From Amycolatopsis sp. WQ 127309 (lineage in GTDB: Bacteria > Actinomycetota > Actinomycetes > Mycobacteriales > Pseudonocardiaceae), in the NCBI RefSeq assembly GCF_023023025.1, contig NZ_CP095481.1, positions 8,755,001 through 8,819,000 on the forward strand: DNA of 64,000 bases, given 5' to 3'. Each line of letters starts with the position of its first letter. The stretch's first letter is position 1. Positions 1-64,000 of the stretch are shown here, piece after piece. The notes under the pieces were generated by a model that was given only the letters and a program-made list of their open reading frames with translations, was not told where the DNA came from and did no database searches. A program made the position numbers and the translations under genes.

Positions 1-57
1 CGGTGGCGGGGTCATCGGCCCAGCCTAGGTGCCCGCGACCGGCGTCGCGTCCGGCCG

Positions 58-1185
58 TCAGCCCGTGACGAGGCCGACGCCGAAGGTCTGCAGGATCTCG
101 TTCACCGGCTGGAACCACGTCTCGCCGCCGGAGCTGCAGTTGCCCCAGCCACCGGAGGTGACGCCCTGCGCCTGGTCACCGGTGATGAAGGAGCCGCCCG
201 AGTCGCCGGGTTCGGCGCAGACGTTGGTGCGGGTCACCTGGTAGACGGCGCCCTGGGAGTAGTTGACGGTTTCGTTCAGCCCCTCCACGACACCGCAGTG
301 CCAGTGCGTCGTCGAGCCCGACCGGCACACCGAGGTGCCGACCGGCGCGACCCAGGAGCCGCGCACGATCGCGTCGCTGACCGTGCCCCAGCCGAGCACG
401 ACCGGCGCGGTCCACCAGCCGTTGCCGATGCGGATGAAGGAGTAGTCGTTGCCGGGGAAGGAAGAACCGGCGAACGTGCCCATCGCCGAGCCGTCCCAGC
501 CGACGACCGAGCTGCCGGCGCCGCCGCAGTGCCCGGCGCTGACGAACCCGCCGTTCACCGAGAAGCCGATCGAGCAGCGGGTGTTGCCGTTGATGTAGTA
601 CGGGTCGCCGCCGACGGTGCCGGCGGAGAGCGTCTCGGCCTTCGGCGTCGACGTCACGGTGACGGGGCCGGCTTTCCGGGCCTGCGCGACGAAAGCGTCG
701 ACGTCGGCGCCCTGCGCGCCGGGCCGCAGCGTGACCACGACGCTGCCGGTGCGGACGTCGGTCCGCCAGCCGCTGACGCCGGCCGGGGCGGGGTGCGCCT
801 TGGCCGCCGAGTCGATGGCGGCCTTCGCGGCGTCCAACTTCGCCGCGCTGACGGCGGCGGTCGCCGGCTCGGCCCCCGCTTGGCGGACGGCGGCGGCCGC
901 GGCGGGGTCGGTCACGCCGACGACGAGCTTGCCGAGCGCGGGGTCGAACCAGGCCCCGCCGAACGCGGCGCCGGCGGCGCGCTGCGCGTCCGGCAGCACC
1001 CGCGAGGCGGTCATCTCCTGCCCCAGCCGGGTTTCGGCCTGGGCGGCGGTCAGCCCGAAGTCCCGTTGCATGGCGGAGATCAGGCCGGGTGAGGCCTGCG
1101 CGACGGCGGGGGCGAGGGCACTGCTGGCGAGACTGGCGGTGAGGACGGCGGCGCCGCCGAGAGCCAGGGCGATTCTTCGACGCAT
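58..1185 (-). CDS. Secreted S1-family serine protease (streptogrisin/alpha-lytic type)
   Basis: A 375-residue exported serine endopeptidase preproenzyme. Residues 1-30 form a Sec signal peptide with Arg-rich start and hydrophobic core. Residues 31-185 look like the alpha-lytic/streptogrisin pro-domain that acts as folding chaperone and inhibitor. The protease domain starts near TVGGDPYYI. The catalytic triad is visible as H219 (SAGHC), D247 (GNDYS) and S329 (GDSGG), with Cys pairs C204/C220, C287/C297 and C323/C350 as likely disulfides. The start was set at ATG 1185 because GGAGGAGT lies just upstream; a longer frame to 1221 lacks a ribosome site. It probably degrades extracellular protein. 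The exact specificity cannot be read from the sequence. Confidence 0.92.
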   Translation of the reverse strand: MRRRIALALGGAAVLTASLASSALAPAVAQASPGLISAMQRDFGLTAAQAETRLGQEMTASRVLPDAQRAAGAAFGGAWFDPALGKLVVGVTDPAAAAAVRQAGAEPATAAVSAAKLDAAKAAIDSAAKAHPAPAGVSGWRTDVRTGSVVVTLRPGAQGADVDAFVAQARKAGPVTVTSTPKAETLSAGTVGGDPYYINGNTRCSIGFSVNGGFVSAGHCGGAGSSVVGWDGSAMGTFAGSSFPGNDYSFIRIGNGWWTAPVVLGWGTVSDAIVRGSWVAPVGTSVCRSGSTTHWHCGVVEGLNETVNYSQGAVYQVTRTNVCAEPGDSGGSFITGDQAQGVTSGGWGNCSSGGETWFQPVNEILQTFGVGLVTG

Positions 1186-1414
1186 GGGGAACTCCTCCGA
1201 GGCCGGGGGAAAGAAACACACTGTGGGCCGAGTGTGCGGGCGGGTCCGCGGCAGGTCCAGAATTGTCCGGTTTTCTGTCTGGAATTAGCGGGAGCGAATG
1301 ACTGTCCACAACAGACTTAACGCTTCGATATGTTGTGCCGCACCATGTTCCGCACGCGTCAAAGAAGCGCGACCCGGCTCCCAGCCGTCCGCGGCGCGTG
1401 CTCGCCAACCTCCA

Positions 1415-1428
1415 TTACAACGTTGTAA
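1415..1428. promoter_or_regulatory. Perfect 14-bp LacI-type palindrome TTACAACGTTGTAA
   Basis: The 14 bases are fully self-complementary with a central CG, the layout typical of LacI-family operators. The site lies about 230 bases upstream of the protease start and about 205 upstream of the enolase-family gene, so the target is uncertain. The core TACAACGTTGTA is found again at 19367-19378 upstream of the exported DUF4965-type hydrolase, which suggests one regulator for both loci. Confidence 0.6.
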
Positions 1429-1568
1429 AAGGTCTGAACCAAGTACAGCACGCCCCCGCACCCGGGGCCAGGAACCAGGGACGACAGGGCACCAGACGTG
1501 CATGACCGTCCCCCTGACCCGGGGCGCATCCGGAACCGGCCGCCCCGCGGGCCTTTACCCCCGGCTCG

Positions 1569-1619
1569 TTGACAGACCGGCCACCACCGCGACAGAATCC
1601 TATTTCCTATAGGATTCTG
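1569..1619 (+). promoter_or_regulatory. Promoter (TTGACA / CAGAAT) with overlapping 11-bp inverted-repeat operator
   Basis: TTGACA at 1569-1574 and CAGAAT at 1593-1598 are separated by 18 bases, a good housekeeping sigma promoter. A perfect inverted repeat, CAGAATCCTAT (1593-1603) and ATAGGATTCTG (1609-1619) around a 5-base spacer, covers the -10 element and the expected start of transcription. A bound repressor would therefore block the promoter. ATCCTAT/ATAGGAT arms are common for GntR-family (FCD) sugar-acid regulators, but no such regulator is encoded nearby. The downstream gene is only 14 bases away. Confidence 0.75.
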
Positions 1620-1633
1620 CGTCAGGGGGATCG

Positions 1634-2722
1634 GTGGCTGTCGTCACGCGGGCCGGAGCTTTTCTCGTCGACGTCGCGGTCGAGCAGGCCCGCACCGACG
1701 CCGTGCAGGCGTTCCTGTCCCAGGAGACCGTCTTCGTCGAGCTGGGCACCGACGACGGCGGGACCGGGCTCGGCTACTCCTACACGATCGGCACCGGGGG
1801 CAGCTCCGTCGTCGCGCTGCTGCGGGACCACCTGCTCCCCCGGCTCGTCGGGCAGGACTCGCGGCTGGTCGAAGCGATCTGGCGGGACCTGTTCGCCGCC
1901 ACCCGGGCGACGAGCGTCGGCGCCATCACCTCGCTCGCGCTCGCCGCCGTCGACACCGCGCTGTGGGACCTCAAGTGCCGCCGGGCCGGCGAGCCGCTGT
2001 GGCGCGTCGCCGGCGGGTTCGGCGCGCGGGTTCCGCTCTACGACACCGAAGGCGGCTGGCTGCACCTCGGCACCGAGGAGCTCGTCGCAGGGGCGAAGGC
2101 CGCCGAAGCCGCCGGCTGGGGCGGCGTCAAGGTCAAGATCGGCAAGCCCGCCGCCGCCGAAGACGTCGAGCGGCTCGCCGCGGTCCGCGCGGCCGTCGGC
2201 CCGCGGTTCGACCTGATGGTGGACGCCAACCAGTCGATGACGGCCGCCGAGGCGATCCGGCGGGCGGCCGCGTTCGCCGCACTGGACCTGTGCTGGCTGG
2301 AAGAGCCGCTGCCGGCCGACGACGTGTCCGGGCACGCCCGGCTCGCCGCCGCGACGCCGGTGCCGATCGCCGTCGGCGAGTCGCTGTACTCGATCGCGCA
2401 GTTCCGCGACTACCTGCACCGCGGCGCGGCCTCGATCGTGCAGCCCGACGTCGCCCGGATCGGCGGCATCACGCCCTGGCTCAAGGTCGCCCACCTGGCC
2501 GAGGCCTTCAACGTCGACGTCTGCCCGCACTTCCTGATGGAACTGCACGTGAGCCTCGTGGCGGCCGTCCCGAACGGCCGTTACGTCGAGCACATCCCGC
2601 AGCTGCGGGCGATCACGCGCACGGAAATGACCGTGGAAAACGGCCGCGCGGTGCCACCGGAAACGGCCGGCCTCGGAATCGACTGGGACCGCGACGCGAT
2701 GGACGACCGCCGCGTTTCCTGA
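1634..2722 (+). CDS. Mandelate racemase/muconate lactonizing enzyme family protein (enolase superfamily)
   Basis: A cytosolic 362-residue enzyme that should abstract a proton next to a carboxylate, most likely a sugar-acid dehydratase, racemase or cycloisomerase. The N-terminal capping domain covers about 1-125 and the barrel 130-350. Visible catalytic residues are K166 and K168 of the KxK motif, metal ligands D197 (DAN), E223 (LEEPL) and E249 (GES), and the Asp-His dyad D272 and H299. This set is that of the mandelate racemase subgroup. GTG start with AGGGGG five bases upstream. It is a single gene followed by a terminator and preceded by a tightly regulated promoter, so it is probably induced by its own substrate. 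The substrate itself cannot be told from the sequence. Confidence 0.9.
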   Translation: MAVVTRAGAFLVDVAVEQARTDAVQAFLSQETVFVELGTDDGGTGLGYSYTIGTGGSSVVALLRDHLLPRLVGQDSRLVEAIWRDLFAATRATSVGAITSLALAAVDTALWDLKCRRAGEPLWRVAGGFGARVPLYDTEGGWLHLGTEELVAGAKAAEAAGWGGVKVKIGKPAAAEDVERLAAVRAAVGPRFDLMVDANQSMTAAEAIRRAAAFAALDLCWLEEPLPADDVSGHARLAAATPVPIAVGESLYSIAQFRDYLHRGAASIVQPDVARIGGITPWLKVAHLAEAFNVDVCPHFLMELHVSLVAAVPNGRYVEHIPQLRAITRTEMTVENGRAVPPETAGLGIDWDRDAMDDRRVS

Positions 2723-2730
2723 GCGCGCAC

Positions 2731-2766
2731 TTCCGCCCGGCCACCCGAAAGGGCGGCCGGGCGGAA
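2731..2766. terminator. GAAA-loop hairpin terminator between convergent genes
   Basis: A 12-bp perfect stem (2731-2742 with 2755-2766), one A-C mismatch, three more pairs and a GAAA tetraloop at 2747-2750. It sits eight bases after the enolase-family stop and eleven before the stop of the opposing gene, so it can serve both strands. Confidence 0.75.
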
Positions 2767-2777
2767 AGACGCCGGAA

Positions 2778-3107
2778 TCAGATTTCGTCGACCTGGTAGG
2801 CGACCACCCTGGCCGGCACCAGCAACGCGCCGGCGCATTCCGCGACGGCCGGGCCGAAGCCGTACGGCACGAAGTCGCCGGCCACGTACCAGAAGGCGTT
2901 GCCGCTCGCGCAGTGCGCGATCACCCGGTAACCGTAACCCTCACCGGGGAAGCAGGTGACCGAGACGCCTTGACCGAAAAGCACGCCGTACCGCTCCCCG
3001 AAGCAACCGGGTGGCGCGAAATCACTGCCGACCGCGGCCGCGGTACCGACCGTCAGACCGAACAGGGAAAAAAGCGCGACGGCGAGAACCGCCAATTTCC
3101 TTCGCAT
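2778..3107 (-). CDS. Small secreted protein of unknown function
   Basis: A 109-residue protein with a clear Sec signal peptide (MRRKLAVLAVALFSLFGL, then AAA near residue 25) and a short mature part rich in Gly, Tyr and Phe with four cysteines that could form two disulfides. I do not recognise the family. ATG 3107 is preferred over GTG 3113 because GGGAG lies five bases before the ATG and overlaps the GTG. It is monocistronic, convergent with the enolase-family gene. The compact Cys pattern could fit a small exported inhibitor or cell-surface protein, but that is speculation. Confidence 0.7.
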   Translation of the reverse strand: MRRKLAVLAVALFSLFGLTVGTAAAVGSDFAPPGCFGERYGVLFGQGVSVTCFPGEGYGYRVIAHCASGNAFWYVAGDFVPYGFGPAVAECAGALLVPARVVAYQVDEI

Positions 3108-3377
3108 GACCACTCCCTAGCGCGGAGAATCCCGACCTGACGAAGCGTAGAAGTGCGGGAGAATTACCGGCAATTCATCGGGCAAGTGAACTCCGCGCAG
3201 CGGAAAGTCACGACACTGCTCCATCCGGGCGAGCGCGGACCCCCGGGCGGCTCGCGGAGGGGTGACGCCGCGGGCGTTTCTCCGACCACCGAGACAAACC
3301 CGGCCGCGACCCGCCCTCTTCGCCGCGTAGCCGTCGCCCACCACGACGACCGCGACGGGAGCGTCCTCAGTGGATGG

Positions 3378-5096
3378 TCAGTGGGCGAACGCGGTCAGGA
3401 AGCGGTCGCGGAAGGAGTCCATCTTCCAGACCGGCGCCTGCGCCGCCGGGTGCAGGCCGTCGGTCCAGCCCCAGCCGGAGATCCGGTCCAGCACCTTCGG
3501 GTCCTTGGCCACGATCGTGATCGGCACGTCGTGGACCGCGCCCTGCGGGGTGACGACCGGCGGCTGGTGGTCACCGAGGAACACCAGCACCAGGTTGTCG
3601 TCGCCGTAGTGCTGCACGAACGAGATCAGCGTCTTCAGCGAGTAGTCGGTGGCGTCGCGGTAGGCGTCGCGGATCTTCGCCGGGTCCTTCCAGACCGACT
3701 CGGGTGCCTCCCCCGCGCCCGGCTGCGGCGCGAAGACCGAGCCGTCGCCGACCTGGTTCCAGTCGACCAGCCAGGGCCGCGGCGACCAGGGCGCGTGGCT
3801 GGAGACGAGGTCCACCTCCGCCATCACCGGCTTCTGGGCCGACTTCGCCAGCTCGTTGCGCTGCAGCATCGAGAACGTGTACTGGTCCGGCATCGTGGCG
3901 TAGGCGAACCCGGGGCCCTGGTAGCCGATGTTGCGGAAGTCGTAGTAGGCGTCCGGGTGGTAGAACCGCTGGCCCTCCGGCCAGTCCTTCGTGTGCGCGG
4001 GCACGTCCCAGACGGTCTTCCAGCCCGCCTTCTGGAACGCGCCGCCGAGGGTCAGCCGGTCGCTGTCGAGGAGGTTGTTGTAGCGCTGCTGGTTGTCGAT
4101 CCACATGCCGGACTCGACGGTCGAGTGCGCGAGCCAGCTGCCGCCGCCGAACGTCGAGGACGACAGGAACGCGCTCTTCGCGCCGATGCCGGCCGCCCGC
4201 AGCTGCGCCGTGCCGGCGTCGAGCGTCGCGCCGATCTTCGGCGCGAACTCCGGGTCGTCGAGCGCGACGCGGCCGTAGCTCTCCACGAACGTGAGCACCA
4301 CGTTCTTGCCGCGCAGCCCGGCCAGCAGCTGGTCACCGGGGGTGTTCCGGTACGCGTCGTCGGCGGCCAATTCGCTGAACGGCTGCTGTTCCCGCAGGTC
4401 CGTGCCGACCTGGCGCAGGTCGTCGTAGGCCAGGGCGGCGGCGCTCTGGGCCGCGATCGGCTGGCCCGGCGCGATCTCGACGCCGAACACCGAGCAGCCG
4501 ATCCAGATCACGCCGAGCACGGCCACCGCACGCGTCGCGCCGGTCCGCCTGCCGGCCGCGATCCGGGTGAGCCGCAGCATCGCGAGCACCATGAACACGA
4601 CGACGGCGATCGCGAGCACGACGGCGCCGGCCAGCACGGCGTAGGCGGCGGCGTCACCGATCTCCCCGGCGAGGAACTCGAGACCGGCGTTGAAGAAGCT
4701 CCAGTCGTAGACCGGGTCGAACGGCTTCTCGAGCGTCGCGTAGAAGCCGGTGTCGAGCGCCTTCATCACGACGAGCAGGCCCAGCACCAGCCCGACCAGC
4801 ACCGCGACGACCCGGCGCGCCCGCGGCGGCAGGACCAGCACGAACGCGGCCACGATCAGGCCTTCCACCGGCACCCGGACCAGCGCTTCCGGCGCGAACG
4901 AGTTGAGGTCGTCCGGCGCGAGGAGCGCGAACAGCACCAGCAGCGCGGCCAGGACGGTGAGCACCACGCCCGCGACGGCGTGCCGCCGGGCGGGCCGGGG
5001 CAGCCCGAAGTCGGGCAGCGCCATCCCTGCCGTCACTCCGTCCCGAGTGCGGCGGCGGGCTCGCCGCGACAGCGGCAGACCGGTGGTTCCCATCAT
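3378..5096 (-). CDS. Membrane-anchored sulfatase/LtaS-like hydrolase-transferase
   Basis: A 572-residue integral membrane protein. The first about 210 residues hold four or five membrane helices. The rest is an alkaline-phosphatase-superfamily domain facing outward. Domain marks are NVVLTFVESYGR, a candidate nucleophile segment STFGGGSW, SSHAPW and VFLGDHQP, which correspond to the metal-binding and product-binding stretches of the LtaS/phosphoglycerol transferase family. Members transfer or hydrolyse phosphoglycerol or sulfate esters on envelope polymers. The actual substrate is unknown here. Start at ATG 5096 with GAGG seven bases upstream; a second ATG follows at once. It is monocistronic. 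Confidence 0.8.
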   Translation of the reverse strand: MMGTTGLPLSRRARRRTRDGVTAGMALPDFGLPRPARRHAVAGVVLTVLAALLVLFALLAPDDLNSFAPEALVRVPVEGLIVAAFVLVLPPRARRVVAVLVGLVLGLLVVMKALDTGFYATLEKPFDPVYDWSFFNAGLEFLAGEIGDAAAYAVLAGAVVLAIAVVVFMVLAMLRLTRIAAGRRTGATRAVAVLGVIWIGCSVFGVEIAPGQPIAAQSAAALAYDDLRQVGTDLREQQPFSELAADDAYRNTPGDQLLAGLRGKNVVLTFVESYGRVALDDPEFAPKIGATLDAGTAQLRAAGIGAKSAFLSSSTFGGGSWLAHSTVESGMWIDNQQRYNNLLDSDRLTLGGAFQKAGWKTVWDVPAHTKDWPEGQRFYHPDAYYDFRNIGYQGPGFAYATMPDQYTFSMLQRNELAKSAQKPVMAEVDLVSSHAPWSPRPWLVDWNQVGDGSVFAPQPGAGEAPESVWKDPAKIRDAYRDATDYSLKTLISFVQHYGDDNLVLVFLGDHQPPVVTPQGAVHDVPITIVAKDPKVLDRISGWGWTDGLHPAAQAPVWKMDSFRDRFLTAFAH

Positions 5097-5525
5097 GGCG
5101 CGGCCTCACATCACAGTTCACGGGGCGATCGCCGGGCCCGTGCGGCGGGGACGGCGATCCTCACCGCATATACGGACAACGACGGCGCGCGGTTCACGCC
5201 GTCGAGCCGCGGCGCCCGGAGGTCCCCCGTTCCGGGACGATCCGGACGATCGGCGCCGGTTCGGGGCGGCGTCCGCCCACCCGGGTCCCGGTCGTCCCTT
5301 TCGCGCAGCGGCACCTTTCCGGATTCCCGTCGATCGGGCGGATCCGAAAGGAAACGCCGATACCCGATGTCCGTGGTCTCAAACCCCGTCCTGCTTCTTT
5401 CACCCACGAAAGAGCCGCGATCCCCCCTACCGGGGAAGGAATGCGGCCGTTCGGTTGCGGGCCGGTCGGCCGGGTGTTTTGCTCGGGAAGACCGAAGCCC
5501 CGCTATTCCGAATGGAGCCCTACCG
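5097..5525. other. Intergenic region upstream of antitoxin-family gene
   Basis: About 430 bases of divergent control region between the sulfatase-like gene and the small antitoxin-family gene. Local GC is lower than in the genes. I find no persuasive gene, repeat or hairpin in it. A long plus-strand open frame that runs through is an unselected high-GC frame. Confidence 0.6.
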
Positions 5526-5720
5526 ATGAGTCTTTTCGACAAGGCGAAAGAGGCCCTGGGCAACAACCCCGACAAGGCCGACCAGGGTGTCGACAAGGCC
5601 GCCGAAGCCGCCAAGGGCCGGTTCGGCGAGCACGCCGACAAGATCGACCAGGGCTCGGACAAGGTGAAGGACTTCCTGCACAAGCAGGGCGGCGGCCAGC
5701 AGGACGCACCGCCGCAGTGA
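5526..5720 (+). CDS. Rv0909/MT0933-type antitoxin-family small protein
   Basis: A 64-residue, highly charged, probably all-helical protein: MSLFDKAKEAL, then repeated DKADQGVDKAAE-like segments and a Gly/Gln tail. The sequence matches the actinobacterial MT0933 antitoxin family pattern (DKAKE..NPDK.DQ.VDK). Start at ATG 5526 with GGAGCCC upstream. No toxin gene is adjacent: the next gene is a VanZ-RDD membrane protein. It could be an orphan antitoxin or a CsbD-like stress protein, as many members have no tested partner. A hairpin follows 18 bases after the stop. Confidence 0.8.
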   Translation: MSLFDKAKEALGNNPDKADQGVDKAAEAAKGRFGEHADKIDQGSDKVKDFLHKQGGGQQDAPPQ

Positions 5721-5737
5721 CGCGACGCCGGTGACTG

Positions 5738-5782
5738 CCCAGCCGACCGGGCGAAGCACGCTTCGACCGGGCCCCGGCTGGG
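5738..5782 (+). terminator. Two-part hairpin after the antitoxin-family gene
   Basis: Outer arms CCCAGCCG (5738-5745) and CGGCTGGG (5775-5782) pair perfectly. An inner CGAAGC/GCTTCG pair closes the loop. There is no T-run, as usual in high-GC actinomycetes. It separates the small gene from the VanZ-RDD gene 14 bases further on. Confidence 0.6.
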
Positions 5783-5795
5783 TACCACCGGCTCC

Positions 5796-6962
5796 GTGGT
5801 CGCCACCTACCTCGTCCCCGTCCGGACCGCCCTCTACCTGTTCCCGCTCATCGCGCTGGTCGTCATGCTGCCGGCGGCGTTCGTCAGCTACCGCCGCCGC
5901 GGCCGCGCGGGCGGGTGGACGACGGTCGTGTTCTACACCTTCGTCTTCTACCTCTTGGCGATCGCGACGCAGACGATCCTGCCGCTGCCCGACAACGCGA
6001 ACTTCTGCGCCGGCAGCAGCTACGCCAGCTCGCCCCAGTTGCGGCCGTTCTACTTCGTCGAAGTCGTGTCGCAACGCGCCCGCGGCCACTGGAGCCCGAG
6101 CGCGATCCTGCACAACCCCGCTGTCTGGACCACCGCGCTCAACGTCGCGATGCTGGTCCCGTTCGGCCTCTTCCTGCGCTACGCCCAGCGCATGCGCGCG
6201 GTGCCGACGATCCTGGCCGGGTTCGGCCTCTCCCTCCTGTTCGAGCTGACGCAGCTCACCGGGCTGTGGTTCGTCTACCCGTGCCCGTACCGCTTGTTCA
6301 GCGTCGACGACCTCATCCTCAACACCGCCGGCGCCGCGCTCGGCTGGCTGATCGCCGGCCCGCTCGGCCGGGTGCTGCCCGCGCTGGAGCCGGACCACGA
6401 CCGCCGCCGCTACGCCACGAAGGTCACCTTCACCCGGCGGCTGTTCGCGCTGGCCACCGACCTGCTCGGGTTCGCCGTGCTGCTCGGGTTCCTGTTCGGC
6501 CTGCTCACCCTGTTCGGCGAGGACATGCGCCACCGCGACACGCCGGTCGTCATCCTCGCGCTCGTGTGGTTCGTGGTGCTGCCCGCGGTGACCGGGTCGA
6601 CGCCGGGCAAGCGGGCGATGCTGCTGAAGGTCGCGCGGCGCAGCGGCCGCCGGGCCGGACCGATCTCGCTGCTGGTCCGCAACGGCGTCCTGCTGTCCCC
6701 GCTCTGGCTCACCTGGCTGCTGCTGGACCTGGACCACTGGGACCTCGGCGAACACCCCGAACAGCTGCTGCTGCCCCTCGCCCTGGCGGCGTCGGCCTTC
6801 GTCGTGCTGGTGTGGACACCACTGGCCGTCCTGCTCGACGACGAGCACCGCGCACCCTACGAACGGCTGACCCGGACCGTGAACGTCGCGATCGTGCCCC
6901 CACCTGCGATCACCCCGGCCGAACCGGCGCCCGCGCCCGCCCGTGCCAAGGAAGTCCTTTGA
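5796..6962 (+). CDS. VanZ-RDD domain membrane protein
   Basis: A 388-residue polytopic membrane protein. Residues 1-200 show five hydrophobic helices with the VanZ-like signature (LPLPDN, NVAMLVPFGLFLR, ELTQLTG, SVDDLILNTAGAALGW). Residues 205-360 form an RDD domain (LFALATDLLGFAVLL, VTGSTPGKRAMLLKV, with Arg and Asp in the helices). The VanZ/RDD pairing is frequent in actinobacteria. VanZ itself gives low-level teicoplanin resistance by an unknown mechanism, so a role in the envelope is likely but untested. The GTG start at 5796 has only a weak ribosome site. Confidence 0.85.
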   Translation: MVATYLVPVRTALYLFPLIALVVMLPAAFVSYRRRGRAGGWTTVVFYTFVFYLLAIATQTILPLPDNANFCAGSSYASSPQLRPFYFVEVVSQRARGHWSPSAILHNPAVWTTALNVAMLVPFGLFLRYAQRMRAVPTILAGFGLSLLFELTQLTGLWFVYPCPYRLFSVDDLILNTAGAALGWLIAGPLGRVLPALEPDHDRRRYATKVTFTRRLFALATDLLGFAVLLGFLFGLLTLFGEDMRHRDTPVVILALVWFVVLPAVTGSTPGKRAMLLKVARRSGRRAGPISLLVRNGVLLSPLWLTWLLLDLDHWDLGEHPEQLLLPLALAASAFVVLVWTPLAVLLDDEHRAPYERLTRTVNVAIVPPPAITPAEPAPAPARAKEVL

Positions 6963-7030
6963 GGACGGCACAACCCACTGCGCTGCCCGCGTCAGGCGCC
7001 GCTGGTAGATTTGCGTGAACGGGTTGAACC

Positions 7031-7044
7031 GACAGCCCGCTGTC
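7031..7044. promoter_or_regulatory. Inverted repeat GACAGC-CC-GCTGTC in the partner-switching operon leader
   Basis: A perfect 6-bp inverted repeat with a 2-base spacer, 35 bases before the first STAS start. It lies in the only promoter-sized gap in front of the five-gene operon, so it is a candidate operator or leader hairpin. I could not assign the promoter elements with confidence. Confidence 0.4.
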
Positions 7045-7078
7045 AGACGAAGCCCGTCCCCTCCAGGAGCTACAACCC

Positions 7079-7465
7079 ATGAGCACCGACGCAACGCGGC
7101 CTCGGCAGCGCTCCTCCGGTGAGGGCTGGTCGCTGGCCAAGCACGACGCCGGAGACGCGACCGTCTACGTCCTGCGCGGCGAGTTCGACCTGGCCGTCTC
7201 GGTGAAACTCGAGGACCTGCTGCCCGCCGACCCCGGCACCGGCCGGATCGTGCTGGACATGACCGAGGTCACCTACTGCGACTCCAGCTGCCTGCAGGTG
7301 CTGCTGCGGCTGGGCAACCGGCTGCGCGACGCGGGCGGCCGCTTCGCCATCGCGACCACCGTCCCCGCCGTCGTCCGGCCGGTCGAGCTGCTGGGCCTCG
7401 GCGCGGTCATGCCGCTGCACCCGACCGTCGACGCGGCGCGCGCTTCCTGGGGTGAGGGCGCATGA
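7079..7465 (+). CDS. STAS-domain anti-sigma factor antagonist (first of operon)
   Basis: A 128-residue SpoIIAA/RsbV-type protein. In partner switching the unphosphorylated antagonist binds the kinase/anti-sigma factor and frees its target; the kinase inactivates it by serine phosphorylation. The STAS fold runs from about residue 28 to 120 with the phosphorylation loop VTYCDSSCLQVLL. Both serines are kept, but the usual Gly after DSS is Cys. AGGAG precedes ATG 7079. The stop overlaps the start of the kinase gene by four bases (ATGA), so the two are translationally coupled. The N-terminal 20 residues are basic and probably disordered. Confidence 0.9.
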   Translation: MSTDATRPRQRSSGEGWSLAKHDAGDATVYVLRGEFDLAVSVKLEDLLPADPGTGRIVLDMTEVTYCDSSCLQVLLRLGNRLRDAGGRFAIATTVPAVVRPVELLGLGAVMPLHPTVDAARASWGEGA

Positions 7466-7947
7466 CGACATCCGGCACCCGTGTGGGCGAGCCCGGTTCG
7501 GGGCATGAAGAAGGGGATGACATCCCCTCGGGGCCCGGCACGGTGAAGGAGGCGGACGTGAACCTGCGCTTCGACAGGCACGAAATCGGCATCACGGCCG
7601 ACCTGTCCGAGCTGGCGAAGGTCCGCAGCTGGGTCCGAACCGTGCTCGGCGGCTTCCCGGCGAGCGTGGTCACCACCGCGGTCATGGTGGTGGACGAGCT
7701 GGCCTCCAACGCCCTGCGCCACGGCCACGCGCCCTACCACGTGCGCCTGCTGCCCAGCGCGGCCAAGGTGCGCATCGAGGTCGACGACGGCAGCGGCGAG
7801 ACGGCCCGGCGCCGGACGCCGTCCGACCAGGGCGGCCGCGGGCTGCTGCTGGTCGAACGCTGTGCGGCCGCGTGGGGCCAGCTCGGCCGGCCCACCGGCA
7901 AGACCCTGTGGGCCGAGCTGGCGACGGACCCGGGGACCCATGGCTGA
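7462..7947 (+). CDS. RsbW/SpoIIAB-like ATP-binding anti-sigma factor kinase
   Basis: A 161-residue GHKL-fold serine kinase. The N-box is DELASNALRHG, the G1 box VDDGS and the G2 box GGRGLLLVE. These are the ATP-binding elements of RsbW-like kinases, which phosphorylate STAS antagonists and sequester a sigma factor or another output protein. The first 45 residues (Gly/Ser/Asp-rich) extend beyond the family core, and an internal start could be used. It overlaps the genes on both sides (4 and 8 bases). No sigma factor gene lies in the operon, so the output partner must be encoded elsewhere. Confidence 0.9.
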   Translation: MTTSGTRVGEPGSGHEEGDDIPSGPGTVKEADVNLRFDRHEIGITADLSELAKVRSWVRTVLGGFPASVVTTAVMVVDELASNALRHGHAPYHVRLLPSAAKVRIEVDDGSGETARRRTPSDQGGRGLLLVERCAAAWGQLGRPTGKTLWAELATDPGTHG

Positions 7948-9562
7948 ACGCGTGGACACGGCCCCCGTCACCCCGCTCACCGGCGACCGGGGCTGGGACG
8001 CCGCGCCCGCCGCGGCCATCGTCGCGGACCGCGCCGGCGTGGTCCGGGCCCTGAACGAGGCCGCCCGGCTGCTCTTCCCCGGCGTCGCCGCCGGCCGTCC
8101 CCTGGCCGGCACGGTCGCCGGCTGGCTGGCCGAGGCCCACGACCGGCGCACGAGCGAGATCACCCGCGGCGAAGCCGGTGCCCGGTTCCTGGCCGCGCAC
8201 CCGGTCCCGCACGGCGACGCCGTGACGTGGTGGCTGGTCGACGAGACCGACATCCGCACCGCCCAGGACGCGCTGGCCCACGAGCAGGAGCGCACGGCGT
8301 TCCTCAGCGAGGCCTCCGCCGCGCTGCTGGGCTCGCTGAACCTCGAACGCTGCATGGAGGTCGCCGCCCGGCTCGCCGCGGAGCACCTGGCCGACGCCGC
8401 GCTCGTGCTGGCGCCCGCGACGACCGGCGCGTTCCCCGCCGTCACCTGCGTGCGCGGCGGCGAGCCGTCGCGTGGCCGGCTGGAGGTCGACCCGGACGAG
8501 CTGCCCGGGCTCGGCGAGGCCCTCCAGGGCTTCCCGCCGGTGCCCTCGCGCTGGCTCGACCCGGACGCCGCGCCCCGCTGGGTGCTGCCGGCCGACTTCG
8601 GGCCGGTCGGCTCGATCGTCGTGACGCCGCTGCCCGGCCACGGCGTGCCCGCCGGCGCGCTGGTCCTGCTGCGCAGCGGCGACCGGGCGTCGTTCAGCGA
8701 GCAGGAAGAGCTCTTCGCCCGCCTCTTCGCGGCGCGCGCGGGGGCGGCGATGTCGGCGGCGCGGGTGTTCGCGCTGCAGGCGTCCATCACCGACACGCTG
8801 ATGCGGGAGCTGCTCCCGCCGACCCTCGAGCAGGCCGGCGGGGTCGAGTTCGCCGGCCGCTACCGCCCGGCGCTCGACGGCGAGCGGATCGGCGGCGACT
8901 TCTACGACGTGCACCCGGCGGTCGACGGCGACGCGTCGCTGGCCGTGCTCGGCGACGTCTGCGGCAAGGGCCTCGACGCCGCCGTGCTGACCGGCAAGAT
9001 CCGCACGACGCTGCGGGCGCTGCTGCCGATGGCGGGCGACCACCAGCGGCTGCTCGGGCAGCTGAACGCCACGCTCGCCGACCGCCGCGACGCCCGCTTC
9101 GTCACGCTGGTGCTGGCGTCCGCGCGGCGCGAGGGCAACACGGTCCGGCTGCGCGTCACCTGCGCCGGCCACCCGCCGCCCCTGATCGTCCGGGCGGACG
9201 GGCGGGTCGAGGAGGCCGAGACCCACGGCAGCCTGATCGGCGTCCTGCCCGAGATCGAGTCGACGAGCGCGGACATCACGCTCGACCCCGGCGAGACCTG
9301 CCTGATGTTCACCGACGGCATCGTCGAGGCCAAGGGCGGGCCGCTCGGGGACGCGATGTTCGGCGAGGACCGGCTCCGGCAGGTGCTGACCGAGTGCGCG
9401 AACATGCCGGCCGACGCGGTCGTCGAGCGGGTGCACATGCTCGCGGCGCAGTGGATCGGCCGCGGCAACCACGACGACATGGCGGTCCTCGCGATCACCG
9501 CCCCGCGCGGGCAGCACCTCGCCGCGGTCGGCGGGCACGGCCGCGGGAGGTACACCGCGTGA
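7940..9562 (+). CDS. PAS-GAF-SpoIIE (PP2C) serine phosphatase
   Basis: A 540-residue cytosolic phosphatase of the RsbU/RsbP class that should dephosphorylate STAS antagonists. Order: a PAS-like segment (about 12-100, AIVADRAGVVRALNEAA), a GAF-like segment (about 115-285) and the SpoIIE/PP2C domain (about 305-525). Metal-binding Asp motifs are visible in RIGGDFYDV, LGDVCGKGLDAA, MFTDGIVEAKG and GRGNHDDMAVL. ATG 7940 was chosen because it lies inside the end of the kinase gene and fits the coupled arrangement; the open frame continues upstream as an artefact. Two sensor domains plus the following B12 protein mean that this phosphatase is the likely signal entry point. Confidence 0.92.
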   Translation: MAERVDTAPVTPLTGDRGWDAAPAAAIVADRAGVVRALNEAARLLFPGVAAGRPLAGTVAGWLAEAHDRRTSEITRGEAGARFLAAHPVPHGDAVTWWLVDETDIRTAQDALAHEQERTAFLSEASAALLGSLNLERCMEVAARLAAEHLADAALVLAPATTGAFPAVTCVRGGEPSRGRLEVDPDELPGLGEALQGFPPVPSRWLDPDAAPRWVLPADFGPVGSIVVTPLPGHGVPAGALVLLRSGDRASFSEQEELFARLFAARAGAAMSAARVFALQASITDTLMRELLPPTLEQAGGVEFAGRYRPALDGERIGGDFYDVHPAVDGDASLAVLGDVCGKGLDAAVLTGKIRTTLRALLPMAGDHQRLLGQLNATLADRRDARFVTLVLASARREGNTVRLRVTCAGHPPPLIVRADGRVEEAETHGSLIGVLPEIESTSADITLDPGETCLMFTDGIVEAKGGPLGDAMFGEDRLRQVLTECANMPADAVVERVHMLAAQWIGRGNHDDMAVLAITAPRGQHLAAVGGHGRGRYTA

Positions 9563-10635
9563 GCACCTCGACCCGGACCGGCCCGGCCGGGATCGCCGAG
9601 CACGCCGAGCTGCTCTGGGCCGCCGTCACCACCGGCGACGAGTACACCGCGGGCGACGTCGTGGTCCAGGCGCTGGGCCAGGGCCTGGAGCCGGAGAGCG
9701 TGCTGCTCGACGTGATCGGCGCGGTCCAGCGCAAGGTCGGCCGGGAGTGGGCGGCCAACCGGCTGACCGTGGCCCAGGAACACGCGGCGACGGCGATCAA
9801 CGATCGTGTCATCGCGAGCTTCGGGTACGTCCTGCAACGCCCCGAGCCGCACCTCGGCCGCGTCACCGTCGCCTGCGTGGACGGCGAGTGGCACGCGATG
9901 CCCGCCCGGCTGCTCGCCGAGGTCCTGCGGCTGCGCGGGTTCCACGTCGACTACCTGGGCGCGCAGGTCCCGGCACCGCACCTGGTCGCCCACCTGCACC
10001 GCACCGGGCCGGACGCGGTCGCCCTGTCCAGCTCCATCGCCACCCGGCTGCCGACGGCGCACGCGACGATCACGGCGTGCCAGGCGGCGGCGACCCCGGT
10101 GATCGCCGGGGGCGCCGCGTTCGGCCCGGACGGCCGGTACGCGCGGCTGCTCGGCGCCGAGGCGTGGGCCCCGGACGCGCGCACGGCCGCCGACAAACTG
10201 GCCGAGCCGCTCCCCCGGCCGCAGATCGGCCACCAGCCCCTCGACGACCTGCCGCACCTGGCCGACCAGGAGTACACGCTGGTCACGCGCAGCTCGGGCA
10301 ACCTCGTGAGGGCGGTGATCGCCGGGCTGGAAGAGCGGATCCCGGCCATGCGGTCCTACACGGACCTGCAGCGTCAGCACACCGCCGAGGACATCGCGCA
10401 CATCGTCGACTTCCTCGCGACCGCCCTCTACGTCGGCGACAGCGAGCTGTTCACCGGGTTCCTGACCTGGACGGCGGACATCCTCACCGCGCGCGGCGTC
10501 CCGGCCCTCTCGCTGGTACCCGCCCTCGACCTGCTCGAGGCGGAGCTCCGCGACTTCCCCCGGGCCACCGAGCTGCTCGGCACCGCGCACAAGCACTTGG
10601 CGGCCCGAGCCGCCGGATCGGGGCCGTCCGCATGA
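9559..10635 (+). CDS. CarH-like cobalamin-binding sensor without DNA-binding domain
   Basis: A 358-residue soluble protein. Residues 12-90 match the helical cap of CarH/LitR photoreceptors and carry the W-x9-EH motif exactly (W64, E74, H75). In CarH these residues cover the upper, light-sensitive face of adenosylcobalamin. Residues 100-215 are a B12-binding Rossmann domain with GEWH (H112, lower-ligand position), LRLRGFHVDYLG and the SSSIATRL and GGAAFG loops. There is no MerR-type helix-turn-helix. Residues about 225-355 form an extra all-helical domain of unknown type. The GTG start overlaps the phosphatase stop (GTGA), and the end overlaps the next STAS start (ATGA). I infer that it feeds a light or cobalamin signal to the kinase/phosphatase pair. 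Confidence 0.85.
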   Translation: MSTSTRTGPAGIAEHAELLWAAVTTGDEYTAGDVVVQALGQGLEPESVLLDVIGAVQRKVGREWAANRLTVAQEHAATAINDRVIASFGYVLQRPEPHLGRVTVACVDGEWHAMPARLLAEVLRLRGFHVDYLGAQVPAPHLVAHLHRTGPDAVALSSSIATRLPTAHATITACQAAATPVIAGGAAFGPDGRYARLLGAEAWAPDARTAADKLAEPLPRPQIGHQPLDDLPHLADQEYTLVTRSSGNLVRAVIAGLEERIPAMRSYTDLQRQHTAEDIAHIVDFLATALYVGDSELFTGFLTWTADILTARGVPALSLVPALDLLEAELRDFPRATELLGTAHKHLAARAAGSGPSA

Positions 10636-10985
10636 ACAACGCGTTGACCTGCACCTGGACCTCGCCACGGCCGGACACGGCCCGCGTCGTGGTCATCGGC
10701 GACCTGGAGTACACGACGGCCGCGCTGCTGCCGAAGCTGATCGGCGACCGGCTGGCGGCCGCACCCGGCGTCCGGGACGTGCGGCTCGACTGCGAGGGCA
10801 TCGGCTTCTGCGACTCCTCCGGGCTCTCGGCGCTGCTGCGCGTCCACACCGTCGTCACGGACGCGGGCCGTCGGCTGCACCTGGACAACCGCCGGCCGGC
10901 CCTCGACCGGCTGCTCGCGCTGACCGGCACCTTCGCCCACCTGACCGGCGAGGCCCCGATCTCCCGCGCCCGGGCCGACTCCTAG
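10632..10985 (+). CDS. STAS-domain anti-sigma factor antagonist (last of operon)
   Basis: A 117-residue STAS protein with the canonical phosphorylation loop IGFCDSSGLSALL, unlike the DSSC variant in the first gene of the operon. Two antagonists with one kinase suggest either a second binding partner or scaffolding of the B12 sensor, as RsbS/RsbR do in Bacillus. The N-terminal part (about 1-25) is strand-like and fits the STAS start. It overlaps the sensor gene by four bases. Its TAG stop shares the palindrome CTAG with the stop of the convergent MMPL gene. Confidence 0.88.
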   Translation: MNNALTCTWTSPRPDTARVVVIGDLEYTTAALLPKLIGDRLAAAPGVRDVRLDCEGIGFCDSSGLSALLRVHTVVTDAGRRLHLDNRRPALDRLLALTGTFAHLTGEAPISRARADS

Positions 10986-13048
10986 CTCTCGCTTCGGGCC
11001 AGCTTCGACGGCCACCAGATGCGGCGGCCGACGTCCACGGTCAGCGCCGGGACCAGCAGCGACCGCACCAGGAACGTGTCCAGCAGGACGCCGAACGCGA
11101 CGATGAACGCGATCTGGGCCAGGAACAGGATCGGGATCACCGACAGCGCGGAGAACGTCGCGGCCAGCACGACGCCGGCCGACGTGATCACGCCGCCGGT
11201 CAGCGACAACCCGCGTAGCGTGCCGGCGCGGGTGCCCCGGGTCAGTGCTTCCTCGCGGACGCGCGTCATCAGGAAGATGTTGTAGTCGATCCCCAGCGCC
11301 ACCAGGAACACGAACCCGAACAACGGCACCACCGGGTCCGCGCCCGGGAAACCGAAGATGTGGTTGAACACCAGCGCCGACACGCCCATCGTCGCGGCGA
11401 ACGACAGCACCACCGTCGCGACCAGCAGCAGCGGCGCGAGCAGGGACCGCAGCAGCAGGGCCAGCACGAGGAAGATCACCAGCAGCACGATCGGGATGAT
11501 CAGCTCCCGGTCGTGCACGGACGTCTGCTGCGTGTCGAGCTGGATCGCCGTCGGGCCGCCGACCTTGGCGGCCGCGCCGGGCACCGCGTGCACGGCGTCG
11601 CGCAGCCGGCCGACGGTCGCGACGGCGGCTTCGGAGTCCGCCGGGTCGTTCAGCACGGACAGGATCTGCACCCGGCCGCCGACGACCTTCGGCTGCCCGT
11701 CGGGGCCGGGCAGCGGGAGCGACTGGGCCACACCGTCCACTTTGGACGCGGCGAGCACGGCGGGCAGCGCGGCGGCGTCGGCGATCGTGATCGCGGGCGC
11801 GCCGAGGCCGCCCGGGAAGTGCCGGCCGAGGATGTCCTGGCCGGTTCCGGACTCGACCTGGGTGAGGAAGACGTCCGACTGCGCGGTGCCGGACGCCTTG
11901 AGCTGCGGCAGGAACGCGACGCCGATGCCGAGCACGAGCGCCGTCACCACCCAGACCGTGCGCGGCCGCTTGCCGACCAGGCCGGCCACCCGGCCCCAGA
12001 TCCCGGCGGTCTCCGGGTGCGGCGAGCCGAGCGCGGGCTTGAACGGCCAGAACGCGCCGCGGCCGCACAGCGCGAGCACCGCGGGCAGGAACGTCGTCGA
12101 CGCCAGCAGCGCGGCGCCGATGCCGATCGCGGCGACCGGGCCGAGACCCTTGTTGGAGTTCAGGTCGCTGAACAGCAGGCACAGCACCCCGAGCACGACG
12201 GTGCCCGCCGACGCGGCGATCGGTTCGAGCGTGGCGCGCCAGGCGATCCGCAGCGCGTCGAAGCGGCTCGGGGTGTCGCGCAGCTGCTCGCGGAACCGCG
12301 CGACCGTCAGCAGGGCGTAGTCGGTCGCCGCGCCGAACACGAGGATCGAGAGGATGCCCTGGCTCTGGCCGTTGAGCGCGAGGATGTCGTTCTTCGCCAG
12401 CAGGTAGACGACGAGGCTCGCGAGCCCGAGCGCGAACACCGCCGAGAGCAGCACCAGGAACGGCAGCAGCGGGCTGCGGTAGACGACGATCAGGATCAGT
12501 GCGACCACACCGCCGGCGACGAGCAGCAGGATGCCGTCGATGCCACCGAACGCCGTGACCAGGTCGGCGATCTGCCCGGCCGGGCCGGTGACCAGCACGG
12601 TCAGGCCGTCCGGCGCACCGGCGAGCTGGGCGCGGACCTCCTTGACGACGTCGGCGGGGTTGCCGTCGGCGAGGATCGGCACGGCCAGCTGCACGGCCTG
12701 GTCGTCCCGCGGCGCGGGCTGCGGCTGGCCGAGCGGGCCGACGACGCCGGGCACGGTGCTCAGCTGCCGGGCCTTGTCCGCGAGGAACCGCCGGTCCTCG
12801 CTGGTCAGGCCGCTCGTGCGTTCGGCGACGACGGTGGCGGGCAGCACCTGGCGCGGGGTGAACGCCTTCTGCTCGTCGGACACCTCGGTGGCTTCGGCCG
12901 ACCGGGGCAGGAAGGCGGCGTTGTCGTTCTTCGCGACTTCGCTGAGCTTCCCGGCGAACGGCCCGCCGAACCCGCCGATCGCGAGCCAGCCGATCACCAG
13001 GAGGGCCGGGATCAGCCAGCGAAGACGGCGTGGGGCGGTCTTGTTCAT
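10982..13048 (-). CDS. MMPL-family RND transporter
   Basis: A 688-residue inner-membrane exporter with the MmpL/RND layout: helix 1 (about 10-30), an extracytoplasmic loop, five to six helices (about 165-370), a second loop and a second set of helices (about 520-680). ATDYALLTVARFREQL and the mirror GIDYNIFLMTRVREE are the conserved helix motifs that carry the proton-relay residues of the family. MMPL proteins export lipids, siderophores or drugs, driven by the proton gradient. ATG 13048 was chosen over an upstream start because the extra 21 residues lack a ribosome site and cross the operator. It is divergent from a MarR gene that probably represses it. The substrate is unknown. Confidence 0.9.
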   Translation of the reverse strand: MNKTAPRRLRWLIPALLVIGWLAIGGFGGPFAGKLSEVAKNDNAAFLPRSAEATEVSDEQKAFTPRQVLPATVVAERTSGLTSEDRRFLADKARQLSTVPGVVGPLGQPQPAPRDDQAVQLAVPILADGNPADVVKEVRAQLAGAPDGLTVLVTGPAGQIADLVTAFGGIDGILLLVAGGVVALILIVVYRSPLLPFLVLLSAVFALGLASLVVYLLAKNDILALNGQSQGILSILVFGAATDYALLTVARFREQLRDTPSRFDALRIAWRATLEPIAASAGTVVLGVLCLLFSDLNSNKGLGPVAAIGIGAALLASTTFLPAVLALCGRGAFWPFKPALGSPHPETAGIWGRVAGLVGKRPRTVWVVTALVLGIGVAFLPQLKASGTAQSDVFLTQVESGTGQDILGRHFPGGLGAPAITIADAAALPAVLAASKVDGVAQSLPLPGPDGQPKVVGGRVQILSVLNDPADSEAAVATVGRLRDAVHAVPGAAAKVGGPTAIQLDTQQTSVHDRELIIPIVLLVIFLVLALLLRSLLAPLLLVATVVLSFAATMGVSALVFNHIFGFPGADPVVPLFGFVFLVALGIDYNIFLMTRVREEALTRGTRAGTLRGLSLTGGVITSAGVVLAATFSALSVIPILFLAQIAFIVAFGVLLDTFLVRSLLVPALTVDVGRRIWWPSKLARSES

Positions 13049-13085
13049 GGTCGCTAAAGTCCCTTCGAGCGCGAACACGCCCAAT

Positions 13086-13103
13086 TGTTCAGCAGGCTGA
13101 ACA
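13086..13103. promoter_or_regulatory. MarR-type operator TGTTCAGC-AG-GCTGAACA
   Basis: A perfect 8-bp inverted repeat with a 2-base spacer in the 80-base gap between the divergent MMPL and MarR genes. The size and position (26 bases before the MarR start, 38 before the MMPL start) fit an operator through which the MarR protein represses both promoters. Confidence 0.75.
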
Positions 13104-13128
13104 TTCTGCACGACGACCGGGAGTGACG

Positions 13129-13566
13129 GTGAGCACAGCCCCCGAACCGGACCTGAGCACGTGGCCGACCGGCCGGCTCCTGGCCGTGGCCGCGCGGCTG
13201 GTCGAGCAGCGCTGGGTCGCCGTGCTGGCCGGCATGGGCCTCACCCACGCGGGGCTGATCGCGTTGCACACCCTGCGCGAGGGCCCGCTCCCCCAGCGGG
13301 CGCTGGCCCAGCGCTGCCAGGTGACCGACCAGACGATGAGCCGCACGCTGGACCGGCTCGCCAAGGCCGGCTTCGTCACCCGCACGCCGGACCCGGCCGA
13401 CGCCCGCCGCCACCTGACGCGGCTGACCACGCGCGGCCGCACGGTCCACGAACGCGCGGTGCGCGCCGAACGCGAAGACCCCGCCCTGCTCGGCGGACTC
13501 GGCGACGACGACGCCTTCCGCGCGCGGTTGCTCTCTTTGATCGGTGGTCTGTCGGCGGGCGATTGA
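13129..13566 (+). CDS. MarR-family transcriptional regulator of the MMPL exporter
   Basis: A 145-residue winged-helix regulator. The recognition part is GPLPQRALAQRCQVTDQTMSRT followed by the wing LDRLAKAGFVTRTPDPADARR, which is the conserved DxRxx wing of MarR proteins. GTG 13129 is preferred because GGGAG precedes it by five bases. The gene is divergent from the exporter with a palindromic operator between them, so the standard model is repression of the exporter that is relieved by a small ligand, often the exporter's substrate. Confidence 0.9.
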   Translation: MSTAPEPDLSTWPTGRLLAVAARLVEQRWVAVLAGMGLTHAGLIALHTLREGPLPQRALAQRCQVTDQTMSRTLDRLAKAGFVTRTPDPADARRHLTRLTTRGRTVHERAVRAEREDPALLGGLGDDDAFRARLLSLIGGLSAGD

Positions 13567-13596
13567 GATCAACCGGGGCTGGGTAACTGAGCAGGC

Positions 13597-13719
13597 ATGT
13601 GGATCGCGGTGAGCACCCCAGTCGCCCTGTTGATCGCAACCGTGCTGATGGAGCGGTTCGAGCGACGATGCACCCTCGTGCCCACCGCGAAAGCCGACCG
13701 ACCACCGGTCGGCAACTGA
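13597..13719 (+). CDS. Small single-pass membrane protein (40 aa)
   Basis: A short open frame that reads MWIAVSTPVALLIATVLME, then RFERRCTLVP and a polar end. It has one membrane helix followed by a basic stop-transfer segment, and a modest ribosome site (GAGCAGG). Similar tiny helix-plus-ERFE proteins are common hypothetical genes in actinobacteria. It begins 30 bases after the MarR stop and ends before a strong terminator, which supports transcription. No function can be assigned. Confidence 0.55.
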   Translation: MWIAVSTPVALLIATVLMERFERRCTLVPTAKADRPPVGN

Positions 13720-13736
13720 CCTGGATTTCTTTGCGG

Positions 13737-13764
13737 CCTGGCACTTTCCCGCGAAAGTGCCAGG
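13737..13764. terminator. Perfect 12-bp hairpin terminator
   Basis: CCTGGCACTTTC and its exact complement flank a four-base loop (CCGC), followed by CCTTT. It ends the MarR/small-protein transcript. Confidence 0.8.
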
Positions 13765-13875
13765 CCTTTCGCGTTCACCCTTTCGAGTGATCCACACCTC
13801 TTCGAGAACCTCCGCTCCTCCCCTCGCGACTCACGGGGTAGATCCGGCGACACCGGGTCAAGGGAGGAGATCACC

Positions 13876-14313
13876 ATGCGCGGCACCACGAAGCCGAAGC
13901 GGACACTGCTCGGCCTGGCCCTCGCGGCCGGCCTGATCACGGCCACGAGCATCGGGATCGCCGGCGGGGCGTCGGCCGATTCCGGGACCACGGAGGGGAA
14001 AGCCATGACCGAAGCACACCAGCGGCCGCCGAAGGGGGCGCGCGCCACCGTTCAGGTGAGCCCGAACCCCACGACCAGGCGCGGCGAAGAAGTGACGATC
14101 ACCGGAAACTGCGGCGGCGGCACGGGCTTGAAGTCCGTACTCGGCGGCTTCCCCGAGCACCCGGTCCTGGAGAACATCCGGATCCTGAAATCCGGACCGG
14201 ACGAATTCGAGGCGAAAGCCACACTGTCCGAACACATCGGCAACGGCGTAGGCCCGGTTTTCGTCGACTGCGGCGGCGAAGCAGGCGTGACGTTGCTGGT
14301 CACGCACGTCTGA
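13876..14313 (+). CDS. Secreted protein of unknown function with a beta-sandwich-like mature part
   Basis: A 145-residue exported protein: signal peptide of about 35 residues (KRTLLGLALAAGLITATS, ending near ASA), a short polar linker and a roughly 90-residue domain with alternating beta pattern and two cysteines (GNCGGGTG and VDCGGE) likely in a disulfide. The pattern VQVSPNPTTRRGEEVTITGNC is the style of small Ig-like or neocarzinostatin-like cell-surface domains, but I do not recognise the family. AGGGAGGAGA gives a strong ribosome site. It is a single gene ended by a hairpin. Confidence 0.7.
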   Translation: MRGTTKPKRTLLGLALAAGLITATSIGIAGGASADSGTTEGKAMTEAHQRPPKGARATVQVSPNPTTRRGEEVTITGNCGGGTGLKSVLGGFPEHPVLENIRILKSGPDEFEAKATLSEHIGNGVGPVFVDCGGEAGVTLLVTHV

Positions 14314-14321
14314 GTGAACGG

Positions 14322-14350
14322 CCCGCCCGCCGGTGCTGCCGGTGGGCGGG
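14322..14350. terminator. GC-rich hairpin terminator between convergent genes
   Basis: CCCGCCC and CCGG (left) pair with CCGG and GGGCGGG (right) with one G-T pair and a short loop. It lies between the stop of the secreted protein and the stop of the spermidine synthase gene and can act on both transcripts. Confidence 0.65.
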
Positions 14351-14364
14351 TCCTTCTCCAGCAA

Positions 14365-15228
14365 TCAGTGGCGGTCGTCGCGCCGCAGCGAAAACGGGGG
14401 TGTCGCGCCCGCCAGCAACGCTTCCGCGTCCACCGTCACGGCCTTGCTCCCCCGCTCACCGAACCGCCGCGCCACCACGGCACCCGGCTCGTCGACGACG
14501 TCCGCACGCCCGGAAAGGAATGCCCATTCGTGCTCGTCGGAACCGAAGTACAGCACGGTGCCGAACACCTCGCGAAACCGTCGCCACGATGCGAGCAGCG
14601 TCTCGTTGCGCCACAGCGTCGGGCAGCCCGCCTGGCAGGTCACCACGCCGCCGGGGGCCAGCAGCCGGGCGCAGCGGCCGAGGAAGTCCGTGCCGTACAA
14701 GCGGTTGTGCTGCGCGTCCGGGTCGGTGTTCTCGTCCGGCAGGTCGATCACGACCACGTCGTAGGTGTCACCGCGCTCCTCCGCGGCGGCCAGGAACGCC
14801 CAGCCGTCCGCAAAAGACAGCCGGACCGGGCCGGACCCGCGCTCGGCTTCGGCGAGGTCGGCCGTCGTGTAGCCGTAGGGCAGGTGCTCGGCGCAGGCGC
14901 GGACGGCCTGCTCGTCGATGTCGACGTGGTCGACGAGCACGGCGCCGGCGGCCAGTGCCAGCTCGCAGGCGACGCCTTCGCTGGAACCGATCACGAGCAC
15001 CCGGCGCACCTGGTCGGCGAGCAAGAGTGCGGGGACCATCAGCGCCTCGTGGTACAGCAGCTGGCTCGCCTCGGTGCTCTGGCGCTCGTTGTCGCAGAAC
15101 AGCGAAACGCCCTGCGCGGTGCGCCCGATCAGCACCTCCTGGTAGGCCGTGCGCGCGCTGAACACGACGTCGTCGACCTCCCAGACGCGGGTCAGGCCGG
15201 GGCCGAGTGGTTCGTGGATCGCGGGCAT
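14365..15228 (-). CDS. speE: Spermidine synthase-like aminopropyltransferase
   Basis: A 287-residue cytosolic enzyme that should transfer the aminopropyl group from decarboxylated S-adenosylmethionine to putrescine. The Rossmann fold has the nucleotide loop VLVIGSSEG (the family usually has GGGDG, so this is a variant), the acidic ribose ligand segment HVDIDEQAV and the substrate-gating D-x-x-D in VVVIDLPDE. The N-terminal beta domain (YQEVLIGRTAQGVSLFCDN) fits the family. It overlaps speD by one base (TGATG) and is third in an operon with ornithine decarboxylase and SpeD. That supports the function although the glycine loop is unusual; an altered amine acceptor is possible. Confidence 0.85.
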   Translation of the reverse strand: MPAIHEPLGPGLTRVWEVDDVVFSARTAYQEVLIGRTAQGVSLFCDNERQSTEASQLLYHEALMVPALLLADQVRRVLVIGSSEGVACELALAAGAVLVDHVDIDEQAVRACAEHLPYGYTTADLAEAERGSGPVRLSFADGWAFLAAAEERGDTYDVVVIDLPDENTDPDAQHNRLYGTDFLGRCARLLAPGGVVTCQAGCPTLWRNETLLASWRRFREVFGTVLYFGSDEHEWAFLSGRADVVDEPGAVVARRFGERGSKAVTVDAEALLAGATPPFSLRRDDRH

Positions 15229-15587
15229 CAGGCTTCTCCCCGGCGGAGGACGGACAGGTGGACCGAAGCGGCGTCGAGCGACTTGGCCAGCAGCCGCACG
15301 GCGTGCTCGGGGTCGGCACGCTCGCCGCAGGTGAACACGTCCGCGAACAGCGACCCGTGCTCGGGATACGTGTGCACGGACGCGTGGGACTCGGCGAGCA
15401 GCGCGATCACGGTGGCGCCCTGCGGCGCGAAGCTCTTGGCGACGACGTCGACGACCGTCGCGCCCGCCTCCGTCACCGCGGCGCGGAGCAGCTCCCCCAG
15501 CTTCGCGGCGTCGTCGAGCAGGCCCGGGTCGACGCCGTGCAGCTCGGCCAGGACGTGCCGTCCGGTGAACCGGCCGAATTCAGGCAT
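15228..15587 (-). CDS. speD: S-adenosylmethionine decarboxylase proenzyme
   Basis: A 119-residue pyruvoyl-dependent decarboxylase that supplies decarboxylated SAM for polyamine synthesis. The processing site is the E-S bond of LLAESHASVHTYPE. S67 becomes the pyruvoyl group, H72 assists processing and C87 (FTCG) is the proton donor. The spacing S, +5 H, +20 C is that of the Thermotoga-type class 1B enzyme (S63, H68, C83). ATG 15587 lies inside the end of the ornithine decarboxylase gene (8-base overlap). The upstream in-frame extension is in the other gene and was dropped. Confidence 0.95.
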   Translation of the reverse strand: MPEFGRFTGRHVLAELHGVDPGLLDDAAKLGELLRAAVTEAGATVVDVVAKSFAPQGATVIALLAESHASVHTYPEHGSLFADVFTCGERADPEHAVRLLAKSLDAASVHLSVLRRGEA

Positions 15588-16728
15588 CTCCCCACTTCCC
15601 CAGGCAGTAGGTGCGCAGCGGCTCGATCCCGTTGAACTCCACCGAGGCGTAGGACGCCGTGTAGGCGCCGGTCCCGGGCAGGTCGAGGCGGTCACCCGCG
15701 CACAGCGACAGCGGCAGCTCGTACGGCGTCCGCTGGTAGAGCACGTCGTCGCCGTCGCAGGTCGGCCCGGCGAGCACCACCGGCCCGGCGGGCCCGGCGG
15801 GCCGCCCGACCGGCTCGAACCGGTAGGCGATCGCCTCGTTCTCGGCCTCGGCGAGGCCGTTGTAGCGGCCGATGTCGAGGTACACCCAGCGCCGCTCGCC
15901 CCGGTCCGCGACCAGCACGACCTCGGTGCGCAGCAGGCCGGCGTCGGCGACGAGCGCCCGGCCCGGCTCGAGCAGCAGCTCGGGCCGGCCGTCGGGGAAG
16001 TGCGTGTCGAGCGCCGACGCGATCGTCGCCGCGTAGGTGGCCAGCGGCGGGACGCCGGTGCGGTGGGCCGTCGCGAAGCCGCCGCCCAGGTTGAGCCGCG
16101 TCACCGGCACGCCCTGGGCCGCGGCCTCGGCGGCCAGCTTCGCCGCCGTGGCGATGCCGATCTCCCAGGCGAGCGGGTCGGGCTGCTGCGAGCCGACGTG
16201 GAACGCGATGCCAGGTCGCAGGCCCAGCTCAGCGGCCCGCAGCACCAGGTCGAGGGCCTCGGCCGGGTCGCAGCCGAACTTGCGGCCGAACGGCGTCACC
16301 GAGTCGGGCGCGTCGAGGACCACGCGGATCGACACGGCCGAACCCGGCGCGTGCCGGCCCAGGTTGTCGACGTCGGCCGGCGCGTCCGAGGTGAACTCGC
16401 GGACCCCGCGCTCGTACGCGAAGGCGATGTCGCGGGCCTTCTTGATCGGGTTGCCGTAGGCGAGGTCCGCCGGGTCGGCGCCGCGCTCGAGGCACCGCGC
16501 GACCTCGGCGGGCCCGGCGACGTCGAAGCCGATCCCGGCCGCCACCAGCGCGTCGAGCACTGGTGGGGCCGGGTTGGCCTTGACCGCGTAACGGATCAGC
16601 GCGCCGGGGAACGCCGCGCGGACCTCCGCCGCCCGGGCCGCGACGACGTCGGTGTCGACGACGAGACACGGGGTCGGCGGATCCCGCTCGTCGAGGAACC
16701 GGCGGATCCGGCTGAAGTCGGCGCACAC
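15580..16728 (-). CDS. PLP-dependent ornithine decarboxylase (fold-type III)
   Basis: A 382-residue enzyme that makes putrescine from ornithine. The PLP lysine is in YAVKANP. The barrel shows FHVGSQ, LNLGGGFATAH and EPGR (phosphate and ring contacts), and the C-terminal CDGDD supplies the catalytic Cys and substrate Asp of ornithine rather than diaminopimelate decarboxylases. GTG start 22 bases after the stop of the upstream hydrolase gene. It is first of the three polyamine genes, with overlapping ends. A lysine or arginine decarboxylase activity in this family cannot be excluded, but the SpeD/SpeE partners favour ornithine. Confidence 0.9.
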   Translation of the reverse strand: MCADFSRIRRFLDERDPPTPCLVVDTDVVAARAAEVRAAFPGALIRYAVKANPAPPVLDALVAAGIGFDVAGPAEVARCLERGADPADLAYGNPIKKARDIAFAYERGVREFTSDAPADVDNLGRHAPGSAVSIRVVLDAPDSVTPFGRKFGCDPAEALDLVLRAAELGLRPGIAFHVGSQQPDPLAWEIGIATAAKLAAEAAAQGVPVTRLNLGGGFATAHRTGVPPLATYAATIASALDTHFPDGRPELLLEPGRALVADAGLLRTEVVLVADRGERRWVYLDIGRYNGLAEAENEAIAYRFEPVGRPAGPAGPVVLAGPTCDGDDVLYQRTPYELPLSLCAGDRLDLPGTGAYTASYASVEFNGIEPLRTYCLGKWGDA

Positions 16729-16750
16729 GCCGCCAGTCTTGCAAACGGCG

Positions 16751-19300
16751 TCAGACGAACCGCCACAGGTGGTCCGGGGAGCCGTTGTCGTCCCACTGCG
16801 TCACCTGCGCGCCGTCGGCGGTGGACTGCTGGTCGACCGCCATGACCTTGCCGCTGCGGACGTTGACGACCTTCGACCAGCCGCCGCCGGCGTCGACGAT
16901 CCGCCAGTTGTGGTCCGGGGTGCCGTTGTCCTGGTACTGCTGCACGTGCGCGCCGTTGTCGAGGCTCTGGTCGTGCACGGCCAGGATCTTGCCGCTGTTG
17001 CGGTTGACGATCCGGACCGTGCCGTCGCCGTTGTCGACCACCGCCCAGAGGTGGTCGGCGCTGCCGTTGTCGCTCCACTGGGTGACCTCGGCGGTGTCGG
17101 CCAGTGACATGTTCGACACGGCGAGGACCTTGCCCGACCGCTGGTTCTGGAGCTTGCGCCAGACCGTCGCCGAGGCGGCGGGCCGGGTCAGCAGCGCCAG
17201 GTAGCCGCCGGCGACCGGGCGGGCCTGGAAGCCGCGCTGGGTGGCGTCGGCGACGACGTACCAGTCGGTGAACGGCACGCGCTGCGGCGTGCTGTTCGCG
17301 AAGCTGTAGACGCCCTCGACCATGGTGTTCCGGATGTTCGGCTGGTCGGTGAGCCAGGCCGCGGTCCACAGCTCCCAGTCGGCCTTCGTGTAGTTGTTGC
17401 GCGGGTCGAGCAGTACGCCGTGGGCGCCCGCGCGGGCCTGGTACCAGGCCGCCTCCTGCGCGGCGACGCCCAGCGGGACCAGGTCGAGGCCGAGCACGCG
17501 GTCGGCGAAGCCGTTGTACTTGAGGCTCCACGTGCCGGGCTGGTCGTAGGCGAGCTTCAGGTGCTGGCCGGACGTGTCCTGCGCGAGCGTCACCCACTGG
17601 CTGACGTAGCTGCGCGAGACCGACCGGTAGCGCTGGGCGTCGGCGGTGTTGCCGGTGGCGCTCGCGATGACGCCCATCGCGCCGACGCCGACGATGCCCT
17701 TGAGCGCGAGGTTGGCGCTGTGGGCGATGAACCCGGTGAAGTCGTCGGTCTGGTTCTGGAAGCCCGGGTCGAGGGTGTTGCCGACGAGGTACTCGGCCCA
17801 CTGCCGCAGGATCCGGTAGTGCGTGGTGGCGAAGGCGCTCGCCTCCGCCGCCGGCAGCCGCTGCACCAGCGCGGCGGCCATGATCAGCATGTTGGCCGAC
17901 TCCTCGACCGGCATGCTCTCCTCGTTGCCGTCGTTGTGCCCGGTCGCGTCCGGGTAGTGCGTGCCGACGTCGTGCTCGGCGAACTGCATCGGCCAGCCGC
18001 CGTGCTCGGGGTAGTCGAGCAGCGGCTCCAGGATGAGCCGCAGGTAGGCCGGGGACAGGTAGAGGTAGGCCGGGAACGCCGGGTAGGTGACGTCCACTGT
18101 GGACATGTTGCCGCTGGAGGAGATCTCCTTGAGGAAGGCCCACGGCGCGCCGCCGCGGTCGACCAGCTCGGTGCCGCCGAACGCCTGGCGCAGGGCGAGC
18201 GCGCAGATCCCGGCGTAGTGCTCGCCGGTGGTGCCGCCGCCGGCCGCGGCCACGGCGTCATCGTGCAGCCGCTGGTCGATCGCCGTCGCCGCCGACAACG
18301 CGCTCGCGTAGTCGCCGGCGAACCACACGGCCATGTCCTGCCAGCTGCCCCAGTAGTGCGTCCACCAGGGCTTCAGCTCCGCGCCGAGGTAACGCACCGC
18401 CGGGGTCCGGACGTGGCCGATCGAGAGTGTGAACGGCGCCGACGTCCCGCCGGCCGCGATCGTGCCGAGGTTCTTGTTGAACGCCAGCACCGGCCAGCGG
18501 TCGTTGATCGCGCGCGGCTGCGCGGTGTCGCTGGTGTTCGGCAAGGTGCCCTGCCCGGCGGACGCGGCGCGCACGACGGTGTCCTGCCCGATCTGCCACG
18601 TCGTCCCGGCGGTCGGCGCCGCCACCACGAGAGAGCCCCAGCTGGCCTGCTCGCCGTTCTCCTGGAGCACGCCCGGGCTCGCCGGGGTGCAGCTCAGCAG
18701 GGTCTGGCCGCCGGACTGCTGCTGCGTCCAGGTTACCGGGGTCGCGGTGTTGCCGTGCACCCACTCGGCGGAGGTGTCGAAGTGCAGGTCGACGGCGTGC
18801 GCGCGGCCGTCGGTGCTGGTGGCCTGGATGGTCACGTAGCCGAACGGCACGGACTGGCGTTGCAGGTTCGCCGGGTCGACGGGCGAGAAGAACGTGACGA
18901 TCAGGTTCACCCCGCCGCCGCCGAGGACGTAGGTCGAGCGGGTGCCGGTGACCTGCAGGCTCACCTGCGTCATCGGGGTCAGCGCGGGCCCGGACGGCAG
19001 GGCGGGCGAGCCGGCGAAGACGTAGGCCGCGCCGTCGATGCGGGCGAGGCCGCACAACGCGGTGGTGTGCCCGTTCCAGAAGCTCGCCCAGGTGCCGGGC
19101 AGGTTGTCGGACGGCTGCCAGGCGGACAGGTACGGCGAGCGGACGATCAGCGGCGTGGCCGGCGGCCGGAGCGGGCTGAAGGTGCCGGCGGCGGCCGCCA
19201 CACCGGGCAGCCACAAGGCGGCGGCGACCGCGGCGGCCGTCCCGCCGGCGAGCCGCAGGAGGTCGCGGCGGGTCAGGTGATCGCGTGCACGGGAGGACAT
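16751..19300 (-). CDS. Tat-exported DUF4965-type hydrolase with C-terminal ricin B lectin domain
   Basis: An 849-residue secreted protein. The N-terminus has a twin-arginine signal (RRDLLRLAGG, ending AAAAG near 38). Residues about 60-300 match the DUF5127-type beta domain (PLIVRSPYLSAW, NDRWPVLAF). Residues 300-690 match the DUF4965/DUF1793 helical toroid of GtaA-like 'glutaminase' proteins (YPAFPAYLYLSP, HDVGTHYPDA, EESANMLIM, YNGFADRVLGL, RNNYTKADWELW). Residues 710-849 hold three QxW-like ricin repeats (SGKVLAV, SGKILAV, SGKVMAV with DHLW or DHNW). The true substrate of this family is unclear; the lectin domain points to polysaccharide. A LacI-type operator lies upstream. The polyamine genes follow closely and may be read through. 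Confidence 0.85.
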   Translation of the reverse strand: MSSRARDHLTRRDLLRLAGGTAAAVAAALWLPGVAAAAGTFSPLRPPATPLIVRSPYLSAWQPSDNLPGTWASFWNGHTTALCGLARIDGAAYVFAGSPALPSGPALTPMTQVSLQVTGTRSTYVLGGGGVNLIVTFFSPVDPANLQRQSVPFGYVTIQATSTDGRAHAVDLHFDTSAEWVHGNTATPVTWTQQQSGGQTLLSCTPASPGVLQENGEQASWGSLVVAAPTAGTTWQIGQDTVVRAASAGQGTLPNTSDTAQPRAINDRWPVLAFNKNLGTIAAGGTSAPFTLSIGHVRTPAVRYLGAELKPWWTHYWGSWQDMAVWFAGDYASALSAATAIDQRLHDDAVAAAGGGTTGEHYAGICALALRQAFGGTELVDRGGAPWAFLKEISSSGNMSTVDVTYPAFPAYLYLSPAYLRLILEPLLDYPEHGGWPMQFAEHDVGTHYPDATGHNDGNEESMPVEESANMLIMAAALVQRLPAAEASAFATTHYRILRQWAEYLVGNTLDPGFQNQTDDFTGFIAHSANLALKGIVGVGAMGVIASATGNTADAQRYRSVSRSYVSQWVTLAQDTSGQHLKLAYDQPGTWSLKYNGFADRVLGLDLVPLGVAAQEAAWYQARAGAHGVLLDPRNNYTKADWELWTAAWLTDQPNIRNTMVEGVYSFANSTPQRVPFTDWYVVADATQRGFQARPVAGGYLALLTRPAASATVWRKLQNQRSGKVLAVSNMSLADTAEVTQWSDNGSADHLWAVVDNGDGTVRIVNRNSGKILAVHDQSLDNGAHVQQYQDNGTPDHNWRIVDAGGGWSKVVNVRSGKVMAVDQQSTADGAQVTQWDDNGSPDHLWRFV

Positions 19301-19352
19301 CGATGGCCCCTTCTACGGCGTGTGACCGGAGCGACGAACAGCGCAGGGACAC

Positions 19353-19380
19353 TTTTACATCGTTGATACAACGTTGTAAA
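19353..19380. promoter_or_regulatory. Tandem LacI-type operators upstream of the Tat-exported hydrolase
   Basis: TACAACGTTGTA (19367-19378) is a perfect 12-bp palindrome. An imperfect copy (TTACATCGTTGA) directly precedes it. They lie 55-80 bases before the hydrolase start and share their core with the palindrome at 1415-1428. A LacI-family repressor that responds to a sugar is the obvious reader. No such gene is adjacent. Confidence 0.65.
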
Positions 19381-19579
19381 TCCGCCGATGGTCGGCGTCC
19401 GCCGTTGCGCCGGGTGCCGGACGGACCACGCTGCGCTCAGGTCCGGTGCCACCCGCGCCCGCCGCCCGGGCGGCGCTGACCTGGCCGGACAGTGGTTCGG
19501 GGCCGCCGCGGACCGCACGCCGGACAGCCCGCCTCGGGCCGTTCGGCGCGGGTCGGTGTCTGGCCGGTTCCTGTCCACT

Positions 19580-19604
19580 CCGGGCATGATCGGATCATGC
19601 CCGG
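19580..19604. promoter_or_regulatory. 25-bp palindrome CCGGGCATGATC-G-GATCATGCCCGG
   Basis: Two 12-base arms are exact complements around a single G. The right arm contains the ATG of the decayed amidohydrolase reading frame, so a bound dimer, for example a TetR-type repressor, would have blocked its expression. It has stayed perfect although the gene behind it is broken. Confidence 0.55.
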
Positions 19605-19800
19605 CCGCCCCACCGACCTCGCCTTCACCGGCGGGCCGGTGCACACCGCGGCTGCGGCTCGCGGCCGGGTCGGTGGCCGGCACCGGTGGCCGATCACGGC
19701 GGTCGGCGGCGATCCGCGCACGCTGATCGGCCCGCGGACCGAGGTCGTCGACCTGCGCGGGCGGCGCGTACGGCGGGATGCCCGACCCGGCCCGCGCGTA
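19597..19800 (+). pseudogene. 5' fragment of a YtcJ-like amidohydrolase gene
   Basis: The frame from ATG 19597 reads LAFTGGPVHTA, then ITAVGG, LIGPRTEVVDLRGR. This is the typical N-terminal beta domain of YtcJ-type metal-dependent amidohydrolases (LvlTGGpV.Ta, I.AVG, iGp.TeVvDL.Gr). The next expected segment, LLPGFqDaHvH with the metal-binding His pair, is missing. After about residue 65 the frame turns into Arg-rich unselected sequence. No amidohydrolase continuation is visible in the other frames before the next gene at 20012, so the gene is deeply truncated. Confidence 0.6.
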
Positions 19801-20011
19801 CGCCACCGCGACCGCGCGCGTCATCAGCGCACCCTGGTGGACCGGACGCGCGGCGCCGAGCAGCTCCCGGACCGCCGGGAGTCATTGTGCGGCAGGGATT
19901 TCCGCGCGGAGAGCGTCGATACCATGCGGGACGGCGGCGATGCTGCGGCCCTACCCGGGCGGTGACCACAGTGGACTGAGCTTCGTCGACCCGGTGGCAC
20001 TGTGTGCGGGC

Positions 20012-20278
20012 TCAGGGCACGACGCTCACCCGCGGGTGCAGGGGCAGGCTTTCCAGCCCCTCGACGTCGAGCACCAGGAACCAGTGCGCGTTGGCCGGGA
20101 TGTGGATCTTGAACATCGGTGCGGTGGCCACCCCGCCGTGCATCCGGTAGTACTGCCGGCGCCGGTAGGCCTCGAAGTTGACCGCCGTCAGGAGCCTGAC
20201 GTTGGCCATCGCGGCCAGCCGGATGGTGACCACCGCGTCTCTTCGTACCTTCCCCAGGTCGAACACCTTCGGTTGCAT
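20012..20278 (-). CDS. DUF1883-family small protein
   Basis: An 88-residue soluble protein. The pattern FDLGKVRRDAVVTIRL, NVRLLTAVNFEAYRR, YYRMHGGVA, and IPANAHWFLVLDVEGL is that of DUF1883, a compact beta-rich domain found alone or next to TIR domains in bacteria. Its function is not known. ATG 20278 has GAGGGA close upstream; the longer frame to 20338 has no ribosome site. It is monocistronic. No TIR or other effector gene is adjacent. Confidence 0.75.
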   Translation of the reverse strand: MQPKVFDLGKVRRDAVVTIRLAAMANVRLLTAVNFEAYRRRQYYRMHGGVATAPMFKIHIPANAHWFLVLDVEGLESLPLHPRVSVVP

Positions 20279-20511
20279 TCCGTCCCTCTTCGACGCGTGT
20301 GCGGCGTGCGGCCATGTCCGCACTGCCTGGTGGCGCAACGTTGCGTGCCCAGGTCACGGTCGGCGAACCTCCGGACGCGGGACCGAATCTGGACGTACCC
20401 AGCCACGCCGTACGCCACGCGCCGCAAGCCGCTTCCACTCGTCCGGCCTAGTTCTTTCGGGCCCGCAGCACGGGTTGACCCGCCAGTCGGCCGAGCCCGA
20501 TCCACCATCCG

Positions 20512-20985
20512 TCAGGGGTCCTGACGCCGCGACTCCGCCAGTGAACCGAGGGCCAGGACGCCGTGCTGGAGTCCTTCACGGAACGTCGCGCGCTGGCCCG
20601 GGCTCAGGTCGGCGAGCAGCTCCCGCTCGACCTCCCCCACCGCGGGCGCGCAGCCGGCGAGCAGGGCCCGCCCGGTGCCGGTGAGGCTGGCCAGCAGGAC
20701 GCGCTTGTTGTCCGGCTTGGGCGTCCGCTCGATCAGGCCGCGCTTCTCCAGCGCCAGCACCATCTCGTGCATCGTCTGCGGTCGCAGGAACGACCGGCGC
20801 GCGAGCTGCGCCGACGACAGCGGGCCGCTCACCTCGAGCACGGTGAGCGCGGTGTACTGCAGCGTGGTGAGCCCGAGCTCCCGCAGAGCGTCGTCCAGCA
20901 GCGCCCGGATGGCCAGCTCCAGCCGCTTGACCAGGTACAGGGTCAACGGCGCGCCGGTGGCGGGCTGCTCCGCGGAGGTGCTCAC
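20512..20985 (-). CDS. MarR-family transcriptional regulator
   Basis: A 157-residue winged-helix regulator: dimerisation helix LTLYLVKRLELAIRALLDDALRE (split here for length) at about 14-36, helix-turn-helix GPLSSAQLARRSFLRPQTMHE and wing LEKRGLIERTPKPDNKRVLL with the Asp-x-Arg tip as DNKR. The GTG start has no clear ribosome site. The gene is divergent from an acyl-CoA ligase with only 52 bases between them. It probably controls that gene in response to an aromatic or fatty acid. Confidence 0.88.
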   Translation of the reverse strand: MSTSAEQPATGAPLTLYLVKRLELAIRALLDDALRELGLTTLQYTALTVLEVSGPLSSAQLARRSFLRPQTMHEMVLALEKRGLIERTPKPDNKRVLLASLTGTGRALLAGCAPAVGEVERELLADLSPGQRATFREGLQHGVLALGSLAESRRQDP

Positions 20986-21037
20986 GCGCCCATCATGGCA
21001 CCTCGGGGCGGTGCCGGCCGGACGCTATGCTGCGATC

Positions 21038-22483
21038 ATGGACCACGGTCGGCAGGCCCGCGTGCGCCAGGCGTTCGACACCTTCTTCGCGGCACCCGGG
21101 CCGGCGCCCGCGGACCGGCTCCTCGACCTGTTCCGCCGGACGGCGGAGACCGTGCCCGCGTACCGGAAGTTCCTGGGGGACCACGAGATCACGCCGGAGT
21201 CGGTGACGACGCTCGAGGACTTCCGGCGGTTGCCGCTGGTCGACAAGGCGGGTTACCACCGGAAGTACCCGCTGCCCGAGCTGTGCCGCGACGGCACGTT
21301 CGCCGGCCTCGACATGATCGCCGTCTCCTCCGGCTCCAGCGGGCACCCGACCATCTGGCCGCGCGCGCTGGAAGACGAGCTGCACGTCGCCCGCCGGTTC
21401 GAGCAGGTCATGGTCGACGGCTTCCACGCCGACGAGCGCAGCACGCTCGCCGTCGTCTGCTTCCCGCTCGGCACCTGGGTCGGCGGCCTGTTCACGACGG
21501 CGTGCGTGCGCCACCTCGCGGCCAAGGGCAGCCCGATCACCGTCGTGGCGCCGGGCAACAACAAGGCCGAGATCCTGCGGGTGCTGCCCGAGCTGGCGCC
21601 GCACTTCGAGCAGGTCGTGCTGCTCGGCTACCCGCCGTTCGTCAAGGACGTCGTCGACACCGGCGTGGCCGAGGGCGTCGACTGGCCCGCGTACGCGATC
21701 AAGCTCGTGCTGGCGGGCGAGGTGTTCAGCGAGCAGTGGCGTGACCTCGTCGCGCAGCGGGCCGGGGTCGCCGACCCGGTCCGGGACATCGCGTCGCTCT
21801 ACGGCACCGCCGACGCCGGCGTGCTCGGTACCGAAACCCCGGTCTCGGTGGGCATCCGCCGGTTCTTCGCGGACCGGCCCGAGCTGGCGCGCGAGGTCTT
21901 CGGCGACGCGCGGCTCCCGACACTGGTGCAGTACGACCCGGCGAGCCGGTTCTTCGAGGTGCACGAGGGCACGCTGGTCTTCACCGCGGACGGCGGGATC
22001 CCGCTGATCCGCTACCACATCGCCGACGACGGCGGGGTCCTGCCGCACGCCGACCTGCTCGCCTACTGCGCCCGCCACGGCTTCACCCCGCCCGCGGGCC
22101 CGGAGCTGCCGTTCGTGTACGTCTTCGGCCGGTCGCTGTTCACGGTGTCGTTCTTCGGCGCGAACGTCTACCCGGAGAACGTCACGGTCGGGCTGGAGCA
22201 GCCGGGCATCAGCGCCACGGTGACCGGCAAGTTCGTCATCGAGTCGGTGGAGGACGAAGACCGCGACCGCCGGCTGCGCATCACCGTCGAGACGGCCCCG
22301 GGCGCAACGGCGGACGCGAGCCGCATCGCGGAGTCGGTGCGCGAGCAGCTATTGCGGCTCAACAGCGAGTACGCGCACTACGTCCCGGCCGAGCGGCAGC
22401 TGCCGGACGTCGTCCTGCGCCCGGCAGGCGACCCGGAGTACTTCCCGGCCGGGGTGAAGCACCGCTACACGCGGCCGTCCTAG
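21038..22483 (+). CDS. Phenylacetate-CoA ligase-like AMP-forming enzyme
   Basis: A 481-residue adenylate-forming enzyme related to PaaK. Visible parts are VPAYRKFL near the N-terminus, the P-loop-like VSSGSSGHPT (ATP phosphate), SLYGTADAG (adenine/ribose motif), a YDP segment and the small C-terminal domain (FGRSLFTVSFFGANVYPENV, then an HRYTRPS end that may carry the catalytic basic residue). It should activate an aryl or acyl acid as CoA thioester. TATGCT lies only seven bases before ATG 21038, so the mRNA is probably leaderless. Its stop shares CTAG with the convergent gene. The substrate is unknown. Confidence 0.85.
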   Translation: MDHGRQARVRQAFDTFFAAPGPAPADRLLDLFRRTAETVPAYRKFLGDHEITPESVTTLEDFRRLPLVDKAGYHRKYPLPELCRDGTFAGLDMIAVSSGSSGHPTIWPRALEDELHVARRFEQVMVDGFHADERSTLAVVCFPLGTWVGGLFTTACVRHLAAKGSPITVVAPGNNKAEILRVLPELAPHFEQVVLLGYPPFVKDVVDTGVAEGVDWPAYAIKLVLAGEVFSEQWRDLVAQRAGVADPVRDIASLYGTADAGVLGTETPVSVGIRRFFADRPELAREVFGDARLPTLVQYDPASRFFEVHEGTLVFTADGGIPLIRYHIADDGGVLPHADLLAYCARHGFTPPAGPELPFVYVFGRSLFTVSFFGANVYPENVTVGLEQPGISATVTGKFVIESVEDEDRDRRLRITVETAPGATADASRIAESVREQLLRLNSEYAHYVPAERQLPDVVLRPAGDPEYFPAGVKHRYTRPS

Positions 22484-25041
22484 GGTTTGACGAGCTTGCG
22501 GAACCGTTCGCGGCGCTCGTCGGACGACGAGCCGTCGGCGATGTCGTCGTCGAACCACGAACACAGGGCGCCCCAGAGGTCCGCGCGGGCCGCGAAGTCG
22601 TCCTGGGTCTGCTCGACTTCGGCGATGTCGGCCACCAGCTGGTCGAGGCGCAGGTCGCAGAGGCGGACGTACTCGCGGACGACGATGTTCGCGTCCATCC
22701 CCGTCCGGCCCTTCGCGCCCGCCGCGCCGCGCAGCTGGGCGTGCAGGCGTTCCTCGTTGTACAGCGGGAAACCGCTGATGGCGCCCGGGTACGCGCAGTC
22801 GGCCGACCACTCGCGGAACGCGCTGATCGCCTGGTAGCGCGTGTACCAGTCCTGCTTCCCGGTGGCCAGGTCCGCCAGCCGGCGCCAGGCGTCGCGGTCG
22901 GTGGACCGCCAGCGGTCGAGCACCCGGCCGTCCTGGACCGGGGCCGGGTCGAGGGCCCGCAGCCGCCAGAAGTGCGCGCGGCAGCTGGCGATCTCGCAGA
23001 CGAGCCGGCGGACGTAGCTGACCTGTTCCCAGACGTGCGCGCGCTGCGGGCGCAGCGGCGCCGCGCGGTCCGGCGAGAAGGTGACCATCTCGAACACGCG
23101 GAACAGCTCGTGCCCGCGCAACGCGGCGAGGTCGGGGTCCTCCCCCATCACCCAGGACCGGCGCTCGGGCAACCGTCCACTGTGGCTGATCGTGGCGGCG
23201 TGGTAGAGCTCGCGGACGGCGCGGCGGGCCACCTCGTCGCGCGTTTCCCCGGTCAGGCGCGGGTTCCGGGCGCGGTCACGCAGGTCGCGCTCGCCGCGCG
23301 GGCCGACTTCGAGCATCGCGACGGCGTACACGCTCGCCGCGTTGTAGCACTCTTCCCACGACTTGCGCGGCCCCGCCGCTTCGACGGTGTCGTCGAGCGC
23401 CTGCGGGTCCGGCGGCCAGCGCCGGTCCGGGCAGACGTCGGCCAGCTTGACGCGGCTGCCGGGGTAGGCCGGGCGGGGTTCGGGGACGGCGCCGGACATC
23501 GGCTCGACGTCCGCCATCGCCCGCCGCAGCACCGCCCAGACCAGCGAGAGGTCGAGCGCGCGGTTGGTGAGCTGCTCCCAGCTGCGGCGCCAGCGCCTGC
23601 CGAAGTTGCGGTAGTCCGCGACGAGCCGCTCGATCTCGTACTGCGACAGCGCGCAGAAGTACGACCGCATCTCGGCGGCGCGCTGGTTGTACTCCGCGAG
23701 CTGCTCGAGCGTCGCGTCCTGGACGACCAGCTCCGGCACCGACACGCGCATCACGCGCCGGTGCAGTTCGAGCCGCTTCTCCCGCGGGATCGCGTACGGC
23801 CGGGTCCGGACGTCGAGCTCGACGTAGCGGCGGAACCGCAGCTCCAGCGCGGCCCGCAGTTCCGCGCGGCGCAGCGCCCGGGCGTCACCGGGGACTCCCG
23901 CGGTGGTCCGGCGGACCCACCACGAGCCGGCGACCGAGTCGCCGTGGCCGAGGACCAGTGCGTGCCGGTAGCGGGCGATCAGCAGCGCGACGTCGCGGCT
24001 GCGGCCGGCGTGACGCGGCTGGCGGGCGAAGTCCTCGCCGATCCACCACCGGGCCAGCTTCGGCTTTCCCCTGCTGCACAGGGTGATCACGTCGTCGTAG
24101 GTGGCGAGCGCGTCGAGGTGCAGGTCCAGCTGCTCCTGCAGGGCGGCGATCTCGAGTCTGATGTAGACGTTCGACGGGTCGAGGCTGAGCGCGCGGTAGT
24201 ACTCGGCGAGGGCCTCGTCGTAGCGGCGGTAGGTGATGAAGTGGTTGGCGCGCTGGTAGGCGTCGAACAGCTCGTACGGGATCTTCGCGTCGCGCCAGGC
24301 GGCCCAGTGGATGTTCGTGCGGACGTAGGCGCTGCGCGGGATGACCAGCGCGGCGACGGCGTTGGCCGCCCGGTGCAGCACGCGCGGCCAGCTCTCGTCC
24401 TCGATCACCAGCGGGCTGGCGGCGAAGCGCGGGCACCGCACGAGCTCCAGGATCAGCTGGTAGCGGCCGGAGGTGTTGCCGGGCCGGACGGTGCCGGTGA
24501 CGGTGAACGCGGCGGGCGGCTGCGCGAGCCGGATCAGCTTGGTCGCGGCCTTCCACCAGCCGTCCGCGGACTCGCCGGCGTTCTCGACGATCTGGATGAA
24601 GTCGTAAGAACCGCCGACGCCGGGCACGGAAGTCGGGGTGTAGAGCCGGGAATCGTTCAGGATCCGCTTGAAGGCGGCGGTCAGCTCGACGGCGGAGTCG
24701 ATCTCCCGGTCGTGGCTGGCGTCCGGCCGCTCGTCGGCGAAGAGGCGGATGTCGATCTGGTTGGCCCGGAACGCCGCGGCTTCGAGCCGGGCCTTGCCGG
24801 TGAAGTACAGCGTCAGGACGGCCGAGATGACGACCACCGACGTCTGCAGGACGGTCCAGGTGATGACGCTCGCGACCTTCGGGTCGCGGATGAACGTCAG
24901 CTCCTGGAAGAAGGGGAGGTACGGCACGATCGCGAAACCGGCCGCGACGAGGCCCGCCGCCACCGCCGCGAGCCACCACCTGATCCGGTGTGCTTCCGGA
25001 AGTTCCGCTTGATCGAACCCGCCGTGTCGTTGCCCGGCCAC
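22480..25041 (-). CDS. Large two-helix membrane protein with TPR-like region, unknown function
   Basis: An 853-residue protein I do not recognise. Residues about 20-43 (WWLAAVAAGLVAAGFAIV) and 57-80 (ITWTVLQTSVVVISAVLTLYF) are membrane helices. The remainder is cytosolic. Residues about 270-340 look like tetratricopeptide helices (YELFDAYQRANHFITYRRYDEALAEYY and SLDPSNVYIRLEIAALQEQL patterns). The C-terminal half is Arg/Trp-rich and helical. GTG 25041 is chosen because GAGGGGG stands ten bases upstream and the extension to 25137 looks unselected. It starts about 100 bases after an APH-fold kinase gene on the same strand. A scaffold or sensing role is possible but not shown. Confidence 0.7.
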   Translation of the reverse strand: MAGQRHGGFDQAELPEAHRIRWWLAAVAAGLVAAGFAIVPYLPFFQELTFIRDPKVASVITWTVLQTSVVVISAVLTLYFTGKARLEAAAFRANQIDIRLFADERPDASHDREIDSAVELTAAFKRILNDSRLYTPTSVPGVGGSYDFIQIVENAGESADGWWKAATKLIRLAQPPAAFTVTGTVRPGNTSGRYQLILELVRCPRFAASPLVIEDESWPRVLHRAANAVAALVIPRSAYVRTNIHWAAWRDAKIPYELFDAYQRANHFITYRRYDEALAEYYRALSLDPSNVYIRLEIAALQEQLDLHLDALATYDDVITLCSRGKPKLARWWIGEDFARQPRHAGRSRDVALLIARYRHALVLGHGDSVAGSWWVRRTTAGVPGDARALRRAELRAALELRFRRYVELDVRTRPYAIPREKRLELHRRVMRVSVPELVVQDATLEQLAEYNQRAAEMRSYFCALSQYEIERLVADYRNFGRRWRRSWEQLTNRALDLSLVWAVLRRAMADVEPMSGAVPEPRPAYPGSRVKLADVCPDRRWPPDPQALDDTVEAAGPRKSWEECYNAASVYAVAMLEVGPRGERDLRDRARNPRLTGETRDEVARRAVRELYHAATISHSGRLPERRSWVMGEDPDLAALRGHELFRVFEMVTFSPDRAAPLRPQRAHVWEQVSYVRRLVCEIASCRAHFWRLRALDPAPVQDGRVLDRWRSTDRDAWRRLADLATGKQDWYTRYQAISAFREWSADCAYPGAISGFPLYNEERLHAQLRGAAGAKGRTGMDANIVVREYVRLCDLRLDQLVADIAEVEQTQDDFAARADLWGALCSWFDDDIADGSSSDERRERFRKLVKP

Positions 25042-25141
25042 CCGTCGACCACCCCCTCGTGTCAGATTACTCGCCCAGGGGGTGCGTTTCGTTACGGCCC
25101 GTGATCTGCGATTTCCACGATGACCGCGGCGTGGCACCGTC

Positions 25142-26068
25142 TCATCGGGACGCCGACGCGTGGTCGGCCACCAGCTCGTCCAGCCGCCGGCGCGCCGCGG
25201 CCACCCGCGCCGGATCCGGGCCGGTCAGCTCCGCCCGCGACGGCAACACCGCGGTCAGGCCCCAGGCGCGGCCGCGGGCCCACGTCGCGTCGTCGACGTC
25301 GAGGGCCTCGCGGAACTCGGCGCGGCCGTCGGCGGACAGGACCGACCACGCGGCGATCAGGTCGCACGCCGGGTCGCCCACCGCCAGGGTGCCGAAGTCG
25401 ATCACCGCGCTCAGGCGGCCGTTGCGGGACAGCAGGTTCGCCGGGGCCGGGTCGCCGTGGACCCAGACCGGCGCGCCCGCCCACGGCGCCACCGCGCGGG
25501 CCGTTTCCCAGACCGCGGCCACCGCGTCGAGGTCGACCAGGCCCGCCAGGGCTTCGATGCGCGGGGCCAGCCGGGCCGGCGCGATCGCCGAGTCGCGTTC
25601 GTCGGTCGTCGAGACGCCGCGGAAGCCGTTGCTCCACTGCGGCGGCGGGCCGCCGGTGGCGTCCGCGCCGCGCAACGCCGTGAAGAACGCGGCGAGGTCG
25701 GCCGCGACGCCGTCGACGCGGTCCGGGTCGACGGCTTCGCCCGGCAGCCAGCGGTAGACCGACCACGGGAACGGGTAGCCCGCGCCCGGTTTCCCCTCGG
25801 CCAGCGGGACCGGGACCGGGAAAGGCAGCTGCGGCGCCAGTTTCGGCAGCCACTCCTGTTCGCGCGTCACCTGCCCGGTCCACCGCGCGAACCGCGGCAG
25901 CCGCACCGACATGTCCGGCCCGAGGCGGTAGGTCGCGTTGTCGACGCCCTGGGCCGGCGCCGGCTCCACCGCGAGTCCCGCCCAGCGCGGGAACTGCGTC
26001 TCGACGAGGCGGCGGACCACGGCGGCCGTGATCGTCGCTTCAGCCGAGGAAAGATCACCGGTGACCAC
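25142..26068 (-). CDS. Aminoglycoside phosphotransferase (APH)-fold kinase
   Basis: A 308-residue kinase-like protein. The N-lobe has GVDNATYRLG and a hinge WSVYRWLPGEAV. The catalytic loop is VHGDPAPANLL (HGDxxxxN) and the magnesium motif is VIDFGTLAVGDPACDL. These are the APH family marks. Members phosphorylate aminoglycosides, macrolides, homoserine, sugars or choline; a genuine resistance role cannot be concluded. GTG 26068 was chosen for the GGGGGA eight bases upstream. A longer frame to 26125 exists. It may be co-transcribed with the large membrane protein. Confidence 0.85.
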   Translation of the reverse strand: MVTGDLSSAEATITAAVVRRLVETQFPRWAGLAVEPAPAQGVDNATYRLGPDMSVRLPRFARWTGQVTREQEWLPKLAPQLPFPVPVPLAEGKPGAGYPFPWSVYRWLPGEAVDPDRVDGVAADLAAFFTALRGADATGGPPPQWSNGFRGVSTTDERDSAIAPARLAPRIEALAGLVDLDAVAAVWETARAVAPWAGAPVWVHGDPAPANLLSRNGRLSAVIDFGTLAVGDPACDLIAAWSVLSADGRAEFREALDVDDATWARGRAWGLTAVLPSRAELTGPDPARVAAARRRLDELVADHASASR

Positions 26069-26260
26069 TAAGGACGTCCCCCATTCGGCAAGCCCGGCCG
26101 GGGTATGGCGGGCACGGCCGATCACAGCGGGTACCCGTGCGCCCTGTCCAGCGAATTTGGCGGCAGTGGTTCACGAAGATCGAGTGCAGTACGATGACGA
26201 TTAACGGCTGAGCCGGGCTCGTCCGCGGCTCTCCGCAGCCCCGAGGAAAGGTGTGCCGCG

Positions 26261-26635
26261 ATGGTTCCCGAACCACGATCGGCCGACCACGAACTCGCCA
26301 CCGCCTGGGTGGACGCCCACGGCAGGCTCTCGATCGACGTCCACCACCCCCGGCCGCGCACCGTGCTCGTGCGGGTGGCCGGCGAGATCGACCTGAGCAC
26401 CGCGCGCAAGCTCGACGAGGTGCTGCAGTCCCGCGTGGCCCCGGAGATCGACGAGGTGATCGTCGACCTAGGCGACATCACGTTCTTCTCGATCGCCGGG
26501 CTGAACTCGCTCATGCGGGCCCAGCTCCTCGCCGACACCGCGGGCGCTCGCCTCACGATCGACGCCGAGGGCTCGCACGCCGTCCGGCGGCTGTTCGCCC
26601 TGCTGCCGACGGAAAGCCTCTCGTCAGCCCGGTGA
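26261..26635 (+). CDS. Stand-alone STAS-domain protein with altered phosphorylation loop
   Basis: A 124-residue RsbV-like protein (VLVRVAGEIDLSTARKL, VIVDLGDITFFSIAGLNSLM). The loop is FFSIAG where canonical antagonists have DSSG. The first Ser position is kept one place earlier, and the usual phosphoserine position is Ala. It may therefore be a constitutive antagonist, or be phosphorylated at the remaining Ser. GAGGAAAGG precedes the ATG. It stands alone, convergent with rraA, with no kinase or sigma factor beside it. It could work with the operon at 7-11 kb. Confidence 0.85.
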   Translation: MVPEPRSADHELATAWVDAHGRLSIDVHHPRPRTVLVRVAGEIDLSTARKLDEVLQSRVAPEIDEVIVDLGDITFFSIAGLNSLMRAQLLADTAGARLTIDAEGSHAVRRLFALLPTESLSSAR

Positions 26636-26636
26636 G

Positions 26637-27338
26637 TCACTCCTCGATCGCACCGCCGACGGCGCGCAGGTGCGCGCGGAAGGACAGCGCCGGGTCCGTT
26701 GCCCGCGCGGCGAGGAAGTCCGCGAACCGGACCTGCTCCCGCAGCGACTCCCCCGCCCGGATCCGGTCGGCCTGACGGCGTTCGGTGTCGCGGATCCCTT
26801 CGGCGAGGGTGAACAGCTCCTCCGCCCGCTCCGCCGGGACGAACAGGACGCCGTCGTCGTCGCCCAGCACCAGGTCCGACGGCCCGATCCGCCACACACC
26901 GACGATCGCCTCGGCCAGCCCGCCGTCCACGCGGGGCCCGACGCTCAGCGGCCCGGTCGGGAGCGAGCCGAGGCTGAACACGGGCAGGCCGATCTCGCGG
27001 ATGTCGGCGGTGTCGCGGTGCAGGCCCCAGATCACCACCCCGGCGAGCCCGGCGGCGCGCGCTTCGAGGACCACGAGGTCGCCGACGCAGCTTTCGTCGA
27101 CGCGGCCGCCGTTGTCGACGACCAGCACGCCACCGGGGACGGCCTGCTCGAACGCCTCCAGGAAGACGTCGACGCTGCCGACGTGCCGGGCCGGGACCGC
27201 CGGCCCGAGCAGGCGGCTGCCCGGCACCACCGCGCGGGTGGGCGCGGGGGCGCAGCGCACGGGCAGCCCGGCGCGGACGCAGGCGTCCGCGAGGTGGGCG
27301 GTGGTCAGCGTCGCGAAGCGCTGCTTGAGATCGTCCAT
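26637..27338 (-). CDS. RraA-family protein (HMG/oxaloacetate aldolase-like)
   Basis: A 233-residue protein with the RraA fold: TTAHLADACVRAGL near the start, GGVLVVDNGGR, CVGDLVVLEARAAGLAGVVI and WGLHRDTADI. The latter corresponds to the GxxRD magnesium/substrate motif of 4-hydroxy-4-methyl-2-oxoglutarate aldolases, while E. coli RraA is an RNase E inhibitor. Retention of Arg-Asp favours a metal-dependent aldolase or decarboxylase. The last 50 residues extend past the usual core. It is followed by nothing on its strand and starts about 30 bases from the stop of cutA. Confidence 0.85.
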   Translation of the reverse strand: MDDLKQRFATLTTAHLADACVRAGLPVRCAPAPTRAVVPGSRLLGPAVPARHVGSVDVFLEAFEQAVPGGVLVVDNGGRVDESCVGDLVVLEARAAGLAGVVIWGLHRDTADIREIGLPVFSLGSLPTGPLSVGPRVDGGLAEAIVGVWRIGPSDLVLGDDDGVLFVPAERAEELFTLAEGIRDTERRQADRIRAGESLREQVRFADFLAARATDPALSFRAHLRAVGGAIEE

Positions 27339-27367
27339 TCCCTGACCCTAGTCAGCGAAAGCCGCGC

Positions 27368-27691
27368 TCAGCCACGGGTTTCCGCGGTCAGCCAGGCCAG
27401 GTAGGCCGCGCTGCCGCCCTCGATCGGCGTGGCGATCACCTCGGGCAGGTCGTAGCGGTGCAGCTGCGCGATCCGCGCGGCGAGCGCGGCCACCCGATCG
27501 GTGGTCGTCTTGATCTCGACACGCCACTCCTGGTCGGTCTGGACCGCGCCCTCCCAGCGGTAGACGCTGGTCACCGGCCCGACGATCTGCGCACACGCGC
27601 CCAGCCGCGCCTCGATCGCCTGCGCGGCCAGCTCACGGGCCGCGGCCTCGGAGTCGGTCGTGGTCGTCACGATCACGTGCTCTGCCACCAT
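27368..27691 (-). CDS. cutA: CutA-like divalent-cation tolerance protein
   Basis: A 107-residue trimeric ferredoxin-like protein: VIVTTTTDSEAAARELA, LGACAQIVGPVTSVYRWEG, EWRVEIKTTTDR and the C-terminal YDLPEVIATPIEGGS. All are conserved CutA1 stretches. CutA was linked to copper tolerance in E. coli, but its biochemical role stays unclear. ATG 27691 fits the family start; the frame continues upstream without selection. It is co-directional with the upstream-located Hsp70 operon but separated by a terminator and a tandem repeat. Confidence 0.92.
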   Translation of the reverse strand: MVAEHVIVTTTTDSEAAARELAAQAIEARLGACAQIVGPVTSVYRWEGAVQTDQEWRVEIKTTTDRVAALAARIAQLHRYDLPEVIATPIEGGSAAYLAWLTAETRG

Positions 27692-27789
27692 GCCCGCGAG
27701 GCTACCGGCGCCGGCTCGTCGCCAGTGCACCGAGCAGCCAGCACCGGGAGCGCGGCGCGCCGACCGATCGGGCCTGGGCTTCCGGCTCA

Positions 27790-27852
27790 TGTGATCAGCA
27801 CGCCGACACGCGTGATTGCGGGGTCGACTCGCGTGATTGGAGGGACGACACG
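27790..27852. repeat. Three tandem 21-bp repeats
   Basis: Three adjacent 21-base units (27790-27810, 27811-27831, 27832-27852) share the frame C/T-GTGAT at the start and CGAC-A/T-CG at the end. Units two and three agree in 17 of 21 positions. The period equals two helical turns, so a protein could bind all units on one face. The array sits in the gap between cutA and the end of the ini-like operon. Confidence 0.7.
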
Positions 27853-27870
27853 CCGCCCGGCGCGGGGCCT

Positions 27871-27911
27871 GGGCGCGGGCCGTGCCCCCCGACGGTGCAC
27901 GGCCCGCGCCC
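27871..27911. terminator. 15-bp perfect hairpin terminator of the ini-like operon
   Basis: GGGCGCGGGCCGTGC (27871-27885) and its exact complement (27897-27911) flank an 11-base loop, 19 bases beyond the Hsp70 stop on the minus strand. Confidence 0.75.
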
Positions 27912-27929
27912 CTCCTGACTCCCCCTGGC

Positions 27930-29594
27930 TCAGGGCGTGGGCTTGGCGCTCGTGGTGGTGGTCCAGCTGGTGGTCGTCGTCGGGGTGGTGGTGGTGTGCG
28001 TCGGCGTTGTGGTCCGCGGCGGGGTCTTGCGGTGCGTTGTGGCCGGCGGGTTCGTGTGCGGTGGGGCCACCGTCGCGTGGGTCGTCTCCGGTGTGTCCGA
28101 CGGCGAGGGGATGCTGACCGGCGTCGGCGTGTCGCTCGTCGATGCCGGCGCCGACGTCAGGTCGCCGGTCGAGCCGCCACCGCCCGAGCTGCTCACCGCC
28201 ACGGCCACCCCGCCGATCGCCACCACCGCGACCGCGCACAGCCCGATCACGACCCCGCGGCGCGACGCGCGGCGTCCCGGGCTCGCGCCTTCGCCCTTGC
28301 CGCGGCCGAGCGCCGGCGGGGGCGCGCCCACACCAGGGGTGGCCATCGCGCGCGTCTCCTCACGCGGTGCGGGCGCCCGCCGGGCGTCGGGTCGCGCCGG
28401 GACACCGGCAGGCGGCGTCCGCGGCACCTCGAGCCCGTTCGGCGGCGTCCGCGGCACCGCGAGGCCGTTCGGTGCCGGTGGCCGGGGCACTCCGGGGAGC
28501 GGCAGCTGGGCCTGCGTCGCCTGCACCAGCCCGGACCGGCCGGACGCCAGCGCCGCGGCGCCGAGCGCGACGCCGTACTTCGGGTGGATGTCGACCGCGG
28601 TCGGGCGGCCCAGCTCGGCCGACACCAGCTGCGACACCAGCGGGATCCGTGACGACCCACCGACGAGCAGCACCGCGCCGAGGTCGGCGGGCCGGAGGTT
28701 CGCCGAGCGCAGCGCGCGGTGCAGCGAACCGATCGTCGCGGTGATCGACGGGCGGATCATCTCCTCGAACTCGCCGCGCGTGAGCCGCACCTCGGTCTGC
28801 ACCGACGGCAGCAGCACCGGCACGGCCGTCTCGGTGTCGGCGGAGAGGGCTTCCTTGGCCAGCACGCACTCCTGGCGCAGCCGCACCACCGCGGCCACCG
28901 CGCCGGGGTCGTCCGGGTCGATCTGCGACAGCTTGCCGTCGAGCGCGCGGTCGACGTGGGCGAACACGGCCTCGTCGAAGTCGACACCGCCGAGGCCTTC
29001 GATGCCCTCGGGGGTGCCGAGGATCTCGAAGCCGCCGCCGCGCTTGCGCAGCACGGTCGCGTCGAACGTACCGCCGCCGAGGTCGTACACCGCGACGACG
29101 GCGCCGTCCTCCAGCCGCTCCTGCGCCGCGTAGTGCGCGGCCGCGGCCTCGGGTTCGGTGATCAGGCCGACGCGGTCGATCCCGGTCAGCTGGGGCACCT
29201 GCTCGAACAGCTCCCGCTTGTACGGGCCCCAGTTCGCCGGGTGCGTCAGCGTGATCCGGTCCGGCCGGCCGCCCTGCTGCCCGGCGACCGTCCGCACGAC
29301 GTGGCCGAGCAGGTGCGCCATCAGCGACGCCACCGAGTGCGGCGCGCCGCCGAGCAGCACCGGCGTCGGGTCGCCGAGGCGCCGCTTGAACTCCCGCGCC
29401 ACCCGGTCCGGCTCGACGGCCGCCCGCCGGTTCGCCGCGTCGCCGACCAGCACGCTGCCGTCCGCCCGCAGCAGCACCACCGACGGGATGGCCGCCGTGC
29501 GGTCGCCGAGTGACACCATCTCGACGTGGCCGGCACCGTCGACGGCGGCGGCCGTGAAGGTCGTGCCGAGGTCGATGCCCAGTCCGTAGCCCAT
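27930..29594 (-). CDS. Hsp70-family ATPase with C-terminal membrane anchor
   Basis: A 554-residue protein. Residues 1-365 are a complete Hsp70 nucleotide-binding domain: GIDLGTTFTAA (phosphate 1), TEPEAAAAHYAA, VYDLGGGTFDATVL (phosphate 2), LVGGSSRIPLVSQL (adenosine). There is no substrate-binding domain. A Pro-rich linker leads to one membrane helix (GVVIGLCAVAVVAIGGVAVAV, about 455-475) and then an 80-residue Ser/Thr/Pro tail, so the ATPase should be cytosolic and the tail outside. Similar non-canonical, membrane-tethered Hsp70 proteins are common in actinobacteria. It is last of the five-gene operon and starts five bases after the preceding stop, so it probably acts on the dynamin or repeat proteins. 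Confidence 0.88.
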   Translation of the reverse strand: MGYGLGIDLGTTFTAAAVDGAGHVEMVSLGDRTAAIPSVVLLRADGSVLVGDAANRRAAVEPDRVAREFKRRLGDPTPVLLGGAPHSVASLMAHLLGHVVRTVAGQQGGRPDRITLTHPANWGPYKRELFEQVPQLTGIDRVGLITEPEAAAAHYAAQERLEDGAVVAVYDLGGGTFDATVLRKRGGGFEILGTPEGIEGLGGVDFDEAVFAHVDRALDGKLSQIDPDDPGAVAAVVRLRQECVLAKEALSADTETAVPVLLPSVQTEVRLTRGEFEEMIRPSITATIGSLHRALRSANLRPADLGAVLLVGGSSRIPLVSQLVSAELGRPTAVDIHPKYGVALGAAALASGRSGLVQATQAQLPLPGVPRPPAPNGLAVPRTPPNGLEVPRTPPAGVPARPDARRAPAPREETRAMATPGVGAPPPALGRGKGEGASPGRRASRRGVVIGLCAVAVVAIGGVAVAVSSSGGGGSTGDLTSAPASTSDTPTPVSIPSPSDTPETTHATVAPPHTNPPATTHRKTPPRTTTPTHTTTTPTTTTSWTTTTSAKPTP

Positions 29595-29599
29595 TGTTG

Positions 29600-30853
29600 T
29601 CAGCCTCCGCCGTCCGCGTGCGCATGGTGATCGAAGTGGTGGTGCTCGTCCGCGTCCGGAACCGGCTGCGGTTCCTCGGGCGGTTGTTCGTGGTCCGGCG
29701 GGCCGGGTGGCTCCAGCGACCGCGGGTCGTGCCGGTCGTGCTCGCCGGGTGGTTCCGGCGGCTCGCCGTCCGTGTCCGCCGGCTCCGGCTCGTGGTGGTG
29801 GTCCTTCGGCGGTTCGAACGGGTGCTCTTCCCGGGGTTCGGGCCGCGAACCGGTCACTTCCCCGGCGTCGTGGTGCGCCCGCTCGGGCTCGGTCGCGAAG
29901 CTCGGCTTCTCCGTCGCGAAGCTCAGCGGCTTCGACGCCGGGTGGTCGGCGAGCGCGGACGACGTCGCCAGCGTCGTCGTCTCGACCGCCACCGGCGCGG
30001 CCTGCGGAGCGTCCACTGTGGACGGCTGACGGCCGAAGGTGACGACCGGCGCCGACGGCGGCCCGGGCACCGACGGCGCGGGAGCGGTGACCGACGTCGT
30101 CACGGACGTGCCGCGGGCCCGGTCGCCGACCGTCTCGGTCTGGTGGATGGTCGGCCCGGCCGGTTCGCCGAAGGGATCCTCGGCGGTCGCCTTCTCGTCG
30201 GCGGTGATCCCGACCTCGATGCCCGGCGGGCCGGTCTCGGCCGCGTCGAGCACGACCGTCTCCTCCTGGAAGACCTCGATGTCGCCGTGCCCCGGCGCGT
30301 CGGGCGTCAGCGCGTAGCTCAGCGAACCCTGGTGCTCGACGCTGATCGTGCCGTCCGGGTTCTCGTGCACCACGATCTCGGCGTCCTGGAAGATGTCGAT
30401 GTCCGTGTCACCGGGGGTGCCGTCGCCGGGCACGACGAGGTGCTGGTGGTCGACGTAGACCTCGTCGTGGCCGTGGTTGTGGACGACGAACCGTTCGGTG
30501 GCGTCGATGACGAAGTTGCCGAACGCGTCCTCGTGGACGTCGATCTGCTCGAACTCCTCGACCGTGGGCAGGTCCGCCAGCGGGGTGCCGTCGGTGGTCT
30601 CCGGGTGCCAGGTCGTGCCGGTCTGCGCCTCGACGGAACCGTCTTCGCCGCGGGTGACGCTGGTCGTCTCCACGTGCGGCACGTACTCGTGGCCGGACGC
30701 GTCTTGCGCGGTCTCGGCCGCGGCCGAGACCGGCTGCGGTGGCGGCGCGCTCGGCGACCCCGGTGTGAGCGCGTTGCCCAGCACCTCGGAGACGGTGGCG
30801 CCGGCGACGGCCGTGACCGCCTTCTTGATCTTCCCCGGCACGTGCTCGCTCAC
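29600..30853 (-). CDS. Acidic, His-rich, largely disordered protein of the ini-like operon
   Basis: A 417-residue protein I cannot assign. Residues 1-30 form a short helix (VPGKIKKAVTAVAGATVSEVL) like the amphipathic start of IniB-type proteins. Residues about 85-215 contain beta-repeat-like stretches (EEFEQIDVHEDAFGNFVI, DIDIFQDAEIVVHENPDG, DIEVFQEETVV). The rest is Pro/Glu/Thr-rich and ends with a cluster of His (EHHHFDHHAHADGGG). The FQ-acidic segments resemble the DIFQNEQ unit of the repeat protein encoded first in the operon. GTG start overlapping the upstream stop (GTGA). No signal peptide or membrane helix. It might be a partner or cap of the repeat protein. Confidence 0.75.
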   Translation of the reverse strand: MSEHVPGKIKKAVTAVAGATVSEVLGNALTPGSPSAPPPQPVSAAAETAQDASGHEYVPHVETTSVTRGEDGSVEAQTGTTWHPETTDGTPLADLPTVEEFEQIDVHEDAFGNFVIDATERFVVHNHGHDEVYVDHQHLVVPGDGTPGDTDIDIFQDAEIVVHENPDGTISVEHQGSLSYALTPDAPGHGDIEVFQEETVVLDAAETGPPGIEVGITADEKATAEDPFGEPAGPTIHQTETVGDRARGTSVTTSVTAPAPSVPGPPSAPVVTFGRQPSTVDAPQAAPVAVETTTLATSSALADHPASKPLSFATEKPSFATEPERAHHDAGEVTGSRPEPREEHPFEPPKDHHHEPEPADTDGEPPEPPGEHDRHDPRSLEPPGPPDHEQPPEEPQPVPDADEHHHFDHHAHADGGG

Positions 30854-32325
30854 GACAAGACCTCCGCCCGGGCTTCGCTGAGCAGGATTCCTTCACAGGT
30901 CCGCACGAGGACGCGGGCCGCGTCGCGGACGTCGCGGGGCGAGGCCGGGTGCTCGGCGCGCCGCTGCCACCTCAGCAGCTGCGCGCCGAGCGCCTGCCGG
31001 ATCGCCGCGCGGCCGGCGCCGGCCGGCAGGCCCAGCCGGCTCGGCACGTCCACCCCGGCCGCGCCGAGCAGCCGTTCCGCGTCGCTGGCCTCGTCGGTGG
31101 TGAACAGCACGACGCCGAGCCGGATCGAGTCGATCAGCTGGATCTCGGCGAACTCGTGCGCGCCGGCGACGATGCGCTCCCATTCGTGCAGCAGCCCGCC
31201 GGTGCGGTCCGGGTAGGCCCGCAGCACCAGTTCCACCGCCTGCAGGGCCGAGCGCGCCTTGAGGACGTCGGCGCGCGCGGCGAACTGGGTGGTCAGCAGC
31301 GACCGGAGACGGTGCAGGCCGCTGCGGGCCAGCAGCTCCCCCGACAGCGCTCGCGCGCCGGTCACCAGGCCGCCGCCGGTCAGCTCGACGGCCAGCCGGA
31401 CTCCGAAGAGGCCGTAGCGGTTGAGCAGGTCCGCGCGCTGCATCGCCGGAACGTCCACTGTGGACTCCGCGCGGGCGAACCGGTCGGCCGACGTCAGCAG
31501 CCGCGCCAGCTCGGCCGGCGGCGCGGCGGCCAGCAGCCCGAACGCGCGGTACTCGGCCTCCTTCAGCGACGCGGCGGAGCCGGCCAGCAGGCCGGCCACC
31601 GGCACGACGGTCTGGCAGAGCCCGCGGACGCGGGGGTCCCGGGCGTAGCGGGCGGCGACCTTCGCCGCGGAGTCCAGCGCGTCCGTGCGGGCGTGCCCGA
31701 CCTCGTCGGCCCGCGACAGCACGCCGATCGTGTTGACCGGGCGCCGTTCGGCGGGGTCGTCGTGGAAGGCCTCGAGGAACCGGACGTCGTCGCCGTGCAC
31801 GTGCCGCATCAGGTAGATGACGGCGTCCGCGGTGCCGACGCCGTCGCGGTCCGGGACCAGCGCGACCTCGGTGCGCTCGGAGACCGACGGCCGCGCCGAG
31901 CCCAGCCCGGGCGTGTCGATCAGCGTCATGGCCCGCAGCGCGGCGGACGGCCAGTCGACGACCAGGCGGTCGACGTCGTCCGGCGCCATGCCGAGCTCGA
32001 GGCCGAGGGTGCCGCTGAGCCGGCCGAACGGCAGCTGGCGCGGCATCCCGCGGACCGGGTGCAGCATGATCCGGTAGGTCGGGCCGTTGCGGTACCAGGT
32101 GACGACGCGGGTGCACTCCCCCGCGTCCGTCGCGGCCAGTTCCTGCCCGACCAGCGCGTTGAGCAACGTGGACTTCCCGGCTTTGACGCGCCCGGCGATG
32201 GCGACGCGCAGCGGCTCGGCCAGCCGGCCGGCGATCTGGCGCAGCGCCGGCTCGGCGGGGGTGCCGGCGTACCCGGCGCACGCGCGGGCGACGAAGCCGC
32301 GGACCTGGACGTAGAGCGTGGTCAT
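30850..32325 (-). CDS. Dynamin-like GTPase (IniC-like)
   Basis: A 491-residue large GTPase. G1 is IAGRVKAGKSTLLNALVG, G3 is LIDTPGLGS and the G4 position reads LSRADEV. The helical C-terminal half (about 250-490) has the heptad character of a bundle-signalling element with no evident membrane paddle. In mycobacteria the iniA and iniC genes encode two dynamin-like proteins in tandem; IniA remodels membranes. The shorter size and second place match IniC. Start at ATG 32325 overlaps the first GTPase gene (ATGA), so both are probably made together, possibly as a hetero-oligomer. Confidence 0.88.
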   Translation of the reverse strand: MTTLYVQVRGFVARACAGYAGTPAEPALRQIAGRLAEPLRVAIAGRVKAGKSTLLNALVGQELAATDAGECTRVVTWYRNGPTYRIMLHPVRGMPRQLPFGRLSGTLGLELGMAPDDVDRLVVDWPSAALRAMTLIDTPGLGSARPSVSERTEVALVPDRDGVGTADAVIYLMRHVHGDDVRFLEAFHDDPAERRPVNTIGVLSRADEVGHARTDALDSAAKVAARYARDPRVRGLCQTVVPVAGLLAGSAASLKEAEYRAFGLLAAAPPAELARLLTSADRFARAESTVDVPAMQRADLLNRYGLFGVRLAVELTGGGLVTGARALSGELLARSGLHRLRSLLTTQFAARADVLKARSALQAVELVLRAYPDRTGGLLHEWERIVAGAHEFAEIQLIDSIRLGVVLFTTDEASDAERLLGAAGVDVPSRLGLPAGAGRAAIRQALGAQLLRWQRRAEHPASPRDVRDAARVLVRTCEGILLSEARAEVLS

Positions 32326-34175
32326 CGTGTCACCGCCGCTACTGGTTTGAGGTCTGCTTTGGGGGCACTGCGCAGGGTGAGTTCGTCGGCGCGGCGGCCG
32401 AGCACCTCGAGGGCTTCGATGTCGGCCTCCAGCCGGTTCAGCTCGCCGGTCTCCGATTCGTCTTCGACCACGGCCTTCTTCGCCGCGGCCAGCGCCTCGG
32501 TCAGGGAGCGCTGCAGTTCTTCGACGCGCGCGCTGTAGGCGTCGCGGAGTTCTCGCTGGACGGTCCGCATCGCGTCGCGGGAGTCCTTGCCCACCTGGAG
32601 GTTGAACTCGTCGACGAACCGGCGGACCGCGGTCTTGGCCAGGCCGCGGCGCTTCTCGAGCTGCCGCTTGCGCTCGTCGAGGAACCCGGAGCGGCCCATC
32701 AGCAAGCCGGCCGCGATGCCGAACGGCGTCGGGATGGCCAGCGCGGCCATCTTCGTGAGCATCGAGAACATCAGGAACCCGCTGTAGGCCTTCTGGAAGG
32801 CGGCCATCCCGGTGGTGCCGCGGGTCTTGACGCCGGTGAACGACGAGTCGATGTCGATTTCCTCGACCACGGTCACGGGCGCCTGCACCTCGCGGGGCAG
32901 CACGGCCTGCGACTCGGCGAGCTCGAAGTGCTCGGCGACCCGGCCGGCCAGGCCGCGGGCCTGCTTGATGAACGTCGCGTAGTTCTCCAGAGTCTCGTTG
33001 GCCAGCCGCTGCCGCAGCCACTTCTCGAACTCGGGCCAGTTCTTGGCCGGATCGCCCTCTTCGATGGCCTCTTCGGCCTCGTGCAGCACACCGCGTGACC
33101 GGGCGCGCAGGTCGTAGTCCACATCGGACGAGATGTCGGCGAACCCGTCGAAGAGCAGCTGCTGCCACTTGGAAGACTGGCTGCGCAGCGCGTCGACGCG
33201 GTCGTTGACGCGGGTCAGCTCCGCGATGAGCGCGGCGGACTGCTCGGGGTGCGCCAGCGAGGTGCGACGCGACCGCAGAGCCGCGTGCAACTGGCCGACA
33301 GCGGACCCGACGTGCAGGCCGACGGCGTTGAGCGCCGAGCGTTCGGCGTCACCGACCACGCCTTGGAGGTGCTTGACCAGCTGCGGGAAGCCGGACTCGA
33401 CGTTCATCTCCTGGTCGGCCGAGCGGGCCGCGACGGTCCGCAGCTCCGACGAGACGGCGATGGTGTCGATGGTGATGCCACAGGCGTCGAGGTGGCCGGC
33501 GTTGAGCTCGAGGATCCGGCGCCAGTGCGGGTAGAGGTCGGTTTTGGTGAGGACGAAGAACACCGACGGGCAGAGTTCTTTCACCGTCCGGAGAAACCGC
33601 AGCTCGGCCGCGGTCAGCTCCTGCGAGGCGTCGGAGAGGAACAGGACGGCGTGTGCCCGCGGCAGCGAGCTGACGGTGACGGCGTTGTGCAGCGAGCCGA
33701 GGCCGCCGACGCCAGGGGTGTCGACCAGCACCAGCCCGCCGGAGAGCAGCTGGCGGCTGATCGACGCCGTGACGGACTTGAGCTTGCGGACGTTGCCGGG
33801 GTTCCCGGCTTCACTCACGTGGGACGGCAGGTCTTCGAGCGAGATCCGCTCGGTCCACGGCGGCGACGACGGATCGGCCGGCTCGTAGGTCGCCAGGGCC
33901 CCGGACTCCGGCGCGAACCGGACGGCCGTCGGCACCGCGGTCGCGATGTCGTCGTCGACCGGGCAGATCTTGGCGGTGAGCAGGGCGTTGATGAGAGAAC
34001 TCTTGCCCTGCTTGAACTCCCCGACGACGTAGACGGTGATGTCGGGCTCGGACAGCAGGCGCCGGGCGTCGGTGAGGCGCTGGACGAGGTCTTCCCGTCC
34101 GTAGGCCTTGGCGCCCTTGACCGCGAGGTCGAGGGTGTCGAGGGCGATGCGCCCCCCGCCGCTCGGCTCCTGCAT
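32322..34175 (-). CDS. Dynamin-like GTPase with membrane paddle (IniA-like)
   Basis: A 617-residue membrane-remodelling GTPase. G1 is VVGEFKQGKSSLINAL (about 50-65), G2 Thr in TAVPTAVRF, G3 LVDTPGVGGLGS, G4 VLTKTDLYPHW. A long helical bundle follows. A hydrophobic segment near 465-500 (FLMFSMLTKMAALAIPTPFGIAAGLL) is the likely membrane-inserting paddle, as in IniA and bacterial dynamins. GGGAGCG gives a good ribosome site. It is second in the operon, 26 bases after the repeat-protein gene, and overlaps the next GTPase gene. The expected job is membrane fission or repair at sites of envelope stress. Confidence 0.9.
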   Translation of the reverse strand: MQEPSGGGRIALDTLDLAVKGAKAYGREDLVQRLTDARRLLSEPDITVYVVGEFKQGKSSLINALLTAKICPVDDDIATAVPTAVRFAPESGALATYEPADPSSPPWTERISLEDLPSHVSEAGNPGNVRKLKSVTASISRQLLSGGLVLVDTPGVGGLGSLHNAVTVSSLPRAHAVLFLSDASQELTAAELRFLRTVKELCPSVFFVLTKTDLYPHWRRILELNAGHLDACGITIDTIAVSSELRTVAARSADQEMNVESGFPQLVKHLQGVVGDAERSALNAVGLHVGSAVGQLHAALRSRRTSLAHPEQSAALIAELTRVNDRVDALRSQSSKWQQLLFDGFADISSDVDYDLRARSRGVLHEAEEAIEEGDPAKNWPEFEKWLRQRLANETLENYATFIKQARGLAGRVAEHFELAESQAVLPREVQAPVTVVEEIDIDSSFTGVKTRGTTGMAAFQKAYSGFLMFSMLTKMAALAIPTPFGIAAGLLMGRSGFLDERKRQLEKRRGLAKTAVRRFVDEFNLQVGKDSRDAMRTVQRELRDAYSARVEELQRSLTEALAAAKKAVVEDESETGELNRLEADIEALEVLGRRADELTLRSAPKADLKPVAAVTR

Positions 34176-34201
34176 GACCGCTCCCTTTCCCTCAAGCCGG
34201 C

Positions 34202-35521
34202 TCAGATGTGGTGGTCGACGTCGTGGTGGTGGTCGACGTGGTGATCGTGCTGCGCGGCGTCGTGGTGGTGCTCGTGTTCGTGGCTGTGGTGCTCGGTGGC
34301 CGCCTGCTCGTTGAACTGGTTCCCACCGTGACCGCCCGAGCCCTGCTCGTTCTGGAAGATGTTGCCGTGGCCGCCGGTCGAGGCCTGCTCGTTGAACTGG
34401 TTCCCGCCGTGGCCGGAACCCTGCTGGTTCTGGAAGATGTCGCCGCCGCCGTGGCCGCCCGTGGAGGCCTGCTCGTTGAACTGGTTCCCACCGTGGCCAC
34501 CGGAACCCTGCTCGTTCTGGAAAATGCTCCCGCCGTGACCACCGGTCGAGGCCTGCTCGTTGAACTGATTGCCCCCGTGGCCTGAACCCTGCTGGTTCTG
34601 GAAGATGCTGCCCGAGCCGCCCGTCGACGCCTGCTCGTTGAACTGGTTCCCACCGTGGCCACCGGAACCCTGCTCGTTCTGGAAAATGCTGCCCGAGCCG
34701 CCGGTCGAGGCCTGCTCGTTGAACTGGTTCCCGCCGTGACCGCCCGAGCCCTGCTCGTTCTGGAAAATGCTGCCCGAGCCGCCCGTCGACGCCTGCTCGT
34801 TGAACTGGTTCCCGCCGTGACCGCCCGAGCCCTGCTCGTTCTGGAACACGTCACCGCCATGCCCGCCGGTGGAAGCCTGCTCGTTGAACTGGTTCCCACC
34901 GTGCCCGCCGGAACCCTGCTCGTTCTGGAAGATCGCGCCGCCGATGCCGCCGCCGGTGGAGGCCTGCTCGTTGAACTGGTTGTCTCCGGAACCGCCGGAA
35001 CCCTGCTCGTTCTGGAAGATCGCGCCGCCGATGCCGCCGCCGGTGGAGGCCTGCTCGTTGAACTGGTTCCCGCCGTGACCACCGGAACTCTGCTCGTTCT
35101 GGAACACGTCCCCGCCGTGGCCGGCCGAAGCCTGCTCGTTGAACTGGTTGCCACGCCCGGCACCTTGTTCGTTCTGGAAGATGTCCCCACGACCGCCATT
35201 CGAGGCCTGCTCGTTGAACTGGCCGCCCCCGGAACCACCCGAGCCCTGCTCGTTCTGGAAGATGCCGCCCGAGCCACCGTTGGACGCCTGCTCGTTGAAC
35301 TGGTTCCCACCGGAACCGCCCGAACCCTGCTCGTTCTGGAAGATGTCCCCACGACCGCCATTCGAGGCCTGCTCGTTGAACTGGTCGCCCCCGGAACCAC
35401 CCGAGCCCTGCTCGTTCTGGAAGATGCTGCCCGAGCCACCGGCCGAGGCCTGCTCGTTGAACTGGTTGCCGCCACCGGAACCCTGCTCGTTCTGGAAAAC
35501 GTCGCCCGACGAAGTCGTCAT
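34202..35521 (-). CDS. Asn/Gln/Gly repeat protein with His-rich tail (IniB position)
   Basis: A 439-residue protein made almost only of 15 tandem units of 25-29 residues. Each unit has two half-repeats: I/V-FQNEQGSGG-x-GG and NQFNEQAS-x-GG-x-G. The last 31 residues contain 15 histidines between Asp and Glu. There is no signal peptide, Cys or membrane helix. The regular Q/N spacing with Gly turns is like curli or other beta-solenoid amyloids, but the sequence is not CsgA. The gene has the place of iniB, which encodes a Gly-rich protein, in front of two dynamins. ATG 35521 is preferred: AGGAG lies eight bases before it, while the ATG at 35539 has no ribosome site. Fibre, scaffold or condensate formation on the membrane is an inference. 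Confidence 0.85.
   Translation of the reverse strand: MTTSSGDVFQNEQGSGGGNQFNEQASAGGSGSIFQNEQGSGGSGGDQFNEQASNGGRGDIFQNEQGSGGSGGNQFNEQASNGGSGGIFQNEQGSGGSGGGQFNEQASNGGRGDIFQNEQGAGRGNQFNEQASAGHGGDVFQNEQSSGGHGGNQFNEQASTGGGIGGAIFQNEQGSGGSGDNQFNEQASTGGGIGGAIFQNEQGSGGHGGNQFNEQASTGGHGGDVFQNEQGSGGHGGNQFNEQASTGGSGSIFQNEQGSGGHGGNQFNEQASTGGSGSIFQNEQGSGGHGGNQFNEQASTGGSGSIFQNQQGSGHGGNQFNEQASTGGHGGSIFQNEQGSGGHGGNQFNEQASTGGHGGGDIFQNQQGSGHGGNQFNEQASTGGHGNIFQNEQGSGGHGGNQFNEQAATEHHSHEHEHHHDAAQHDHHVDHHHDVDHHI
34298..35500 (-). repeat. 15 tandem coding repeats of about 78-87 bp
   Basis: The repeat units of the Asn/Gln/Gly protein are also very similar as DNA: the block that encodes NQFNEQAS recurs nearly unchanged in all units, and three successive units (IFQNEQGSGGHGG...TGGSGS) are almost identical. 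Such an array can change length by slippage or recombination, so the unit number may differ between strains and may be collapsed in short-read assemblies. Confidence 0.9.
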
Positions 35522-35604
35522 CTCGTGCACTCCTGACATTCGGATCGGTGAAGCCCGTGCCCCTCCGTTGTCACCAGTCTTGGGGCGAAGCGGCCGCCGG
35601 TCAT

Positions 35605-35620
35605 GAGTAGCGGGCTACTC
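35605..35620. promoter_or_regulatory. Inverted repeat GAGTAGC-GG-GCTACTC upstream of the ini-like operon
   Basis: A perfect 7-bp inverted repeat, 84 bases before the repeat-protein start. Two further related elements, GGACTACCTAC and GGGACTACTCC, follow at about 35643-35675 inside the end of the regulator gene. The clustered CTAC/GTAG motifs are a candidate binding array for the adjacent LuxR-type activator. Confidence 0.55.
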
Positions 35621-35650
35621 GGCTTCCCCGCCGGGGACCGCGCGGACTAC

Positions 35651-38230
35651 CTACGGGGCGTCGGCGGGACTACTCCCCACCTCGGGCCGGCCCACCACCG
35701 AAGCCAGCTCGCGGCGCCCGGAGATACCCAGCTTCGCGTAGACGCCGTGCAGCACGTTGTCGACCGTCCGCACCGACACCACGAGCCGGTCGGCGACGGC
35801 GCGGCTCGTCAAGCCCGTCGCCACCAGGCGCGCGATCTCCAGCTCCCGGTCCGTCAGGTCCAGCGGCGTCTCCAGCGCCGCCAACGCCGGCGTCGCGGCG
35901 TCCTCACAGGACGCCAGCCACGACCGCGCCCGCTGCGCCGACGTCCCCGCGCTGCCGAGCTTCCCCTCCGCCCGGTACACCCGCGCCGCCTGCGCCGCGG
36001 CCTCCGCGGCGAGCAACCGGGCCCCGGCGTCGGCGAAGCCGGTCGCGACCTCGTCCAGGGAAGCCGCGTCCGACGCGCGCGCGTGCTCCGCGTACAACGA
36101 CGGAAGGCGCCCCTCCAGATCCACCGGATCCACCTCGGTGCCGAACCGGAGCACGTCGTGGCGCATCTCCGCCGCGAGCGCGAGCCGGCCTTCGGCAACG
36201 GCCGAGGCGGCCGCCGAAGCAGCGAGTTCGGCCGCCCGCGTCAGCTCGCCCCGCGCGGCCGCGACCCAGGCGTGGGCCCACGTGCCGAGCGGTCCCGGAA
36301 CGTCGGGCGCGGTCGCGACCTTGCCGGTCATCGCCGTCGCCCGGGCCAGCGCCGCGACCACGGCGGGGCGGAACGCGTGCGGCTGGTCGTGCGCCTCCGT
36401 CGCGAGGGCCTCGCGCAGCCAGCGGATCGCGCCGCGGAGGTTGCCGTAGGCGAGCGCGACCGTGCCCAGCGACGCCGACGCGCCGGCCAGCGCCGGGCCC
36501 CAGCGGTCGCGGATCGCGTCGCGGTAGCCGTCACCGGCCAGGTCCTCGGCCTCATCGACGCGCCCCGCCCCGCACAGCGCGACGATCCGCGCGTGCTCCA
36601 GCCGGGCCCGCGCGCCGGGCGCGTCGGCGTCGGAGATCCGCCCGGCGAGCGCCAGTCCCTCGTCGACGACGCCGAGGCACGCCTCGACGCGCCCGCTCTC
36701 CGCCAGGGCCCCGGCCGCGACGACCAGCGCCGCGAGCCGGAGCGGGTCGCCGCGGCGGTTGCGGTCCAGCACCGGCCCGAGCAGGTCGAGCGCGGCGCCG
36801 GCCGCACCGGACGCCGCCCGCAAGGCCGCCCGGGCCGTCGCCAGCTCGTCCACTCCGGACGACACGGCCGTCTCCGCCGTGTCCAGCACCGCTTCGGCCT
36901 GCTCGGCGCGGCCCAGGCCGAACGCCAGGTTCCGGGCGCGGGTCGCGGCGACGCGGGCGTGCTGCACGTCCGACACCGTCTCGCCCGCCAGCTCGGCCAG
37001 GAGAGTGTCGGCGTCGGCGTGCCTGCCGCCGGCGATCCGCACCTGGGCCAGCAGGAACTTCGCGGCGAACCCGCCGCCCAGCCGGACGGCCTCCTTCGCC
37101 AGCTGCTCGGCTTGCGGGAAGTCCTTACGCAGCAACGTCTCCGCCGCCGCGCGGACCAGCTGCGGGTCGGTCGGCAGCCCGGCCGCGAGCCGCCACCGGA
37201 CCAGCCTCGGCTTGTCCTCGGCCCGGCGCGCGCCGGTCATGTCGAGGGTCTGGGCGAGGATCCGGAACGTCTCCCGCTGGCGCAGCGGTGACGTCCGCCG
37301 CCGGATCACCTCGGCGTAGAGCGGGTGCGCGAGCCGGACCTCGAGGCGCCGCCCGGTGCGTTCGGACACGACCAGCCCGGCCTGCTCGGTCGACGCGAGG
37401 ACGCGCCCGGCGCCGAGCCGCACCAGCGGGTCGCTGCCCAGCGTCTCGCCGAAGGCCAGCAGTTCCAGCAGCCGCCGCTCGTCGGCGTCGACGCGGTCGG
37501 TGCGGGTCTCGATCAGCTCGACCAGGCGCGGGGTGGCGCGCAGCGCCCCGCTCCAGCGCCAGACGCCGTCCTCGGCCGACAGCGAACCGCTGTCGAGCCC
37601 GCCCTGCACGAGCTCGCGCAGGAAGAGCGGGTTGCCGAGGGTGAGGTGCCACAGCCGGTGCTCCGCGCCGTCGTCGAGCCGCCCGCCCAGCGCCGCGGTG
37701 AACAGTTCCCGCGTTTCCTGGCGGGTGAGCTCCCCGATGTCGAGCCGTTCCGCGACACGGTCCTTCCACATCGCGAACACCGGATCGGGCACGCTCACCC
37801 CGTGCGGCGCGATCACCAGCACGAATGCCGACGAGGTCGCCGCCAATTGGTGGATGAGCGTCGCGGACAAATCGTCGAGCAGGTGCGCGTCGTCGACGCA
37901 GAGCACCAGCCGCCTGCCTTCCGCACCGCGGGTGAGGTGTGCGGCGACCTGGTTGAGCCGGTGCGCCCGGTCGGCGGTGCCGGTCGCGCCGCCGGGCAGC
38001 AGGTGGGCGAACGCCCCGAAGGGGATCGTCGAGGCCGACGACATCGCCCGCACCCAGTGCGTGCGGGCGCCCCCGGCCTCCAGCTCGGCCAGCAAAGCCT
38101 TGGCCAGCCGGGTCTTCCCGGCGCCGGCCCGCCCGGTCAGCAGCAGCCCGCACACCTCGGCGTCCCCCAGCGCCCGGCGCGCGAACGCCAGCTCCCGTTC
38201 TCGGCCGACCAGCGGCCAGTCCATCCCCAC
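35651..38230 (-). CDS. MalT/LAL-type LuxR-family ATPase regulator (IniR-like position)
   Basis: An 859-residue regulator. Residues 7-250 form a STAND/AAA ATPase with Walker A GRAGAGKT (33-40) and Walker B RRLVLCVDDAH. Residues about 300-780 form helical, TPR-like repeats, and residues 795-855 a LuxR helix-turn-helix (LTDRELEIARLVATGLTSRA, VVSVRTVDNVLHGVYAKLG). In mycobacteria iniBAC is activated by IniR, also a MalT-like protein, encoded next to the operon. GTG 38230 is chosen because GGGAGG lies eight bases upstream; ATG 38224 is the alternative. It is on the same strand and directly upstream of the repeat-protein gene, so it probably controls the operon when it senses a ligand through the helical part. 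Confidence 0.88.
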   Translation of the reverse strand: MGMDWPLVGRERELAFARRALGDAEVCGLLLTGRAGAGKTRLAKALLAELEAGGARTHWVRAMSSASTIPFGAFAHLLPGGATGTADRAHRLNQVAAHLTRGAEGRRLVLCVDDAHLLDDLSATLIHQLAATSSAFVLVIAPHGVSVPDPVFAMWKDRVAERLDIGELTRQETRELFTAALGGRLDDGAEHRLWHLTLGNPLFLRELVQGGLDSGSLSAEDGVWRWSGALRATPRLVELIETRTDRVDADERRLLELLAFGETLGSDPLVRLGAGRVLASTEQAGLVVSERTGRRLEVRLAHPLYAEVIRRRTSPLRQRETFRILAQTLDMTGARRAEDKPRLVRWRLAAGLPTDPQLVRAAAETLLRKDFPQAEQLAKEAVRLGGGFAAKFLLAQVRIAGGRHADADTLLAELAGETVSDVQHARVAATRARNLAFGLGRAEQAEAVLDTAETAVSSGVDELATARAALRAASGAAGAALDLLGPVLDRNRRGDPLRLAALVVAAGALAESGRVEACLGVVDEGLALAGRISDADAPGARARLEHARIVALCGAGRVDEAEDLAGDGYRDAIRDRWGPALAGASASLGTVALAYGNLRGAIRWLREALATEAHDQPHAFRPAVVAALARATAMTGKVATAPDVPGPLGTWAHAWVAAARGELTRAAELAASAAASAVAEGRLALAAEMRHDVLRFGTEVDPVDLEGRLPSLYAEHARASDAASLDEVATGFADAGARLLAAEAAAQAARVYRAEGKLGSAGTSAQRARSWLASCEDAATPALAALETPLDLTDRELEIARLVATGLTSRAVADRLVVSVRTVDNVLHGVYAKLGISGRRELASVVGRPEVGSSPADAP

Positions 38231-38435
38231 GCGTGCTGCCTCCCCAACCCCTCGCGCGGCTTTCCGGCGTCCGCGCACACCTCTTCTCCGGATAATGACG
38301 ACGCCGGGGCCGCCCAAGTACCGGATTCGCACGACAATTTCGCAAAATTCGCCGAACGGCCCGACAAAAGCGACACAACGGACAACCGATTCGCTATTCC
38401 GTGAGCATTTACCAGTCATTCTCCCGACGTCGTGA

Positions 38436-39035
38436 TCAATGGTTTCCCGGTGATTCTTTTTCCCGGCACACCATGATCCCGACGACCCGTGGCAGGACGA
38501 CGGCGTTCCAGCCCGCCATCCCCGTGACGAGCCCGGGTTCCGGGCCACCGGTCCACACGCGCACCTGCCCCGCCCGCAGGTCACTGCCCAGCACCCGGCC
38601 CCACGGCACCTTCCCGGCGAAGAACCGGTGCCCGCGCAGCCCGCCGGCGTCGGCGTCGATCCGCGGCTGCCCGCGTCCCCCGAAGCTGGCCGTCCCGCCG
38701 GCCGCGATGGCCTCGGCCATGGTCGACGCGATCCGCGGGCAGGCCGCCGACTCCACCAGCTCGACCAGCCGCCGCCAGGTCTCGCGCGCGTCGTCCAGCT
38801 CACCCGGCGCGGCGTCGAACCCGAAGCGGCACCGCACGAGGCCGCTGGCCAGGCCGAGTGAGTAGCTGGCCCGGTGCAGCCGGGCCGCCGCGTGGTAGGC
38901 GACCCGGTCCACCTCGCCCAGCCGGAAGACCCGGTCGCCGATGGCGATCACGTCGCCCGCGGCGGCGAGCGTGCGCCCGCCGCTGGAGACCCGCAGTTCG
39001 CCGGAGCCGGTGAACGCGAACTTCCCGGCCGCCAT
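38436..39035 (-). CDS. Hypothetical cytosolic protein
   Basis: A 199-residue protein without signal peptide or membrane helix. The N-terminal half reads like a small beta domain (KFAFTGSGELRVSSGGRTL, AAAGDVIAIGDRVFRLGEVDRVAYH), possibly of pleckstrin-like type. The centre has an alpha-helix with TWRRLVELVESAACPRIA. I do not recognise the family. It follows the LppU-like gene with four bases between them and is probably translated from the same mRNA. Confidence 0.65.
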   Translation of the reverse strand: MAAGKFAFTGSGELRVSSGGRTLAAAGDVIAIGDRVFRLGEVDRVAYHAAARLHRASYSLGLASGLVRCRFGFDAAPGELDDARETWRRLVELVESAACPRIASTMAEAIAAGGTASFGGRGQPRIDADAGGLRGHRFFAGKVPWGRVLGSDLRAGQVRVWTGGPEPGLVTGMAGWNAVVLPRVVGIMVCREKESPGNH

Positions 39036-39039
39036 CGCG

Positions 39040-39480
39040 TTACTTACCGGTCTTCGCCAGGCACAGCACGACCCCGGTCTCGCCCTCCTTGCCCTCCCAG
39101 AACACCTGGTCGGCGTCGGGGTAGGCGCTGCACGCGCTGACCTGCGCCTCGGTCTGCGTCTTGTCCTCGACGCGCGCGACGACCTTCAGCGTCGCGGTGC
39201 TGTCGCCGCAGTCGACGATCTTCACGTAGTTCTCGCCGCTTTCGGTGACGCAGTTGCCGACCTGCGCGTTCTCGCCGTTCGACCGGGTGGCCACCCAGAC
39301 CAGCGCGAAGATCGCGGCGACCACGATCAAGAAGACGGTGAGCACGATCTTCTGGCGCCGCTTCGGGTTCTTCGCCTTGGGCTGGGGCGCACCACCGGGC
39401 GGCGGCGGGCCGGGCATCCCGGCCTGCGGCGGCACCGGCCCGGTCGGCTCCGGGTACTGGGGTCCGTTTGCCTGGGTCAT
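39040..39480 (-). CDS. LppU/SCO3897-like single-pass membrane protein
   Basis: A 146-residue protein: a Pro/Gly-rich cytosolic part (1-37), a basic stretch KNPKRRQK, one membrane helix (IVLTVFLIVVAAIFALVWVA) and an outer domain of about 85 residues with four cysteines (GNCVTE, VDCGDS, SACSAYP, VLCLAK). This layout is typical of the LppU/SCO3897 group of actinobacterial proteins of unknown function. GGAGG precedes the start. It forms a two-gene unit with the hypothetical gene that follows. Confidence 0.75.
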   Translation of the reverse strand: MTQANGPQYPEPTGPVPPQAGMPGPPPPGGAPQPKAKNPKRRQKIVLTVFLIVVAAIFALVWVATRSNGENAQVGNCVTESGENYVKIVDCGDSTATLKVVARVEDKTQTEAQVSACSAYPDADQVFWEGKEGETGVVLCLAKTGK

Positions 39481-39623
39481 GACGTTTCCTCCCTCGCCGA
39501 ACCTGCTGTCACCTCCTGGGCGTTCCATTCCGTTCCACCACGTTCCACCCGGAGTTCGAGACAGCGGCCGCACCGGCCCGCCAGGATGGGACGGCTCCCC
39601 GTTCCCGACGTGAGGACCCGAGG

Positions 39624-41030
39624 ATGACCCGTCTGCCCGCTCTGGCCGTCTCCGTTCTGACGGCTTCCGCGCTCCTGACCGGCGGCACGGCGCACGCCGC
39701 GAGCCCGCCGTTCACCGGCTCGGTCTTCCGGGCCACGCACAACAGCTACTCGGGCAACGTCGACGGCGCCAAGAACGCCCTGGCCTACCAGCTCGACCAC
39801 GGCGTCCGGTTCATCGAGCTCGACATCCACGACAACGGCTACGCCACCACGCACGACTACGGCGTCGGGCACGACTCGCCCGGCAACCTCGTCGACCACA
39901 GCGGCGGCAACCCGGCGTCGAACAACCTGCGCGACTGGCTGGCCACGGTCAACACGTGGTCGGCGGCGCACCCGGCCGCCGCGCCGATCGTCGTCATGCT
40001 CGACCTGAAGGACGACCTGACCGACAACGCGAACTTCGCAGCGGGCAACCTGACCGCGCTGAACCAGGAGCTGGAGTCGGTCTTCGGCAGCCGCCTGCTG
40101 CAGGCGAAGGACTACCCCGCGGGCCAGCCGACCGTGGACGCGCTGCGCGGCCGCGTCCTGCCGCTGCTCTCCGGCGACGCCGGGACGCGCGCGGAGTACA
40201 AGCGCGACGTCGGCTACCACCCGGCGGTCGCGCTGAACGGCCGCGGCCAGGTCGTCGAGGTGCACGACTCCGGGGCCGGCGGGCTCTGGTACTGGACCGG
40301 GACCTACGGCGCCGACGGGCGGATCACCTGGCTGCGGCACGGGAAGTACGACAACGGGCAGACCCCGGCGGTCGCGCTGAACGACAACGGCGACCTCGTC
40401 GAGGTCCACCAGTCGCAGACCGCGACCACGCTCTGGTACCGCGTCGGCAAGCTGGGCGCGGACGGCGAGATCACCTGGCAGGCCAGCCACCAGTACGACA
40501 ACGGCGTGCTGCCGAGCGTCTCGTTCACCAGTGGCACGCAGCTGCGGGAGATCCACCGGAGCCAGGGCAGCAGCCAGAACTGGGCGTGGAACGGCACGCT
40601 CTCGGGCACGACGGTCGCGTGGACCGGCAACGCCAAGACGTCCGACGCGCGGTTCCCGATCGCGACGGCCACCAGTGGCGGCCGGACGGTGACGGTCCGG
40701 ACCGCGGCCGACGGCCCGACCCCGGCGCAGACGCTGCGGGCGGACACGCCCGGCGTGACCGGCGACCGGATCCGCTACCGCCAGGTCGCCTTCGACGAGT
40801 TCCAGAAGGGCGACAGCGCGGAGCTGCAGGACGGCGCGCTGTTCTACGGCGCGCCCGCGACGGAGTCGGCGTTCATCACCGCGGCGCGTCAGTCGGGCAA
40901 GCTGGTGCGCGGCTGGGACTTCGACTCGGCGGGCGACGCGACGACGCCCCTGGCGAGCTACCCGGCGTCCAACCACCCGTACGACGCCTGGTACGACACC
41001 CTGCTCACCCAGAACGGCGCGGTCCAGTAG
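39624..41030 (+). CDS. Secreted phosphatidylinositol-specific phospholipase C-like protein
   Basis: A 468-residue exported protein with a 25-residue signal peptide (ending AHA). The start of the TIM-barrel X domain is clear: FRATHNSYSGNV (catalytic His), GVRFIELDIHDN, TTHDYGVGHD (second His region) and VVMLDLKDDLTD. A WD-like repeat insertion (about 200-360: VALNGRGQVVEVHDS, VALNDNGDLVEVHQS) follows, and the barrel resumes near TVRTAADGP and WDFDSAG. Related proteins cleave phosphoinositides or are calcium-dependent PLCs; the inserted repeats are unusual. It is monocistronic with a strong bidirectional terminator beginning in its stop codon. Confidence 0.82.
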   Translation: MTRLPALAVSVLTASALLTGGTAHAASPPFTGSVFRATHNSYSGNVDGAKNALAYQLDHGVRFIELDIHDNGYATTHDYGVGHDSPGNLVDHSGGNPASNNLRDWLATVNTWSAAHPAAAPIVVMLDLKDDLTDNANFAAGNLTALNQELESVFGSRLLQAKDYPAGQPTVDALRGRVLPLLSGDAGTRAEYKRDVGYHPAVALNGRGQVVEVHDSGAGGLWYWTGTYGADGRITWLRHGKYDNGQTPAVALNDNGDLVEVHQSQTATTLWYRVGKLGADGEITWQASHQYDNGVLPSVSFTSGTQLREIHRSQGSSQNWAWNGTLSGTTVAWTGNAKTSDARFPIATATSGGRTVTVRTAADGPTPAQTLRADTPGVTGDRIRYRQVAFDEFQKGDSAELQDGALFYGAPATESAFITAARQSGKLVRGWDFDSAGDATTPLASYPASNHPYDAWYDTLLTQNGAVQ

Positions 41031-41092
41031 GAAAGCCGTGAAGGCCTCCTTACCGGCCATAAGAGCCGGTAAGGAGGCCTTCACGGCTTTCC
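41030..41092. terminator. 28-bp perfect hairpin between convergent genes
   Basis: Arms 41030-41057 and 41065-41092 are exact complements around the loop CATAAGA. The left arm begins with the last base of the PI-PLC stop codon, and the right arm ends 11 bases from the stop of the opposing gene. It should stop transcription from both sides. Confidence 0.88.
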
Positions 41093-41102
41093 GGGGCGGG
41101 CT

Positions 41103-42989
41103 TCAGGGGCGGTAGCAGCAGCGGTTGCCCGTTCGGACGCCGTCGCGCAGGACGTCGCCGATCACCGCGTCGGCCGTCGCGATGCGGGTCAGGGCGCGGC
41201 GGATCGCCTTGCCCACCGCGATCCGCGCCTTCTCCTCGGCGCCGGCGAACTCGCGGACGCGCCCGCCCAGCCCGGCCGCCGCGGAGAGTTCGCCGACGAG
41301 CCAGTCGCGCTCGGAGCGCACCCGCTCGGCGCGGCCGTCGTCGTGGTTGGCCTCGTGCTCGTCGAGCTCGGCCTCCAGGGTGGCCAGCCACTTGCGGTAG
41401 TGGCTGGTCGCCGCCGGGTCCAGCACCGGCTGCGAAGACGTCGTCGCGGCGGTCACGCCGGGACCGGCGGCGAGGTCGACGGCCGACAGTTCGTAGCCCG
41501 GGTTGTCCAGCAGCGTCGCGAGGTAGCCCATGCCGACGCTGTGCTCGACCAGCACCGACCGGCCGCCCATGGCGAACAGCCACTGCCGGCCCTGCCGGCG
41601 GCAGGTGACCCGCCCGGCCGGACGGGCCGGTGCGGCGGGCAGCGTCATGCCGAGCTCCGTCGCCTCCCGGGTCGCCGTCGCCAGTTCCCGGGCGGCATCC
41701 GGGGCACCGAGCACCGCCAGCGCCTGCGCGAGCCGGGCCCGCGAGAGCGCGACGGCCGGCCAGTGCGCCAGCGCCAGGTTGTCCCGCACGGCCGCCCGGA
41801 AGTGCGTGACGGCCCGCTCGGGTTCGCCCGCGGTCAGCATCGCGACGCCCAGCGCGTGCTGCACCGAGCCGAAGCACGCGACGGCGAGGCTGGCCGTCAT
41901 CGGCAGCCGCGCGAACGGCGTCAGCAGCGCGTACGCGGCGAGCGCGGATTCGACGTCCGAGACCAGGCACGCGGACTCGACGATGCCGTACATCGACACC
42001 AGCCAGCTGCTCGACCGCGGCAGCAGCGCCAGGTCGCGGCCACGCAGCCGCGCCAGCGCCCCGGCGGCCTCGCGCTCGTCCCCGGCCGAGGCGGCGGCGA
42101 CGGCCAGTCCGGCGACGAGCGCGTTGTCGACCGCGCTGAGCGTCGGCGAATGCACCGTCTCGCGCAGCACCGGCAGCAGCTCGGCGACGCGGCCCTGGTA
42201 CCAGCGGATGGCGCCGAGCTGCGCGGTGTACCAGCCGGTCGCGTCGGCGTCGCCCGCCAGCTCACCGCGCCGGGCGCAGGCCGCGGCCCGCTGCTCGGCC
42301 TCGGCGAACCGGCCGGCCCGGATGCAGAGCATGACGTCGATCGCGTCGAGCACGAACCCGACGGCGAGGTGGTCCTGCTCGGCCAGCAGGCTCCGCAGGT
42401 CGGCGAGCCCGCGCTGGGCGTGCGCGTCGCCGTCGAGGAACAGGTCGACGGTCCGCCAGAGCAGGCCCATCAGCAGGTCGCTGCGCCGCGACGTCCGGAA
42501 GCCCTCGGTGATCAGCTCCTGGGCCAGCGCCCGGCGCTGCCCGCCGTGGTCCGGCCCGAGCAGGCAGTGGTGGGCCAGGCTGGCGGCTTCGGCCCAGGCG
42601 ACCGGGTCGCCCGCGCGCTTGGCTTCCTCCAGCACGGCAAGGATCTGGTTGCTCTCCCCCGCCACGTAGTCCGCTTCACCCGCCAGCCGCGCCTTCAGCC
42701 GCAACGCGAGCGAAGAACCCGGGTCGACGGCGGACCGCGCGCTGCGCAACCGCGCCTGCAGCAACGCCGCCGCGGGCGCGCCGCGGTGCTCGTGCACCCA
42801 CAACCCGGCCAGCCCCAGCGCCGCGCGGGCCATCCCGGCGCCGTCGCACTCCTGATCCGCCGCGCGGTAGGCCCGGTCGAACCACTCCCGCCCCGCACGC
42901 AGGTCCCCGTCGGCTTCCAGCGCGTGTTCACCGCGGCTCAGCAGCTCGCCGACCCCCGTCGTCACCAGCGGCGTTTCCATCCCCAGCAC
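41103..42989 (-). CDS. TPR protein with C-terminal domain of LuxR/cyclase-type ATPases
   Basis: A 628-residue cytosolic protein. Residues about 20-470 are helical TPR-like repeats. Residues about 480-628 match the roughly 150-residue domain that ends many actinobacterial STAND and cyclase-like regulators: WLFAMGGRSVLVEHSVGMGYLATLL, LDPAATSHYRKWLATLEAEL, GLGGRVREFAGAEEKARIAVGKAIRRAL and VRTGNRCCYRP. Unlike those proteins it lacks an N-terminal ATPase or DNA-binding domain, so it may be a split or degenerate regulator. GTG 42989 has a strong purine-rich ribosome site six bases upstream; ATG 42980 is the alternative. Confidence 0.75.
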   Translation of the reverse strand: MLGMETPLVTTGVGELLSRGEHALEADGDLRAGREWFDRAYRAADQECDGAGMARAALGLAGLWVHEHRGAPAAALLQARLRSARSAVDPGSSLALRLKARLAGEADYVAGESNQILAVLEEAKRAGDPVAWAEAASLAHHCLLGPDHGGQRRALAQELITEGFRTSRRSDLLMGLLWRTVDLFLDGDAHAQRGLADLRSLLAEQDHLAVGFVLDAIDVMLCIRAGRFAEAEQRAAACARRGELAGDADATGWYTAQLGAIRWYQGRVAELLPVLRETVHSPTLSAVDNALVAGLAVAAASAGDEREAAGALARLRGRDLALLPRSSSWLVSMYGIVESACLVSDVESALAAYALLTPFARLPMTASLAVACFGSVQHALGVAMLTAGEPERAVTHFRAAVRDNLALAHWPAVALSRARLAQALAVLGAPDAARELATATREATELGMTLPAAPARPAGRVTCRRQGRQWLFAMGGRSVLVEHSVGMGYLATLLDNPGYELSAVDLAAGPGVTAATTSSQPVLDPAATSHYRKWLATLEAELDEHEANHDDGRAERVRSERDWLVGELSAAAGLGGRVREFAGAEEKARIAVGKAIRRALTRIATADAVIGDVLRDGVRTGNRCCYRP

Positions 42990-43190
42990 CGTGCGCCCCC
43001 TCTCCCCCGCGAGAATGGTCCTCCCGGAGCCGAAGCAGGTCAACAAGCGAAAACCACCGCGCAAACCGGCCGCCCCGCCGGGAATTTTCCGTCGTCACCG
43101 TCCACTCTCGACGGTGACGCACCGGGTGCTGACGGTGGCCGTCAGCGCTTCGCCAGCGACCGGTAAGGCCCGGCGGCGAAGCTCTGCCCC

Positions 43191-44357
43191 ATGACCGACG
43201 ACGCCATGAAGAACCTCAAGGTCCTGATCTCCGGTGCGAGCATCGCCGGCCCGGCCCTCGCCCATTGGCTGACGCGCTACGGCTGCGCCGTCACCCTCGT
43301 CGAACGCGCGGCTTCGGTGCGCCCCGGCGGCCAGGCCGTCGACTTCAAGGGCCCCACCCACCGGACCGTGCTGGAACGGATGGGGATCCTGGAGGAGGTC
43401 CGGAAGCGGGCGACCGGCGGGCAGGACCAGACGGTCGTCGACGCCGCCGGGAAGCCCCGGGCGGTGATCCCGGGCGAGTTCACCGGCGGCGAGATCGAGA
43501 TCCGCCGCGGCGACCTGGCCGAGCTGCTCTACGAGCGCACGGCCGCGGACTGCGAGTACGTCTTCGGCGACATGATCACGTCGCTGACCGAGACGGCCGA
43601 CGGCGTCGACGTCACCTTCGCGCACGCCGCGCCGCGTCGCTTCGACCTCGTCGTCGGCGCGGACGGCATCCACTCGAACGTCCGGCGGCTGGCCTTCGGC
43701 CCGGAGCACGACTACGTCAAGTTCCTCGGCCACTACTACGCCCTCGCGGAACTCGGCGAGCAGGTCGGCGGCGGCGAGGCCGTGATGTACAACGAGCCCG
43801 GCCGGATGGCCGCGGTCGGCGGGCCGAAGGCGTCGGCGTTCTTCGTCTTCGCCTCACCGGAGCTCGACTTCGACCGCACGGACGTCGAGCGGCAGCGCGC
43901 ACTGCTGATCGACGCCTACCGCGGCGTCGGCTGGCGGGTGCCCGACCTGCTGACGAAGGTGCCGCGGGCGCGCGAGTTCTACCTCGACTCGCTCGCCCGG
44001 GTCACGATCGACCACTATTCGCGCGGCCGGGTCGTGCTGCTCGGCGACTCCGCCTACGGCAACACCCTCGGCGGTTTCGGCACCGGGCTGGCGATCGTCG
44101 GCGCGTACGTGCTGGCGGGCGAGCTGCTCGCGGCCGGCGGCGACCACCGCGCCGCCTTCGCCCGCTACGAGGAGCAGTTCCGGGGCTACGCCAAGATCTC
44201 GCAGCGCGGCAGCGCGGGCCCGTTCCTCGCGCCGCCGTCCCCGCTGCGGATCAGGATGCGGGACTGGACGTTCAAGTCCCGCTTCCTGCTCCGCATGATG
44301 CTCAAGGCCACCGACAAGTTCGCCACCGACATCGAGCTGAAGGACTACCCGAGCTGA
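43191..44357 (+). CDS. FAD-dependent monooxygenase (PHBH/TetX-like)
   Basis: A 388-residue class A flavoprotein monooxygenase. The FAD-binding segment is ISGASIAGPALAHWL (GxGxxG variant), the DG motif is VVGADGIHSNVRRL and the GD motif is VVLLGDSAYGNTLGGFGTGLA. Such enzymes hydroxylate aromatic rings or inactivate tetracycline- and rifampicin-like drugs. The substrate is not evident. ATG 43191 is used; a second ATG follows five codons later, and neither has a strong ribosome site. It is monocistronic and convergent with metH. Confidence 0.87.
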   Translation: MTDDAMKNLKVLISGASIAGPALAHWLTRYGCAVTLVERAASVRPGGQAVDFKGPTHRTVLERMGILEEVRKRATGGQDQTVVDAAGKPRAVIPGEFTGGEIEIRRGDLAELLYERTAADCEYVFGDMITSLTETADGVDVTFAHAAPRRFDLVVGADGIHSNVRRLAFGPEHDYVKFLGHYYALAELGEQVGGGEAVMYNEPGRMAAVGGPKASAFFVFASPELDFDRTDVERQRALLIDAYRGVGWRVPDLLTKVPRAREFYLDSLARVTIDHYSRGRVVLLGDSAYGNTLGGFGTGLAIVGAYVLAGELLAAGGDHRAAFARYEEQFRGYAKISQRGSAGPFLAPPSPLRIRMRDWTFKSRFLLRMMLKATDKFATDIELKDYPS

Positions 44358-44361
44358 CCGG

Positions 44362-48003
<3,642 letters not shown>

Positions 48004-48008
48004 CGGCA

Positions 48009-48092
48009 GCCTCCCTCAATCGGGAGGCGCCCTTGGGTGGTTGGTCCCGGCCGAGCGTGGCGGGCCCCCTGGCCCGTTGCAGCGCCTCTCGG
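48009..48092 (-). promoter_or_regulatory. S-adenosylhomocysteine (SAH) riboswitch controlling metH translation
   Basis: On the minus strand CCGAGAGGCGCTGCAACGGG (48092-48073) opens the aptamer. CCGAG pairs with CTCGG at 48055-48051 (P1), and an inner GGGCC/GGCCC stem forms P2. GGCGC (48087-48083) can pair with GCGCC (48030-48026) as the P4 pseudoknot. This is the SAH riboswitch layout. Immediately after, GCCTCCC (48028-48022) can pair with GGGAGGC (48015-48009), which holds the metH ribosome site. Pseudoknot formation uses part of the same strand, so SAH binding should free the ribosome site: an ON switch that raises remethylation when SAH accumulates. Confidence 0.88.
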
Positions 48093-48445
48093 CCTTCGAT
48101 CCAGGGTACTGGAACCCCGGCCCGGCACACCATCCCGCCCCACGGGTCCGTCCACTGGCTGGGACGCCACCCACGCGCGTCCACAATGGATCGTCGGCTC
48201 CACTCGCCACCACCCCGTTCCGACCGGCCGTTCCCGGGCTCACCCACTATGACCCGGCGAACGTCGGCGCTCTGCTCCCCGTCTGCTTACCCGGGCGGCG
48301 TCCATCAACACTCGATCGACGCTCAATCCGGTCACGCACCGTGCGCACAGGTATACCGAACGCGAGATCTGCCGTCCCCGCCGGTCCCGCGATGCGGGAC
48401 GAAGGCCGCTTGAAAACTGAAACACGTTCTAATACAGTCCCTCGC
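48093..48445. other. Divergent control region of metH and the F420-type oxidoreductase
   Basis: About 350 bases with no gene. The metH promoter must lie here, upstream of the riboswitch, but I could not place it. The right end holds the KstR-like box and the promoter of the plus-strand gene. A TCCACAATGGA palindrome-like site lies at 48180-48190. Confidence 0.6.
48410..48438 (+). promoter_or_regulatory. Promoter with KstR-like operator
   Basis: TTGAAA (48410-48415) and TACAGT (48433-48438) are 17 bases apart. Between them, 48418-48431 matches TNNAACNNGTTNNA exactly, the consensus of the TetR-family sterol-catabolism repressor KstR. The flanks ACTG and CAGT extend the symmetry. The gene start is eight bases past the -10 element, so the transcript is probably nearly leaderless. 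Confidence 0.65.
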
Positions 48446-49306
48446 GTGGACTACGGAATCGTGCTGTTCACCAGCGACCGAGGCATCACCCCGGCGGCCG
48501 CGGCGCAGGCCGCGGAAGCCGCGGGGTTCGCCACCTTCTACGTGCCCGAGCACACGCACATCCCGGTGAAACGCGAGTCACCGCACCCGCGCACCGGGGA
48601 CGCGTCCCTGCCCGACGACCGGTACAGCCGCACGCTCGACCCGTGGGTGGCCCTGGCGACGGCCGCGACGGTCACCGAGCGGATCCGCCTCTCGACGGCG
48701 GTGGCCCTGCCGGTCGAGAGCGACCCGATCACGCTCGCCAAGACGATCGCCAGCCTCGACCACCTCTCGGGCGGGCGCGTCACGCTCGGCACCGGGTTCG
48801 GCTGGAACGTCGACGAGCTGACCGACCACGGTGTGCCCGGCAACCGCCGCCGCAGCGCCCTGCGCGAGTACCTCGAGGCGATGAGTGCACTGTGGACGGA
48901 GGAAGAAGCTTCCTACGACGGGGAGTTCGTCTCGTTCGGCCCCAGCTGGGCGTGGCCGAAACCGGTCCAGGCGCACATCCCGGTCCTGCTCGGCGCGGGC
49001 CCGACGGAGAAGACGTTCCGCTGGATCGCCCGCCACGCGGACGGCTGGATCACCACACCGGCGGACACCGACCTCGACGGCCACGTCGCACTGCTGAAGG
49101 AGATCTGGCGCGACGAGGGCCGTTCCGGAGCACCGTCGATCCACGCGCTGGGCGAGCGCCCGGACCGACCGCGGCTGGCGCACCTGGACGCGCTCGGCGT
49201 CACCGAGGTGATCTTCGGCCTCCCGGACCGCTCCCCCGGCGAGGTCTCGGCCTGGATCGGCCGGCTGGCGGGAAAGCTCGGCCTCGCCACGGCCCCCGCT
49301 CTCTAG
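48446..49306 (+). CDS. LLM-class F420-dependent oxidoreductase
   Basis: A 286-residue luciferase-like barrel: YGIVLFTSDRGI at the start, FYVPEHTHIP, a core LSGGRVTLGTGFGWNVDEL and WAWPKPVQAHIPVLLG. These are hallmarks of the TIGR03619-type F420 subgroup of the LLM family. Such enzymes reduce or oxidise ketones, alcohols or unsaturated lipids with the deazaflavin F420. GTG 48446 is chosen because it agrees with the family start and the promoter. A KstR-like operator just upstream suggests a role in sterol or fatty-acid breakdown. Confidence 0.87.
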   Translation: MDYGIVLFTSDRGITPAAAAQAAEAAGFATFYVPEHTHIPVKRESPHPRTGDASLPDDRYSRTLDPWVALATAATVTERIRLSTAVALPVESDPITLAKTIASLDHLSGGRVTLGTGFGWNVDELTDHGVPGNRRRSALREYLEAMSALWTEEEASYDGEFVSFGPSWAWPKPVQAHIPVLLGAGPTEKTFRWIARHADGWITTPADTDLDGHVALLKEIWRDEGRSGAPSIHALGERPDRPRLAHLDALGVTEVIFGLPDRSPGEVSAWIGRLAGKLGLATAPAL

Positions 49307-49312
49307 ACGCGA

Positions 49313-49349
49313 AACGGCGGGGGTGCGGTCCTCCCGCACCCCCGCCGTT
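49313..49349. terminator. 16-bp perfect hairpin terminator between convergent genes
   Basis: AACGGCGGGGGTGCGG (49313-49328) and its exact complement (49334-49349) around a 5-base loop. It lies between the oxidoreductase stop and the sugar porter stop and should act in both directions. Confidence 0.85.
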
Positions 49350-49362
49350 CACACCACCGAGA

Positions 49363-50748
49363 TCAGCTCTTGACGGCCACGCCCTGGCGCGCTCGCAGGT
49401 CCAGCTCGATCTGCTCCAGCGTACGGCCCTTCGTCTCCGGGACGATCCACTTGGTGAGCACGAACAGCACCACGTTGATCCCGGCGAACAGGAACATCGA
49501 ACCGCCGATGCCGAGCGAGCCCACGGCGGAGATGAGCGGGAACACCGCGCTCACGATGCCCGTCGCCGCCCAGAGGATGACGCTGCTGACGCCCATGCCC
49601 GCCGCCCGGTACTTGAGCGGGAACACCTCGGCCATCATCACCCAGACGACCGCGCCCCAGCCGAGCTCGTAACCGACCAGGTACAGCACCATCATGACCA
49701 GCATCAGGATGCCGCGGGTGCCGGTGTCGTGGACGTTCAGCACCACGAGCCCGGCCGCCACCAGCGTGATCACCATGATCACGTTGCCGATGAGCAGCAG
49801 CGGCTTGCGGCCCCAGCGGTCCACCACGAACACGACCCACGCGGTGAACAGGAACTTCGTGACGCCCAGCAGCACGCCGGACAGCAGCGCGGCCTGCGTG
49901 GCGAACCCGAGGCCGATCAGCATCGTCGGGAAGTACGCGTTGATCGCGTTGACCCCGCTGAACTGCTGCCCGATCGCGAGCAGGGCGGCGACGATCATCA
50001 TCGGCCGCACGAAACCGGAGAACAGGTCGCGGAACCGCGGCTTGCCCTCGGTGTCCATCTGGATGACGTCGCGGATGGTCGCGATCTCCTCGTCGAGGTT
50101 CACGGTGTTGCCGTGCGCACTCGCCAGGACCCGCCGCGCCTCTTCCTCCTGGCCGTTCTTGACCAGCCAGCGCGGCGTCTCCGGCAGGAACGCGAGCCCG
50201 ACGAGCAGGATCGCCGCGGGCACGATCGCGCCGGCGAACATCCAGCGCCAGGCCGAGATCGGGCCGAGGAAGTAGCTGGTCAGGAACGCGATCAGGATGC
50301 CGAGCACGATGAAGATCTGGTTCAGCGCGCCCATCGCGCCGCGCAGCCGCGCCGGCGCCAGCTCGGAGAGGTAGGTCGGGACGGTCGAGGACGACAGCCC
50401 GATCCCGAGCCCGATGATCAGCCGCGAAATCACCAGGAGCGCGAACGTCGGCGAGAAGGTCGCCGCCAGCGTGCCCACGATGACGATCGCCGCGGCGACC
50501 ATGATGGTGCGCCGCCGGCCGAGTGCTTCGTTGATGCGGCTGGAGAACAGCGCGCCCACGATGGCACCGATCGAGAGACTGGCGGTGATCACGCCCTTGT
50601 CCCAGGCGGTCAGCGACCACGCTTTCCCGATGAACGGGAGCACCCCGGAGATCACCCCGAGGTCGTATCCGAACAGGATTCCGCCGAGTGCGCCGAAGAA
50701 GTACAGAGTTGTTCGGCTGATTTGCCGTGGCGGGGCCGTCTGCGTCAT
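49363..50748 (-). CDS. MFS sugar porter (XylE/GalP family)
   Basis: A 461-residue transporter with 12 predicted helices. Sugar-porter signatures are GGILFGYDLGVISGVLPF, the RxGRR loop as NEALGRRRT, PTYLSELAPARLRG, the PESPR-type FLPETPRWLV, QQFSGVNAINAY (sugar-binding Gln/Asn), VDRWGRKPL and the C-terminal VPETKGRTLEQIE. It should import a hexose or pentose with protons. AGAGGCG precedes the ATG. The upstream 590-base region holds several palindromes that may serve as operators. No sugar kinase or isomerase is adjacent. Confidence 0.92.
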   Translation of the reverse strand: MTQTAPPRQISRTTLYFFGALGGILFGYDLGVISGVLPFIGKAWSLTAWDKGVITASLSIGAIVGALFSSRINEALGRRRTIMVAAAIVIVGTLAATFSPTFALLVISRLIIGLGIGLSSSTVPTYLSELAPARLRGAMGALNQIFIVLGILIAFLTSYFLGPISAWRWMFAGAIVPAAILLVGLAFLPETPRWLVKNGQEEEARRVLASAHGNTVNLDEEIATIRDVIQMDTEGKPRFRDLFSGFVRPMMIVAALLAIGQQFSGVNAINAYFPTMLIGLGFATQAALLSGVLLGVTKFLFTAWVVFVVDRWGRKPLLLIGNVIMVITLVAAGLVVLNVHDTGTRGILMLVMMVLYLVGYELGWGAVVWVMMAEVFPLKYRAAGMGVSSVILWAATGIVSAVFPLISAVGSLGIGGSMFLFAGINVVLFVLTKWIVPETKGRTLEQIELDLRARQGVAVKS

Positions 50749-51340
50749 TGCCGGGTCGCCTCTTTCATAGGTCCAGTCCAGCCAGCGGCCACCACACTCA
50801 CACGCCGGAAAAAACCGGGCAAGACAGTCCTTGATAACGATTCAGAAACGTGATCGCCATTCACATATGTGACAGCACAAGGCGCACAGCATTGCTCCGT
50901 ACGCCGACTCGCCATTCACAACCTCGAATGAGTGCACAGTGGACACGGATCGACCCGGAAGACGGTGCAAAGATCCACAGTGGACAAACGCGGGACGCGT
51001 GTTGTGAAAGCGCTCCCGGAACCGGCGGACGGCGACCGGACGTATTCGGCGTTATACGCCGGGCGGGGGAAGAAGGGGTCCGGACGCAGCAGGAGGGGGT
51101 TCAACCCACCCCCAGGTGGTTGAACCCCCTCCGCGCCCCCAGACCGGACCGTCGGGCCGAGCAGCCGCAGCCTGCTCGGGCGATGTCCGATGTCTGTCGG
51201 GTACCACTTTCCTCGGTACCGGCATCCGCCGCCATTCCTGCCCGGAGGGCAGTTTTTCGGCCCAACGCACCCCGCTTGAGCTGCGGAAATCGTAGATCGA
51301 GGTGCAGAACTACCCAGCCGGGCCGGCAAAAATTACCCGG
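50749..51340. other. Long intergenic region with palindromes, no gene
   Basis: About 590 bases. It holds TCACATATGTGA (50861-50872, perfect 12-bp palindrome), two CACAGTGGA elements (50936 and 50977), a weak CebR-like site (51005-51018, three mismatches) and a large hairpin at 51092-51132. The left part is the control region of the sugar porter. I see no credible reading frame. Confidence 0.65.
51092..51132. terminator. Long hairpin, possible terminator of the AfsA cluster
   Basis: GGAGGGGGTTCAACC and its exact complement pair over 15 bases, and CACC/GGTG extends the stem after one bulged C. It lies about 210 bases beyond the stop of the last gene of the minus-strand AfsA cluster. It may end that transcript or be an independent structured element. 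Confidence 0.6.
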
Positions 51341-52342
51341 TCACGCGCTTTCCAGCACGACCTTGCCGACGTGGGCGCCGGACTCCAGGTGCTTGACGGC
51401 GGCCGCGACGTCGTCGAAGGCGAACCGGCGGTCGATGACGGGCCGCAGGCCGGTGCGCTCGATCGCGCGGTTCATGGTCTGGAACGTCTCGCGGGAGGCG
51501 TTGGTGAGCCCGCGCAGGGTCAGCTGCTTGACCAGCACGAGCACCGGGTCGGCCGCGCCTTCGTGGGTGAGGACGCCGGCGACGCTGACGTGCCCGCCGA
51601 CGCGCGCGGCGAGCATCGACTGGCCGATCGTGCCGCCCCCGCCGACGTCGACGACGTGGTCGACGCCGCCGCCGGCCAGCTCCGCCGCGGCGAGGCCCCA
51701 CTCCGGCGTGGTCGTGTAGTTGATCGTCTCGGCCGCGCCGAGCTCACGCAGCCGCGCCAGCTTCTCGTCGGAGCTCGACGTCGCGATGACGCGGGCGCCG
51801 GCGAGGGCGGCGAACTGCAGGGCGAACGTCGACAGGCCGCCGCTGCCCAGGGTGAGCACCGTCTGGCCGGGGAAGACCCCGCCCTCCTCGACGACCGCGC
51901 GCCACGCCGTCACACCGGCGCTCGGCAGCGTCGCGGCCTCGGCATAGTCCAGGTGCGCGGGGACGGCCACCAGCGCGTCCTCCGGGAAGACGGCGTACTC
52001 GGCCAGCGTCCCGTCGAGCGAGCCGAACAGGTCGTCCGCGGTCTTCTCCGGGGTGCCGGGGCCCGCGAGCCAGTTCGGGAAGTACGTCGCCGCCACCCGG
52101 TCGCCCGCCGACCACGCGCGCACGCCGTCGCCGACCCCGACGACCTCGCCCGCGCCGTCGGACAGCGCGACGACGTCCGGCTTGACCGGCTTCGGGTAGA
52201 AGCCCTTGAGGATCATCAGGTCGCGGGCGTTGACCGCCCAGCCGTGCAGCCGGACCAGGACCTGGCCGGGGCCGGGTTCGGGGGCGTCACGCTCGCCGAG
52301 GACGAGTCCGGCGCCGGGACGCGGCAGGGAAAAGTACTTCAC
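51341..52342 (-). CDS. Medium-chain dehydrogenase/reductase (quinone oxidoreductase type)
   Basis: A 333-residue NAD(P)H-dependent reductase with an N-terminal GroES-like fold (VLVRLHGWAVNARDLMILKG, VVALSDGAGEVVGVG) and a Rossmann domain (LTLGSGGLSTFALQFAALAGARVIATSSS). The usual zinc ligands are missing, so it should reduce C=C or quinone bonds rather than oxidise alcohols. GTG start with GGAG six bases upstream. It is the last gene of a five-gene cluster with an AfsA-like protein. I infer that it could reduce a butenolide intermediate, but many other substrates are possible. Confidence 0.85.
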   Translation of the reverse strand: MKYFSLPRPGAGLVLGERDAPEPGPGQVLVRLHGWAVNARDLMILKGFYPKPVKPDVVALSDGAGEVVGVGDGVRAWSAGDRVAATYFPNWLAGPGTPEKTADDLFGSLDGTLAEYAVFPEDALVAVPAHLDYAEAATLPSAGVTAWRAVVEEGGVFPGQTVLTLGSGGLSTFALQFAALAGARVIATSSSDEKLARLRELGAAETINYTTTPEWGLAAAELAGGGVDHVVDVGGGGTIGQSMLAARVGGHVSVAGVLTHEGAADPVLVLVKQLTLRGLTNASRETFQTMNRAIERTGLRPVIDRRFAFDDVAAAVKHLESGAHVGKVVLESA

Positions 52343-52369
52343 AGCGGCTCCAAGGAGGTGGGAAACCCA

Positions 52370-53071
52370 TCAACAGGGCCAGTGTGTCGAAGTCGCCAGC
52401 TCTTCGTCGACCATCACGAGAAGATCCGGGGTCAGTTCGGCGAGCGACGCCGGGAGGTGCCGGACGCCGAGCCCGGCCATGAACTCCCGCTGCCGCGCGT
52501 GCGCCGGGCTCGACGGGAACCCGAGGAAGCCGGCGCCGTGCTCGCGGGCGTCGGCGGCCACCCGGCTGACGTCGTCGACGAACACGATCTCGTCGAACGC
52601 GACGTCGAACACCGTGCGGGCGATGTGCTCGACACCCGGCCGGTGCTCGTTGATGCTCACGTACGGCACTTCGGCGTCGAGCAGCGCGGTGAAGCCGCCG
52701 AGGTACCGGTCGAACGTGTGCTCCCGGGTGCGCCCGCCGTAGCAGACCAGCCGCACGGGCAGGCCGCTCAACGCCGTCAGGCAGTCCTGGACGCCCTCGG
52801 CCACCCGGATCGGGTGCTCCCGCAGGTACTCCTGCCGCGCGGCCCAGAGTTGCTTCAGCGTCTCTTCGGCCGGTTGGTCCAGAGCGCAGAGCCGGGTGAC
52901 CTTCTCGGCGACGACGAGGTCGCGCAGCCCGATCACGTCCCGCTCGGCTTCGGCGTCGTACACCCCGCCGTGGCCGGTGACGAACCGGGCGATCATGTCC
53001 AGGTAGGTGTCGTCGATGAGCACGCCGTCGCAGTCGAGGGCGACCACGCGGAGCTTGCGCAGGGCGCTCAC
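52370..53071 (-). CDS. HAD-superfamily hydrolase
   Basis: A 233-residue phosphatase-like protein. Motif I is VVALDCDGVLIDD (nucleophile Asp and acid/base Asp), and motif IV is VFVDDVSRVAADA (magnesium ligands). A helical cap lies at about 20-90. The segment LVCYGGRTREHTF is at the motif II position. GTG start overlaps the stop of the CMD gene (GTGA). In the AfsA context a dephosphorylation step on a butenolide or glycerol phosphate is plausible, because the A-factor route needs a phosphatase; that is inference. Confidence 0.83.
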   Translation of the reverse strand: MSALRKLRVVALDCDGVLIDDTYLDMIARFVTGHGGVYDAEAERDVIGLRDLVVAEKVTRLCALDQPAEETLKQLWAARQEYLREHPIRVAEGVQDCLTALSGLPVRLVCYGGRTREHTFDRYLGGFTALLDAEVPYVSINEHRPGVEHIARTVFDVAFDEIVFVDDVSRVAADAREHGAGFLGFPSSPAHARQREFMAGLGVRHLPASLAELTPDLLVMVDEELATSTHWPC

Positions 53072-53883
53072 CGCTGCGCGAACACTTCCCGCGCGGCCGC
53101 GATCGCGTTGAGCGCGGCCGGGAAGCCGCAGTAGAAGGCCAGGTGCAGGATCGTCTCGACGATCTCCTTCTCGGTGCCGCCGACGTTGAGCGTGGCGTGC
53201 AGGTGCACCTTCAGCTGCGGGGTCGCGGTGCCGAGCGCCACGCACGCGGCGATCGTGACGATCTCGCGCAGCCGCAGGGTCAGGTGCGGCCGGGTGTAGA
53301 TCTCACCGAAGGTGAACTCGACGATGTACCGGGCCAGGTCGGGCGCGATGTCTTCGAGCGCCTGGGCGACCTTCTCCCCCGCGTCGCCGTCGACGGCCTT
53401 CATCGCGGCCAGGCCGCGCTCGTAGCGGTCCTCGATGCCGGCCCACGGCACGTCGGCCGCCTCGCCCGTCGGCGGTTGTTCCGCCGGCAGGGCGGCGAAC
53501 ACGGTCTTCAGCTCCCCCAGCGCGTTCAGCGTCGCCGGGAACCCGGCGAACGAGCTGATCTGGATGGCCGTCTCGACCAGCTGACGGCGGGTGCAGCCGA
53601 CGTTCAGCGCGGCCTTGGCGTGGAACTGCAGCTGCGAGCCCGCGTAGCCCAGCGCGATGAGCGCGGCGACCGTGGCCAGCTGCCGGTCCGGGAGCGGGAG
53701 GCCGGGCCGGTGGTAGACGTCGCCGTAGATGAACCCGACGCACTGTTCGCCGAACTCCGCCTCGCCGATGCTCTCGAACAGGTCCAGCACGGCCGGGCGG
53801 TCCACCCCGCCGAGCTGCTGGATCAGTTCCAATCCCTGGGCGAAGGACGCGGCAGCGCGGTCCTGCTCCGGCACGTCGGACAT
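53068..53883 (-). CDS. Double carboxymuconolactone decarboxylase-domain protein
   Basis: A 271-residue protein with two CMD domains in tandem (about 45-120 and 185-265). Each has the same core: IYGDVYHRPGLPLPDRQLATVAAL / EIYTRPHLTLRLREIVTIAAC, and KAALNVGCTRRQLVETAIQ / HATLNVGGTEKEIVETILH (shown as paired motifs). The CxxC of AhpD-like members is absent, so a peroxidase role is unlikely. Some CMD proteins act on lactones, which would suit a butyrolactone cluster, but none of this is shown by the sequence. It is 39 bases after the AfsA-like gene and overlaps the HAD gene. Confidence 0.85.
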   Translation of the reverse strand: MSDVPEQDRAAASFAQGLELIQQLGGVDRPAVLDLFESIGEAEFGEQCVGFIYGDVYHRPGLPLPDRQLATVAALIALGYAGSQLQFHAKAALNVGCTRRQLVETAIQISSFAGFPATLNALGELKTVFAALPAEQPPTGEAADVPWAGIEDRYERGLAAMKAVDGDAGEKVAQALEDIAPDLARYIVEFTFGEIYTRPHLTLRLREIVTIAACVALGTATPQLKVHLHATLNVGGTEKEIVETILHLAFYCGFPAALNAIAAAREVFAQR

Positions 53884-53922
53884 CGTCGTGGGGTTCCTTC
53901 CGCAGTGGTGGTGGTGCCTGAC

Positions 53923-54753
53923 TCAGCCCAGGTAGGCCCGGGTGGCCTGGTCGGCCTTGCGGCGTTCCAGGGTGTCGATGCGTTCCAGCCGGATCATCGC
54001 GTAGTCGATGCCGGCGGTGGCGACGGTGCGCCCGTGCTGGCGCACCACCGCGGTGGCCCGGAACTTCAGGTGGTGCGCCCGCTCGAGGTCGGACTCCTCG
54101 ATGCGCGACTCGACCGTGGCCGGGAGCGGGAACAGGAAGTCCTCGAAGGACATGTCGATCCGCTTCCACACCCCCGCGTAGCCGGCCGAGGTCAGGGCCG
54201 GGCGGACCGCGGTCTCGAACTGCGCGATGCAGATCTGGCGCATCGCCTCGATGATCACGATGCCCTGCACGTGTTCGCCGGTGTGGTGGTCGAGGACGAG
54301 CTCGTTGTCCCGGTGGACGCGCAGGTCGGCCTGGCAGAGCGTGACCTCCGGGCTGTGCACGCCGGCGAGCAGGACGTTCTCGGCGCGGTGCTTGTGGACG
54401 ATCGCCGGGGCCACCGGCAGCGGCCGGAACGCGTCCGGGTCCGCCAGGAACACGGTGGCGCCGCTCTTCTCGGCGGCGGCTTCCAGCAGGTCGCAGTCCG
54501 TCCCGTCGATGCCCTGGCCGGGGTGGACGACCCAGCTGCAGCCGGCCACGTCCGGGCCGTCGGACGTCATCAGGGCCAGCAGCCCCGACACCGTGAACAC
54601 CTGGTCACCGCGGGCGAACCTGGCGAAGCGGTCGGCGACCACCACGACCTGCCGGCGTGTCCGGCCGTGCAACGCCCAGTCGGGGGCGGCGTCGGCCGGT
54701 TCGGCAGGACTGTCGTGGGGTGCCCGGCACGCAGAACCATCAGGTCCTGCCAT
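53923..54753 (-). CDS. AfsA/ScbA-like hot-dog protein (gamma-butyrolactone-type biosynthesis)
   Basis: A 276-residue protein with two AfsA-type hot-dog repeats. Repeat one has VHKHRAENVLLAGV and DHHTGEHVQGIVIIEAMRQ, the strongest family mark. Repeat two has MSFEDFLFPLP and HLKFRATAVVRQHGRTVATA. In Streptomyces AfsA condenses a beta-ketoacyl chain with dihydroxyacetone phosphate to start synthesis of signalling butyrolactones. ATG 54753 is chosen because GGAGG stands five bases before it; ATG 54765 has none. Neighbours are an XRE regulator upstream and CMD, HAD and reductase genes downstream. It could also be one of the AfsA relatives that act in polyketide tailoring. Confidence 0.85.
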   Translation of the reverse strand: MAGPDGSACRAPHDSPAEPADAAPDWALHGRTRRQVVVVADRFARFARGDQVFTVSGLLALMTSDGPDVAGCSWVVHPGQGIDGTDCDLLEAAAEKSGATVFLADPDAFRPLPVAPAIVHKHRAENVLLAGVHSPEVTLCQADLRVHRDNELVLDHHTGEHVQGIVIIEAMRQICIAQFETAVRPALTSAGYAGVWKRIDMSFEDFLFPLPATVESRIEESDLERAHHLKFRATAVVRQHGRTVATAGIDYAMIRLERIDTLERRKADQATRAYLG

Positions 54754-54783
54754 CGGCACCTCCATCCGGGATCGGGTCGAGCG

Positions 54784-56283
54784 TCACTCCCGCGTGGACG
54801 CCTGCGCGTCCACAACGGCCTCCGCGAGGTTCCGGGCCGTCGGGACCGAGCGCCAGCGCGGACCGGACAGCTCGGCGGCGAGGACCTTGAGCATGGCACG
54901 CACCATGTCCGGCTGTCTGCTCACATCCGCGATCAAGAGCGGTTCCACTTGCGCGGCGGCGCCCTCGAGGTCGTCGAGCAGCAGGTGCGCGCGGCCCATG
55001 TCGATCCGGATCATCGGGTCCATCGCTTCCCAGCGGTTCTCGAGCGACAGCCGCTCGTAGGCCTCGCGGGCGGTCCCGAACTCGCGCAACGCCGCCGACG
55101 CCTGCCCGACCGAGAGCAGCGACGTGCCGGCCATGTAGTGCCGGCGGTCCTTCGTGATGTTGAAGAACCGGTCCTCACCGCCGGCCCCGAGCTCCGGGTC
55201 CTCGATGCTGGTCCAGCGCGCGATCGCGTCCAGCACCTGCGGCTCGGCCCGCACGGACGACCACCCGCGCGCCTCGGCGAGGATCAGCGGCGCGTCGGTG
55301 AGCCGCCCGCCGACCTGGTAGTTGAGCCCGTCGGCGGCGAGCTTCGCGGACTCCACGCCGTTGCCGGCCCAGAACGCCACGCGCGCCTGCGACGTGCGGA
55401 CCCAGCGCCGGGCGAGGAAGTCGTCGGCGTACTGCGTGTAGAGCCAGGCGGCGGAGTTCAGCTCGCGCGAAAGCCGGTACCGCCCGAGGTCCCCCGCGAT
55501 CCACGCCATCATCGCGGCGCACTTCGCCCCGACCATGAGCAGGTCCTGGGTCTGCTTCGGCCGCTGCCGGCCCTTCAGCAGCGCGGCCGTGCGTTCCTCG
55601 ACCACGGCGAGCTGGCCCAGCACCGAGTCCGGGGCGGTCCGCGTGTACGCGCTGCCCAGGAAGTTGAGGTCCGACCACAGGTCGTCGAGCTGGACCTCGT
55701 CCACGTTGGTCGTGGTGAGCAGGATGGCGTCGTCGAGCGAGGTCACCCCGACCTCGGTGTCCGCGCCGGGGTCGACGTGGACGATCGAGCGGATCGGGTA
55801 GCTCAGCACGGGTGCCGGGGCCTTGGCGGCGACCGGGACGACGGCCACGGGCGCGACCGGCTCTGCCGGCGCCACCAGCTCGACGTCGGCGTGGTACTCG
55901 GCGAGGTCCTTCGGCGGGAGCTGCTCGAGGTCACGCAGCCCGAGCAGGGACTTCCAGCTCGTGCCGTAGACCTGGGCCAGCACCCGCAGCGCCGCGAACG
56001 TGGGCCGGACGCCGCGGTCGGGCCACTGCTCGTACTCCCAGATACGGGTCCCGCGCATACCCGCGCGGGGGTCACCCGTAAGGGTGTTGTACTGGTGCGC
56101 CGCCACGTCGAGCGACAACTCGGACGCCAGCCGCCACGCCGTGCGGGGCGGGACCCGGCATTCGACGATCAGGTTCTCCGCCACGCGCGCCGGGATCACC
56201 TCGTCGGGAAACCCCAGGGCGGCCAAGCGATCGCGCAGCTGTGCACGGTAGGGCTTACTCCCTGGCTTGACCTGTCGACTCAT
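54784..56283 (-). CDS. XRE-type DNA-binding regulator with helical sensor region
   Basis: A 499-residue protein of a type frequent in streptomycetes and Pseudonocardiaceae. The N-terminal 110 residues hold a helix-turn-helix-like part (GTRIWEYEQWPDRGVRPTFAALRVLAQVYGTSW). A Pro/Ala linker with V-A-P repeats follows at about 135-165. Residues 190-499 are helical and TPR-like. It is first of the co-directional cluster with the AfsA-like gene 30 bases later, so it is probably the local regulator. Its start codon lies in an inverted repeat, which suggests self-control. Confidence 0.78.
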   Translation of the reverse strand: MSRQVKPGSKPYRAQLRDRLAALGFPDEVIPARVAENLIVECRVPPRTAWRLASELSLDVAAHQYNTLTGDPRAGMRGTRIWEYEQWPDRGVRPTFAALRVLAQVYGTSWKSLLGLRDLEQLPPKDLAEYHADVELVAPAEPVAPVAVVPVAAKAPAPVLSYPIRSIVHVDPGADTEVGVTSLDDAILLTTTNVDEVQLDDLWSDLNFLGSAYTRTAPDSVLGQLAVVEERTAALLKGRQRPKQTQDLLMVGAKCAAMMAWIAGDLGRYRLSRELNSAAWLYTQYADDFLARRWVRTSQARVAFWAGNGVESAKLAADGLNYQVGGRLTDAPLILAEARGWSSVRAEPQVLDAIARWTSIEDPELGAGGEDRFFNITKDRRHYMAGTSLLSVGQASAALREFGTAREAYERLSLENRWEAMDPMIRIDMGRAHLLLDDLEGAAAQVEPLLIADVSRQPDMVRAMLKVLAAELSGPRWRSVPTARNLAEAVVDAQASTRE

Positions 56284-56330
56284 CGTTCATCCAACGATTT
56301 CCGGAGTACTGGTGCACCGGTCGACAGTAC
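56282..56330. promoter_or_regulatory. Inverted repeats at the start of the XRE/AfsA cluster
   Basis: ATCGTT-CATCC-AACGAT (56282-56298) overlaps the regulator start codon. GTACTG and CAGTAC (56306-56311 and 56325-56330) form a second symmetric pair just upstream. Either could be the operator of the cluster. No butyrolactone-receptor (TetR) gene is present in the window. Confidence 0.45.
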
Positions 56331-56547
56331 CGCAGCGTGACCGTTACGGCCCACGATGTGACAAAGGTGCGGCTCACGTCCTGAAATCGCCGCCACGGGC
56401 GGAACGAGGCAGGAAAAGGGTGGTGCCGGCCGACCTGGGGGTCATCGGCCGGCACCACGGGGCGGGCGAACCCGCCTCCGCCATTATGCATGTGCGGACG
56501 TCCGCGCGCAGCGCCGGACGAACTTCTCACACTTCGGTGGACGCGGG

Positions 56548-58038
56548 TCAGCCCGCGGCGAGGAAGTGCTGCCGGACACCGGCGCCGAACGCCGTCGGCG
56601 TGCCGTCGTAGGCCGAGATCAGCGCGGGCCCGGTCGAGCAGTTCCAGGTGTTCCAGGTCCAGCCGAGGTAGGACGCCTGGTGGCGGTCGAGCCAGTCCAT
56701 CAGGCCGGTCACGTACCCGCTCCCGCAGTCGTTCTCGCCGATTTCGCCGGCCACCAGGGGCACCGCCGCCGCGACCGGGGCGAGCTGGGCGTCCCAGCAG
56801 GAGGACGAGCTGCAGGTGTTGAAGTTGTACGAGTGCCACGACGCGACCAGGTTGCCCGCCGGGTCGCTCGGCTTGTACTGCAGCCACTGCGTGAGGTCGT
56901 TCGAGTAGGCCAGGCCGCCGAGCATGAGCACGTTGGTGGCGCCGGTCGCGCGGACGGCGTTCACCAGCGTCTGCATGCCCGCCACCGCGTAGCCGATGCC
57001 GGTGCACGCGGACCCGCCGTCGCGCCAGCACGTCCAGGCCGCGGCCGAGCCGGCGACCGCGCGGTCGAGGTAGGGCTCGTTGAACAGGTCCAGGATCGTG
57101 GCGTCGTCACCCTTGAACGCGGTCGCGACCGACGTCCACAGGTCCACCGCGTGCGCGGCGTCGGTCATCGGCTTCTGGCACGTCGAGGTGACGTCGGCGC
57201 ACGCCGAGGAGTTTCCGGTGTAGACACCCTGGGTCCAGTGGAGGTCGAGGATCGCGACGAGTCCGTTCCGGTGCAGCAGGTCCACATAGGACTTGAGCGC
57301 GGCGCGGTAGGTCGCGCCGGCGTAGGCGGGCTCGACGTTCGGCAGGCCGAGCCAGCAGTCCTCGTTGAACGGCACGCGCACGACGTTCGCGTGCCAGCTC
57401 TTGATGGCGGCCACGGAGGCGGCGTCCATCGGGCCGTCGAAGATGCCGTTGCCCTGCACGCAGGCGAACTCGCCGCCGGAGCGGTTCACCCCGCGCAGGG
57501 TGACCGGCGCGCCCGCGGAGTCGGCCAGCCGGTTGCCGGCGACGTGCAGCGCGGGCGCGCCCCCGGCCGGTGGCGGGGTCGTGGTGACGGTCGTCGGCGG
57601 CGGGGTCGTCGTCGGGGGTGGCGTGCCGCCGCACGGCGCGCCGTCGACGCTGATCGACGCCGGCGCGGTGTTGGTGCCGCTGTAGCCGAAGTTCGCCCCG
57701 GCGGTGATCGACGAGCCGGGGGCGATGGTGCCGTTCCAGCCCGCCGGGGTGACGGTGACCGTCCGGCCCGTCTGGGCCCACGTGGCGTTCCAGCCCTGCT
57801 GGAGCTGCTGGTTCCCGGCGTAGGCGTAGCTGATCTGCCAGCCGGACAGCGGCGCCGTCCCGAGGTTCTTGAGGGTGAGGTTGGCGGTGAAGCCGCTCCC
57901 CCAGTCGTTCACGGTGTAGCCGACTTCGCAGGCCGTCGCCGCCGAAGCGGGCGAAGGCGTGCCGAGGGTGAAGGCCGTCGTCGCGCCGACGACGGCGAGC
58001 GCGCTGAGGGCGCCGAGCAGTGCTGGTCCGGAACGCAT
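56548..58038 (-). CDS. Secreted CBM2-GH5 endoglucanase
   Basis: A 496-residue exported cellulase. A signal peptide of about 33 residues (ending ASA) is followed by a CBM2 cellulose-binding module (about 35-137, CEVGYTVNDWGSGF to GAPC, with exposed Trp in GWQISY, GWNATW and GWNGTI). Then come a Pro/Thr linker and a GH5 barrel (about 170-495). The acid/base Glu is in LDLFNEPYLD and the nucleophile Glu in VAGEIGEND; RVPFNEDCW also fits. It should cleave internal beta-1,4 bonds in cellulose. AAGGAG precedes the ATG. A CebR-like operator lies 30 bases upstream, so expression is probably induced by cellobiose. Confidence 0.93.
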   Translation of the reverse strand: MRSGPALLGALSALAVVGATTAFTLGTPSPASAATACEVGYTVNDWGSGFTANLTLKNLGTAPLSGWQISYAYAGNQQLQQGWNATWAQTGRTVTVTPAGWNGTIAPGSSITAGANFGYSGTNTAPASISVDGAPCGGTPPPTTTPPPTTVTTTPPPAGGAPALHVAGNRLADSAGAPVTLRGVNRSGGEFACVQGNGIFDGPMDAASVAAIKSWHANVVRVPFNEDCWLGLPNVEPAYAGATYRAALKSYVDLLHRNGLVAILDLHWTQGVYTGNSSACADVTSTCQKPMTDAAHAVDLWTSVATAFKGDDATILDLFNEPYLDRAVAGSAAAWTCWRDGGSACTGIGYAVAGMQTLVNAVRATGATNVLMLGGLAYSNDLTQWLQYKPSDPAGNLVASWHSYNFNTCSSSSCWDAQLAPVAAAVPLVAGEIGENDCGSGYVTGLMDWLDRHQASYLGWTWNTWNCSTGPALISAYDGTPTAFGAGVRQHFLAAG

Positions 58039-58067
58039 CGATCACTCCTTTGTGCACGACCTGGATA

Positions 58068-58081
58068 TGAGAGCGCTCCCA
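58068..58081. promoter_or_regulatory. CebR-like operator TGAGAGCGCTCCCA
   Basis: It differs in one base from the CebR consensus TGGGAGCGCTCCCA, the LacI-family cellulose-utilisation repressor site of actinomycetes. It is placed 30 bases before the GH5 start. Confidence 0.85.
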
Positions 58082-58355
58082 GCACTGGTGGACGCTACCG
58101 CGCGGCCCGGCGGCTGTAAACCTCGTGGCGAACGCCCGCGAACAACCCGGAATCCACTCCAACGGCGGCATCCGCCCGCTTCCGCCGGTGGCGCAGCGCG
58201 ACGGAGACATTTCTTTGCCGCCAACGGGTTCGGCCGTTCAGGAGTGTTCAGTGGCCGATCCCGGGGAAACGGCCCCGGAAAGCCGTCCACCGGATCGGGC
58301 CACGTCCGGGTCGCGCTTTACAACGACGATACGGCGGGGTTACCTTCTCGTCGGC

Positions 58356-58369
58356 TGGAAGCGCTCCCA
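58356..58369. promoter_or_regulatory. CebR-like operator TGGAAGCGCTCCCA
   Basis: One mismatch to the CebR consensus, 112 bases before the start of the CBM2-Cip1-like gene and on its likely promoter. Confidence 0.82.
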
Positions 58370-58480
58370 TGCCAGGTCACGATCACCAGACCGTGACCAC
58401 GAAACACCAGGGGCGCCGTGGCTCCCGCTACGGCGCCCCTGCTCGTGTCCGCTGTCCCGGTCACCGGGAAAGGAAACCCG

Positions 58481-59605
58481 ATGAAGAGGTTCGCCGGCGC
58501 CCTGGCCGGGCTCTGCCTCGCCGCGGCGGGCACCACCGCGGTCCTCGCCGCGGGTCCGGCCGCCGCCGCCCCCGCCTGCGGCGTCGACTACCGCGTCGAC
58601 CAGTGGGCGACCGGGTTCACCGCCCAGGTCACCGTCACCAACGGCGCCACCGCGCTCTCGTCGTGGACCCTCTCCTGGCACTACGCGGGCACCCAGGCCG
58701 TGACGTCGGCCTGGAACGCCACCGTCCGCCAGTCCGGCACGGCGGTGACCGCGGAGAGCCTGCCCTACAACGCGTCCCTGCCCGCCGGCGGCACCGTGAC
58801 GTTCGGCCTCCAGGGCACCTACTCCGGCACCAACCCGGTGCCCACCGACTTCGCGCTCGACGGCGTCTCGTGCGGTGGCGACGCCCCGCCCACCTCGACC
58901 ACCACCACCACTTCTTCTTCGCCGCCGCCCGCGGGGTGCGCCGACGTCTGCGACGACTTCGAGCAGCAGACCGGCACGACACCGGGCGGCCGGTGGACCG
59001 TCGGCGCGGCGAACTGCCAGGGCACCGGCACGGTCACCGTCGACAGCACGGTCGCGCACTCGGGCACCCGCTCGGTCAAGGTCACCGGGCAGGGCGGCTA
59101 CTGCAACCACGCCTTCCTCGGCACGACCCTGGCCGCCGGGAGCGTGCGGTACGGCCGGTTCTGGGTCCGCCACACGACGCCGCTGCCGGCCGGGCACGTC
59201 GCGTTCCTGGCGCTGCGGGACACCGCCGACGGCGGCCGCGACCTGCGGGCCGGCGGCCAGAACCGGGCGCTGCAGTGGAACCGCGAGTCCGACGACGCGA
59301 CCCTGCCCGCGCAGAGCCCGGCCGGCGTCGCCCAGAGCGTGCCGCTGGCCACCGGGACTTGGTCGTGCTTCGAGTTCGAGATCGACGGCCCCGGCGGGCA
59401 GCTGCGGACCTGGCTCAACGGCGCCGAGGTGCCCGGCCTGGTCGTCGACGGCGTGCCGACCCCCGACGTCGACCAGCAGTGGCTCGCCCGGACGTGGCAC
59501 CCGTCGCTCACCGACCTGCGCCTGGGCTGGGAGAGCTACGGCACCGACCCCGACACGCTGTGGTTCGACGACGTCGCGACCGGCCCCGCCCGGATCGGCT
59601 GCTAG
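58481..59605 (+). CDS. Secreted CBM2 protein with Cip1-like lyase domain
   Basis: A 374-residue exported protein. Signal peptide about 1-30 (ending AAAA), CBM2 about 33-130 (CGVDYRVDQWATGF to GVSC), Thr/Ser/Pro linker, then a beta-sandwich domain of about 210 residues (VCDDFEQQTGTTPGGRW, SGTRSVKVTGQGGYCNHAFL, YGRFWVRHTTPLPAGHVAFL, LTDLRLGWESYG, LWFDDV). The second domain resembles Cip1 of Trichoderma, a CBM-linked protein induced with cellulases, whose fold is that of polysaccharide lyases. The catalytic activity here is not proven by visible residues. AGGA precedes ATG 58481. It is controlled by the adjacent CebR-like box. Confidence 0.8.
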   Translation: MKRFAGALAGLCLAAAGTTAVLAAGPAAAAPACGVDYRVDQWATGFTAQVTVTNGATALSSWTLSWHYAGTQAVTSAWNATVRQSGTAVTAESLPYNASLPAGGTVTFGLQGTYSGTNPVPTDFALDGVSCGGDAPPTSTTTTTSSSPPPAGCADVCDDFEQQTGTTPGGRWTVGAANCQGTGTVTVDSTVAHSGTRSVKVTGQGGYCNHAFLGTTLAAGSVRYGRFWVRHTTPLPAGHVAFLALRDTADGGRDLRAGGQNRALQWNRESDDATLPAQSPAGVAQSVPLATGTWSCFEFEIDGPGGQLRTWLNGAEVPGLVVDGVPTPDVDQQWLARTWHPSLTDLRLGWESYGTDPDTLWFDDVATGPARIGC

Positions 59606-60594
59606 GCCACGATGCGGTCGATCTCCGCCAGCTCCTCGTCCGTGAAGTCCAGGTTCGCCACCGCCGCGACCGTGTTCTCCAGCTGCGCGACGCTGCTCGC
59701 CCCGATCAGCGCCGACGTCACCCGGCCGCCCCGCAGGATCCAGGCGATCGCCAGCTGCGCCAGCGACTGGTCACGCCGCTGGGCGACGTCGTTCAGCGCG
59801 CGGATCCGGCCCAGGGTCTCCTCGGTGATCCGGTCCTCGGTCAGGAACGGGCTGGCGCCCGCGGCGCGGGAGCCGGCCGGGATGCCGTCCAGGTAGCGGT
59901 CGGTCAGCAGGCCCTGGCTCAACGGCGAGTACGCGATCGAGCCGACGCCGTGCTCGGCCAGGGTGTCCAGCAGGCCGTCCTCGACCCAGCGGTTCAGGAT
60001 CGAGTACGACGGCTGGTGGATCAGCAGCGGCGTGCCGAGCTCGCGCAACGCCCGCAGCGCGGCTTCCGTCTGCTCGGGCGAGTAGTTGGAGATGCCCGCG
60101 TAGAGCGCTTTCCCCGACCGGACCGCCGTGTCCAGGGCCCCCATGGTCTCCTCGATCGGGGTGTCCGGGTCCGGCCGGTGCGAGTAGAAGATGTCGAAGT
60201 GGTCCAGACCGGTGCGGGCGAGGCTCCGATCCAGGCTCGCGAGCACGCTCTTGCGCGAACCCCACTCGCCGTACGGGCCGTCCCACATCAGGTAGCCCGC
60301 CTTGGACGAGACCAGGATCTCGTCGCGGTACGGCCGGAAGTCGGCCGCGTAGTGCCTGCCGAAGTTCGCCTCGGCCGCGCCCGGCGGCGGGCCGTAGTTG
60401 TTGGCCAGGTCGAAGTGCGTCACCCCGAGGTCGAACGCCCGCCGCAGCACCGCCCGCTGGACGTCGAGGGGCTTGTCGTCCCCGAAGTTGTGCCACAGGC
60501 CGAGCGACACGGCGGGCAGCTTGAGCCCGCTGCGCCCGGCCCGCCGGTACGGCATGTCCGCATAGCGGTCTCCGGCGGCGGCGAAAGGCGACAT
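59602..60594 (-). CDS. Aldo/keto reductase (YghZ-like)
   Basis: A 330-residue NADPH-dependent reductase: MPYRRAGRSGLKLPAVSLGLW at the start, catalytic Asp and Tyr in HFDLANNYGPP, Lys in LVSSKAG, His in DIFYSHRPD and a C-terminal ALIGASSVAQLENTVAA for cofactor binding. The length and PPPGAAE/FGRHYAADF segments fit the YghZ/L-glyceraldehyde-3-phosphate reductase group. It probably reduces a small sugar or aldehyde produced from cellulose or mannan. It follows the AGE isomerase gene on the same strand by about 50 bases. Its stop shares CTAG with the convergent Cip1-like gene. Confidence 0.9.
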   Translation of the reverse strand: MSPFAAAGDRYADMPYRRAGRSGLKLPAVSLGLWHNFGDDKPLDVQRAVLRRAFDLGVTHFDLANNYGPPPGAAEANFGRHYAADFRPYRDEILVSSKAGYLMWDGPYGEWGSRKSVLASLDRSLARTGLDHFDIFYSHRPDPDTPIEETMGALDTAVRSGKALYAGISNYSPEQTEAALRALRELGTPLLIHQPSYSILNRWVEDGLLDTLAEHGVGSIAYSPLSQGLLTDRYLDGIPAGSRAAGASPFLTEDRITEETLGRIRALNDVAQRRDQSLAQLAIAWILRGGRVTSALIGASSVAQLENTVAAVANLDFTDEELAEIDRIVA

Positions 60595-60642
60595 GGTTCT
60601 CCTTGTCGGGAGGGAAAAGGCCCCCGCAGTCTACGGGCGTGA

Positions 60643-61875
60643 TCAGCTTCCTTCGGCGACCGCGCCCCGGTCGAGGGACAGTGCCCCGGCGAACGACACC
60701 CCCGGCGCCAGCACGGGCAGCAGCGTCGCCTGGTAGGCGTGGTAGACGTCCGGCTTCCCCGCCCAGACCGTCGCGGCGGGGCGGTTGCGCGGGTCCAGCT
60801 CGTGGTGCCAGGACCCGCGTTCGCGGTCGACGAAGCACGCTTCGGCGTGCTCGCACCACTCTTCGAACCGGGCCAGGTACTCCGGGTCGCCGGTCTCCTG
60901 GTGCAGCGTCCAGGCGGCGGCGATCGCCTCGGCCACCACCCAGTGGAGGCGGTTGCGCACCACCGGGACGCCGTCGAAGTCGGTCGTGTAGACGAAGCCC
61001 GGGTGACCATCGACGGCCCAGCCGTCCCGCACCGCCGTGGCGAACAACGCCTCCGCGTCCGGCAGCAGCCACCCGGGTGCCGCGGCGCCGAGCGCGCGCT
61101 TCAGGTGTACCGCCAGCCGGGACCACTCGAGCAGGTGCCCGATGGTGACCCCGAACGGGCGGAACGGGTGCGCGGGCTCGTCGCGGTTGAACTCCAGCCG
61201 CACGTGCCAGTCCGCGTCATAGTGCTCCGGCAGGCGCCAGCCGTGCGCGCGGGCCTCACCGTGCACCAGGTGCTCCACAATGGACAACGCGCGGGCGGCC
61301 CAGACCGGGTCGCCGGTGACATCGTTGACAGCGAGCAGCGCTTCGACGGTGTGCATGTTGGCGTTGGCGCCGCGGTAGGTCTCCAGGCGCGTCCAGCCGC
61401 GGTCCCAGACGTCGGCGACCCGGCCCGGCCCCGCCTCCCAGAACCGGCGGTCGACGACGTCGAGGGCTTCGGCCAGCAGCGCGTCCGCGCCGTCGGCTCC
61501 GGCGGCCACCGCGCTCGTGGCCGCCAGCACGACGAACGCGTGCTCGTAGGCGCGTTTCTCGGCGTCCACCGGGCCGGCCGCGGTCGCCGTGGCGAACCAG
61601 CCGCCGTGCTCCGGGTCTCGCAGCAGGCCGGTCAGCGCCGCGACGCCGTGCGCGACCTGCGCGGCCGCCCCCGGCACGCCCTGCAACGCGGCGAGCGCGA
61701 AGACGTGCGTCATCCGGCAGGTGATCCACGTTTCGACGGGCCGGTCGAGGACCGGGTGCCCGGTGTCGTCGAGCCAGGCGAAGCCACCGGCGGGGTGGGC
61801 CGCCGGAGCGGCGAAACCGAGCAGCCGGGCGGGTTCGGCCCGCACCCAGGCGGGAACCGAAGACGGAATGTCCAC
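60643..61875 (-). CDS. AGE-family sugar isomerase/epimerase (mannose isomerase/YihS-like)
   Basis: A 410-residue (alpha/alpha)6-barrel enzyme. Family marks are ITCRMTHVFALAAL, ANMHTVEALLAV (His and Glu), HLLEWSRLAVHL (His, Glu, Trp), RGSWHHELDP and GKPDVYHAYQATLLP. The last is typical of D-mannose isomerases and YihS rather than N-acylglucosamine or cellobiose 2-epimerases. It would turn mannose or lyxose into ketose. GTG 61875 is used (AAGG ten bases upstream). It is divergent from the LPMO gene and shares its 186-base control region with a perfect CebR box, so it may be induced together with cellulases. Confidence 0.85.
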   Translation of the reverse strand: MDIPSSVPAWVRAEPARLLGFAAPAAHPAGGFAWLDDTGHPVLDRPVETWITCRMTHVFALAALQGVPGAAAQVAHGVAALTGLLRDPEHGGWFATATAAGPVDAEKRAYEHAFVVLAATSAVAAGADGADALLAEALDVVDRRFWEAGPGRVADVWDRGWTRLETYRGANANMHTVEALLAVNDVTGDPVWAARALSIVEHLVHGEARAHGWRLPEHYDADWHVRLEFNRDEPAHPFRPFGVTIGHLLEWSRLAVHLKRALGAAAPGWLLPDAEALFATAVRDGWAVDGHPGFVYTTDFDGVPVVRNRLHWVVAEAIAAAWTLHQETGDPEYLARFEEWCEHAEACFVDRERGSWHHELDPRNRPAATVWAGKPDVYHAYQATLLPVLAPGVSFAGALSLDRGAVAEGS

Positions 61876-62013
61876 TTTCCGACAACCTTGCCTTTCTCGA
61901 CCGAACGGCCCGGGTGATCGGCCGCCTTTCCCAAGGTATGCCAAAGCTCGGGCGCGGGTCACCCGCCCCCTCGCCGGATGTTCCGCGAGCCGCCGCCACC
62001 GCGTACCCTGTAA

Positions 62014-62027
62014 TGGGAGCGCTCCCA
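62014..62027. promoter_or_regulatory. Perfect CebR operator TGGGAGCGCTCCCA
   Basis: An exact, fully palindromic match to the CebR consensus, 34 bases before the LPMO start and directly after a possible -10 (TACCCT or TGTAAT). A bound repressor would cover the start of transcription. The divergent isomerase start is about 140 bases away. Confidence 0.92.
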
Positions 62028-62061
62028 GTCTTCGACGCACGTACCCGACGAAGGGACCGAC

Positions 62062-63123
62062 GTGACCAGGAGACGAAGTACGATCCTCGCCGCCGTCACC
62101 GTGTTGCTGGCGAGCCTGACCGCCGTGCTGCTGACCACGGGCACCGCCGAAGCGCACGGCGCGCTGATGAAACCGGGCAGCCGGACGTTCCTGTGCTGGC
62201 AGGACGGGCTGAGCTCGACCGGCCAGATCATCCCGCAGAACCCCGCCTGCTCGGCCGCGGTGACCACCAGCGGGGCCAACTCGCTGTACAACTGGTTCGC
62301 CGTGCTGCGCTCCGACGGCGCCGGCCGCACCCGCGGCTTCATCCCGGACGGGAAGCTGTGCTCCGGCGGGAACCCGGGCTACGCCGGGTTCGACCAGGTC
62401 GGCGACTGGCCGCTGACCCACCTCACCGCCGGGGCGGCGTTCGACTTCTCCTACAACGCGTGGGCCGCCCACCCGGGCTGGTTCTACACCTACGTGACGA
62501 AGGACGGCTGGGACCCGTCGCAGCCGCTGACCTGGGACTCGCTGGAGGACCAGCCGTTCCTGACCATCGACCACCCGCCGGTGACCGGCACCGTCGGGAC
62601 CGTCGACGGCCAGTACAAGTGGACCGGCGCGCTCCCCTCGAACAAGTCGGGGCGGCACATCGTCTACTCGGTCTGGAAGCGCTCCGACAGCGCCGAGACG
62701 TTCTACGGCTGTTCGGACGTCACCTTCGACGGCGGGCACGGCGAGGTCACCGGGGTGCACGCCCCGGGCACCCCGACCACCACGCCGACGACCCCGACGT
62801 CTCCCCCGCCCACCGGCGGCTCGTGCATGGCGATGTACGAGATCACCAACACCTGGAGCGGCGGCTACCAGGCCACGGTGACGATCATGAACCACAGCAC
62901 CACGGCGTACTCCGGCTGGCAGGCGGGCTGGACGCTGCCCGCGGGCCAGACGGTCGGCAGCGTCTGGAACGGCACGCTGAGCCAGTCCGGCTCGGTGGTC
63001 ACGGTCCGCAGCGCGGACTGGAACGGCCGGATCCCGCCGGACGGCGAGACGACCTTCGGCCTGGTCGTCAACACCACCGGCACCAACCCGGCCCAGCCGT
63101 CGCCCACCTGCCAGGGCACCTGA
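62062..63123 (+). CDS. Lytic polysaccharide monooxygenase (AA10) with C-terminal CBM2
   Basis: A 353-residue secreted copper enzyme that cleaves crystalline cellulose oxidatively. The signal peptide ends in AEA, so the mature chain begins with H32 (HGALMKPGSRTF). H32 and H137 (AAHPGWF) form the histidine brace. The AA10 domain ends near residue 225 (GCSDVTFDGGHGEV), a Thr/Pro linker follows, and CBM2 covers about 250-352 (MAMYEITNTWSGGYQ to PTCQGT). GTG start with AAGGGA. It works with the GH5 enzyme nearby and is under the perfect CebR box. Confidence 0.95.
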   Translation: MTRRRSTILAAVTVLLASLTAVLLTTGTAEAHGALMKPGSRTFLCWQDGLSSTGQIIPQNPACSAAVTTSGANSLYNWFAVLRSDGAGRTRGFIPDGKLCSGGNPGYAGFDQVGDWPLTHLTAGAAFDFSYNAWAAHPGWFYTYVTKDGWDPSQPLTWDSLEDQPFLTIDHPPVTGTVGTVDGQYKWTGALPSNKSGRHIVYSVWKRSDSAETFYGCSDVTFDGGHGEVTGVHAPGTPTTTPTTPTSPPPTGGSCMAMYEITNTWSGGYQATVTIMNHSTTAYSGWQAGWTLPAGQTVGSVWNGTLSQSGSVVTVRSADWNGRIPPDGETTFGLVVNTTGTNPAQPSPTCQGT

Positions 63124-63130
63124 CGCCGAA

Positions 63131-63185
63131 GTCCGTGCATGCCACATCGAGGGACATCACGTCCCTCGATGTGGCATTCACGGAC
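63131..63185. terminator. 25-bp hairpin terminator between convergent genes
   Basis: Arms 63131-63155 and 63161-63185 pair with one mismatch (C/A) around the loop ATCAC. It starts eight bases after the LPMO stop and includes the stop codon of the opposing LacI gene. Confidence 0.85.
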
Positions 63186-64000
63186 TCGACGGGGCCGGGC
63201 CGGTGCTGCCGCGGGTGATCAGCGCCGACGGGGCCGTGCGGACGTCGCCCGCGTCGCCGCCCGTCAGCAGGTCCCGCAGCACCGACACCGCGAGCGCGCC
63301 GAACTCCGCGACCGGGCGCCGCACCGCCGTCAGCGCCGGGCGGACCAGGCGGCAGAGCACCGAGTCGTCCCACGCCACCACCGAGACGTCGCCCGGCACG
63401 GCCAGGCCCCGTTCGCGCAGCGCGGCGAGCCCGGCGACGGCGAGGACGTCGGTGTCGAACAGCAGCGCGGTCGGCGGCCGGGCCGCGGCCAGCAGCCGGG
63501 CGGTGGCAGCCGCGCCGGCCTCGGCCGAGTGGTCCGTGTGGACGGTCCGGGCGGCGGGCAGGCCCAGCCGCTCCGCCGCCGCGGCGAACGCCTCGGCCCG
63601 CACCCGCGTCTGCACCAGCACCGCCGGCCCGGTGACCCACGCGACCCGGCGGTGCCCGAGCGCGGCGAGGTAGCCGAGGACCTCACCGACCGCGGCGGTG
63701 TCGTCCACCCGCACCGACGGGACGCCCGGGCGGCCGAGCGGGCCGCCCAGCGCCACCGCCGGCAGGCCGATCCGCAGCAGCTCGGCGATCCGGTCGTCGT
63801 CACGGCGCGGGCCGGTCAGCAGCACGCCGTCGGCCCGGCGCTCGCCGTGCCAGCGGCGGTAGACCTCCAGCTCGGCGGCGTGGTCCGGCGCGACCTGCAG
63901 GATCAGCGACGCCGACCCGAGCTCGCGCTGGATCCCGGTGAGCAGGGCCAGGAAGAGCGGTTCGACGCCGAGGACGTCCGCGGGCCGGTCCAGCACCATC
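63178..64000 (-). CDS. LacI-family transcriptional regulator, 5' end outside the window
   Basis: A C-terminal fragment of 273 residues that runs off the right edge. It holds the periplasmic-binding-protein-like sensor: ADGVLLTGPRRDDDRI, VPSVRVDDTAAVGEVLGYLAALGHRRVAWV, TALLFDTDVLAVAGL, VPGDVSVVAWDDS and LTAVRRPVAEFGALAV, all typical of LacI/GalR. The helix-turn-helix is beyond position 64000. Its place next to CebR-type boxes makes it a candidate reader of them, but true CebR usually lies beside cebEFG and bglC, which are not visible here. Confidence 0.88.
   Translation of the reverse strand, partial: MVLDRPADVLGVEPLFLALLTGIQRELGSASLILQVAPDHAAELEVYRRWHGERRADGVLLTGPRRDDDRIAELLRIGLPAVALGGPLGRPGVPSVRVDDTAAVGEVLGYLAALGHRRVAWVTGPAVLVQTRVRAEAFAAAAERLGLPAARTVHTDHSAEAGAAATARLLAAARPPTALLFDTDVLAVAGLAALRERGLAVPGDVSVVAWDDSVLCRLVRPALTAVRRPVAEFGALAVSVLRDLLTGGDAGDVRTAPSALITRGSTGPAPSSP

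Follow-up and report, generated by a model that had tools for sequence, protein, structure and literature searches.

A predicted photocobilin encoded in a STAS, kinase and phosphatase operon of Amycolatopsis, and the pairing of such sensors with SpoIIE-type phosphatase genes in Actinomycetes

The fourth gene of a compact five-gene operon in Amycolatopsis sp. WQ 127309 encodes, as judged from its sequence, a photocobilin, a predicted photosensor of adenosylcobalamin (AdoCbl) and biliverdin. We propose, at a probability of roughly 70% and by analogy with the action of RsbT on RsbU, that this two-colour light sensor controls the phosphatase with which it would be co-translated, and hence the phosphorylation of STAS proteins. 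The operon lies within the 64,000-nucleotide stretch analysed here (the window), and the presence of a predicted photocobilin among phosphatase, kinase and STAS genes of a soil-type actinobacterium points to a protein-phosphorylation switch set by light. To our knowledge, light responses are little explained in actinobacteria. Were the proposal true, protein phosphorylation in many of these organisms would come under light control through a B12-bilin receptor, and the photocobilin-phosphatase pair might be used as a red/green-gated phosphatase tool.

Five overlapping open reading frames occupy positions 7079-10985 of the plus strand in the order STAS, HATPase, SpoIIE phosphatase, B12 protein and STAS (Table 1). 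The frames and their overlaps (4, 8, 4 and 4 bp) were verified, bearing out the operon with overlaps of 4-8 bases described in the initial annotation. The parts of an Rsb-type module are present, namely STAS proteins with a conserved Ser, an RsbW-like HATPase and a PPM phosphatase with conserved Asp motifs. The first STAS protein exceeds the cut-off of the NCBIfam ant_ant_sig model (56.2 bits against 53.45) and carries a phosphosite-like C-D-S-S at residues 67-70, with Ser69 conserved in 27 of 29 aligned rows, the window counted. The second has C-D-S-S-G at residues 60-64, and 115 of the 117 downstream STAS rows in the alignment conserve its Ser62, again with the window counted. In the HATPase we located the motifs DELASNALRHG and GGRGLLLV; its match to NCBIfam RsbA_anti_sig, at 44.9 bits, is far under the cut-off of 210. 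Genes of other kinds flank the operon, a VanZ-RDD gene before it and, after it, an MMPL gene on the opposite strand followed by a MarR-type gene. An Rfam scan of positions 4000-15000 returned no match at gathering scores.

Table 1. Features of the operon, in window coordinates
Feature	Position	Strand	Size	Evidence or detail
STAS protein 1, RsbV-like anti-anti-sigma type	7079..7465	+	128 aa	Pfam STAS_2 3.6e-15, STAS 4.4e-14
Overlap STAS 1 / HATPase	7462-7465	+	4 bp	ATGA
RsbW-like HATPase, putative STAS kinase / anti-sigma	7462..7947	+	161 aa	Pfam HATPase_c_2 2.8e-9
Overlap HATPase / phosphatase	7940-7947	+	8 bp	
SpoIIE/PPM-type Ser/Thr phosphatase	7940..9562	+	540 aa	Pfam SpoIIE 3e-42
Overlap phosphatase / sensor	9559-9562	+	4 bp	GTGA
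Predicted photocobilin	9559..10635	+	358 aa	PDB sequence matches 8J2X/8J2W (SasPcob)
Four-helix B12 cap (B12-binding_2, PF02607, residues 16-85)	9607..9816	+		Trp codon 9748-9750; Glu-His codons 9778-9783
Rossmann B12-binding domain (PF02310, residues 99-200)	9856..10161	+		axial His codon 9892-9894
Predicted bilin-binding globin (photoglobin) domain	10267..10617	+		Asp codon 10390-10392 (SasPcob Asp270); Trp codon 10468-10470 (SasPcob Trp296)
Overlap sensor / STAS 2	10632-10635	+	4 bp	ATGA
STAS protein 2	10632..10985	+	117 aa	Pfam STAS_2 4.9e-12

The phosphatase retains GGDFYD (318), GDVCGKG (338), TDG (458) and HDD (511), and its conserved columns were read from an alignment of 161 partner phosphatases plus its own sequence. 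The domains assigned to the operon in the initial annotation were recovered by Pfam for both STAS proteins, the HATPase, the SpoIIE domain and the B12 modules, whereas the PAS-GAF region at the N-terminus of the phosphatase is plausible rather than established, since both of its signals fall under the Pfam cut-offs: GAF slightly (7.9e-4, 20.4 bits against 22.4) and PAS_4 well below (15.3 bits against 23.1). Among 46 aligned partner phosphatases, the window's counted, SpoIIE was matched in all 46 at E 0.01, GAF (PF01590) in 27 and PAS (PF00989) in 3.

Assignment of the sensor rests on a PDB sequence search, in which residues 15-348 align with the crystallised photocobilin SasPcob (8J2X, 7.2e-82; 8J2W, 7.6e-82). 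AbPcob (8J2Y) follows at 2e-40; entries under the name CarH start at 7.8e-11, and that match covers the B12 part of the sensor only. Identity to SasPcob is 48% (157 of 328 aligned positions), and all six key residues of that protein (Trp61, Glu71, His72, His108, Asp270 and Trp296) are matched in the alignment, by W63, E73, H74, H111, D277 and W303 in the numbering of our protein file (P0001), or one higher with the GTG start counted. With the start so counted, the W64, E74, H75 and H112 of the earlier motif call stand as claimed, and the protein has both the W-x9-EH cap and the E/DxH axial-His motif of photocobilins. Pfam recognises the B12-binding (2.3e-17) and B12-binding_2 (1.9e-13) domains; the last ~120 residues have no Pfam match and would form a bilin-type globin, as indicated by the alignment to 8J2W/8J2X through residue 348. 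An AlphaFold2 model of the sensor (mean pLDDT 87.2) places the expected helices in residues 236-352. Sources for both predicted chromophores are encoded in the genome, which has one heme oxygenase match (1.9e-52) for biliverdin and one cobalamin adenosyltransferase match (1.8e-59) for AdoCbl. The nearest named relatives, among the matches listed, are Amycolatopsis proteins at ~88% identity.

The initial annotation had regarded this protein simply as a CarH-type B12 sensor, which would make it a photosensor of B12 without bilin. The cap and ligand motifs are indeed exact and CarH is the best NCBIfam match, at 54.5 bits far under the cut-off of 400, but the SasPcob alignment spans the globin domain and includes the bilin-pocket Asp and Trp, a second domain that had been overlooked, and we consider a B12-only sensor very unlikely. 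Membership in CarH/LitR itself was rejected, given the much stronger photocobilin match and the lack of a helix-turn-helix, no such family being matched in the sensor by Pfam at E 0.1. Here the earlier reading was correct, and its central observation, a B12 photosensor gene lacking a helix-turn-helix and tied to a partner-switching operon, is upheld. As a whole, that first interpretation is partly supported.

Across 179 aligned sequences the residues of the light signature are nearly invariant, with Trp61, His72 and His108 (SasPcob numbering) in 178 each and Glu71 in all 179; the biliverdin Asp is found in 149. These counts bear on whether the sensor might read AdoCbl supply or redox state instead of light, its globin domain being just structural. 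The dark state does presuppose AdoCbl binding, one relative has an adenosylcobinamide amidohydrolase gene two genes upstream, and one deep branch of the family lacks the biliverdin Asp yet keeps the phosphatase link in most rows. Against this stand the near-invariance of the light signature and the presence of both the biliverdin-pocket Asp and Trp in the window's protein, and we judge a light-independent role to be quite improbable.

Gene neighbourhoods of photocobilins were surveyed in two sets, kept separate because some organisms are common to both. Searching with the sensor gave matches in at least 26 of the 80 family genomes and at least 65 of the 394 class genomes, both counts including the window's own genome; with up to 25 candidates scored per genome in the family sample and up to 5 in the class sample, these genome counts are lower bounds. 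Around other matches in these wider samples 100 stretches were taken, a 76-residue match (G293) being excluded. Five stretches with partial matches were dropped and two held two copies, giving 97 full-length photocobilins. The best 80 of 459 close relatives, all of them named, formed the second set. To call neighbours we used profile models derived from proteins of the window and their relatives, and such class-built models may miss distant relatives. A paper on photoglobins (Schneider 2022) reportedly discusses gene neighbourhoods.

Immediately before the photocobilin gene, on the same strand and within 0.9 kb, stands a phosphatase gene at 81 of the 97 loci of the wider samples (family 28 of 32, class 53 of 65) and at all 80 of the close relatives (best 80 of 459). 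Homologues generally unlinked to STAS, HATPase or SpoIIE genes would, by the initial annotation, have refuted its reading, and these numbers do not refute it. At least one of the three partner types occurs within 5 kb at 85 of 97 and 80 of 80 loci (best 80 of 459). Phosphatase and photocobilin genes share a 4-bp start/stop overlap in 60 of the 81 pairs of the wider samples. It could be argued that the neighbourhood carries no functional meaning and that the sensor merely hitchhikes with partner-switching genes, which are common: our genome has 17 SpoIIE genes above the cut-off in a single contig of 11.1 Mb. From that density we calculate that one would stand upstream by chance at ~0.07% of loci, and 81 direct pairings out of 97, with overlaps and across both deep branches of the family, make hitchhiking extremely improbable.

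An alternative is that the photocobilin targets a STAS protein or the HATPase, in a stressosome-like fashion, and not the phosphatase. A STAS gene stands directly downstream at 49 of the 97 loci and at 67 of the 80 close relatives (best 80 of 459), with a 4-bp overlap in 99 of 114 photocobilin/STAS pairs from both sets. YtvA is a LOV-STAS fusion. As a member of the Bacillus stressosome it is a known light input and supplies a precedent (PMC4844311). In the wider samples, however, the phosphatase gene is retained more often than the STAS gene (81 against 49 of 97), and a phosphatase-photocobilin pair with no STAS gene detected behind it is found at many loci; ten frames following such photocobilins fell, by Pfam, into four unrelated families and six blanks. 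We regard STAS or HATPase as the target as unlikely and favour control of the phosphatase. A HATPase gene is found within 5 kb at 27 of 97 and 39 of 80 loci (best 80 of 459), counts that are rough because the HATPase model also matched a sensor histidine kinase at one locus (L203). Fusion of a photocobilin to SpoIIE, STAS or HATPase in one open frame, looked for because it would prove contact, was seen in none of 194 stretches (193 loci and the window slice).

The pairing has limits that count against the phosphatase model. Sixteen of the 97 photocobilins have no phosphatase gene within 0.9 kb upstream; in two cases the gene is the second copy of a tandem pair, and in a third the contig ends on the upstream side. 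Ten frames examined with Pfam at such loci, photocobilin frames among them, revealed no common partner. At one of these loci (L187) a KaiC-like gene adjoins the photocobilin. In a sample of the phylum 20 of 296 genomes matched, with 15 matches outside the class; the eight covering ~300 residues were taken, and a search of their stretches with the class-built models gave a phosphatase match at none of these eight loci from other classes. Together with the 16 of 97, this suggests that the photocobilin family also has other outputs. A plasmid search matched 17 records, of which 6 spanned 80% or more of the query. Three Streptomyces plasmid loci, among four records inspected in the NCBI annotation, have a PP2C/SpoIIE phosphatase followed by a cobalamin-dependent protein, with STAS next in two; a Skermanella plasmid relative, a partial match, has no PP2C neighbour in the NCBI annotation.

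The history of the family was traced in a rapidly built tree with 99 rows, which drew long-branch warnings and in which phosphatase links were labelled within 2.2 kb. Both deep branches carry the link (18 of 23 labelled rows in one, 66 of 75 in the other), and its distribution needs 6 changes, compared with ~13 in shuffles. The biliverdin Asp is found in 0 of 23 rows of the first deep branch, where Val, Cys, Thr, Ala and others replace it. SasPcob clusters with two loci (L111 and L112) whose photocobilins have a phosphatase gene before them and STAS and HATPase genes after. Over 81 pairs, photocobilin identities correlate with those of the phosphatase, with r of 0.92 for its N-terminal part and 0.90 for its SpoIIE part. 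Six genomes carrying two phosphatase-linked loci apiece were compared: at 10 of their 12 loci the nearest relative was the same for photocobilin and phosphatase, whereas a single locus in G082 and one in G275 differed; G022, also with two loci, was left out of this comparison. We count this covariation for the phosphatase model, but it indicates co-inheritance, could arise from operon co-inheritance alone and is by itself no proof of contact between photocobilin and phosphatase.

Further points were counted against that model. The Saccharothrix syringae protein closest to the sensor is P0052, at 71% identity nearer than the crystallised SasPcob. In addition, a SigB/F/G-type gene is absent from the window and rare at other loci. 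A profile search of the genome gave 18 such matches, four of them above the model cut-off, with none inside the window and the nearest ~76 kb from the operon (C1:8841864). A linked sigma factor was rejected as the target, since such genes occur within 5 kb at just 2 of 80 and 3 of 97 loci.

The framework for a mechanism comes from published work. Photocobilins were described in 2024 as sensors with AdoCbl and biliverdin, which SasPcob binds next to each other; the Co-C bond is cleaved on illumination with green or red light, and the protein, dimeric in the dark, turns monomeric (PMC10979010). Asp270 and Trp296 of SasPcob are biliverdin contacts, and AbPcob, with His for the biliverdin Asp, binds biliverdin poorly (PMC10979010). 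Photocobilin domains alter diguanylate-cyclase activity, also in trans, and for SasPcob the sign of the trans effect is reversed without biliverdin (PMC10979010). Among phosphatases, activation of RsbU comes about as RsbT orders a coiled-coil linker, and linker control with exchangeable sensors is common to PPM phosphatases and diguanylate cyclases (PMC12143880). RsbQ and RsbP, the products of neighbouring genes, work through a PAS domain (PMC3183031). Joining the trans effects of SasPcob with linker control of PPM phosphatases suggests that a free photocobilin could regulate the N-terminal region or linker of its co-translated phosphatase.

We propose a model that builds on the observed gene content, family membership, pocket residues and conserved phosphatase pairing, and in which the chromophores, dark dimer and light monomer would carry over from SasPcob. 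In the dark, a photocobilin dimer would hold adenosylcobalamin and, in its globin domain, biliverdin. Green light (via B12) or red light (via biliverdin) would break the Co-C bond and alter the oligomeric state. Co-translated with the upstream SpoIIE-type phosphatase, the photocobilin would serve as that enzyme's detachable light sensor, probably by contact with the N-terminal sensory region or the linker helix of the phosphatase. The STAS proteins, which would be phosphorylated by the HATPase, may then be dephosphorylated to a different extent, and the partner choice of the HATPase may change with it. We infer that the phosphatase is the direct target, and the same standing is given to the sign of the effect and to a downstream sigma factor or other target. 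The effect may have either sign, as that in trans changed with biliverdin in SasPcob (PMC10979010), a further point against the model. It is tempting to extend the model to an Actinomycetes-wide photocobilin-SpoIIE pair, a two-protein Ser/Thr phosphatase gated by green and red light that sets STAS phosphorylation, with a free photocobilin in the place of RsbT or RsbQ and the branch lacking the Asp as a green-only version; for this broader form we would give even odds.

Part of this picture was already known. The photocobilin sensor type has been described, and SasPcob was predicted, from STRING and genome-neighbourhood networks, to interact potentially with STAS, SpoIIE and PP2C-like proteins, with a stress role suggested, while the function of standalone photocobilins was called less clear (PMC10979010). 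B12 light sensing with an output other than DNA binding, presented as a novelty in the initial annotation, had likewise been published as photocobilin control of diguanylate cyclase (PMC10979010). In our search among open-licence PMC papers, that article was the sole one joining photocobilins with STAS or SpoIIE, and no experiment on this link was found. New within the same literature are the complete operon of five genes, the data on how often and in which position the phosphatase pairing occurs, its 4-bp overlap, the absence of the pairing at the eight loci outside the class, and the Asp-less branch that retains it. The survey puts a name to the partner, shows that the gene pair is conserved and adds frequencies and a boundary at the class, which makes a STRING-based hint for Saccharothrix directly testable.

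Comparison with known systems places the sensor among photocobilins while setting its context apart. Its domain order, four-helix cap, Rossmann B12 domain and C-terminal bilin globin, is common to SasPcob and AbDPcob/AbPcob. With SasPcob, for which the STAS/SpoIIE link was a prediction (PMC10979010), it shares the six key residues, and in the window it sits within a STAS-HATPase-SpoIIE-photocobilin-STAS operon. AbDPcob (8J2Y) carries a fused diguanylate cyclase and His for the biliverdin Asp, whereas the window's sensor is free-standing and has the Asp. The B12 module with W-x9-EH and an axial His is common to CarH/LitR, but the sensor lacks their MerR helix-turn-helix, has the extra bilin globin and is predicted to act through protein-protein contact. 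As in RsbT-RsbU and RsbQ-RsbP of the Bacillus subtilis sigma-B pathway, a separate activator would govern a PPM phosphatase (PMC12143880, PMC3183031); RsbT is a switch kinase and RsbQ an alpha/beta hydrolase, whereas the activator here would be a light-sensing photocobilin, and the window, unlike that pathway, has no SigB/F/G-type gene. YtvA and other LOV-STAS proteins likewise feed light into partner switching (PMC4844311), through flavin, blue light and a STAS-fused sensor, whereas the operon described here is predicted to use B12 and bilin in a free-standing protein.

Two mobilizable Streptomyces plasmids (L202 and L203) each carry a phosphatase-photocobilin-STAS cluster, and in both a MarR-type gene comes after it. 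The divergent STAS-HATPase-STAS set that adjoins the photocobilin operon of L203 is another arrangement of the same parts.

Around other photocobilin relatives, L150 and L152 each hold a tandem pair of photocobilin genes, with a phosphatase gene on one side and a STAS gene on the other, and it is possible that the paired products form a heterodimeric receptor. At L187, a KaiC-like ATPase gene lies directly behind the photocobilin gene. In the phosphatase-linked photocobilin entry at L171, a single TGA lies in frame and the key residues are degenerate; the gene has possibly decayed or been frame-shifted.

Features and their coordinates, numbered within each stretch
Feature	Stretch	Coordinates
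MarR-type gene	window	13030-13566
STAS-HATPase-STAS set	L203	1606-3045
Tandem photocobilins	L150	8307-10410
Tandem photocobilins	L152	8533-10636
Photocobilin and KaiC-like genes	L187	1086-4199
Degenerate photocobilin	L171	8662-9636
MerR-type B12 protein	L003 (contig C1, about 9131000)	1075-2112

Elsewhere in the window's own genome (L003), a protein combines a MerR-type HTH with B12-binding. By eye, its cap motif is W-x9-E-W, not E-H. In this CarH/LitR-like protein, light sensing has perhaps been lost.
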